Translations under genes and position numbers: made by a program
In this document: piece by piece, positions 1 to 34,767 of the stretch
Layout: every line of letters starts with the position of its first letter
Position numbering within the stretch: position 1 is the first letter of the stretch
Assembly: GCA_903863935.1 (NCBI GenBank)
Contig: CAIPDV010000075.1
Location: 1 to 34,767 of the forward strand
Direction of reading: 5' to 3'
Length of the DNA: 34,767 nucleotides
Source: an uncultured Bacteroidota bacterium
GTDB lineage: Bacteria > Bacteroidota > Bacteroidia > JABEUT01
Notes under the pieces: generated by a model
The model's database searches: none
What the model was told of the DNA's origin: nothing
Seen by the model: only the letters and a program-made list of their open reading frames with translations

Positions 1-1238
1 CGGTTCTTAATGGAACTGACACCTTACCCGGGTTAATTGTTGATGCGAACATCAACCAAAATGGCCTGAGTGGTGGCATACCATATACTCAAAAACCAAC
101 TGGTTTAAGGTTCTGGTATAAATACACAACTTCAGGTGTAGATTCAGCCGTCGTTTTTGTTATGTTTAAACTTGCAGGTACAATTATTGATTCATTCAAT
201 ATTGTTATCCCGAGTTCAAACTCCACCTCCACTTATACACTTCGCTCCTATTACACTACACATCCATTAACTCAAACTCCGGATAGTGTAATTTTTGGTG
301 CTGTTTCTTCAAAGGCTATTCTGAGCCAAAACAACAAAAGTTACAGTAAAGGTGTAGTGCCCGGAAGCACCTTAGTGATAGACAGCGTTACATTTACGGG
401 GGTCGGAAGCAACCAGCCGGCTTCGCTGAATGGCAATTTTGAGAATTGGAATATTGATACGGTGAACATCCCTGTGGGATGGTATATTAATTACCCCGGC
501 ATAACCCGCACCTCCGACCGTCATGCGGGAAACTATGCACTTCAGGTAGAGACTGCAAACTCCTTAAATGGAGGACCTCAACCAGGCCAGATAAGCACCG
601 GATATTACCCCAATTGCCATGGTATGTGTCGTGAACTAGGTGGTTTTGCTTATACACAACAAATAGATACACTTGAATTTTGGTATAAATATACCCCGGT
701 ATCAACCGATACAGGTGCTATATATGTGAATTTTGTGAAAAACGGACAAAACATTTACGGAACTAATTTTACCGTTATCACATCCGTTTCATCGTGGACT
801 TATGCGACCATTCCTTTTAATGTAGGACAAACACCCGATACAGTTATAATTGACATCACCTCATCTGCACATAACCATGATACGGTAAATGCACAATATG
901 TACCATATATCGGCTCAACATTTAAAATTGACAATTTAACTTTTGCATCACAACGGGGAACGCTCGGTATAAATGATTTGCAAGCCACGGGAGGAATAAA
1001 AGTATACCCGAATCCGGCAAAAAACCAAATCAGTGTTGACCTATCAAATATTAGCGGTTCAATTGAAAAAATCTCAATTTATGATATGAGCGGAAGGGTG
1101 CTCTATTCTCAAAATTATTCAAATAAATTAAAGAATAGTACCGAGAATATAGATGTTACTAATCTATCCGGAGGCATCTATTTAATTGAAGTAAAAACGG
1201 GAACAGGAAATTTTTATCAAAAGGTTAGTAAACAGTAG
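1..1238 (+). CDS. T9SS-sorted secreted protein with tandem lectin-like domains, 5' truncated
   Basis: The frame is open from base 3 to the stop at 1238, so the gene begins left of the window; the first internal ATG (162) is not its start. At least two similar beta-sandwich units are visible. One has LRFWYKYTTSG near base 110 and the other LEFWYKYTPVSTDTG near base 675, each followed by a strand with a V.F.KNG-like pattern. This resembles carbohydrate-binding jelly-roll modules of Bacteroidota cell-surface proteins. The last ~80 residues form a type A T9SS sorting domain, with VYPNPAKNQ, then IYDMSGRVLYS, then GGIYLIEVKTG and a basic end. The protein is therefore expected to cross the outer membrane by the type IX system and be released or anchored. 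The ligand is unknown. The sorting domain is clear; the fold of the repeats is inferred. Confidence 0.85.
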   Translation, partial: VLNGTDTLPGLIVDANINQNGLSGGIPYTQKPTGLRFWYKYTTSGVDSAVVFVMFKLAGTIIDSFNIVIPSSNSTSTYTLRSYYTTHPLTQTPDSVIFGAVSSKAILSQNNKSYSKGVVPGSTLVIDSVTFTGVGSNQPASLNGNFENWNIDTVNIPVGWYINYPGITRTSDRHAGNYALQVETANSLNGGPQPGQISTGYYPNCHGMCRELGGFAYTQQIDTLEFWYKYTPVSTDTGAIYVNFVKNGQNIYGTNFTVITSVSSWTYATIPFNVGQTPDTVIIDITSSAHNHDTVNAQYVPYIGSTFKIDNLTFASQRGTLGINDLQATGGIKVYPNPAKNQISVDLSNISGSIEKISIYDMSGRVLYSQNYSNKLKNSTENIDVTNLSGGIYLIEVKTGTGNFYQKVSKQ

Positions 1239-1257
1239 GCAACTAAAATAGAAACCA

Positions 1258-1296
1258 AAAGTGCCCTTAGGAAACACATTTTCCTAAGGGCACTTT
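1258..1296 (+). terminator. Strong intrinsic terminator hairpin
   Basis: A perfect 17-bp stem (1258-1274 with 1280-1296) closes a 5-base loop. The right arm ends in TTT but no long T run follows. It sits 20 bases after the stop at 1238 and is a clear end for that gene. Confidence 0.85.
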
Positions 1297-1427
1297 GGCT
1301 TTATAAACAAAATAAGTTTGATGGGTGACAAAAACCATGTTGAACACCCTATTAGTTTTCATGCAAAACGGTGAAAGTCGTATTGTTTTACATAACATCT
1401 ATCATATTTACCGGGTTACATATGCAT

Positions 1428-1435
1428 TAATTTTG
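1428..1435 (+). promoter_or_regulatory. Bacteroidota -7 promoter box (TAATTTTG)
   Basis: This is a perfect TAnnTTTG match 30 bases before the ATG at 1466. The longer open frame starting at 1325 would begin upstream of it, so the box supports 1466 as the real start. No convincing -33 TTTG was seen. Confidence 0.6.
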
Positions 1436-1465
1436 CTATATAAATTAAACCAATCCTCTATTCTT

Positions 1466-2368
1466 ATGAAAACTACTACCGGAATAAAATCGACATTATT
1501 TCCTATGCCTGATAGGAACCGCTTTTTAAAGACAGGAGGTGCCCTAATTATGGCAATTATGCTCAGTTTTACTTACTCTGTCAGGGCTCAAACAGTACTG
1601 TTCACCTTCGACAATATCCCTCAATATACCCCTTTCCCTGTGAGCACCACCGTTAGCGGTATTACTGCACATTTATCCGGAACAGGTTCCAGCTATTCCA
1701 TACAGGCCGCGAATGTGCTTGGCTTCACACCGGCAGGGTTTTCCGGAAATGTTATCGACCCTAGTAGCATCAACCTGGCTGACCTGCTTATCAGTTTCGA
1801 CCAGAAGATCACTGATTTCTCCCTTATGTATTCTGTTCAGGAGTTAGCTTGTGATACATCAGCAACCATGCAGGCTAAAGCTTATCTGAAAGGGAATTTA
1901 GTGGCTACTACATATACCATTGCAAGTGTTCCCGGCACATGGCCTGTAGATACGCTGAAGTGCAGTAATACGTTGGGGATAGACAGCGTAGTTGTTCACT
2001 TTTATAGTCACCCGTCAAGGTGTCAGGATTGGGGTGTAGTTTTTATGGCTGATAACATGAAAGTAATTCCGTTTAATCCAAGTGGGATAGAAAATCCGGC
2101 AACTTATATCGACAAATTGATCGTTCCAAATCCGGTTACTAAATCTTCCGCAATTTCCTTTACACTTTCCAAGTCTGAAAATATAAGCATTGCAGCTTAT
2201 GATCTTACAGGAAGGCTGGTAAAAAATCTATTTCAAGGCCTATTAACCACGGGTGAGCATCAATTATATTTTGATGTAACTGATGATTCTTTTAACAATG
2301 GGATCTATTTCCTGAACATTACAGAAATGAACTTTACCCGCTCTTACAAGGTTGTTGTGGTTAAATAA
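1466..2368 (+). CDS. Secreted protein with T9SS type A sorting domain, 300 aa
   Basis: The start is placed at 1466 rather than 1325: a -7 box lies at 1428-1435, and the N-terminus then reads as a basic region followed by a hydrophobic segment ending in VRAQ, a typical signal peptide around residues 15-41. The middle (about residues 42-210) is Ser/Thr/Gly rich and beta-strand-like, with two or three cysteines (ELACDTS, LKCSNT, SRCQDW) that could form disulfides. I do not recognise a named domain there. The C-terminus (about 212-300) is a type A sorting domain, with LIVPNPV, AAYDLTGRLVKNL, NNGIYFLNI and KVVVVK, so export by T9SS is expected. Its function on the cell surface is unknown. A convergent hairpin at 2383-2418 follows. 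Confidence 0.85.
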   Translation: MKTTTGIKSTLFPMPDRNRFLKTGGALIMAIMLSFTYSVRAQTVLFTFDNIPQYTPFPVSTTVSGITAHLSGTGSSYSIQAANVLGFTPAGFSGNVIDPSSINLADLLISFDQKITDFSLMYSVQELACDTSATMQAKAYLKGNLVATTYTIASVPGTWPVDTLKCSNTLGIDSVVVHFYSHPSRCQDWGVVFMADNMKVIPFNPSGIENPATYIDKLIVPNPVTKSSAISFTLSKSENISIAAYDLTGRLVKNLFQGLLTTGEHQLYFDVTDDSFNNGIYFLNITEMNFTRSYKVVVVK

Positions 2369-2382
2369 TTACAAAGTAAAAA

Positions 2383-2418
2383 GGGAGCGTGAGTTCGAAA
2401 AATCGAACCCACGTTCCC
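2383..2418. terminator. Hairpin between convergent genes, likely bidirectional terminator
   Basis: A 16-bp stem (2383-2398 with 2403-2418) encloses an AAAA loop and contains one G-T wobble and one A-C mismatch. A short T-rich stretch follows on the + side. It lies between the stop at 2368 and the convergent DUF4242 gene ending at 2473. Confidence 0.7.
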
Positions 2419-2472
2419 GGTTATTTTGCATCCTGCCGGTTTATTAGCATAGCCAATAAGTATGCGGGATAG

Positions 2473-2745
2473 TTACTCGGCTGTGGTAGGGTCTATTATA
2501 GATGCCACTTTTGCTACTGAATTGGCCGGGAACCCGCCCTGTTTAGCATGTTCACGCACCATTTCTTCATTCGGGGCATTGTAAATACAATAGATTTTAC
2601 CATCCGTTACATAACTTTGCACCCACTGAATTTGAGGGCCCATTTTGCTCAATACACCACACGATGTTTGAGAAATTGCTTTCAATTGTTCTGCGGTCAA
2701 TTTTCCGGCTCCGGGAATTTCCCGTTCAATTACATACTTTGGCAT
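2473..2745 (-). CDS. DUF4242 domain-containing protein, 90 aa
   Basis: A small soluble protein that starts MPKYVIEREIPGAG and ends in the AKVASIIDPTTAE tail. Both match my memory of the DUF4242 family, which includes small ferredoxin-like proteins reported to bind nickel. The length (about 90 aa) is normal for the family, and the whole protein is one domain. Two cysteines (TSCGV, KIYCIY) and HAKQGG are candidates for metal contacts, but this is inference. It is a single gene with no obvious operon partner. A weak -7-like box (one mismatch) lies at 2792-2799. The cellular role is unknown. Confidence 0.85.
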   Translation of the reverse strand: MPKYVIEREIPGAGKLTAEQLKAISQTSCGVLSKMGPQIQWVQSYVTDGKIYCIYNAPNEEMVREHAKQGGFPANSVAKVASIIDPTTAE

Positions 2746-2858
2746 GGGGTAAAAATTTAATTATTCTTAACTTGAATTTACTATCAGCTTACAAATGCAA
2801 GATACCTTTTAATGGCATTTCGCTTTTCTAAAGCGCAATTTTATTGCCTCATCCTTTA

Positions 2859-3281
2859 TTAATTAAAATAAAAGAAGAAAAACACAACAGCAGCCCAGCC
2901 TTTAGGAACACCACTTGCGCTTCCAATGCTGCTGCCCGAGCTATTACGCACGGTTCCATCGCTTTCAATTTTGCCTATGCTGCTGCCCGATTCGTTACGT
3001 ACAGTTCCATCGTCTTCAACCTTGCCAACGCTGCTGCCCGAACCGTTACGGATAGTTCCGTCTGATTCAATTTTGCCGATGCTGCTGCCTGAACTGTTGC
3101 GAATGGTTCCGTCTGATTCAATTTTACCAACACTACTGCCCGAGCTATTGCGGATGGTACCGTCCGATTCTATTTTTCCGGTACTGCTGCCCGATGAATT
3201 TCGGATTTCCTGGGCTGAAAGATTGGTACTGCCGATAAATAAAAGTAAAGAAACGCTTAGTAAAGAGATAAGTTTTTTCAT
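2859..3281 (-). CDS. Secreted 15-residue-repeat protein (5-fold beta-flower-like), 140 aa
   Basis: An N-terminal signal peptide (MKKLISLLSVSLLLF..LSAQ, about residues 1-24) is followed by six near-identical 15-residue repeats with the pattern IRN-SGSS-GKIE-DGT. The protein then ends with GVPKGWAAVVFFFFYFN, a hydrophobic tail. The repeat and the GWAAVVFFFF ending match what is annotated in Bacteroidota as a 5-fold beta-flower protein (from memory). The repeats differ slightly (one has GSG, one VEDDGTV, one NES), so they have drifted after duplication of a 45-bp unit. The likely location is periplasm or cell surface. No enzymatic residues are evident and the function is unknown. A perfect -7 promoter box lies 43 bases upstream. 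Confidence 0.85.
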   Translation of the reverse strand: MKKLISLLSVSLLLFIGSTNLSAQEIRNSSGSSTGKIESDGTIRNSSGSSVGKIESDGTIRNSSGSSIGKIESDGTIRNGSGSSVGKVEDDGTVRNESGSSIGKIESDGTVRNSSGSSIGSASGVPKGWAAVVFFFFYFN

Positions 3282-3323
3282 GATTGATTTGTATTATATG
3301 ATTTGTTTTTAAATAGGCTTTTA

Positions 3324-3331
3324 CAAATGTA
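3324..3331 (-). promoter_or_regulatory. -7 promoter box (TACATTTG) of the repeat-protein gene
   Basis: A perfect TAnnTTTG match read on the minus strand, 43 bases before the ATG at 3281. Confidence 0.55.
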
Positions 3332-3482
3332 ATGATTTAGGTAAACGAACACGTGAGAAAGGAAAGAAGAACTACAGTAAAATGTTCCCTCACTCAAATT
3401 TTGTACTCTGAGGGTTATTATTACCTAATTTTTTGAATAATTTTTAAGGATAGTAAACGGTAAACTCGGCAACTTTCCATTT

Positions 3483-4820
3483 TTAGTTTTTCACCACTTT
3501 CTTCAACGCCAATGTTGCCCCTTCTTTCGAAACAATTCTCAGCAGGAACATTCCATCTGCGAAGTTGGACATGTTGAATTGCATAAAGTTTGATTCCAGG
3601 TTGATTTTGGTTTCTATCAGTTTTCCGGTTACATCATACAATTGTACCGTTGAACCCTGGGTAATGCCTTCTAGCGTAAATATGCCATTGCTCGGATTTG
3701 GATAAACAGTCAACTGTCCGTTGTCAACTGCCAACTTGTTAATACCTGTGGTAACATTGGTTAACATTCTTATTCTGTCGTTGGTATAATCAGGTATGTA
3801 TGCATTTCCATAAATATCCAGTGAAACACCCATGATGTTATCCATTTCAGCCGCAGTGGCAGGTCCGCCATCACCTGAAAAGCCCTGAATACCGTTACCT
3901 GCAATAGTTGAGATAATGCCGCTTGTATTCACCATACGAATACGGACATTCACTTCATCGGAGATAAACAGATTTCCCGAACCATCCACAAAAATCCCAT
4001 CGGGCCAATTTAATTCAGCTGAACTGGCAGCTCCGCCGTCACCCGAAAAACCAGGTGTTCCATTACCTGCATAGGTGGAAATGACTCCGGACGTATTTAC
4101 CATACGTACCCGATCATTAAAATAATCACCAATATAAACATTGCCTGCTGCATCAGCACTCACGCTTACGGGGTAATTCAGTTCCTTAGATGTAGCAGGT
4201 GCTCCATCGCCATTATAGCCGGGAGTTCCGTTTCCGGCAAAGGTTGAAATGATTCCGGAAGTGTTCACCATACGAATACGGTGATTGTTCCCGTCTGCTA
4301 TATAAAAATTTCCTGAAGGGTCTTGTGTTACGCCTCCAACCGTGTTAAACTCAGCCACAGTAGCTTGTCCTCCATCACCTGAGAAGCCACTAATACCGTT
4401 TCCCGCAAAGGTTGAAATGATTCCGCTTGTGTTCACTATTCGTATGCGGCTGTCGCCTGAAATATAAATATTACCTGCAGCATCAGCATACACCTCTGTC
4501 GGTTGATTTATTTCAGCAGAGGTAGCAGCTCCGCCATCACCCGAAAAGCCCTGCGTTCCATTCCCTGCAAAGGTTGAAATAATGCCACTGGTGTTTACCA
4601 TACGGATACGTTCGTTATCAATATCAGCTATATAAACATTTCCGGCTGCATCTACAGTTGTGCTATATGGATAAAACAATTTAGCCGAAGTGGCAGCAGT
4701 TCCATCCCCGGAAAAACCAAGAGAGCCGGTACCTGCAAATGTACTGATGGTGTATGTTTGGGAGAACGATAAAACTGAAAAGCTAAAAACTGATAATGAG
4801 AGAACAAGTAGTTTTTTCAT
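3483..4820 (-). CDS. NHL-repeat beta-propeller protein with T9SS sorting domain, 445 aa
   Basis: The start is set at 4820 (MKKLLVLSLSVF..SFSQ signal peptide). The open frame runs on to 4907, but a perfect -7 box at 4847-4854 lies inside that extension. After the signal come about six units of ~56 residues, each with the pattern ISTFAGNG-GFSGDGG-AT-AE, then DAAGNVYI-D-N-RIRMVNTSG. These are NHL propeller blades, probably one closed six-bladed propeller. The C-terminus (about 365-445) is a type A sorting domain with QLTVYPNPSNG, VQLYDVTGKLIE and FADGMFLLRIVS. The protein is expected on the outer surface or released, perhaps binding a protein or glycan; the ligand is not predictable. It is a paralogue of the gene at 31995-33347. 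Confidence 0.9.
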   Translation of the reverse strand: MKKLLVLSLSVFSFSVLSFSQTYTISTFAGTGSLGFSGDGTAATSAKLFYPYSTTVDAAGNVYIADIDNERIRMVNTSGIISTFAGNGTQGFSGDGGAATSAEINQPTEVYADAAGNIYISGDSRIRIVNTSGIISTFAGNGISGFSGDGGQATVAEFNTVGGVTQDPSGNFYIADGNNHRIRMVNTSGIISTFAGNGTPGYNGDGAPATSKELNYPVSVSADAAGNVYIGDYFNDRVRMVNTSGVISTYAGNGTPGFSGDGGAASSAELNWPDGIFVDGSGNLFISDEVNVRIRMVNTSGIISTIAGNGIQGFSGDGGPATAAEMDNIMGVSLDIYGNAYIPDYTNDRIRMLTNVTTGINKLAVDNGQLTVYPNPSNGIFTLEGITQGSTVQLYDVTGKLIETKINLESNFMQFNMSNFADGMFLLRIVSKEGATLALKKVVKN

Positions 4821-4846
4821 AGCGGGGAAAGTATTAATGGTTGAAG

Positions 4847-4854
4847 CAAAAATA
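4847..4854 (-). promoter_or_regulatory. -7 promoter box (TATTTTTG) of the NHL gene
   Basis: A perfect TAnnTTTG match on the minus strand, 27 bases before the ATG at 4820. It fixes that start over the longer frame. Confidence 0.6.
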
Positions 4855-5068
4855 GCGATTAGATTTGAGAAAACCAAAAGAGAAAAGTGATGTCGGGTTA
4901 AAACCATTGTTCGTTTTTATGCTCTCGCTCCCACACTCATTTTGTATCCTTAAGGTGCCTACCTTCTACCCTACCCAAAAAATATTTTTCCAAAATTGTC
5001 CGGTTATAGAAAACCTATTCGTCATAGGAGTGTAATTCAAATGTTCAAATACTTAAAAAACAATTAAA

Positions 5069-5437
5069 ATGACTACAAAAACAATGACAACCCAAGAGGT
5101 TGCAAACAGATTAGTTGAACTTTGCCGTAAAGGCCAAATTCTGGAATCACAACAAGAACTTTTTGCTGATGATGTTCAGAGTTTTGAACCTAAACACTCC
5201 CCAACACCACCTGCAATAGGCAAAGAAGCAGTTTTGGCAAAAGGGAAGCATTTCGCGTCCTTAATTGAAGAACGCCATAGCGGTTCATTCGAAGACCCGA
5301 TTGTTGCCGGTAACCATTTCTGTTTTGTTTGCAAATTAGATGCGAATTTGAAAGGAATGGGCAGAGTGGTTTGGAATGAACTTTGTGTGTATGAAGTGAA
5401 GGATGGTAAAATTACACATGAACAATTCTTCTACTAA
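5069..5437 (+). CDS. NTF2-like / SnoaL-like protein, 122 aa
   Basis: A small single-domain protein with the cone-shaped NTF2/SnoaL pattern. It has an N-terminal helix (EVANRLVELCRKG), LFADDVQSFEP after it, IGKEAVLAKGKHFASLIEE in the middle, and strands ending in WNELCVYEVKDGKITHEQFFY. The length is normal for the superfamily. Members include ketosteroid isomerase-type enzymes and many binding proteins, and no specific reaction can be assigned. The start could be 5069 or the second Met at 5084. The gene stands alone on the plus strand, with no signal peptide, so it is probably cytosolic. Confidence 0.85.
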   Translation: MTTKTMTTQEVANRLVELCRKGQILESQQELFADDVQSFEPKHSPTPPAIGKEAVLAKGKHFASLIEERHSGSFEDPIVAGNHFCFVCKLDANLKGMGRVVWNELCVYEVKDGKITHEQFFY

Positions 5438-5718
5438 TTCACTACCTGAAATTAGCCTGAGGAAGTAACGAGGAAAAATCAGTTTGAGTGCCTGAGCTAT
5501 TGTTCTTGCACTCACGCTGATTTTGTCTACCTAATAGGTTTGATATATCGAACTTGTTGGCTGATTTCCGATGGCTTTGAATTCTAAGAACTGGAAATTG
5601 ATCCCTAAAGGGGCAATAATCAAGGAACAATCCCCACACTTTGAGTACCTTTCAATTGTATTAAATTAAACTTAAAAATACTTCCTTTTTGGCTGTCTTA
5701 TAGAAGCAAAAGATACTG
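5438..5718. other. Intergenic stretch with nothing recognised
   Basis: These 281 bases lie between the convergent NTF2-like and GNAT genes. The short minus-strand open frame here lacks family resemblance or a promoter box. A weak hairpin around 5600-5620 (CCC..GGG) is the only structure seen. Confidence 0.5.
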
Positions 5719-6228
5719 TCAGTTTAAGTCTAACGTATACAACCAATATTTTTTGCCAAACAAAGGCGGAATTTCTTCTAGAACTTTAAAGCCCATGCCC
5801 TCATAAATATGTCTTGCTGCGTTCATGAATTCTGAAGTGTGCAATGCAACTATCTTCTCTTTGTTTTGTTTAGCAAAATCAATACACATTTTTGTAAGTG
5901 CTTTTGCGATGCCTTGTCCTCTATATTGAGGATTAACGCCTACCATTCTAATATAAGACCATTCAGACTTGAAAAGGTTTGTCGGATTACCGCTTGGAAT
6001 GATATAAGCCACGCCAACTATTTTGTCATTGTCAAGGCACACAAAACATTTTGCAACGTTGAGTATATCAATAAATTTTTGGCGGTCTTGCAAGTTGTTA
6101 TTGAAAGCTTCCCAGTTGCCCGGAGTCATGTCATTTTGAAATTGTCCGTATGAAATGATGCCAAGGTCTTGTAGTTTGTCAACGTCATCAATTGTTCCGA
6201 TGCGATATGAAAGATGTTTGTTTATCAT
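5719..6228 (-). CDS. GNAT family N-acetyltransferase, 169 aa
   Basis: The start is placed at 6228 (MINKHLSYRIGTIDDV). The open frame extends to 6429, but that extension has no family character and overlaps the end of the next gene. Motif A of the GNAT fold is clear: a strand VRMVGVNPQ-like (IRMVGVNPQYRGQGIAKAL) gives the acetyl-CoA pyrophosphate loop R-G-Q-G-I-A near residues 110-116. Motif B follows as ARHIYEGMGFKVLEE near residues 145-158. The enzyme should transfer acetyl from acetyl-CoA to an amine; the substrate is unknown. It is cytosolic. It lies 173 bases downstream of the large hybrid kinase on the same strand, so co-transcription is possible but not shown. Confidence 0.85.
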   Translation of the reverse strand: MINKHLSYRIGTIDDVDKLQDLGIISYGQFQNDMTPGNWEAFNNNLQDRQKFIDILNVAKCFVCLDNDKIVGVAYIIPSGNPTNLFKSEWSYIRMVGVNPQYRGQGIAKALTKMCIDFAKQNKEKIVALHTSEFMNAARHIYEGMGFKVLEEIPPLFGKKYWLYTLDLN

Positions 6229-6401
6229 AGATAAGTATGTACCCTGTAGGTTGGATTTATTGAACTTTTTGAATGATTTGCAAGGGATTAAAAAATTGAT
6301 GGGTTCTTGTGAGGGTTTTAAGAATATAGTTCTTCTTGTTTCTGATAAGAAAAGCACCTTTACTTCATAAATAATGGATGTTCCTCCTATTTTCCAGCAG
6401 C

Positions 6402-9400
6402 TTATTTCTGTTTGGACGATTTCAGGCAAGCCATAATTTTATTGTACAATAACTTTTCATCTATCGGTTTGGAGATATAATCATTCATTCCGAAAGATTT
6501 GGATTTTTCAATATCCATAGTAGTAACATCAGCCGTAAGTGCTATAATCGGAATTTGCGATTTCATCTTTTTGCGGATATAATCGGTGGCTTCAAATCCA
6601 TTCATTTCGGGCATATGCAAATCCATCAAGATAACGTCGTATTTATTAATTGGCCCGTAAGCGTCTTTCTGCGACAGTTTTTCTATGGCAAATTTCCCAT
6701 TGCCAACAACATCAAATTCAAACCCAAGGTCAGCCAATACTATTTTTATTAAAAGCTGATTTAGCGGTACATCTTCCACCACCAATACTTTTATGCCTAA
6801 TGGCTGCAGGTTTGTTTCAGGTTTTTCTTCTGCTTTTACCTCTATTACGGTTTCTGCTTTCTTAAAATCCAGTACAAATCCAAAGGTAGAACCTTCACCA
6901 AATTTACTGTCGACTATAAGGTTACCACCCTGAAGTTCTACAAGCCTTTTAACAATAGCAAGGCCTAAGCCTGTTCCTCCATATATCCTCGAACTTTCAT
7001 CGGTTGCTTGCGTAAAATCATCAAAAATATGTCCCAGTTTACTTTCATGAATCCCTATTCCCGTATCAATTACCATGAATTCGATGCTTACCTTTTTTGC
7101 CTCTTCTTTCAGTATCTGAATACTTACCCTTATTCTTCCCTGTGCAGTAAACTTTACTGCATTACCAACCAGGTTTAAAATTATCTGGCGCAGCCGCATC
7201 GGGTCGCCAATAAGTATGTCAGGAATACTTTTGTCGTATTCAGGAATTAATTCCAGGTTTTTTTCCTGAATTTTTGTTTTAAATAAATGAAGGGTATCGG
7301 AAACAGAAGTCAGTAAATTGAAAGGGGTTTGTTCGAATATCATCTTTCCTGAATCTACATTCGCAAGGTCGAGTATATCGTTTATTAACACAATCAGGGC
7401 ATCGCCCGATGATTTAATGGCTTGCAGATATTGCTTTTGTGTATCATCCAGTTTTGTTTTCAGCACCACATTCGTAAATCCGATAATTGCATTCATAGGT
7501 GTCCGGATCTCATGGCTCATGTTCGACAAAAATTGCTGCTTGGCCCTTACCGTTTCTGCTGCTAAGCGATTTATACGCTTTAATTCAGCTTTGTCTAATA
7601 TATGCCTGCGGATATCTTTCTCCAGCGGTTCAACTGCTTTCGTCTTCACTTCGGTAACATCGGTAAATGCAAGCACAATTAACTCTTCATTTCTGCTTTT
7701 TTGAACCACACGATGGGCATTTAAAATCAATATTTTGTGGCCAATTACCGGGAAGGTGTGCTCCACTTCAAAATCGTGAAACCGCACATTTTTAGGTATA
7801 ATATCATCCAGCAGTTCACGAAGGCGCGGAATATTCCATTGGTTATCACCCAGCTTATACAAGGATATACCTATACTTTCTTCTTCAATAACATTAAACA
7901 TTTTGCAGAACGATTTGTTGGCAGATTTAATGCGCATGTTTTTATCGAGGATGAGCATAGGGTCGTGAACGGTGGCAAGAATGGCTTCGGAATAAGCATA
8001 TAATTCTTCCACCTGCTGTATACGCGCATGCAATTCCTGGTTGCTGGTAATAAGTTCTTCGTTGGTCGATTCTATTTCTTCTTTCGATGTTTCCAGCTCT
8101 TCATTCAAGCTCTGCATTTCTTCATTGCTCGAAACAATTTCCTCATTGGCACTCTGCAATTCTTCATTCGCAGCTTCCTGGTCATCGGTAATGGCACCCA
8201 TATCCGTGCGTGCAGCCGCCAGTTCTTCTTCAAGTTTTCGTATCTTTCTATCTTTCGCTTTGGAATTATTTCTTCCTCCTTTGTTGCCTTCTTCAGGCAT
8301 TCCTATTTGCTTTTGCTCGGTAAAAACAACAAGCAGCAAAGGCTCTCCGGTTCCTATTGCAAGAGGAGACACTTCCAGATTAACGATTCGCATTTTGGAA
8401 TCAGACTTTATTTCAATACCTGTTTTACGTACAGTCTTTTTTGTTTTAATCGCATTATGAATGGCATTCCGTAGCTCAAAGGCAATTTCGATATGCGCCA
8501 TTTTTAAAATATTAAAACTGGCTTTGCCCGATGGGTGTTTCAGGTATAATTCTGTCGAACCGCGAAACTCCAGCACTTCCATATCCCGGCTTATAACAAC
8601 ACTGGCAGGCATATAGCGGGAAAGTAAAACAGCATCAATTTGGCTGCCCAGATTATTGGCCGTTTCGGCAGTCTTTTTTTGAGGTTGAGCAGCGGTGCTG
8701 TTTCTGCCTGCCCCTATTAATGCCGTCTGCCGGGCAGGCAGTTCTGAAAAGTGAGACGTTAAATCTGGTATCCGTACCGTAGAACTTTTTTTACGCGAAT
8801 AAGTCTTAAACTTTTTATTAAGCGGTGAAAAAAGTTGTGTGGATGCTCCTATGGTTTCTGATTTACCGAGTAAAAGGCACCCGTCGTTATTGAGGGAATA
8901 GTGAAAGGTTTCAATAATTTTTTTCTGAGCGGGGGCGTCCATATAAATAAGCAGGTTGCGGCAACTGATAAAATCCATCCGCGAAAAAGGAGGGTCGCGT
9001 AATATATTGTGCTGCGCAAAAACGCATATATTCCGCAGAGCTTTAGAGATACGGTACTTGTCTTTTGTTTTTTCAAAAAACCGCTGAATACGTTTGGGCG
9101 AAACATTTTTAAGCTGGGGTACCGTATATTCGCCAATGCGGGCCTCAGCAATTGCTTCCGCGCTAAGGTCCGAAGCAAAAATCTGGAAAGGAATATCTTT
9201 GGTTTTATGGTCCAGTATTTCCAGCAGCATCATAGCAATGGAATACACCTCTTCGCCTGTGGCACAGGCAACCACCCATATACGCATGGTTTCACCCGGT
9301 GCTTTGCGTTTCAGCAATTGGGGCAGCAGGGTTGTTTTTAAATACCGGAAAGTTTCGGTATCCCTGAAAAAATCGGTAACATTAATGAGCAGATCCTGAT

Positions 9401-10310
9401 AAAGCATTTCCACCTCATTACTTTTTTGTGTAAGGAAAACCGTATAATGTTTTAATGTTTTAATTTTATGAATCAGCATCCTTCGGAGAATCCTCCGCTT
9501 AATGGTATTCATTTTATAGTGGCTGAAATCAACGCTCTTTTTTTTAGCCAGAAGCTGGAGGATGTTTTTTAAATTGGGGTCGCTGTTTTCAATTTCATCT
9601 TCCGGAGGAAGCAGCTTCGCCGCTTTGCGTTTCAGCAAAGGATGCTTACTCATCCATTCCAGTTCCTTTGCAATTTCTTTGGGCGATAAAATAAAGTCAA
9701 CCACCCCTGCTGCAATTGCAGATTGAGGCATACTGTTAAATTTGGCCGAATCGTCCTGTGCAAAAGTTACTCCTCCGGCTTCCTTTATTTCCATTAACCC
9801 CCGGGTGCCATCGCTGGCAGCAGCTGATAAAACAATACCGATCACGTTTTCCTTATGCGTTTCAGCTAACGAAGAAAAAAGAACATCAATAGACAGGTTG
9901 GATGTTTTATTTTTTGGACGGGGAATTAAACCAATATGCCCGTCCCTCACCTCAATATCCTTATTATATGGAATCACATACACATTATTTGGCACCATCT
10001 TCTCCATATCTTCAATATTCTGCACTTTCATTTCAGTTATCTTCGATAAAAGTGCTACAAGGATGCTTTCATGGTCGGGGCTAAGATGCTGCACATAAAT
10101 ATAGGCCATTCCGGTAGTAGGAGACAGATTTTGCAAAAGCTGGGTTACGGCTTCCAGCCCACCCGCAGAAGCCCCAATGGCAACAACAGGGAAAGGATGC
10201 CTTTCTTCCGACGTCTTGTTTGGCGGAGGAGTTTGGCTCTTGGCTTTTCCGGATTTAATCCCTTTTTTTGCGGCGGTTTCCTTTTTTTTTGCCGGGGGAG
10301 ATGCTTTCAT
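6402..10310 (-). CDS. CheB-CheR-PAS hybrid histidine kinase with C-terminal receiver, 1302 aa
   Basis: A single long fusion. Residues 1-37 form a Lys/Pro/Ala-rich tail. At about 40-225 is a CheB methylesterase domain with Ser48 in GASAGG, His75 in QHLSPDH and Asp167 in SDGT, so the catalytic triad is intact. No receiver precedes it. At about 250-500 is CheR methyltransferase, with NVTDFFRD near 310-317, ACATGEE near 347-353, and SCRNLLIYM. At about 685-770 is a long coiled coil of repeated NEEL/NEEM heptads. A PAS domain follows at about 770-890. HisKA has phospho-acceptor His933 in SHEIRTP; the HATPase region (about 1035-1150) has N, G1 (DTGIGI) and G2 (GGTGLGLAI) boxes. A receiver (about 1172-1295) carries Asp1230 in MDLHMP. 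It is expected in the cytosol, coupling receptor methylation chemistry to phosphotransfer. No methyl-accepting receptor is nearby, so its substrate is open. Confidence 0.95.
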   Translation of the reverse strand: MKASPPAKKKETAAKKGIKSGKAKSQTPPPNKTSEERHPFPVVAIGASAGGLEAVTQLLQNLSPTTGMAYIYVQHLSPDHESILVALLSKITEMKVQNIEDMEKMVPNNVYVIPYNKDIEVRDGHIGLIPRPKNKTSNLSIDVLFSSLAETHKENVIGIVLSAAASDGTRGLMEIKEAGGVTFAQDDSAKFNSMPQSAIAAGVVDFILSPKEIAKELEWMSKHPLLKRKAAKLLPPEDEIENSDPNLKNILQLLAKKKSVDFSHYKMNTIKRRILRRMLIHKIKTLKHYTVFLTQKSNEVEMLYQDLLINVTDFFRDTETFRYLKTTLLPQLLKRKAPGETMRIWVVACATGEEVYSIAMMLLEILDHKTKDIPFQIFASDLSAEAIAEARIGEYTVPQLKNVSPKRIQRFFEKTKDKYRISKALRNICVFAQHNILRDPPFSRMDFISCRNLLIYMDAPAQKKIIETFHYSLNNDGCLLLGKSETIGASTQLFSPLNKKFKTYSRKKSSTVRIPDLTSHFSELPARQTALIGAGRNSTAAQPQKKTAETANNLGSQIDAVLLSRYMPASVVISRDMEVLEFRGSTELYLKHPSGKASFNILKMAHIEIAFELRNAIHNAIKTKKTVRKTGIEIKSDSKMRIVNLEVSPLAIGTGEPLLLVVFTEQKQIGMPEEGNKGGRNNSKAKDRKIRKLEEELAAARTDMGAITDDQEAANEELQSANEEIVSSNEEMQSLNEELETSKEEIESTNEELITSNQELHARIQQVEELYAYSEAILATVHDPMLILDKNMRIKSANKSFCKMFNVIEEESIGISLYKLGDNQWNIPRLRELLDDIIPKNVRFHDFEVEHTFPVIGHKILILNAHRVVQKSRNEELIVLAFTDVTEVKTKAVEPLEKDIRRHILDKAELKRINRLAAETVRAKQQFLSNMSHEIRTPMNAIIGFTNVVLKTKLDDTQKQYLQAIKSSGDALIVLINDILDLANVDSGKMIFEQTPFNLLTSVSDTLHLFKTKIQEKNLELIPEYDKSIPDILIGDPMRLRQIILNLVGNAVKFTAQGRIRVSIQILKEEAKKVSIEFMVIDTGIGIHESKLGHIFDDFTQATDESSRIYGGTGLGLAIVKRLVELQGGNLIVDSKFGEGSTFGFVLDFKKAETVIEVKAEEKPETNLQPLGIKVLVVEDVPLNQLLIKIVLADLGFEFDVVGNGKFAIEKLSQKDAYGPINKYDVILMDLHMPEMNGFEATDYIRKKMKSQIPIIALTADVTTMDIEKSKSFGMNDYISKPIDEKLLYNKIMACLKSSKQK

Positions 10311-10588
10311 TTTAACAAGTATTTATTTTGCAAAATTGTATTAATTACAAATTTTGTACAAACGAGTATGCGAATATAAGCGTTAATACTGACATTTCTT
10401 GTAACAATAAGCACTTATGGATTACAACTGATGCATAAAGTGTTGGGAGGTGAGAAGTATGTAACTTATATCCTTAGGTATACAATATTTGTCCTGCAAT
10501 TAGAGTATCTTAGCCACATGAAAATCAATTCGCTGTTAAAACCACTTTTTACGGTTCGAACTATTTCTGCATAATTAATTCAGTATAA
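10311..10588. other. Divergent promoter region between two sensor kinases
   Basis: These 278 bases separate the minus-strand fusion kinase (start 10310) from the plus-strand PAS kinase (start 10589). Only one-mismatch relatives of the -7 box were seen: CAATTTTG on the minus strand about 25 bases before 10310, and AATATTTG on the plus strand at 10484-10491. No gene is evident. Confidence 0.4.
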
Positions 10589-11767
10589 ATGACAAACGAA
10601 CAAGCCGCTTCTAAAGTTCTTAAAAGCCAATATGTACCTACCTCCGAATTTTACAGCCAAATAATAGACAGTTTGCAGGATTACTCCATTTTTACGGTTG
10701 ACAAAGAATTAAACATAAACAGTTGGAATTCAGGTGCGGCAAAAATATTTGAATACGAAACGGATGAAATGATTGGTAAGCCTTTTGAAACAATTTTTAC
10801 CGAGGAGGATAGAAAGGCAGGTGTTCCTAAAAATGAAATTGACAAAGCATTACAATCAGGAAGGTCGGTAGATATAAGATGGCATCTGTGTAAAGACGGG
10901 ACTACATTTTATGCCGATGGGCTGGTGTTTCCTTTAAAAAATGAAAAGGAAGAAGTAATTGGATATGTAAAAATACTTAGAGATATAACCCAACGGAAAA
11001 AATCGGAAGACGCAATAAGGAAATATACGAAAGAACTGGAAGAACTAAACACCCATAAGGAAGGGATACTTGCCATACTATCTCATGATCTGCGAAGCCC
11101 GTTGGCAGGAATTATTCAGAGTGCTGCGTATCTGAAATTAAATTTTGATAAAGTAAAACCTGCCCTGGCGAAAGAATTGCTGGAAGAACTTCACAAGGCA
11201 ACCAACAATGAGTTAAATATGCTGGATTACCTTGTGGAATGGGCCAGAATTAAATATGCTGCCGACGCATTTACTCCTGCAAAAATTGAACTTATCAACT
11301 ATGTGGAAAAAGTTTTTGAACTGTTAAAAGAAACCGCCGCCGTTAAGACTATAAACCTGCATCACGACATAAAAGAAAAAACAAGCGTGTTTGCCGATGA
11401 AAAAATGTTACTCTCAATCATTCAAAATATTGTTTCAAATGCTATAAAACACACCAATGCAGGAGGGGAAATTACTGTTACTGCTAAAGAAAGCGAAGAT
11501 AAAATGATAGTGGAAATAAAAGATACCGGTATCGGGATGTCGAAAGAAATACAAGATAAACTTTTTGCCCCCCAGGTAAATTCCCTTTCTAAAGCCAGAG
11601 AAGACAATAAAGGAGCAGGTATAGGTTTATTATTGGTAAAAGGATTTTTAGAAAAAAATGGCGGTGAAATATGGGTGGAAAGCATAGAGGGCCAAGGTTC
11701 ATCTTTTTATTTTACATTACCAATTGACAAACCTTTGGATAAACCTGTTGACCCTGAGAATAAATAG
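10589..11767 (+). CDS. PAS domain-containing sensor histidine kinase, 392 aa
   Basis: Residues about 20-140 are a PAS domain with a C-terminal PAC-like stretch (VFPLKNEKEEVIGYVKILRDITQRKKSE). A short coiled linker follows, then HisKA with His166 in SHDLRSPLAG. The HATPase region (about 270-380) contains the N box (IVSNAIKHT), G1 (DTGIGMS) and G2 (GAGIGLLLVKGFLEK). There is no transmembrane segment and no attached receiver, so the protein is predicted to be cytosolic and to phosphorylate a separate regulator not present beside it. It is divergent from the CheB-CheR hybrid kinase and may share its signalling network; that link is inferred from position only. Confidence 0.92.
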   Translation: MTNEQAASKVLKSQYVPTSEFYSQIIDSLQDYSIFTVDKELNINSWNSGAAKIFEYETDEMIGKPFETIFTEEDRKAGVPKNEIDKALQSGRSVDIRWHLCKDGTTFYADGLVFPLKNEKEEVIGYVKILRDITQRKKSEDAIRKYTKELEELNTHKEGILAILSHDLRSPLAGIIQSAAYLKLNFDKVKPALAKELLEELHKATNNELNMLDYLVEWARIKYAADAFTPAKIELINYVEKVFELLKETAAVKTINLHHDIKEKTSVFADEKMLLSIIQNIVSNAIKHTNAGGEITVTAKESEDKMIVEIKDTGIGMSKEIQDKLFAPQVNSLSKAREDNKGAGIGLLLVKGFLEKNGGEIWVESIEGQGSSFYFTLPIDKPLDKPVDPENK

Positions 11768-11803
11768 ACATTTTATATGCAGGAAAAGGAACCCAGCTAA
11801 TTG

Positions 11804-11837
11804 TTTTGCATTCATTCCAAAATAATTTCTAATTTCG
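11804..11837 (+). promoter_or_regulatory. Promoter of tRNA-Leu (-33 TTTTG, -7 TAATTTCG)
   Basis: TTTTG at 11804-11808 and TAATTTCG at 11830-11837 (one mismatch to TAnnTTTG) are separated by 21 bases. This is the expected Bacteroidota spacing, and the -7 box ends 17 bases before the tRNA. Confidence 0.55.
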
Positions 11838-11853
11838 CAGCCCTTTACCATTT

Positions 11854-11937
11854 GCCCGGATGGCGGAACAGGTAGACGCGCTGGTCTCAAAAACCAGTTC
11901 TTTCACGAGAATGTCGGTTCGATTCCGATTCCGGGTA
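11854..11937 (+). tRNA. tRNA-Leu (anticodon CAA)
   Basis: An 84-base class II tRNA. The acceptor stem GCCCGGA pairs with TCCGGGT (one G-U), followed by A73. The anticodon stem CTGGT/ACCAG closes loop CTCAAAA with anticodon CAA at 11888-11890. The long variable arm and the T-loop TTCGATT are both clear. No CCA is encoded. Confidence 0.95.
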
Positions 11938-11961
11938 CTTTAGAAATTGGAATTTACAGTT

Positions 11962-12528
11962 TCAATGCAATTCCTTTACCAATAAGGGATATATCTCTTC
12001 CTTAAAAATAAAATTCCATATCAGGGTGCTATCAGTATATCCTCCAGAATGGAGGTAGATAACATTTCCATTTGCATCCAGGATAATTGTGGTGGGATAG
12101 CCCATACCGCCGTTAAGCTGATAGCAGCCTTCTTCACTTAAATGCCACATGCCGAAATGCACCTTATACCTGTTCCTTATCCTCCGTATTGTTTCAGGAT
12201 CATCGGCAGAGAGGGATACATACTGAAAGTTAGGATAATTCTGAAGAGTGTCATATAGTTTATTCAGTGTGCTCATTTCAGCCATACAAGGGGCGCAGGA
12301 TGCCAGCCACATATTTATGAATGTTACTTTGCCTTTCAAACTGTCGTTGTTTATTACTCCGTCATCGCCGGCGGCAGAAAAACCCGGAAGAGGTTTACCG
12401 AGCACTTCCTTTTCTCGCGCCTGTGTAATGGAGTCCATCTGGTGCTGGTTCACCGTAACTGCATTTTCGGCTTGGCTGAAAAGGAGTGTATTCGTCAACA
12501 TAAAAAATGCGATCAGGACTTTTTTCAT
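11962..12528 (-). CDS. TlpA-like thioredoxin-fold redox protein, 188 aa
   Basis: The start at 12528 gives a signal peptide MKKVLIAFFMLTNTLLFSQ; the open frame runs further upstream but without protein character. Residues about 43-180 form a thioredoxin/AhpC-TSA-like fold, with GKPLPGFSA, then SLKGKVTFINMWLASCAPC. The redox pair is Cys78 and Cys81 in a CAPC motif, and the cis-proline loop is GYPTTIILD. The protein is expected in the periplasm as a thiol-disulfide reductase of the TlpA/ResA kind, which serve cytochrome c maturation or general disulfide reduction. A cytochrome c is encoded at 18.7 kb but is not adjacent. The gene converges on the tRNA-Leu gene and is divergent from the membrane-protein gene at 12653. 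Confidence 0.9.
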   Translation of the reverse strand: MKKVLIAFFMLTNTLLFSQAENAVTVNQHQMDSITQAREKEVLGKPLPGFSAAGDDGVINNDSLKGKVTFINMWLASCAPCMAEMSTLNKLYDTLQNYPNFQYVSLSADDPETIRRIRNRYKVHFGMWHLSEEGCYQLNGGMGYPTTIILDANGNVIYLHSGGYTDSTLIWNFIFKEEIYPLLVKELH

Positions 12529-12652
12529 ACTGCAAATTAACGGCAATTTTATTACCTCCGGAATCCTTATTGGTGAGTATTTCAACCAAATGAAGTAATA
12601 AAACTCATATATCATCGTTTCTACTAGTATACTAAACCGCAAACTCAAAGCA

Positions 12653-13006
12653 ATGAACCGGTATTTAATAATTGGTAGCGGCCTTGTAATTGGTGCAAGT
12701 CAAATTTTCTGGCAGTTTTTTACCCATTGGGAAGTTACCCTTCACAGTCCTTACTTTTATTTTGACCTGTTCTTTTCCATTCTTATTATTCTGTGCGGCG
12801 TGGGCAATAATAAATACCTTTACTTAAGTACGTTTGTTTTGTGTTTTTTATTCCTATTGCTTGAAGGTAACCGGCTCTTCTTTCTGCAACATTACAGAGG
12901 CATTCAGTTGCACAGTTGGTATTTCTTGAGGGCCACATGTTTAGTGGTTGCACAGTATGGTATTATAAAGTGCCTGAAACAATTCGACATTTCAATTACC
13001 AATTAG
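12653..13006 (+). CDS. Small four-helix membrane protein (paralogue A), 117 aa
   Basis: It starts MNRYLIIGSGLVIGASQIF and has about four hydrophobic segments (residues 4-20, 35-52, 55-73, 90-108) with a short charged tail. I do not recognise a family. It is clearly related to the protein at 13959-14306: both begin MNRYL, have GS near residue 8-9, SQ near 16-17, a YFDL/YIDI strand near 40, G(I/V)(G/V)N near 50, and a W-(Y/L)-(F/I)-R segment near 90. The two paralogues flank the secreted hydrolase at 13068-13907. Function unknown. Confidence 0.75.
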   Translation: MNRYLIIGSGLVIGASQIFWQFFTHWEVTLHSPYFYFDLFFSILIILCGVGNNKYLYLSTFVLCFLFLLLEGNRLFFLQHYRGIQLHSWYFLRATCLVVAQYGIIKCLKQFDISITN

Positions 13007-13037
13007 GGTATCTGAATTTCTATCTTATTTGAATACA

Positions 13038-13045
13038 TACATTTG
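13038..13045 (+). promoter_or_regulatory. -7 promoter box (TACATTTG) of the hydrolase gene
   Basis: A perfect TAnnTTTG match 22 bases before the ATG at 13068. The hydrolase thus has its own promoter and need not be read through from the upstream membrane-protein gene. Confidence 0.55.
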
Positions 13046-13047
13046 TA

Positions 13048-13063
13048 TACCATTTGTATGGTA
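13048..13063. promoter_or_regulatory. Possible operator: inverted repeat TACCAT-TTGT-ATGGTA
   Basis: A perfect 6-bp inverted repeat with a 4-base centre begins three bases after the -7 box and ends five bases before the ATG. It overlaps the expected transcription start, a position that suits a repressor site or a small 5' hairpin. The short arms could be chance. Confidence 0.3.
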
Positions 13064-13067
13064 AATA

Positions 13068-13907
13068 ATGATAAATAAATATTCCCGAAATAAATCCTTT
13101 AATGCATCCATTCTCGTTTGTGCGGCACTGCTGTTAAGTTTCAGCCTTCCGGACGGGGATAAAAAAAACGACAATATAAACTGGGTAGCCACTAAATCAG
13201 GGCATATACATATACAAACATATAAAGGTGACAGCATTTCCAACAAACCCGGCCTGGTTTTTGTGTTACATGGCGATGCCCCCACCAGCAGCCCGAATGG
13301 GCAGTATGCTCTGGCTAAATTAATAGCTGATAAAAACAAAAATGTAATTGCCATAGGCATTTTACGCCCCGGGTATACCGATGCCGACAACAACACCTCC
13401 GAAGGTATGAAAGGGCTTGCCGTGGGCGACAATTATACAGCAGACCGCATAAAAGCCATTGCAGAAGTAATTGAGGAATTGAAAAAAAAGTATAATCCCG
13501 GCCATACTGTACTGATAGGGCACTCAGGCGGTGCAGCTATTGCAGCTGACCTGGTAGCACTTTATCCCGGATTGGTTAATTCCGCTGTGCTTGTAAGTGG
13601 TCCGTTTTATGTGCAGGAATGGCGCAGTTATATGTTAACCAAAGAAAATTCGAGCCCTCAATGGAGCATGGGTGTAAGCAGCATTTCACCAGACCAGGTA
13701 GCCGATAAAATAAGCGACAGCACAAAAATTGTAATTGTTTCAGGCGATCAAGATTCGGTTGTGCCACATATTTACAGCGTAAATTATTATAACTATTTAA
13801 TCAGCAAAAATAAATTGGCATCATTGATTACAGTGCCTCATCGGGGTCATCAGATATTGTTTGACAACTCAGTTTTAAAATCGGTAGGGGCTTTGATAAA
13901 GCAATAA
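13068..13907 (+). CDS. Secreted alpha/beta hydrolase, 279 aa
   Basis: An N-terminal hydrophobic segment (residues about 13-27) suggests a signal peptide or anchor. The alpha/beta-hydrolase core follows. The oxyanion strand is LVFVLHGDAPTS, the nucleophile elbow is GHSGGAA with Ser153, the acid is Asp229 or Asp227 in SGDQDSVVP, and the histidine is in PHRGHQILF (258 or 261). All triad members are present. Known relatives are esterases, peptidases and lipases; the substrate cannot be told. The likely location is the periplasm. It is bracketed by two paralogous small membrane proteins. Confidence 0.88.
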   Translation: MINKYSRNKSFNASILVCAALLLSFSLPDGDKKNDNINWVATKSGHIHIQTYKGDSISNKPGLVFVLHGDAPTSSPNGQYALAKLIADKNKNVIAIGILRPGYTDADNNTSEGMKGLAVGDNYTADRIKAIAEVIEELKKKYNPGHTVLIGHSGGAAIAADLVALYPGLVNSAVLVSGPFYVQEWRSYMLTKENSSPQWSMGVSSISPDQVADKISDSTKIVIVSGDQDSVVPHIYSVNYYNYLISKNKLASLITVPHRGHQILFDNSVLKSVGALIKQ

Positions 13908-13958
13908 ATAATAACTGCTGGCGTTATTACAACTACTGATCCCTCAAAACCAAAACAC

Positions 13959-14306
13959 ATGAACCGATATTTGTTACTTGGCAGTGCCGCCATAATTGCC
14001 ATGAGCCAGCTTTACGAACAAATGCTGAATAACTTCAATGTAATGTACCCGTTATGGCTGTATATTGACATCATTGTGTTTGTTGTGTTTCTTTTCAGCG
14101 GAATTGTGAATAAGCAATTTTCATACATATTAGCTTTAGTTTTTGTATTGGCCGTATTGTTTATTTATTCGGCTGTTTTTTATTCAGCAATTCAGCAAGG
14201 TGAACATATTAAAACGTGGTGGCTCATCAGGCCGGCCAGTTATTTAATAGCCATTCTGGGCTGTGTGCGAGAGATATTCACTTACAAAAACCAACGGATT
14301 GCGTGA
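13959..14306 (+). CDS. Small four-helix membrane protein (paralogue B), 115 aa
   Basis: It starts MNRYLLLGSAAIIAMSQLY and has four hydrophobic segments (residues 4-18, 33-50, 55-75, 92-107) followed by a short basic tail. Layout and scattered identities make it a paralogue of the 117-aa protein at 12653-13006. It lies 51 bases after the hydrolase stop, so it may be co-transcribed with the hydrolase. No named family recognised. Confidence 0.75.
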   Translation: MNRYLLLGSAAIIAMSQLYEQMLNNFNVMYPLWLYIDIIVFVVFLFSGIVNKQFSYILALVFVLAVLFIYSAVFYSAIQQGEHIKTWWLIRPASYLIAILGCVREIFTYKNQRIA

Positions 14307-14352
14307 TTCTGCTGCAAGCATATTTATTTAGTTGCGTAAAACTTACCTCTGA

Positions 14353-14387
14353 TTACTGACAACTGACTACTGACAACTGACTACTGT
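14353..14387. repeat. Heptameric tandem repeat (CNACTGA), five units
   Basis: Five consecutive 7-base units: TTACTGA, CAACTGA, CTACTGA, CAACTGA, CTACTGT. The block ends one base before the last codon of the ABC transporter gene. It has the same 7-base period as the blocks at 16244, 16298, 32088, 32161, 33504 and 33576. Confidence 0.85.
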
Positions 14388-16241
14388 TTAAACAAAACTC
14401 TGCAAGTCGTAGAGTCTTCTGTAAACGCCATTTTGAGCCAGTAAGGCTGCGTGATTGCCACGTTCCACAATATTACCTTTTTGCATAACAATAATTTCAT
14501 CGGCATTTTTAATGGTGGAAAGGCGGTGTGCAATAACAATAGAAGTGCGGTTCGTCATCAGCTTGGTAAGAGCATCCTGTACCAGACGCTCCGATTCGGT
14601 ATCGAGTGCTGAGGTAGCCTCATCAAGAATAAGGATAGGCGGATTTTTCAGGATGGCACGGGCAAGGCTCATCCGCTGGCGTTCGCCACCCGACATCTTC
14701 CCTCCCCTATCGCCAATATTGGTTTCATATCCATTTTCCATCTTGCTTATAAACTCATGGGCATGGGCTACTTTGGCGGCACTTATAACCTGTTCATCGG
14801 TAACATCGGTCATACCAAATGCAATGTTGTTTTTCACGGTATCGTTAAAAAGAACGGTGTCCTGGGTTACAATACCCATCAGGTTTCTAAGATCTGAGAT
14901 CTTTAATTGGTTCAACGAAATTCCATCAATGGTTATAAGGCCTTCGGTAGGATCGTAAAAGCGGGGCAGCATATCTACCAGCGTACTTTTTCCGGAGCCT
15001 GATTGACCTACGATTGCTATTGTTTTCCCTTTCGGAATTTTAAGGCTTATGTTTTGCAACGCATATCCTGAATCGCCACGCTGGTATGCAAACCCCACAT
15101 TATGGAATTCAATTTCCTTATCGAATGATTTTACCAGGCGAGGCTCTTCAATTTCAATAACTGTAACCTCAGCATGAAGTATCTTATTTATCCTTTCCAG
15201 TGAAGCCAGGCCTTTTTCAACATTGAAGTAAGCCGTAGAAAAGGCTTTTGCCGGTGGAACCAACTGCGAAAAAATTACCACATAGGTTACAAACAAAGGG
15301 CCATCGAGCGGGTGTGTAGGACTCCAAACCAAATGCCCGCCAACATACAGAAGTATTGCCAGCACAATAGATACAAGAAACTCGGTAAGCGGAGAAGCAA
15401 GGTCCGTCCTTCTGTATACACCGTTCATGATACCTGTGTACCGCTCATTCTCTTCATGGAATTTTGTGCGGATGATCTTTTCGGCTGTAAACGCCCGGAT
15501 GATTCGTATTCCACCAATGGTTTCCTCAATCATGGAAAACAAAACACCCATCATACCCTTCGACTTGGAAGAGCTTTTACGAAGGGTACCACCTACTTTT
15601 GCAATAAGAAATCCGGTAACAGGCAGCAGAATAAATGCCAGCAAAGTCAACTGAGGGCTCATAAAAATAAGGGTTACCAGAGTAACAATAATATTCATCG
15701 GGTTCACCGTTATCATTTCCAGCGATTGCATAACCGACCACTCAATTTCAGTAAGGTCATTGGTCATGCGCGCCATAATGTCGCCTTTGCGCTCGGCTGA
15801 ATAATACGATAGCGGCAGCACCAAAATCTTATCGTAAATTTCATTGCGCAGATCACGTACAACTCCATTCCTGATTGGAGCCATATTATATGCTGCCATA
15901 TAACGAAACGCATTTTTAAGAAGCATAATAATTGCAAAGAATACGCAAAGAATAATGAGTACATACTGCAACCCGTATCTATCCGTAAGAAGCTGCATAT
16001 AATATTTGGAAGAATCGGACAACCATGCGCCTACTTTGTTAAGGTGAAATTCAGGCTTGGATAAAACAGAAACCGTGCTAACAGCAGAATCTTTCGAAGG
16101 GAAAAGAACATTCAAAAAAGGGATAAGCATTCCCAGGGAAAACAACCCGAAAATGATTGACAGCATATTGCCGACTATATTAAGAACAGCGTATTTCTTA
16201 TAGTTTTTTAAATAACGAAGAATTTTTCCGAGGCCCTTCAA
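14388..16241 (-). CDS. MsbA-type ABC exporter, fused permease and ATPase, 617 aa
   Basis: Residues about 15-330 carry six transmembrane helices of an ABC exporter (type IV fold), and 375-610 the nucleotide-binding domain. The domain has Walker A GQSGSGKST (near 411-419), Q-loop VTQD, signature MSGGERQR, Walker B ILILDEATSALD (near 536-547) and switch His in IAHRLST. It should work as a homodimer in the inner membrane, driving export of a lipid or hydrophobic compound. The substrate is not decided by sequence. The start codon is TTG at 16241 with an in-frame stop immediately before it, and a heptamer repeat block reaches to within three bases of it. No ATG lies near the conserved N-terminus. 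Confidence 0.92.
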   Translation of the reverse strand: MKGLGKILRYLKNYKKYAVLNIVGNMLSIIFGLFSLGMLIPFLNVLFPSKDSAVSTVSVLSKPEFHLNKVGAWLSDSSKYYMQLLTDRYGLQYVLIILCVFFAIIMLLKNAFRYMAAYNMAPIRNGVVRDLRNEIYDKILVLPLSYYSAERKGDIMARMTNDLTEIEWSVMQSLEMITVNPMNIIVTLVTLIFMSPQLTLLAFILLPVTGFLIAKVGGTLRKSSSKSKGMMGVLFSMIEETIGGIRIIRAFTAEKIIRTKFHEENERYTGIMNGVYRRTDLASPLTEFLVSIVLAILLYVGGHLVWSPTHPLDGPLFVTYVVIFSQLVPPAKAFSTAYFNVEKGLASLERINKILHAEVTVIEIEEPRLVKSFDKEIEFHNVGFAYQRGDSGYALQNISLKIPKGKTIAIVGQSGSGKSTLVDMLPRFYDPTEGLITIDGISLNQLKISDLRNLMGIVTQDTVLFNDTVKNNIAFGMTDVTDEQVISAAKVAHAHEFISKMENGYETNIGDRGGKMSGGERQRMSLARAILKNPPILILDEATSALDTESERLVQDALTKLMTNRTSIVIAHRLSTIKNADEIIVMQKGNIVERGNHAALLAQNGVYRRLYDLQSFV

Positions 16242-16243
16242 TT

Positions 16244-16278
16244 AATTAGGAATTAGGAATTAGTAATTAGTAATTCAG
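16244..16278. repeat. Heptameric tandem repeat (AATTAGG), five units
   Basis: Units AATTAGG, AATTAGG, AATTAGT, AATTAGT, AATTCAG run without interruption. The block begins three bases upstream of the TTG start of the ABC exporter and so fills its translation-initiation region. Confidence 0.9.
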
Positions 16279-16297
16279 AACGCTAAATTATCAATTA

Positions 16298-16332
16298 AAT
16301 GAAGAATGAAGAATGAAAAATTAAGAATTCTT
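16298..16332. repeat. Heptameric tandem repeat (AATGAAG), five units
   Basis: Units AATGAAG, AATGAAG, AATGAAA, AATTAAG, AATTCTT. A second, different 7-base family in the same intergenic gap as the AATTAGG block; the same two families recur in the coding sequence near 32.1 kb. Confidence 0.9.
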
Positions 16333-16387
16333 TGGCCCGGGCTTCTGAATCCAGCTTTTAATTCTCCATTCAATATTCGAAATTTAC

Positions 16388-17200
16388 TTACTTCATCATA
16401 CTTAGCAGCAGCTTGTCGAAAGCTCTGTCCGGGAGTATGCGGCGCATGAATAAAATAAGGCCAGCACCACCACCTGTGGCATAGCGGGTTTTGGGCTTGC
16501 CTGCCAGGATAGCTTTAACAATGGTCTTAGCCACCACAATGGGTTTACTGCCTGTTTTATCGGCACGTTCATACATTTTTGCATGTTTCATTGCAAGTTC
16601 TTTATAAGGGCCATTGCCCGAAATTTTCAGCATATTCTGCCGGGCTATACCGGCCCATTCCGTAATAATTGCGCCGGGCTCAATGATCACAACATCAATT
16701 CCGAATTGTTTTAATTCCATACGCAAACTGTCACTCAAACCTTCCACGGCAAATTTGGTGGCATGATACCAGGTTCCGTGCGGTTCGCCTACCTTCCCTC
16801 CTATTGATGAAATATTAATGATGCGTCCCGAATGTTGGTTGCGCATAGTGGGAAGCACCAACTGGGTTAACCTTGCCATCCCGAAAATATTCACTTCAAA
16901 CTGGTAGCGCGCTTCGGAAAGCGGAACTTCCTCTAATGCGCCATAGGAGCCATATCCGGCATTATTCACCAGCACATCAATACGATTTTCAGTCGCCAAT
17001 ATTTTATTCACACCCTCTACCATTGAGGCTTCATCGGTCACATCCATTTTTAAAATATGGATACCCGATTTTTCAAGTTCCTGCATTTTATCGGTTCTGC
17101 GGGCTGCGGCATATACGGTATAGTCGTTTTGGACAAGCAGTTTGGCCGTTTCCAGTCCAATGCCTGATGATGCTCCGGTAATTAAGGCTACTTTTTTCAT
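16388..17200 (-). CDS. Short-chain dehydrogenase/reductase, 270 aa
   Basis: A classical SDR. The NAD(P)-binding motif TGASSGIG is at residues 8-15, NNAG at 79-82, and the catalytic Ser131/Ser132 with Tyr145 and Lys149 in YHATK. Arg34/Arg35 after the second strand favour NADP(H). The C-terminal ~80 residues are longer than the core and contain the substrate-binding part and a hydrophobic stretch (GGGAGLILFMRRILPD), as in SDRs acting on lipids or steroids. The substrate is unknown. It is probably cytosolic or membrane-associated. It is on the same strand as the ABC exporter, separated by the heptamer-repeat gap. Confidence 0.92.
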   Translation of the reverse strand: MKKVALITGASSGIGLETAKLLVQNDYTVYAAARRTDKMQELEKSGIHILKMDVTDEASMVEGVNKILATENRIDVLVNNAGYGSYGALEEVPLSEARYQFEVNIFGMARLTQLVLPTMRNQHSGRIINISSIGGKVGEPHGTWYHATKFAVEGLSDSLRMELKQFGIDVVIIEPGAIITEWAGIARQNMLKISGNGPYKELAMKHAKMYERADKTGSKPIVVAKTIVKAILAGKPKTRYATGGGAGLILFMRRILPDRAFDKLLLSMMK

Positions 17201-17327
17201 GTGGGTGGGTTTATTTTTTGGGAGGGACGTTTAACTCCTGTTAATATTGCAGGAGTTTTAAAAGCATCTGTATTTGCGGCATCCGGAGCAATTGCTAAAT
17301 CTCATCGCATAACTATTATATTATTTT

Positions 17328-17335
17328 TATATTTG
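17328..17335 (+). promoter_or_regulatory. -7 promoter box (TATATTTG)
   Basis: A perfect TAnnTTTG match 24 bases before the ATG at 17360. It excludes the longer open frame that begins at 17201. Confidence 0.6.
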
Positions 17336-17359
17336 ACCTTAAATAAACCAAATTTCAGC

Positions 17360-18445
17360 ATGAAAAAGATTACTTTATTAACAGGATTAGCAATGTTTGC
17401 AGGCGTATTTTTCGCCGGTAAAGCATCGGCTCAAATAACCATTGATCAATCGGATATGCCCTATGTGGGTTTAACGGTGGTAACAGATTCCGATGGAACT
17501 TCAAAACCATCGTATGGCCCTAAAGGAGGACCCCAGTATTGGGATTTTTCCGGATTGAAAAAACAGCTGTCCAAAACCATATTATTTATGGCTCCTACCT
17601 CTACCAAATACTCCAGCGCATTTCCTTCGGCCAACCTCGCCGATTCAACCATTGGCGGAAACGGATTTAACTTTTTCAATATAAGTGCAGGTAATTTTGA
17701 AGCCGTTGGAGCAGAAGAAATTGTGGTTGCCAATGCAACACCATTTCAAATTGAAATGAACCTTGCACCACCATTTGAACAAAGCTCATTACCTGCAACC
17801 TTTGGCAGCACAGTGCTTCAAACCACAGCACAGGGAATGGAACAATTTTCGGTAACATTTTCGATTGTTGTTACAGGAGAAAGATTTTACGATACTATTT
17901 CTTATAACGACACTGTAGACGCCTGGGGAACCATGAAAATGCCGAACGGACAAACCTACGATGTACTCCGCCAACGCCATAACGAAGAAGATTACCAGGA
18001 TGTATATCTGGATATTTTATCTACCTGGACTTTCTATGAAAGGATCGTATCAAAAAAATACCAGTACAATTGGTATGCTAAAGGCGTAGGCTATATTTTA
18101 GTGGAAATGGATATGGATTCCACCACTTCGAATGTGAAGGATATTATCTGGGATACCAATGCTCCGCCACCTGTTTTAACGGGATTGAACAAAGTGGGCA
18201 GTTCAGGCAAAACGTTTGTTTATCCTAACCCTTGCGGGAATAGTTTAACCATTCAATCGGCCAGCACAAGTGATTTATATTTGACGGTGTTTGACATAAC
18301 CGGCAGAGAAATTGACCGGGCCGGAATGCCAAATGGCAAGTCAATTCTTAACACGGGCACGTATACCAATGGAGTTTATATTTATACGGTTACTGACCAA
18401 GCTGGAATACAAATAGACCGGGGCAAATTCACGGTTCAGAAGTAA
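17360..18445 (+). CDS. T9SS-sorted secreted protein, 361 aa
   Basis: The signal peptide MKKITLLTGLAMFAGVFFAGKASAQ follows the start at 17360, which is supported by the box at 17328. The body (about 26-270) is Gly/Ser/Thr rich and beta-like, with no motif I can name. The C-terminus (about 275-361) is a type A T9SS sorting domain with FVYPNPCGN, VFDITGREIDR and TNGVYIYTV, ending in KFTVQK. It should be exported across the outer membrane. A strong terminator follows at 18469-18499, so it is probably a single-gene transcript. Confidence 0.88.
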   Translation: MKKITLLTGLAMFAGVFFAGKASAQITIDQSDMPYVGLTVVTDSDGTSKPSYGPKGGPQYWDFSGLKKQLSKTILFMAPTSTKYSSAFPSANLADSTIGGNGFNFFNISAGNFEAVGAEEIVVANATPFQIEMNLAPPFEQSSLPATFGSTVLQTTAQGMEQFSVTFSIVVTGERFYDTISYNDTVDAWGTMKMPNGQTYDVLRQRHNEEDYQDVYLDILSTWTFYERIVSKKYQYNWYAKGVGYILVEMDMDSTTSNVKDIIWDTNAPPPVLTGLNKVGSSGKTFVYPNPCGNSLTIQSASTSDLYLTVFDITGREIDRAGMPNGKSILNTGTYTNGVYIYTVTDQAGIQIDRGKFTVQK

Positions 18446-18468
18446 ATTTGTTGAATACAGAAATGGAA

Positions 18469-18499
18469 AAAGGTCCCGAAAAAAACCGGGGCCTTTTTT
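18469..18499 (+). terminator. Intrinsic terminator
   Basis: A 10-bp stem (18469-18478 with 18487-18496, one T-G wobble), an A-rich loop and a run of six T. It lies 24 bases after the stop at 18445. Confidence 0.85.
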
Positions 18500-18661
18500 G
18501 TTAAATGAACTGCCCAATTGGCTTTGCAGGTAACAAACTATTTTACTAAGAGATCTTGCTGACATAAAATTTGGTTTAAGTGTTATTAAAAAATCATTCC
18601 CACCCGGAAACGCTTTATCAGAAAATACAATATGAGGGAAATTGCAATCATTTTGTTTTCA

Positions 18662-19132
18662 CTAATTATTTTTCTTATCGTTATATTTAATGAATTCCAA
18701 TACGGCTTTGGCCTGAATTGTATTCAGATTCCTGCCTTGTGCCTTAATGGCACAGTCTGACATAAACAAAGGCATATCATCCAAATCGGTACCCACCATT
18801 TTATCTAAATGTGTGAGTGTATTGATAATCCATTCTTCGCTTTTTCTTTCTGTTACACCTTTTAAACCCGGACCTACCAGCCGTTCCTTCGTAAGCTTAT
18901 GGCATCCACCACATCTGGAATAGAAGATCTGTCTACCCCTGGCGATATCCGGTGGTTCAGTTGAATTTACCGGTTTTACATTATCAGCAGGAGCAGTTGT
19001 GTTGTGAACAACATGTGGAGTATCTATTTTAGCTACAGCAGCCTGTGCCCCTTGAGGCATTTGACTCAAACCGGAACTGGAAAATATCCAGATCAGAACC
19101 AGTACAACCCTATTTATGATATAATGTTTCAT
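18662..19132 (-). CDS. Secreted monohaem cytochrome c, 156 aa
   Basis: A signal peptide (about residues 1-24) is followed by a low-complexity Ala/Pro/Thr linker (25-62) and a class I cytochrome c domain (63-150). The haem-binding motif is C74-G-G-C77-H78. The GPGLKGVTER stretch after it is typical of the family, and the axial methionine is likely in DDMPLF or KMVGTD. The C-terminal helix contains AKAVLEFIKYN. It should be an electron carrier in the periplasm. A perfect -7 box lies 35 bases upstream. It is isolated from oxidase genes in this window. Confidence 0.92.
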   Translation of the reverse strand: MKHYIINRVVLVLIWIFSSSGLSQMPQGAQAAVAKIDTPHVVHNTTAPADNVKPVNSTEPPDIARGRQIFYSRCGGCHKLTKERLVGPGLKGVTERKSEEWIINTLTHLDKMVGTDLDDMPLFMSDCAIKAQGRNLNTIQAKAVLEFIKYNDKKNN

Positions 19133-19166
19133 TTGAGGATATAGTATTCACATTTTAATTCGCATA

Positions 19167-19174
19167 CAAAATTA
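19167..19174 (-). promoter_or_regulatory. -7 promoter box (TAATTTTG) of the cytochrome c gene
   Basis: A perfect TAnnTTTG match on the minus strand, 35 bases before the ATG at 19132. Confidence 0.6.
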
Positions 19175-19464
19175 CACCGGAACGTAGCATTAGGGTATGA
19201 TACCTGTCAGGGAATAACGTGTTTGTATTCATGATTTTGCGCACGGTATAGTACCCTTTCACGAAAGTCAGGATAACGGAAGATCTATAAGCAGCCAAGT
19301 TGGTTTATTTGCAACTGGAAGGTGGCTTTTAGATTATTAGAGTTTATAATTTTATATATTGCATTTCAAACAGTTATAAACCTGAATAGAAAATTTACAT
19401 ATTTATTATAATTTAAGTAACAAAAGATTAGTAAAATCACACCTCCAATTTTCAATCTATACCT
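19175..19464. other. Intergenic region, no gene seen
   Basis: The rest of the gap between the divergent cytochrome c gene and the truncated receiver. It is AT-rich towards 19464. I found no perfect -7 box for the plus-strand gene and no RNA structure. Confidence 0.5.
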
Positions 19465-19686
19465 ATGGAAAAAATTAAGTGCATAGTTTTAGATAACGAT
19501 ATCATCAATTGTGATGTAGTGGCTTCCTATCTGGAAGAAACCACCCGTATTGAACTGGCAGGAAAATTCACAAAACCTTCGAAAGCTGCCCAATTTTTGA
19601 TGCGGGAACAAGTACCGCTTGTTTTTATAGATTACGGAAACGCAAGAGGAGGTAACTCTTCCATTTTCTTAACAATGAATGTATAA
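19465..19686 (+). pseudogene. Truncated response-regulator receiver domain, 73 aa
   Basis: The first ~56 residues follow the receiver fold: IKCIVLDND with the acidic pocket (Asp10, Asp12), helix 1, the strand ELAGKF, helix 2 (KPSKAAQFLMREQ), and PLVFIDY with Asp56 as the phospho-acceptor. This is the beginning of a LytR/AlgR-like regulator. The protein then leaves the family pattern (GNARGGNSSIFLTMNV) and stops. The Thr and Lys sites, the last helices and any DNA-binding domain are missing. The deviation begins where it runs into the 3' end of the convergent gene ending at 19632, so a deletion or rearrangement at this junction is likely. A stand-alone half-domain product is less likely. Confidence 0.7.
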
Positions 19687-20072
19687 GGCTTACTCCTGTA
19701 TTGATATACAATTAATGCGGCACCTTCAAAATGCCTTACATGCTGACCCGGGAATTGCACATTGTAATTATCGTCTCTACCTCCATGATGCCCTTCCCCG
19801 ACATTAATTATAAGTGCGTGTTGTAAGGTATCACGCTCCACATTTCCGCCGGGTTTTGAATCAAGTTTATAGCCCCGGTCATTAATATAAATGGAATCGA
19901 GCTTACAATTTTTGGGAGATAGCTTCAGCGTAATTGAATACTTTATTCCATAATTTCCAGCTATTCCTCCGCTCCAGCCTTGCCTGCTGGCATTCAGTAT
20001 TTCCACCGTTTGCGCACAGGAATTTACCGGAGAACAAAATGCAATAAGTATACCAACAATCAGTTTTTTCAC
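19632..20072 (-). CDS. Secreted protein of unknown function, 146 aa
   Basis: The start is GTG at 20072; an in-frame stop lies eight codons upstream and no ATG lies between. The N-terminus MKKLIVGILIAFCSPVNSCAQ is a signal peptide, and Cys19 could make it a lipoprotein, though CAQ is also a good signal-peptidase I ending. The mature part is beta-rich and has NYGIKYSITLKL, VGEGHHGGRDDN and YQYRSKPYTFIVKKM, ending in ELPPLAFP. I do not recognise the family. The His-Gly-rich loop (residues ~94-102) is a possible metal site. The 3' end overlaps the truncated receiver at 19465-19686 by 55 bases. Confidence 0.72.
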   Translation of the reverse strand: MKKLIVGILIAFCSPVNSCAQTVEILNASRQGWSGGIAGNYGIKYSITLKLSPKNCKLDSIYINDRGYKLDSKPGGNVERDTLQHALIINVGEGHHGGRDDNYNVQFPGQHVRHFEGAALIVYQYRSKPYTFIVKKMEELPPLAFP

Positions 20073-20088
20073 ATTTCCATTTATGCGA

Positions 20089-20096
20089 CAAAACTA
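20089..20096 (-). promoter_or_regulatory. -7 promoter box (TAGTTTTG)
   Basis: A perfect TAnnTTTG match on the minus strand, 17 bases before the GTG at 20072. It supports that unusual start codon. Confidence 0.55.
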
Positions 20097-20139
20097 ATTT
20101 GGCAAGGTGAAGGGAGCGTGAAGCACATCCCTAATGCCT

Positions 20140-21285
20140 CTATTCTGAAAAATGAGTAAAGGTTTTTCCATCGTAACGGCACAAACCAATGTTTCTTGTA
20201 CCAAACCAAAGGTTTCCCGCTTTGTCTTCAATTATACAATCCACTGAATTATTACTTAACCCATCTTTACTTGTAAAATTGGTAAAGGCGTTCGAACCAA
20301 TAGTGTTCAAAGCCGAAGGATTATAACGCCATACTCCTCCGCTCGTGTCGCTAATATTATCTCCTCTATAGTCAAGGCCAAACCAAATATTTCCCGACTT
20401 ATCTTCCATCATGGTATTACAGGTATGTTCGATTAGTCGTGCAGGCACTTTAAAATTGGTAAAGGTTTTTCCATCATAATAAAATATGCCGCTATTTTGG
20501 TAAGCCATCCAAATGGTTCCATTTTTATCTTCTAAAATTTTCCGCACGTTGCCCTCGCCACCCGGTTTAAAACCAGTTATTTCTTTTCCATCGTAACGGC
20601 AAATTCCTTCCCGGCCACCAAGCCCGGAAGCAAACCAGATGTTTCCATTGTTATCTTCTATCATACACTGTACCATTTTAAGATGAAGGCCATTCTTATT
20701 TATGACACCATCATTATCTAAAAAATGGGTAAAGGAAGTTCCATTATAACAATAGACTCCATCGCTTGTTCCGAACCAAAGTTTTCCACTTTTATCCTGC
20801 AAAATACTCCATACTGCATTGGTAGCAGATGGATTAGCCGTAGAAGTAGTTCCGGGATAAATAGTGTTGGCATTAGACGCAGAAATTGGAACAATTGTAA
20901 AGGCTTTCCCATCATAATGGCAAAGCCCGGCATCTGTGCCGAACCAAATATTTCCGGTTTTATCTTCCAAAATCGAAGTAATGTTATTACTGTTTAATCC
21001 TTCTTTTTCTGTATAATTGGTGAATGATTTCCCTTCATAGTGATAGACGCCTTGCCCGGTAGCACCGAACCAAAGATTGCCTGTCCTATCCTGTAATCCA
21101 CAATCAACTCCATTATAAATGCTGATGTCTCGCCATTTTATAATTTTCGGTTGTCCGCTTGTAATTGTTTTCTGTTCATCTGCAATTTTCCCCGGATGAG
21201 TTTTGTCTTGACCTTTACACGAAGGGAATAAAGATACTATTACCAGCAAGGAATATATTCTCTTTTGTAAGAAATAATTTTTCAT
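20140..21285 (-). CDS. Two-component-regulator-type propeller lipoprotein, 381 aa
   Basis: A lipoprotein signal (MKNYFLQKRIYSLLVIVSLFPSC, lipobox LFPSC with Cys at ~23) is followed by about eight Reg_prop repeats of ~40 residues. The repeat pattern is EDK-GNIWFGT-GL-HYDGK-FT (for example GNIWFGTDAGLCHYDG, GKLWFGTSDGVYCYNG, GNLWFGTRNIGLCRYDG). These are propeller blades like the sensor part of hybrid two-component systems, but no histidine kinase or transmembrane tail follows. It is thus a stand-alone propeller lipoprotein, probably attached to the outer membrane, perhaps binding a ligand or partner. Function beyond this is unknown. Confidence 0.88.
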   Translation of the reverse strand: MKNYFLQKRIYSLLVIVSLFPSCKGQDKTHPGKIADEQKTITSGQPKIIKWRDISIYNGVDCGLQDRTGNLWFGATGQGVYHYEGKSFTNYTEKEGLNSNNITSILEDKTGNIWFGTDAGLCHYDGKAFTIVPISASNANTIYPGTTSTANPSATNAVWSILQDKSGKLWFGTSDGVYCYNGTSFTHFLDNDGVINKNGLHLKMVQCMIEDNNGNIWFASGLGGREGICRYDGKEITGFKPGGEGNVRKILEDKNGTIWMAYQNSGIFYYDGKTFTNFKVPARLIEHTCNTMMEDKSGNIWFGLDYRGDNISDTSGGVWRYNPSALNTIGSNAFTNFTSKDGLSNNSVDCIIEDKAGNLWFGTRNIGLCRYDGKTFTHFSE

Positions 21286-21329
21286 TTATTAAAATATGCG
21301 GTATCTTAAATAATCTGCAAATAAAAAAA

Positions 21330-22817
21330 CTATCCGTTCTCTTCTCCCGGTTGAAACAAATCTTTTTCCGAGAACATGGAGCCTAGGAGATCTTTAAACT
21401 GTATGCTGCGTTCGAGGCTGTTCTTACCAATTAAGGAATGTTCCGCTAGCGCAAATAAAACAAATTCCATCATCACCGCTTTATCAATTTTATCTAAACG
21501 TGGAGTGAATGATTCTACAATATCCTCCAACCCCGGAATGCTTTTAAGGGTGGCAATGTAGTTTTCATCGGTATCTAAAAAGAGGCAATCAACCGTGTTG
21601 CCGTCGCTGAACCAATTGATGACAGCCTGATAGGGGCTAATTTGCTTTTTCTTTTTCAGCTTGCCCGGGTCTGGGAACAAACCTAAAAACTCGTTGCGGA
21701 TGGCTTTACCCAAAAGGTTTTGCGCTACAATAGCCGCACCTTCCTGTTCACCTTCGTACACCAATTCTATTTTACCATTCACCGAAGGAATAACACCATA
21801 TAAATCTACTATACGGGTGAAAGTTTTCTTTTCATTGTTGAGCAGCATCCTGCGTTCGGCAGTGCTTACCAGGTTTTCGTAAGCTGAAATGGTAAGACGT
21901 GCGGATACACCGCTTTTATTGTCGACAAACTCGCTGTCGCGTGCTTCGAATGCAATTCGCTCAATCAGCGTTGCAACTAATTCTCCTACTTCTATATTCT
22001 CTTTTTGGTCTTTGCTCAACTTCGCTTCCTGTGCGGTAATCTGTTTCGACAAGGAAATATTTTTCGGATAGTGGGTCAGAATCTGACTGCCAATACGGTC
22101 TTTCAAAGGAGTAACTATGCTACCCCGATTGGTATAATCTTCGGGGTTGGCGGTAAAAATAAATTGTATATCCAATGGTATTCGCAACTTAAATCCACGT
22201 ATTTGAATATCGCCTTCCTGCAAAATGTTAAACAGCGCAACCTGTATGCGCGCTTGCAAATCCGGCAATTCATTAATTACAAATATGCTGCGGTTACTGC
22301 GGGGAATAATGCCATAGTGCAGCACCCTTTCATCGGCATAACTTAGTTTGAGGTTTGCGGCTTTTATCGGATCCACGTCCCCAATCAAGTCAGCCATGGA
22401 TACATCGGGCGTAGCCAACTTCTCCACATATCTTTCCGAGCGGTGCAGCCAGGCAATAGGCGTTTTATCTTTTTGCTCGGCGATTAAATTTTTCGCAAAA
22501 GTGGATATGGGATTCAGTGGGTCGTCGTTGAGTTCGCTGCCTTCTACAATTGGAATATATTCATCCAGTAAATCGGTCAACTGGCGAGCTATACGAGTCT
22601 TTGCTTGCCCCCGTAAACCTAATAAATTGATATTATGGCGGGATAAAATAGCCCGTTCCAACTCAGGGATAACGGTGTCTTCAAAGCCTATAATGCCTTT
22701 AAAAATATCTTCTTTCTTTTTAATTTTTTCAATCAGGTTATCACGCAGCTCATCCTTTATCGTTTTCGATTTATACCCTTCTTTCTTCAGTTCTCCGAGT
22801 GTTTTACACAACTTCAT
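21330..22817 (-). CDS. MoxR/magnesium-chelatase-type AAA+ ATPase, 495 aa
   Basis: Residues about 37-330 are an AAA+ core of the MoxR/ChlI kind. The Walker A loop is variant, GLRGQAKT (67-74), with Ala replacing the last Gly. The Walker B-like strand is FVINELPDL, with Glu kept but Asn in place of Asp; sensor 1 is FIFTANPEDYTNRG and the arginine finger region is PLKDRIGSQ. The C-terminal ~150 residues are less clear. It lies eight bases downstream of a vWA protein on the same strand, so the two form an operon of the MoxR-VWA type. Such pairs remodel or insert cofactors into client proteins. No client is adjacent. No chlorophyll genes are present, so a real Mg-chelatase role is unlikely. Confidence 0.9.
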   Translation of the reverse strand: MKLCKTLGELKKEGYKSKTIKDELRDNLIEKIKKKEDIFKGIIGFEDTVIPELERAILSRHNINLLGLRGQAKTRIARQLTDLLDEYIPIVEGSELNDDPLNPISTFAKNLIAEQKDKTPIAWLHRSERYVEKLATPDVSMADLIGDVDPIKAANLKLSYADERVLHYGIIPRSNRSIFVINELPDLQARIQVALFNILQEGDIQIRGFKLRIPLDIQFIFTANPEDYTNRGSIVTPLKDRIGSQILTHYPKNISLSKQITAQEAKLSKDQKENIEVGELVATLIERIAFEARDSEFVDNKSGVSARLTISAYENLVSTAERRMLLNNEKKTFTRIVDLYGVIPSVNGKIELVYEGEQEGAAIVAQNLLGKAIRNEFLGLFPDPGKLKKKKQISPYQAVINWFSDGNTVDCLFLDTDENYIATLKSIPGLEDIVESFTPRLDKIDKAVMMEFVLFALAEHSLIGKNSLERSIQFKDLLGSMFSEKDLFQPGEENG

Positions 22818-22825
22818 AAATATGT

Positions 22826-23920
22826 TTATTTAATATTTCGTTTTTTATTTCGTTCAAAATCTTCAAAAATGTATTCACCAAGTCCCTGCAACGAGGTGTA
22901 GAAAGCCTTGCCGTTATTTGCTTCTGTAAAGTCACGGACAAACTCCTGCAACCACGGATCTTTAGCCACCATAAAGGTGGTGATAGGTATGCGCAACCTG
23001 CGGCAACTTTGGGCAAGGGTGAGGCATTTGTTTATTATTTTACGGTCGAGCCCAAAACTGTTTTTGTAGTACTCGCCGTGCTCGATAATGCAGGTGGGCT
23101 TTCCATCGGTAATCATAAAAATTTGCTTGTTGGCGTTTTTGCGGCGATGCAGCAAATCCATTGCCAGCTCAATACCGGCAACGGTGTTGGTATGATAGGG
23201 GCCCACTTGCAAGTAAGGCAAATCTTTCACTTTTATTTCCCAGGCATCATCACCAAAAACAATAATGTCGAGGGTGTCCTTTGGGTACTTGCGTTTGATG
23301 AGTTCCGCCAATGCCATTGCCACGTTTTTAGCAGGAGTAATACGGTCTTCACCATACAAAATCATAGAGTGCGAAATGTCTATCATCAATACCGTTGAGG
23401 TCTGTGTCTTGTGTTCTTTTTCCCGCACTTCCAAATCATTTTCGGTGATGGAAAATTCGCCGATGCCATTATTTATCTGAGCATTTTTCATACTCTCGAG
23501 CATGGCAATCTGGTCGAGGGTATCGCCAAACTGAAAGGGCCGTGAGTCGCTGCTGATCTCATCTCCATTGCCTGTGTATTTAGTAGAATGGTTGCCCGAT
23601 TTCCCTTTTTTCAACTTGCCGAAAATCTTCTCCAAAGCCTGCTGGCGGATGGCTTGTTCTGTCTTGGCGGTAATAACAGTCCCTCCCCCACCGGGCTCCC
23701 TGTCGCGGATGTAGCCCTTGTCTTTTAAGTCCCGAATAAAATCGCCAATTCCGTAATCGGGTTCGGTTAGTTTATATTCTTTGTCGAGTTCAGTAAGCCA
23801 TGCAATGGCCTCGTTAAAGTCGCCATTGGTATAGGGCAACAGCTGCTTAAATATATTAAACAGCTTCTCGAAAGGAGGCTGGTTGGGTTTATCGTAATGT
23901 GTAAATCGGTAGCCTAACAT
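22826..23920 (-). CDS. vWA domain protein, partner of the MoxR-type ATPase, 364 aa
   Basis: The N-terminal half (1-165) is helical with an 80-110 Gly/Lys-rich linker. The C-terminal half is a von Willebrand A domain. Its metal-ion site is D181-I-S183-H-S185, with Thr in the HTNTVAG loop and Asp in ITDGKP. This is the MIDAS arrangement of vWA proteins that bind AAA+ partners. The gene precedes the ATPase by eight bases on the same strand. Expected cytosolic. The pair is common in Bacteroidota, but its client here is unknown. Confidence 0.9.
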   Translation of the reverse strand: MLGYRFTHYDKPNQPPFEKLFNIFKQLLPYTNGDFNEAIAWLTELDKEYKLTEPDYGIGDFIRDLKDKGYIRDREPGGGGTVITAKTEQAIRQQALEKIFGKLKKGKSGNHSTKYTGNGDEISSDSRPFQFGDTLDQIAMLESMKNAQINNGIGEFSITENDLEVREKEHKTQTSTVLMIDISHSMILYGEDRITPAKNVAMALAELIKRKYPKDTLDIIVFGDDAWEIKVKDLPYLQVGPYHTNTVAGIELAMDLLHRRKNANKQIFMITDGKPTCIIEHGEYYKNSFGLDRKIINKCLTLAQSCRRLRIPITTFMVAKDPWLQEFVRDFTEANNGKAFYTSLQGLGEYIFEDFERNKKRNIK

Positions 23921-23979
23921 GGGTATAATAAGGTGTAAATTTAGGCATTAAATTCGGGAAATGGAATGAGCTGAGTTCT

Positions 23980-24864
23980 TTACTCCAGAACCTCCATATC
24001 CTCTGCTGTCAATTTAATATCGGCGGCTTTCAGGTTTTCTTCTAAATGTTTTAAAGAGGAGGTACCGGGAATTGGCAGAATCCATGGGGAGCGATGCAAC
24101 AACCAACTAATATTTATTTGCGCTTCGGTAGCATTATGCTTTTTTGCAATGGGTGAAATACGGCTGTCCTTTTTTGGCAGCGATTGAAACAACGAGAAAT
24201 AAGGCACCAACGGAATTCCATTTTGCTCGCAAATGTCAAGCACTTCATGTCCGCCACGGGTTTCTCCACCATGAGCAAGCTTTACAGAGGTACGCTGTGC
24301 ATGACCGAACATATTTTCTACCGTTGCAATAGGACCCATTTTTATAGCGGTTTCCAATTCTTCGGGGCTTACATTGCTAACACCTACATGCAATATCTTT
24401 CCTTCCTTTTGAAGTTCAAACATAGTATCCATTGATTCCTTAAACGGTACTGCGCTTCCATGTATCACCCGGAAATGCACTACCGACATCTGTTCCAGCT
24501 TAAGTGTGCGAAGATTATTATCAATACTGCTTCGCAAATTTTCGGGACGGTTAAAAGGTATCCAACTTTTATCTGGTTTGCGTGCGCCTCCAACTTTGGT
24601 GCAAATTACCAAATCGGAAGTGTATGGATGCAGGGCTTCTTTTATCAATCGATTGGTTACATCTTCACCATAATAATCGGCCGTGTCGAGGAAATTAATT
24701 CCGCTGTCGATGCATTTTTTTAAGATCTGCAAGGCCTCGGTGCGGTTTTTAGGTTCACCCCAAATACCTTCTCCGGTAAGGCGCATAGTGCCATACCCAA
24801 GACGGTTTACCGTTAACGGTTTTTTACTTTTTCCTGCTATTACTATGGTACTTTGGTTGCTCAT
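23980..24864 (-). CDS. Aldo/keto reductase, 294 aa
   Basis: A TIM-barrel NADPH oxidoreductase of the AKR family. The catalytic tetrad is Asp60 (FLDTADYYG), Tyr65, Lys90 (ICTKVGG) and His130 (VVHFRV). The cofactor-binding end has PIPGTSSLKHLEENL near 265-279. GYGTMRLTGEG near residue 23 is typical. It reduces aldehydes or ketones; the substrate is unknown. The length is normal and it is cytosolic. The gene lies 59 bases upstream of the vWA gene on the same strand and may be read with it, though the link in function is not clear. Confidence 0.92.
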   Translation of the reverse strand: MSNQSTIVIAGKSKKPLTVNRLGYGTMRLTGEGIWGEPKNRTEALQILKKCIDSGINFLDTADYYGEDVTNRLIKEALHPYTSDLVICTKVGGARKPDKSWIPFNRPENLRSSIDNNLRTLKLEQMSVVHFRVIHGSAVPFKESMDTMFELQKEGKILHVGVSNVSPEELETAIKMGPIATVENMFGHAQRTSVKLAHGGETRGGHEVLDICEQNGIPLVPYFSLFQSLPKKDSRISPIAKKHNATEAQINISWLLHRSPWILPIPGTSSLKHLEENLKAADIKLTAEDMEVLE

Positions 24865-24917
24865 AAAAATTGTTGAATTAGTAGATTTTATAAAGACGTT
24901 GACTTGAATTAAATACT

Positions 24918-25304
24918 TTACACAAACATCTTTATAATGATAAACGCCTCAATCGCTAAAAAAACCAAGGCTGTTATAAACCCTTCGTTTATTTTTTTAA
25001 GTGAAAGGTTTATAAAAATGGACTGTATCTCAACCAACGCCCTAATGCCTGTAATCATCACAATTGCATGCGGGTCACCTATGGCGGCGACAATCAACAG
25101 ACCTATTCCGATAGCTAAGTTGCGCGATGCGTATTCATATCCTGCATAGCGGGCCCCTTTGCCTTTTACATCTATTCCTTCGGTACTGTTCTCAAAAATT
25201 TGAGACGGCTTGAAAAACCCCACAACTCCGTAGCCAACATTCGCCAAGGCGAACACTCCTGCAACAATTCTCACATAGGTAGGTATCATGTTTGTTTCAA
25301 TCAT
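24918..25304 (-). CDS. Small four-helix membrane protein, 128 aa
   Basis: The start is set at 25304 (MIETNMIPTYVRIVAG); a perfect -7 box at 25333-25340 lies inside the longer open frame. There are four hydrophobic segments (about residues 8-25, 55-72, 74-92, 105-126). A charged loop EGIDVKGKGARYAGYEYASRN lies between the first and second. It resembles the DUF4267 type of small membrane proteins, with low certainty. Function unknown. It is divergent from the 63-aa gene at 25390 across an 85-base gap with two promoter boxes. Confidence 0.75.
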   Translation of the reverse strand: MIETNMIPTYVRIVAGVFALANVGYGVVGFFKPSQIFENSTEGIDVKGKGARYAGYEYASRNLAIGIGLLIVAAIGDPHAIVMITGIRALVEIQSIFINLSLKKINEGFITALVFLAIEAFIIIKMFV

Positions 25305-25332
25305 GGCGTTTTGAATTATTTGGTTCGTAAGA

Positions 25333-25340
25333 CAAATATA
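25333..25340 (-). promoter_or_regulatory. -7 promoter box (TATATTTG)
   Basis: A perfect match on the minus strand, 29 bases before the ATG at 25304. Confidence 0.6.
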
Positions 25341-25370
25341 AAAAATAAGGTACATTTATACTAATAATTT

Positions 25371-25378
25371 TACTTTTG
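25371..25378 (+). promoter_or_regulatory. -7 promoter box (TACTTTTG), near-leaderless
   Basis: A perfect TAnnTTTG match 12 bases before the ATG at 25390. The transcript should start only a few bases before the start codon. Confidence 0.5.
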
Positions 25379-25389
25379 GTAATCAAGCC

Positions 25390-25581
25390 ATGAAAAACAC
25401 GACCAAACTAAAACTCATATTGCAGCTATATAACATCTCTCTTGAAATGGATGAAGAAGAAATCCTTCATTTTACACTTACGGACAAGAGAACCGGTGAA
25501 AGGAAAACATTTATTGATAAAAGCTACTCAGTGGTAGTTCAGAAAGGTTTTGTGTTTATGAAGAAAAAACTGAAGGAGTAA
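25390..25581 (+). CDS. Small soluble protein, 63 aa, unknown
   Basis: A short basic/acidic protein: NTTKLKLILQLYNISLEMDEEE, then ILHFTLTDKRTGERKTF and VVQKGFVFMKKKLKE. It looks like a small beta-sheet domain with a helix, has no signal peptide, and I do not recognise it. A perfect -7 box lies directly upstream and a weak hairpin follows at 25586-25602, which support a real gene. Confidence 0.65.
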   Translation: MKNTTKLKLILQLYNISLEMDEEEILHFTLTDKRTGERKTFIDKSYSVVVQKGFVFMKKKLKE

Positions 25582-25675
25582 AAACGGCAACGTTCTGTTG
25601 CCTTACCCTCGCACTTACAGTTAGTAGGTTACTAAATTGTACGTTTTACTTACTTACCAACTATTTAAGCAAAGC

Positions 25676-25702
25676 TTAAAAGGTTATTTTATCCTTTTTT
25701 AA
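25676..25702 (+). terminator. Weak intrinsic terminator before the small-RNA promoter
   Basis: AAAAGG at 25678-25683 pairs with CCTTTT beginning at 25693 and is followed by six T. It could end the 63-aa gene transcript, about 100 bases after its stop. Confidence 0.4.
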
Positions 25703-25712
25703 ATAAATTAAT

Positions 25713-25720
25713 TATATTTG
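25713..25720 (+). promoter_or_regulatory. -7 promoter box (TATATTTG) of a candidate small RNA
   Basis: A perfect match that starts no gene directly: the next open frames are tiny, and a terminator follows about 125 bases downstream. Confidence 0.55.
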
Positions 25721-25726
25721 CACTTA

Positions 25727-25879
25727 TGCAATCGTTATTATTGGCTATGGACTGATAATACAGCATGCATTGAAAGAAAATGCCGTTATAGGTGAACTGA
25801 TCAAGTATCAGTAGTAGAAGTAATTCTTCATCTCTTATAATGTGGCCTGAAGACTTATCGGATTCAGGCCATTTTTTTT
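25727..25879 (+). ncRNA. Candidate small RNA with promoter and terminator
   Basis: A segment of about 150 bases between a perfect -7 box (25713-25720) and a strong terminator (25843-25879). The longest open frame at its start (ATG at 25726) is nine codons. Local hairpins can be drawn: TATTAT/ATAATA near 25733-25758, ACTGAT/ATCAGT near 25796-25812, GAAG/CTTC near 25817-25829. I do not recognise the RNA family. It could be a free small RNA or an attenuated leader of the gene at 25995. The structures are by eye only. Confidence 0.5.
25843..25879 (+). terminator. Strong intrinsic terminator (small RNA end)
   Basis: A perfect 9-bp stem TGGCCTGAA (25843-25851) with TTCAGGCCA (25863-25871), an 11-base loop and eight T immediately after. 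Confidence 0.85.
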
Positions 25880-25994
25880 GTCCCCTGATTAATTTTTTTG
25901 AGTATGCGAAATTTATTAATAAAATAAATGCCATATTTAAATTTTCCATTAACTTTGCCTAAAGAATTGTATAAAGCATTACAAGCCGGAAGCA

Positions 25995-27425
25995 ATGGTA
26001 TTATTTATTCAATATGCGCTTACAGACATACGCAGCTTTTTGCGGGACGATGCAGCATTGCTCAAACTTCCCACCTGGCCCGACCCGACTCCACCCAAAG
26101 AGTTTGTGAAAGCCTCCGGAAAAATAACCAAACGAAAAAAATCAGAACAGGGTTTGTGGGTTGGAGAGCAATTTTACAGTACCCTGAGAACAGGAATAAA
26201 GATTCCGAAGCAGATAGAGGTAAAAGATATTGGTTTTAAGCTGAAAAATGTTTCAAAACATTATACTGCAGGAGACCAGAATATTTTATCTATCTACGAG
26301 TTTGCGTATATCTTAACCAGTTCGCCCCACCCCGAAAGTATCAGCAATGAAGATATACTTTCCATTATAAATGCAATATTGGATGTTTCCTTAGAGATAA
26401 GAAACAAAGATTACAAGTACACTACTGCAAAATTTAAAGATATACGTAATCCGTTAATAGAACTCCAGATTGTTGTTTCAACAAAAAAAGCAACTATTGA
26501 TGTTCCAACCCAATCTGAATCATTAATACCCTGTATACCCCAATTTTACTTTTTACTCGACGAGGAGAACTTCAAACGGAAACCCGGAAATTACAATTAT
26601 CCTGATCCAACAATTCCAAAATTAGGAGAAAGTATAATTACCCCAGTAAATGAAAACATCAATGAGAACCCATACCAGGTATGGATTCACAGAGTTAACC
26701 CGCTCACTTACGGGGGGTACGATGAACGGCAATGGAACAGGGCAGCCAGAATTAATATGCTCAGGTTGTATGCCGAGGTTCAAAATATGCGAAATATATT
26801 CAAAGCAATTGCCAAAGAGCAAATAGATATTAAGCCCTTTTCCAGGGAATCTAATAATTTACAAGCATATTTAAAAAGCTCTTTCAACTATTTACATACG
26901 CATGAAACAGAAGAAAGTCAAAAGTCCATTAATTATACAAAAGACATTTTCACTCATTTTTTACCGGATGAAATTGCTATCCTGCAAAAAAAATTAAAGA
27001 ATTTTAATATAAGAAGACATTTAGAAGAAAAAACATTTACATTTATTAATTCAAATAAACCAGTAGACATGAGCACACATTACAACATTAATAACTCACA
27101 AGTTGGGGCAATAGGCAATGGAGCACAAGCAACCAATAATACTTTCAACCAAACCAATTTCACCTTTCCTGCCAACTATGATTTTGATGCACTTGCCCGC
27201 CAACTTAAACAGCTAAAGGATGCTTTAGATAAAAAACCTGATAAAACAGGGGAGGATTATGCAACCATTGGCCAGGTGGCAAACGCTGAAGAGAGTGCCA
27301 AAAAGAAAGATGGGAAAAGTATTCTTGAACATTTAAAAACTGCGGGAAAATGGGTTTTTGATACAGCTACTGAAATTGGGGTTGAACTTGTGGCTGCAAT
27401 TATTCAAAAACAAATGGGTATTTAG
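25995..27425 (+). CDS. Unrecognised 476-aa protein with a separable C-terminal module
   Basis: Residues 1-358 match no family I know. They have no signal peptide, are mixed charged, and contain HRVNPLTYGGYDERQWNRAAR and a predicted helical part near 250-350. Residues 359-476 begin with an internal Met (ATG at 27069) and read MSTHYNINNSQVGAIGNG, a Gly/Asn/Gln-rich stretch. A helical region follows (DFDALARQLKQLKDALD, then ATIGQVANAEESAKKKDG, LKTAGKWVFDTATEIGVELVAA). From memory this kind of tail recurs at the end of varied bacterial conflict or signalling proteins, and sometimes alone; this is not verified. An overlapping frame at 25928 is probably not coding. The gene sits directly after the candidate small RNA. 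Function unknown. Confidence 0.7.
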   Translation: MVLFIQYALTDIRSFLRDDAALLKLPTWPDPTPPKEFVKASGKITKRKKSEQGLWVGEQFYSTLRTGIKIPKQIEVKDIGFKLKNVSKHYTAGDQNILSIYEFAYILTSSPHPESISNEDILSIINAILDVSLEIRNKDYKYTTAKFKDIRNPLIELQIVVSTKKATIDVPTQSESLIPCIPQFYFLLDEENFKRKPGNYNYPDPTIPKLGESIITPVNENINENPYQVWIHRVNPLTYGGYDERQWNRAARINMLRLYAEVQNMRNIFKAIAKEQIDIKPFSRESNNLQAYLKSSFNYLHTHETEESQKSINYTKDIFTHFLPDEIAILQKKLKNFNIRRHLEEKTFTFINSNKPVDMSTHYNINNSQVGAIGNGAQATNNTFNQTNFTFPANYDFDALARQLKQLKDALDKKPDKTGEDYATIGQVANAEESAKKKDGKSILEHLKTAGKWVFDTATEIGVELVAAIIQKQMGI

Positions 27426-27578
27426 AATATCCTGTTTATCCCCCCTTACCAACGATATTGCACCCGTACGAACACCAGCCTAGCCATGCTATGGGTATAT
27501 CTGATTATGCCATTCCAAAAAATAGGACTATATTGCGGCCTCAAAACGGATATATCCTAACAAGCAATAAAAATAACT

Positions 27579-27689
27579 ATGAAACAACTTCTAAGAAAAA
27601 ATATAACAAGGAAAAAACGCGCTAACAAAAGGAATGAGAAGATGAAAGCTAAGAAACTTGAATCTAAAAAGGCTACGGCTTCTAAATAA
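27579..27689 (+). CDS. Possible small basic protein, 36 aa
   Basis: ATG at 27579 to TAA at 27687-27689. The product is mostly Lys, Arg, Ala and Asn (RKNITRKKRANKRNEKMKAK, then ESKKATASK). This is unusually basic and could bind nucleic acid. No perfect -7 box or terminator was seen, and an AT-rich region can give such frames by chance. Confidence 0.4.
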   Translation: MKQLLRKNITRKKRANKRNEKMKAKKLESKKATASK

Positions 27690-27716
27690 GCAAGCCAATT
27701 TTTATCTGTTAATTAA

Positions 27717-27863
27717 GTTGCCACGACCTTCAGGTAGTGGTTAGAATAGAGTATTTACATTGGCTTTAGCCTAAAAATACCACCTGCTATTTTAGAATTT
27801 ATGTTAGGCTAAAGCCAATACACTTTAGTTCATTATCCACGACCTAAAGGTCGTGGCAATTAA
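27717..27863. repeat. Compound palindromic element (REP/MITE-like)
   Basis: Both ends carry the same inverted sequence: TTGCCACGACCTTCAGGTAG at the left (27718-27737) and CCACGACCTAAAGGTCGTGG at the right (27837-27856). The right copy is itself a palindrome with a two-base centre. Inside is a 16-bp perfect inverted repeat, ATTGGCTTTAGCCTAA (27759-27774) with its complement at 27804-27819, 29 bases apart. No gene lies inside. The layout is that of a non-autonomous element or paired REP sequence of the kind moved by REP-associated tyrosine transposases; no transposase is in the window. Confidence 0.75.
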
Positions 27864-28103
27864 AAATGGCGTACTATTTAAGGTTACTTGCCCACTAAGC
27901 ACAGCTTAGCGAATACGGGAGTTTTACTGTCAGAACCCAATAACGCATCATTTGGATTTAACCTTGTTCAATTTATAAATAACCCACTAGCTTTACACAT
28001 TTTAAGCATAAATTTGTTGATGTGGGGCGATATGCGATTTATGGGAAATAATTTTATACCACTGGAAAATGGAGGAAGAATCTTAAACTAAATCTATGAG
28101 TAT

Positions 28104-28619
28104 ATGAAAAGATTTTTTGCCATTTTAACTTACTTAACTATGATAACAAGCAATGCTATATCGCAGGAACTGCAAACGGTACCGAAAGTAGATTTGAAAA
28201 AGTACTCCGGCAAATGGTATGAAATAGCCTCTTTTCCTCAAATATTTCAGAAGGGTTGTCATTGCACAACGGCAGAATATACTTTAAGTAACAAAGGATA
28301 TGTTATAGTTGAAAACAGATGCAACCGCGACAGCATTAATGGAAAGGAATCGTACATAAAAGGAAAGGCCTTTGTTGAAAAAGACTCAAGTAATGCAAAA
28401 TTAAAAGTTCAGTTTTTTTGGCCATTCAGAGCCAAGTATTGGATTATAGATTTAGCTGATGATTATAGCTATGCTGTTGTAAGTCATCCTAACCGGAAAT
28501 ACTTGTGGATACTTTCCAGAACAGCGAAAATGGATAACACGATATACCAACAAATCATTTCCAGATTAAAAGAGAAAGGTTTTGATTTGAGTAAACTAAT
28601 GGTTACTCAACAAAAATAA
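28104..28619 (+). CDS. blc: Lipocalin family protein (Blc-like), 171 aa
   Basis: A signal peptide MKRFFAILTYLTMITSNAISQ is followed by a lipocalin barrel. The first conserved region is KYSGKWYEIASFP (Gly36, Trp38). Next come CHCTTAEYTLSNKGYVIVENRC with Cys pairs, KVQFFWPFRAKYWIIDLADDYSYAVV, and the third region HPNRKYLWILSR. The C-terminal helix is QIISRLKEKGFDLSKL. Unlike E. coli Blc it has no lipobox Cys, so it is probably a soluble periplasmic form. It should bind a hydrophobic ligand or fatty acid/lysophospholipid. Confidence 0.92.
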   Translation: MKRFFAILTYLTMITSNAISQELQTVPKVDLKKYSGKWYEIASFPQIFQKGCHCTTAEYTLSNKGYVIVENRCNRDSINGKESYIKGKAFVEKDSSNAKLKVQFFWPFRAKYWIIDLADDYSYAVVSHPNRKYLWILSRTAKMDNTIYQQIISRLKEKGFDLSKLMVTQQK

Positions 28620-28627
28620 TACCATAA

Positions 28628-28648
28628 GCACTGATTTGTAATCAGTGC
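28628..28648. repeat. Perfect 9-bp palindromic hairpin with a partial copy nearby
   Basis: GCACTGATT (28628-28636), TGT, AATCAGTGC (28640-28648). It starts nine bases after the lipocalin stop but has no T run. AAGCACTGATT recurs at 28721-28731, so it is REP-like rather than a plain terminator. Confidence 0.6.
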
Positions 28649-28788
28649 CTTCCAAACTATAATCTTAGTTCTCCCCAAAGGGTTACTGAAAGAATTTAAT
28701 TGCAAATTAAACGGTTAAACAAGCACTGATTGCAAAATTAGGGCTTACCGTGGGATTGAAAGTTAGATGTGCGGGGCTATTTAATAAC

Positions 28789-29529
28789 CTATGCCTTTTT
28801 AAAAGAAATCCAAGACTTATCAAACCCAATTTCATTTAAAATAAATTCTTTCGGTATTAAATCCGGCTTTTTTATATTAATTAAAATATGTTTTGTTGGT
28901 ACATCTTCAAAAATAGTAAACTGTTGTCCTCCAGATTGCCAGGTAAATTTTTGCTTTTTATCTTTCTTTTGGTACCCATATAAATTTTTCCCTTTCCATT
29001 CCCAATAATATAACTCAGGGTCATATCTTATAGTATCAAATTCATAAATCACACTTTCAATTAAATCGTATGAGCGAATTAATATTACTGTTCGCAAGTG
29101 CTTATATAATTCCCGGATACTGGAAACTCTTTCATTCCAAATTGTTAGTACTTTCTCGCCATGTTCATTAGGTACTTTACCAGGCTGAACATCATAATCG
29201 TAAGAATTAATTAGATCATTTCTTCCAGAAATTAGCCTAATCTTTTTTTGTATTGAAGGCTTCTTGCATTTTATTGATTTTGCACACCACGCTGTATTAC
29301 CTAAAACAACATCATCTAATCCAACATTGGAAGGTTTCCATTTAGCCCTAATTGAATTCGCAAATATTTCTTCCCATTGGCTACCTTCAATATCAGTTGC
29401 CCCCCTCGTTGCAAGGATATAAATTAATTGCTCGCCGAACTTATAAGGAAATTCGGCTGGGAAATTATTCAAGGTGAAAGGAGCAACAGATTTATTTACT
29501 GTTCTTAGCTTCGGGTCTTTTTTATCCAT
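28789..29529 (-). CDS. Probable type II restriction endonuclease, 246 aa
   Basis: The gene starts two bases after the stop of the C5-cytosine methyltransferase, on the same strand, which is the classic type II layout. Residues 45-90 contain the candidate PD-(D/E)XK-type centre: Glu53/Glu54 in SQWEEIFANSI, then GLDDVVLG (Asp72/Asp73) and WCAKSIK (Lys84 and Lys87). This gives D-X(10)-CAK, with the usual Glu before the Lys replaced and perhaps supplied by the helix Glu. It has no signal peptide. The middle (NERVSSIRELYKHLRTVILIRS) and end (DSWISFKKA-like) are unassigned. The recognition site is unknown. Identification rests mostly on the partner gene. Confidence 0.7.
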   Translation of the reverse strand: MDKKDPKLRTVNKSVAPFTLNNFPAEFPYKFGEQLIYILATRGATDIEGSQWEEIFANSIRAKWKPSNVGLDDVVLGNTAWCAKSIKCKKPSIQKKIRLISGRNDLINSYDYDVQPGKVPNEHGEKVLTIWNERVSSIRELYKHLRTVILIRSYDLIESVIYEFDTIRYDPELYYWEWKGKNLYGYQKKDKKQKFTWQSGGQQFTIFEDVPTKHILINIKKPDLIPKEFILNEIGFDKSWISFKKA

Positions 29530-29531
29530 TC

Positions 29532-30503
29532 CTACACATTATTGACTACCTCATACTCTTTTAACACCATAGACACGTCCATAGTCTTAGCAACATATGG
29601 TAAGAGTTTTGAAACAACTGCTTTTACTAGGTTTACAGGAACGGCATTACCCGCTTGCTTTCTAGCTTGTCCATGGTTGGGAGTAATTTTATAACTATCT
29701 GGAAAACCTTGAAGGCGAAACATTTCCCTTGGTGTTAGTCGTCGTTCCCCATTTACTAATAAATAATTATACGAGGCATTAGCACGTAAGGCGCAAGAGT
29801 ATGGATATGAACAAATATTACCTGCCTTATTTTCATGCCAAATAGAAACTTTATACGCTGACTTATGACTAGCCTTTCTTTTGCCTTTAATATAATCAGA
29901 GGCGTAATGTTTTTTATCTACATTTCGTTCTAATATTTTACTTAAAGGTTTAAATGGCCTTACTGGATCAGGAAAAGAAAATAAAATTGGTTCTCTATGT
30001 CCCACAATAATAACCCTCTCTCTTTTTTGAGGCAGCCCGTAATCTAAGGCATTTAATACCGTATATTGAACATGATATCCTAGCTTTTTTAATGTTGCTT
30101 CTATTACCCGTAAAGTTTTACCTTGATTATGCCCAACAAGTTGTTTTACATTTTCAAGAATAAAGGCTTTTGGCTTTTTATGCTCTATAATCCGTGCAAT
30201 ATCAAAAAATAATGTTCCTCGTATGTCATTAAATCCTTCCATATCGCCCATTATGCTAAAGGGCTGACAAGGAAATCCAGCGAGCAAAATATCGTGGTCT
30301 GGAATTTCTTCTTCTTTTATTTTTGTTATATCACCCTCTGGTCGATGACCGAAATTTATCTCATAGCTATCTTGGCAAAAAGTATCAATGTCAGATGAAA
30401 AAACACATTCAGGAATTAAATTATTTTCGGAACAAGCTTCATCCATAGCTATTCTAAAGCCGCCTATTCCACAAAACAAGTCAATGAATTTTATTTTTTC
30501 CAT
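29532..30503 (-). CDS. DNA (cytosine-5-)-methyltransferase, 323 aa
   Basis: All main C5-MTase motifs are present in order: I (FIDLFCGIGGFR, residues 6-17), IV with the catalytic Cys79 in GFPCQPFS, VI (ENVKQL), VIII (QKRERVIIVG), the variable target-recognition region (about 195-250), IX (RRLTPREMFRLQGFPD) and X (KQAGNAVPVN). The enzyme methylates C5 of cytosine in a specific site, protecting host DNA against the paired nuclease at 28789-29529. The start is ATG at 30503, because the open frame start at 30521 is TTG and falls inside a perfect -7 box. The target sequence cannot be told. Confidence 0.95.
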   Translation of the reverse strand: MEKIKFIDLFCGIGGFRIAMDEACSENNLIPECVFSSDIDTFCQDSYEINFGHRPEGDITKIKEEEIPDHDILLAGFPCQPFSIMGDMEGFNDIRGTLFFDIARIIEHKKPKAFILENVKQLVGHNQGKTLRVIEATLKKLGYHVQYTVLNALDYGLPQKRERVIIVGHREPILFSFPDPVRPFKPLSKILERNVDKKHYASDYIKGKRKASHKSAYKVSIWHENKAGNICSYPYSCALRANASYNYLLVNGERRLTPREMFRLQGFPDSYKITPNHGQARKQAGNAVPVNLVKAVVSKLLPYVAKTMDVSMVLKEYEVVNNV

Positions 30504-30518
30504 TTTACTTTTAAAATT

Positions 30519-30526
30519 CAAATTTA
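30519..30526 (-). promoter_or_regulatory. -7 promoter box (TAAATTTG) of the restriction-modification operon
   Basis: A perfect match on the minus strand, 16 bases before the ATG at 30503. Only a very short leader is expected. Confidence 0.6.
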
Positions 30527-30670
30527 AACTTTTGTTTGGCGTGAAATCTTTTGAATACTAAAATATTTTCAACAAGATATATTAAACCCTTAACATCCCC
30601 CACTAAACATGCAGTTAATAGCTTAATCACCTTCCCGTTGATGAGTACAAATACCATCAAGCTATAAAAA

Positions 30671-30721
30671 GACACTACTTCGGTCCCACTAAATAGTGTC
30701 TTTGGGTTATTGCTAGCAATG
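30671..30721. repeat. 51-bp direct repeat, copy 1
   Basis: Starts GACACTACTTCGGTCCCAC and ends GCTAGCAATG. It contains an inverted pair GACACTA/TAGTGTC (hairpin with a 16-base loop) and the perfect 12-base palindrome ATTGCTAGCAAT. It matches copy 2 in 50 of 51 bases. Confidence 0.9.
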
Positions 30722-30761
30722 AAATTTTGCGCTTTTAAAAAATATTTGCCTGTCAGGCTCC

Positions 30762-30812
30762 GACACTAATTCGGTCCCACTAAATAGTGTCTTTGGGTTA
30801 TTGCTAGCAATG
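30762..30812. repeat. 51-bp direct repeat, copy 2
   Basis: Same sequence as 30671-30721 except for one base near position 8. The two copies are separated by 40 bases of different sequence. Confidence 0.9.
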
Positions 30813-30972
30813 GTTTTTTTGAAAGTACCCAACCTTATTGTTGCATCCGAATTAGTAAGCTTGCTTCGCCGAGCCTCGTCCGCCTCAGGCGGAACGTTTG
30901 GGATTAATCTGTGAATCTGCGGCATAGCTTTCCCCGGTCAATGACTTTTTAAGGAAGTGCTTTTTTGTACAG

Positions 30973-30980
30973 TATTTTTG
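30973..30980 (+). promoter_or_regulatory. -7 promoter box (TATTTTTG)
   Basis: A perfect match on the plus strand, 277 bases before the DUF5681-like gene at 31257. It may start that transcript with a long leader. Confidence 0.4.
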
Positions 30981-31256
30981 CATGGTCCGCCGAAGCTTTA
31001 GCGAAGGAGGATAAATAGTATGAAAACAAACAGTTGGTTTTGGATGTCTGAAAAATGGGTTTTGAAACAACCATTTCCATTGCTCTATTGCTTCGCATTG
31101 CAAAAAGCAATGAACCGATTTTTCAAAATGCTCATTATCTGCGCCTTATTGGAAATCCGGAATTTAAAAATCATTGCTATTTCATTGCAAATTCATTGCT
31201 GCTTTATTGCTAACTCTTTATTCCAAAAAATACATTCAACTTAAAAAACAAAAACT

Positions 31257-31568
31257 ATGCCATTTAAAAAAGGACAAAGCGGCAACCCTGCCGGAAAAGC
31301 CAAATCAACCCATTACAAGATCAATGCCGAGCAGCGCGACTTTTTAAGGCAATTCCTGCTCGACAACAAAGAAAAACTTTTGAAAGAATTAAAAAAGATG
31401 GAGGGTAAAGAGTTTGCGCATTATTACATTACGCTTATGAACTATGTACTTCCAAAACCTGCAACAGCCGAGATAAAAGAAGTTCCGAAACTGGAAGAAT
31501 TTATTGCCATGACCATAGAAGAAAGACAGAATACTATTGAAGAAATAAGGGAATCGATACACATGTAG
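31257..31568 (+). CDS. DUF5681-like small protein, 103 aa
   Basis: It opens with MPFKKGQSGNPAGKAKS, the PF-K-GQSGNPAG signature of DUF5681-type proteins, which from memory are common on phages and mobile DNA near terminases. The rest is helical and charged (AEQRDFLRQFLLDNKEKLLKE, then EFAHYYITLMNYVLPKP and a Glu-rich end IEERQNTIEEIRES). There is no signal peptide. No terminase or other phage gene is here, so this is an isolated copy. A long hairpin at 31621-31664 follows and can act as its terminator. Confidence 0.8.
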   Translation: MPFKKGQSGNPAGKAKSTHYKINAEQRDFLRQFLLDNKEKLLKELKKMEGKEFAHYYITLMNYVLPKPATAEIKEVPKLEEFIAMTIEERQNTIEEIRESIHM

Positions 31569-31573
31569 CAATA

Positions 31574-31843
31574 CTAAAAGGTGGGTGAATGGATTGTTTC
31601 ACTTCCGCTCTCCTCGAGCTGCAAATAGAAAAAGAGAAACTTTCGTTTCTCTTTTTCTATTTGCTCTGAGGTCCCGAGCGGATTGCGCTGCATTCCACTC
31701 TTCTCAAGTTGCAAATGAAAAAAGGAAACTTGTCGTTTCCTTTTCTTCATTTACTCTGAGGTCCCAAGCGGATTGCGCTGCATTCCGCTCTTCTCAAGTT
31801 GCAAATGAAAAAAGGAAACTTATCGTTTCCTTTTCTTCATTTA
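31574..31843. repeat. 90-bp tandem repeats carrying a tRNA-Cys tail and a long hairpin
   Basis: Three units (31574-31663, 31664-31753, 31754-31843) precede tRNA-Cys. Units 2 and 3 differ at 3 of 90 bases; unit 1 is older and more diverged. Units 2 and 3 begin with CTCTGAGGTCCCGAGCGGAT or nearly so, which is the 3' end of tRNA-Cys plus flank on the opposite strand. Each unit contains a ~44-base hairpin: in unit 1 GCAAATAGAAAAAGAGAAAC (31621-31640) pairs perfectly with 31645-31664; in units 2 and 3 the stem is AAAGGAAAC/GTTTCCTTT-based. Confidence 0.9.
31621..31664. terminator. 20-bp perfect hairpin, likely terminator
   Basis: A perfect 20-bp stem with a TTTC loop, 53 bases after the DUF5681-like stop. 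Its T-rich right arm suits plus-strand termination; on the minus strand it is the last of three hairpins after tRNA-Cys. Confidence 0.7.
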
Positions 31844-31844
31844 C
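31801..31844 (-). terminator. Hairpin directly downstream of tRNA-Cys
   Basis: Read on the minus strand it follows the tRNA end by about five bases, with stem AAAAGGAAAC and GTTTCCTTTT around GATAA and a run of T. It is the expected end of the tRNA-Cys transcript, and the same hairpin is repeated at 31711-31754. Confidence 0.75.
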
Positions 31845-31848
31845 TCTG

Positions 31849-31919
31849 AGGTCCCGAGCGGATTCGAACCGCTGTACAAGGTTTTGCAGACCTCTGCCTA
31901 GCCACTCGGCCACAGGACC
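31849..31919 (-). tRNA. tRNA-Cys (anticodon GCA)
   Basis: A 71-base tRNA on the minus strand. The acceptor GGTCCTG pairs with CGGGACC (one G-U), with U73 as usual for tRNA-Cys. The anticodon loop CTGCAAA carries GCA (complement at 31885-31887), and the T-loop is TTCGAAT. No CCA is encoded. Confidence 0.95.
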
Positions 31920-31938
31920 TTTTTCTTAAAAAGGAGTG

Positions 31939-31946
31939 CAAAGGTA
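31939..31946 (-). promoter_or_regulatory. -7 promoter box (TACCTTTG) of tRNA-Cys
   Basis: A perfect TAnnTTTG match on the minus strand, 20 bases before the tRNA 5' end. Confidence 0.6.
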
Positions 31947-31960
31947 ACAATTAAATTAAA

Positions 31961-31981
31961 AATGAATAGTGAATAATGAAA
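31961..31981. repeat. Short heptamer run (AATGAAT-like), three units
   Basis: AATGAAT, AGTGAAT, AATGAAA just outside the 3' end of the NHL gene at 31995. The same family as the AATGAAG block at 16298, but short and weak. Confidence 0.5.
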
Positions 31982-31994
31982 ACCACTAAACTAT

Positions 31995-33347
31995 CTACTC
32001 CTTAATCAGTTTCCCCTCACCTACCAGCTCACCACTTTGCGAAACTACCCTATAAAGGTATATTCCATTGGGATGGGAGCTGATATTAATTAGGAATTGA
32101 GAATTAGGAATTAGGAATTTAGCGAACACTTTTTCGCCAAGCACATTGTACACCTCAATATTCTTCATTCTTAATTCTTCATTCTTCATTGAAATAGTGA
32201 ACACACCATTAGAAGGGTTCGGATAAACGGTAAGCTTATCATTGCTCGCTGTTAACTGTTTTGTTGAACTAGTAAGGTTGGTAAGCTTGCGAATGCGGTT
32301 ATTACCCCAGTCGCCCATAAATACATTGCCCGATGGGTCTACACAAACACTCCAGGGTGAACTTATCTCTGCCGAAGTGGCAGGGCCTCCGTCGCCATAG
32401 AACCCGTTATGGCCATCGCCTCCAACGGTTGAAATGTTACCTGAAGGGTCCACCATGCGGATGCGCATATTATTATCACCTATGAATACATTGCCCATTG
32501 CATCTACAGCCACCCCTATTGGTTGATACATTTCTGAAGCCGTGGCAGGGCCTCCGTCGCCGTTATAACCCTGAACCGTATTTCCTGCAAAGGTTGATAT
32601 GATTCCGCTTGTATTTACTTTACGAATGCAGTTATTTACTTCATCATCTAAATATATATTGCCGGCAGCATCTACTGCAACACCATTCGGATCGTATACT
32701 TCAGCAGCCGTAGCCTGGCCTCCGTCTCCTGAATACCCCGCTACTCCGTTTCCGGCAATGGTAGTAATTATTCCACTTGTGTTAACCATGCGGATACGTT
32801 CATTCCCTTCATCGGAAATATAAAGGTTACCGGATGCGTCCAAGGCCACACCCTGAGGATTGAATAGTTCTGCATTTGTAGCTGCAATATTATCGCCGTT
32901 ATAACCACCGGTTCCATTACCGGCATAGGTAGAGATAATTCCGGATGTATTCACCATGCGAATGCGGTGGTTGAAAAAATCGGATATATATATATTGCCT
33001 GAAATATCTACTGTAACACCCCGAACATAATTCACTTCGGCCGCAGTGGCTGCACCACCGTCACCTGAATAGCCTGCAACTCCGTTTCCGGCAACGGTTG
33101 ATATAATGCCTGTGGTATTCACCATTCGCACCCGGTTGTTCGAATAATCAGATATATAAATATTTCCCTGAATGTCTACATAAACACCATACGGACCGCT
33201 TAACTCCGCAGTTGTGGCAGCTATACCATCACCATTATACCCTTGCGTGGAGGTTCCTGCAACAGTGCTGATGTCGTATTGGGCCGATGCACCAATGGAA
33301 AGTACTAAACCTATTAACGATGAAAAAACGTAATTTTTTGTTCTCAT
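31995..33347 (-). CDS. NHL-repeat beta-propeller protein with T9SS sorting domain, 450 aa
   Basis: A signal peptide (MRTKNYVFSSLIGLVLSIGASAQ) is followed by six NHL units of ~56 residues (ISTVAGNGVAGYSGDGG-AT-AE, then GNIYISD-N-RIRMVNTSG). The protein ends with a type A sorting domain (LTVYPNPSNG, VYNVLGEKVFA, PNGIYLYRVVS). It is a close relative of the gene at 3483-4820, with the same blade pattern and order. The sorting domain contains two stretches coded by 7-base tandem repeats: EELRMKN (around 32161-32188) and NSQFLIN (around 32088-32122). These are absent from the sister gene, which has EGITQGS and ESNFMQFN there. Exported to the cell surface by T9SS; ligand unknown. Confidence 0.92.
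   Translation of the reverse strand: MRTKNYVFSSLIGLVLSIGASAQYDISTVAGTSTQGYNGDGIAATTAELSGPYGVYVDIQGNIYISDYSNNRVRMVNTTGIISTVAGNGVAGYSGDGGAATAAEVNYVRGVTVDISGNIYISDFFNHRIRMVNTSGIISTYAGNGTGGYNGDNIAATNAELFNPQGVALDASGNLYISDEGNERIRMVNTSGIITTIAGNGVAGYSGDGGQATAAEVYDPNGVAVDAAGNIYLDDEVNNCIRKVNTSGIISTFAGNTVQGYNGDGGPATASEMYQPIGVAVDAMGNVFIGDNNMRIRMVDPSGNISTVGGDGHNGFYGDGGPATSAEISSPWSVCVDPSGNVFMGDWGNNRIRKLTNLTSSTKQLTASNDKLTVYPNPSNGVFTISMKNEELRMKNIEVYNVLGEKVFAKFLIPNSQFLINISSHPNGIYLYRVVSQSGELVGEGKLIKE
32088..32122. repeat. Heptameric repeat (AATTAGG) inside the NHL gene
   Basis: Units AATTAGG, AATTGAG, AATTAGG, AATTAGG, AATTTAG on the plus strand. It codes on the minus strand for LIPNSQFLIN in the sorting domain. 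The same sequence family as the intergenic block at 16244-16278. Confidence 0.85.
32161..32188. repeat. Heptameric repeat (TTCTTCA) inside the NHL gene
   Basis: Units TTCTTCA, TTCTTAA, TTCTTCA, TTCTTCA on the plus strand, coding for KNEELRMKN on the minus strand. This is the complement of the AATGAAG/AATTAAG family at 16298-16332. Confidence 0.85.
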
Positions 33348-33406
33348 TTCATTTTAATTAAAAAATTATTGATTAACGGCGGACTAATATATAGAATTTA
33401 TTGGTA

Positions 33407-34767
33407 TTATTTTTCGATACTTAATTTGCCTTCACCCAGTAGGCCACCATTTACCGAAACTACTTTATAAAAGTATATTCCGTTGGGCTGACCTGATAAA
33501 TTAATGTTGGATGTTGAATGTTGAATGGTGCACTGAGAATACACTTTTTCTCCGAGAACGTTGTATACCTCAATATTCTTCATTCTTAATTCTTCATTCT
33601 TAATTGAAAAAGTGAACTTGCCATTTGAAGGGTTCGGAAAAACTGTCAATTGTCCATTATCAATTGCCCACTTTTTTGTTCCTGTTTCTACACCCGCCGA
33701 CCTGAAAATTACACCATAGCTTGCGGTTCCGCCAAAGTAGGTCATGCCATAAAACACATTGTCGGAAAGGGTTAGGGTTCCGTAAGGTGTAGAACCGTTT
33801 GCACCGTTAAAATCCCAGAGGTCGGTAAATCCGCTTCCGCTTGTATCTATTGAGAATATAAGTCCTACGCTGTTCAAGGCACCTTGGGTGGTCATTCCAT
33901 AAAGCAAATTCCCCGACTGAATTAAAGAACCATAAGGATAGGCACCATCGGTAAAATTGAAATCATACAGGTCTTTAAACCCCGTACCATTCGTATCAAT
34001 GCAGAAAATATTACCAACCGCATTAGCACCGCCTTGTTCGGTCATACCATATAATCTGCCACCTATCAGTGTGAGATCTCCATCGGGATATGCGCCATTA
34101 ATCCCATTAAAACTGATGAGATTCATAAATGCAGTACCGTTTGTATCCATCGAAAAAACATTACCGTAAGCCAAAGTACCGCCATCAAATGTCATTCCGT
34201 ATATTTTTTTACCTAAAACTAATACCTCCCCATTGGGATGAGAGCCACTGTTGCCGTATAAGTTTAAGAGTAACTTAAATCTGCTTCCATCTGTATCTAC
34301 TGAAAAAATAACCCCTGATCCGGCCGTGCCTCCATACGAGGTCATTCCATACAATTTATTATCCGATCGCGTTAATGAGCCATAGGGGCGGGCTCCGTTC
34401 GTACTATTAAAATCGGTAAGGTCTTTGTAATTACTGCCATCTGTGTCTACACTGAATATACAGCCTTTTGCTCCGCCTCCACCATAGGTCGTCATACCAT
34501 ACAATATTCCACTGGAAAGCAGTAAGGAACCACTCGGGTTAGCACCATTGGTACCATTGAAATCAAGGATATCTTTATAGTTACTTCCATTTGTATCCAT
34601 CGAAAAAACACAACCGTTGCCGTAAGCCCCGCCATTTCCGGTCATGCGGTAAACTTTTCTGCCTAACACGGTTACATTACCTAAGTATGGATAACCGCCA
34701 TTGGTATCATTGAAATTGAGAATTACTTTATACTGTGCATCACACAAAAAGGTGATGAGTGAAAAGA
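33407..34767 (-). CDS. GloVer-repeat protein with T9SS sorting domain, 5' truncated
   Basis: The frame is open to the right edge of the window and reads FSLITFLCDAQYKVIL there, the end of a signal peptide, so only a few N-terminal residues are missing; the TTG at 34747 is not the start. About eight repeats of ~45 residues follow (DFNGTNGA-P-G-L, LYGMT-YGG, G-IFS-DT-GS), matching what is called a choice-of-anchor tandem repeat GloVer protein; a propeller is likely. The C-terminus is a type A sorting domain (LTVFPNPSNGKF, VYNVLGEKVYS, PNGIYFYKVVS). It also holds two heptamer-coded stretches, as in the neighbouring NHL gene 59 bases downstream. Surface-exposed or released; function unknown. Confidence 0.9.
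   Translation of the reverse strand, partial: FSLITFLCDAQYKVILNFNDTNGGYPYLGNVTVLGRKVYRMTGNGGAYGNGCVFSMDTNGSNYKDILDFNGTNGANPSGSLLLSSGILYGMTTYGGGGAKGCIFSVDTDGSNYKDLTDFNSTNGARPYGSLTRSDNKLYGMTSYGGTAGSGVIFSVDTDGSRFKLLLNLYGNSGSHPNGEVLVLGKKIYGMTFDGGTLAYGNVFSMDTNGTAFMNLISFNGINGAYPDGDLTLIGGRLYGMTEQGGANAVGNIFCIDTNGTGFKDLYDFNFTDGAYPYGSLIQSGNLLYGMTTQGALNSVGLIFSIDTSGSGFTDLWDFNGANGSTPYGTLTLSDNVFYGMTYFGGTASYGVIFRSAGVETGTKKWAIDNGQLTVFPNPSNGKFTFSIKNEELRMKNIEVYNVLGEKVYSQCTIQHSTSNINLSGQPNGIYFYKVVSVNGGLLGEGKLSIEK
33504..33531. repeat. Heptameric repeat (ATGTTGA) inside the GloVer gene
   Basis: Units ATGTTGG, ATGTTGA, ATGTTGA, ATGGTGC on the plus strand, coding for QHSTSNIN on the minus strand in the sorting domain. 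Confidence 0.75.
33576..33603. repeat. Heptameric repeat (TTCTTCA/TTCTTAA) inside the GloVer gene
   Basis: Units TTCTTCA, TTCTTAA, TTCTTCA, TTCTTAA, coding for KNEELRMKN. Same place in the sorting domain and same family as 32161-32188. Confidence 0.85.

Follow-up and report, generated by a model that had tools for sequence, protein, structure and literature searches.

TAACTGA heptamers are known from Beggiatoaceae, Cyanobacteria and Bacteroidetes, where they are mostly intergenic and located near start codons, with a minority in ORFs, mainly at protein ends (MacGregor 2015, PMC4679880). The GGGNATC heptamers of Xanthomonas and Nostoc have been proposed to form quadruplexes, and their coding copies are under-represented (PMC4692102). 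Intergenic heptamers with occasional copies in ORFs are thus already published. The palindromic elements of Rickettsia, ~150 bp long, are inserted in unrelated metabolic genes (Ogata 2000, 2002, reviewed in PMC10969869).

The repeats described here lie in genes of secreted Bacteroidota proteins, and they resemble the TAACTGA repeats in their 7-bp tandem units and in being mostly intergenic (PMC4679880). They differ in their many unit families, in their position at two fixed sites of a domain and in signal peptides, and in the arrangement of the intergenic arrays as inverted pairs. An assignment to the TAACTGA family proper was rejected, as the units in the gene are of the AATTAGG and AATGAAG types and a related array, of the ACTGACA type, occurs only at 14349-14386. 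With the GGGNATC heptamers they share the heptameric unit, the dispersal, the mostly intergenic position and about four units per array, whereas the sequence class is different, GGGNATC being G-rich (PMC4692102). Like the Rickettsia elements (PMC10969869), they include dispersed palindromic repeats in frame inside coding genes; unlike them, short tracts appear to replace sequence in secretion signals, with no gain in length. We also rejected an identity with such elements, which measure about 100-150 bp and lengthen the protein, since our arrays span about 31 bp and the sites are equally long with and without them. A Porphyromonas gingivalis MITE with an internal minisatellite (PMC4596501) likewise combines tandem and inverted repeats in a Bacteroidota genome; a MITE was rejected because the inverted arms here enclose unrelated spacers with no conserved core. 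The host domain is by profile and fold an ordinary T9SS type A member (TIGR04183 / PF18962; PMC10994853), the difference being that repeat DNA codes for two of its segments in some of the copies. In the literature covered, which lacked most subscription papers and preprints, we found no report of repeats that recur at defined structural positions in a secretion domain or in signal peptides.

The window, that is, the whole stretch of DNA analyzed, is a contig of 34,767 nucleotides from an uncultured Bacteroidota bacterium, whose features are collected in the table. The genome (G000, 3.76 Mb) has at least 150 T9SS sorting domains and 33 NHL paralogues. Two longer tandem repeats were also seen in the window: a 90-bp unit in 2.9 copies (31603-31864), adjoining tRNA-Cys (31848-31919), each copy repeating the 3' end of the tRNA gene, and a 51-bp unit, a multiple of 3, in about 5 copies (2923-3194) within ORFs on both strands.

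Features of the window that carry heptamer arrays or serve as controls
Feature	Position	Strand	Remarks
NHL-repeat protein gene, 450 aa, C-terminal T9SS type A sorting domain	31995-33347	-	NHL PF01436; PF18962 E 2.9e-13; TIGR04183 E 5.3e-10
Sorting domain of NHL gene (PF18962 match)	32022-32228	-	AlphaFold2 pLDDT 90.6; closest solved fold 8glk
NHL gene, site 1 array, AATGAAG x2 - AATTAAG - AATGAAG, codes MKNEELRMKN	32160-32190	-	between strands 2 and 3 (model)
NHL gene, site 2 array, AATTCCT x2 - AATTCTC - AATTCCT, codes FLIPNSQFLIN	32088-32119	-	strand 4, turn, strand 5 (model)
Adjoining secreted-protein gene, GloVer repeats (TIGR03803) and sorting domain, runs past contig end	33407-34765	-	arrays at same two sites
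Site 1 array of gene 33407-34765, AATTAAG/AATGAAG, codes IKNEELRMKN	33575-33605	-	redraw P 4e-4
Site 2 array of gene 33407-34765, CATTCAA type, codes TIQHSTSNI	33503-33527	-	redraw P 6e-4
NHL paralogue, sorting domain without arrays, internal control	3483-4907	-	PF18962 at 3495-3707
Intergenic AATTAGG array	16244-16275	+	2 bp from end of gene 14388-16241
Intergenic AATGAAG array	16298-16329	+	same gap as array 16244-16275
Intergenic ACTGACA-type array, resembles published TAACTGA heptamers (PMC4679880)	14349-14386		1 bp after stop of minus-strand gene 14388-16241

The sorting domain of the NHL gene exceeds both profile cut-offs (PF18962, 50.3 bits against 27; TIGR04183, 39.1 bits against 23). 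Read on the forward strand, its site 1 array consists of 4.4 ATTCTTC units, the complement of AATGAAG/AATTAAG, and its site 2 array of 4.6 AATTAGG units; on the coding strand the former ends on a partial AAT and the latter on a partial AATT, FLIPNSQFLIN including its first base pairs. A preliminary description of this DNA had placed both arrays in frame in the sorting domain, with matching repeats in the gap near 16244 and unrelated residues at both places in the paralogue. All of this agrees with our coordinates, translations and profile matches. The observation is thus real, and it was understated; the adjoining gene with arrays at the same two sites had been overlooked.

We compared the domain arrays with DNA outside the domains. 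In the sampled part of the genome, period-7 arrays (score at least 12) reach 0.584 per kb in intergenic DNA, a value inflated because windows were partly chosen by heptamer hits, 0.459 per kb in sorting domains and 0.011 per kb in other coding DNA, densities that place them in the class of dispersed intergenic heptamers. In coding DNA other than sorting domains, the intergenic families are rarer by a factor of about 40, and the periodicity is found at lag 7 only. The DNA of the two sites matches at least 3 intergenic places outside domains in 11 of 106 cases, compared with 2 of 1500 mid-gene windows, and within the domain neither the middle strand (0/53) nor the domain end (0/53) does so, which supports the earlier claim that the repeats in the gene and the intergenic ones are of common DNA families. 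Domain arrays score 17.2 of 21 against intergenic DNA of their own genome and 16.2 of 21 against that of other species (p 0.014), a weak preference. The arrays are best explained as coding copies of heptamer repeats that are dispersed in the genome, mostly between genes.

An alternative is that each array is born locally, when a short seed lying in a tolerant stretch slips or is duplicated in tandem, without transfer from intergenic DNA, and that the units are alike because AT-rich heptamers are favored everywhere. Indeed, the arrays are tandem in nature, heptamers are over-represented in many bacteria (PMC4692102), and the same sites hold many unit families, namely AATTACG/AATTAGG, AATGAAG, AAGTGAA/AAGTTAA, CAGTGGT, AGCCAAT, CATTCAA, TTCACCA, CACTATT and others. 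However, slippage adds length, which the sites have not gained, and the sites match intergenic families of their own genome, including dispersed repeats that are not tandem and that slippage cannot make. Such repeats at the same two sites code for LRSAQDDKV, for LKPVQHDY paired with HPELVS, and for NPRPNGSAGRA, which argues against pure local slippage. We therefore regard local birth as unlikely. Dispersed palindromic repeats (LRSAQDDK, LKPVQHDY, HPELVS, SHPADIAG, LNQAQGDN) were seen at the two sites in loci L121, L124, L147, L201, L205 and L218 of this genome and in L171 and L173 of a relative, and those in one domain sometimes form a matched inverted pair.

The intergenic arrays are mostly inverted pairs, with a partner within 120 bp in 47 of 76 compared with 44 of 495 random 31-mers, and the spacers between the arms are unrelated to one another. 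Read on the sense strand, most arrays that follow a stop within 15 bp are of the purine type (20:6), and most of those preceding a start are of the pyrimidine type (16:4). In the pairs of this genome, the purine arm lies 1-9 bp after the stop and the pyrimidine arm 0-9 bp before the next start (for example G000 C83:24748-24821, C62:40470-40543 and C24:4755-5181), and in some cases an entire small gene (121-123 aa) lies between the two arms. The same order, purine then pyrimidine, is common to the two domain sites, site 1 being purine-rich in a ratio of 31:2 and site 2 pyrimidine-rich in a ratio of 19:3. This arrangement would suit an RNA or DNA hairpin in which the arms around the middle strand pair near the mRNA 3' end, as those of the intergenic pairs would, and the inverted complementarity of sites 1 and 2 is indeed 7.63, against 6.72 ± 0.16 when partners are swapped. 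Yet in domains with heptamers at both sites, the match between the two is no better than with swapped partners (10.6 vs 12.3), the mRNA folding energy lies only 0.5 SD below that of synonymous redraws whether or not arrays are present, and strand choice follows hydropathy too. With unmatched units in the domain and so slight a gain in folding, a hairpin role is a weak rival, and we consider it improbable.

Could the periodicity be a by-product of residues conserved for sorting? The four array segments of the window were redrawn synonymously with the codon usage of the genome and scored at lag 7, and for the NHL gene the observed periodicity was reached with P = 1.5e-4 and 2.7e-3. The genus was represented by 161 T9SS type A sorting domains in 10 genomes, those of the relatives having been selected by similarity to the array-bearing domain and the windows of the genome itself partly by heptamer hits. 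Of these domains, 53 score at least 8 compared with 7.2 expected from synonymous redraws, and 16 score at least 14 compared with 0.3. At lags 4-6 and 8-13 the count stays between 0 and 4 domains, and the increase at lag 14 is an expected one, so that only lags 7 and 14 are clearly prominent. The pattern AATKARGAATKARGAAT occurs 41 times in the 3.76-Mb genome and its reversed control not once. Protein selection finds some support in strings such as NEEL or NSxFxI, which recur between species, and in the regular beta-hairpin modeled at site 2. Against it, redraws rarely match the observed score, most domains of the same fold lack these residues, and the encoded heptads (NYELRIT, NEE*RMK, QWSVVSG, HSTFNIQ, FTIHHSP) are direct translations of the units, the residues shifting jointly with the unit (KNEELRMKN vs VKSEELKVKS). 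The preliminary description had named the same residues coded by non-repetitive codons in distant species as the observation that would speak for protein selection; run as synonymous redraws, this gave the opposite result. A purely protein-selected origin is thus disfavored, indeed quite improbable, and the results support that the period-7 pattern is a property of the DNA and not a by-product of the protein.

All mapped arrays with a score of at least 10 (56/56) lie at the two sites, with none in the other 44% of the domain. The AlphaFold2 model of the sorting domain is an Ig-like beta-sandwich of seven strands, matching best 8glk_D, a solved T9SS substrate sorting domain (TM 0.78). In this model, site 1 is the connection between strands 2 and 3 and site 2 a beta-hairpin, which suggests that the seven-residue period at site 2 makes strand, turn and strand; the "loop regions" of the preliminary description hold for site 1, whereas site 2 is predicted to be strand-turn-strand. 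Translocon structures indicate that the contacting surface of T9SS sorting domains is poorly conserved, one lysine excepted, and that the beta4-beta5 loop varies among conformers (PMC10994853). The poor conservation fits tolerance at the array sites, and the loop is probably the same element as site 2.

Site lengths were taken from the 61 of 161 domains that a regular expression parsed. Site 2 averages 15.1 residues with arrays and 16.0 without, and site 1 averages 16.3 and 15.3, respectively, while PF18962 aligns 69 residues of the array-bearing NHL-gene domain to 70 profile positions, indicating that arrays take the normal length. The proposed insertion is therefore not supported; judging from these lengths and from the shared families, arrays probably replace existing sequence instead of adding to it. 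As to the proposed expandability, adding or losing one 7-bp unit would shift the reading frame. The NHL proteins of the nearest species are at best ~50% identical. As to mobility, dispersal had been its sole basis; the inverted intergenic arms have no conserved core, and, of the 7 Y1_Tnp genes in the genome, the 3 whose loci were read had no heptamers next to them, the RAYT (Y1) transposase being the one that mobilizes REP elements. The preliminary model of expandable or mobile insertions tolerated in loops, which draws on the families shared with intergenic DNA, on three units giving seven residues and on the modeled place of site 1 in a strand connection, is very improbable given the absence of net length gain, the two modeled strands of site 2 and the lack of a conserved core or of a transposase link at these 3 loci.

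Pure AATTAGG, AATTAAG, AATGAAG and CCTAATT arrays are open in no frame because a stop falls every 21 nt. It had been stated that three units code for seven residues in any frame; the arithmetic stands, and these pure arrays are nonetheless closed in every frame. Each array of the NHL gene contains one variant unit, exactly at the position of that stop: the AATTAAG unit of site 1 stands where a pure array gives TGA, and the AATTCTC unit of site 2 where it gives TAA. Putting the common unit in their place yields SMKNEE*RMKNI and KFLIPNS*FLIN. Consistent with this, only 18 of 57 intergenic arrays are open in any of six frames compared with 99% of random intergenic 30-mers, and in the abundant AGTTATR family 16 of 17 are closed. 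Coding arrays are thus a strongly filtered subset.

Genes were simple ORF calls on draft metagenome assemblies. Among signal-peptide-like N-termini, 25 of 544 score at least 8 compared with 4.3 expected, and in gene bodies 1 of 999 does. Across genomes, 17 arrays were classified as other coding, of which 3 lie in sorting domains that the regular expression had missed, about half in signal peptides and 2 at gene 3' ends; an example from a signal peptide is MKKLTIAFSLFILHSSFLILHAQ. Sec signal peptides that owe part of their sequence to pyrimidine-strand heptamers (ILHSSFLILH, FFIFHFSF, FLILNSQFLI) lie in loci L122 (8500-8533), L125 (1495-1524), L155 (289-319), L201 (1660-1697) and L198 (8342-8374). 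In long proteins of other Bacteroidota, a heptamer-coded linker, ETHNSQFTIHNSKVP, occurs in a protein that on visual inspection resembles a restriction specificity subunit (L075, G304 C12), and another, GIQNSKFKIQNSDF, in an ORF of 1006 aa (L070, G049 C11).

Taken together, the reading that we favor, and hold to be probable, is that repeats spread genome-wide, are filtered by stops, hydropathy and fold, and survive where export machines read shape. A DNA process would copy short repeat tracts over existing sequence in many places, which we infer from the site lengths and from the families shared with intergenic DNA; the copying may be due to gene conversion or to template switching during replication, possibly together with slippage in place. 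Selection would then retain only tracts that are free of stops, neutral in length and of the right hydropathy. Their survival in sorting domains and signal peptides may be due to the way in which both are recognized, through fold or hydrophobicity instead of the exact sequence. There the tract would become working protein, serving as a linker at site 1, as a beta-hairpin of seven-residue period at site 2 and as the hydrophobic core in signal peptides. A more far-reaching version, which we put forward tentatively, is an active process akin to gene conversion that continues to overwrite short stretches of genes, where sequence is tolerated, with dispersed repeats. Export signals at both ends of secreted proteins would then be rebuilt from intergenic repeat DNA again and again, and the heptamer would yield a strand-turn module of seven residues suited to the sorting-domain fold.

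Profile searches, in which 11 species of one genus represent the order, give a score of at least 8 for 18 of 118 domains in the genome itself (7 of at least 12), for 28 of 87 in the genus, a set chosen by similarity and thus biased, and for 4 of 77 in other families of the class (2 of at least 12). The contrast between own genome and outgroup is modest (p = 0.037). The rate in the other families is close to the synonymous null, suggesting that the phenomenon belongs mainly to this lineage and leaves traces elsewhere, and the mapped outgroup arrays also lie at the same two domain sites. Across the phylum, intergenic heptamers occur in 137 of 395 genomes and are mostly intergenic at the loci read. 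A strict NYEL pattern matched only one MAG in a scan of named genomes (JABDCA010000003/4), and a DNA pattern of heptamers with the conserved strand matched none of the 395 genomes, but it also matched nothing in the genome under study and is therefore uninformative.

In conclusion, a single domain family offers many cases in which non-coding repeats become working protein, and the system has internal controls in the same fold without repeats, in synonymous nulls and in the stop-codon filter. A general question, which parts of proteins tolerate nearly arbitrary DNA, thus becomes testable. The finding explains odd strings in secreted proteins of Bacteroidota, such as KNEELRMKN, NYELGITN, NSQFLIN and SQQLIANS, which could be mistaken for conserved motifs, and it bears on the diversification of large sorting-domain families.
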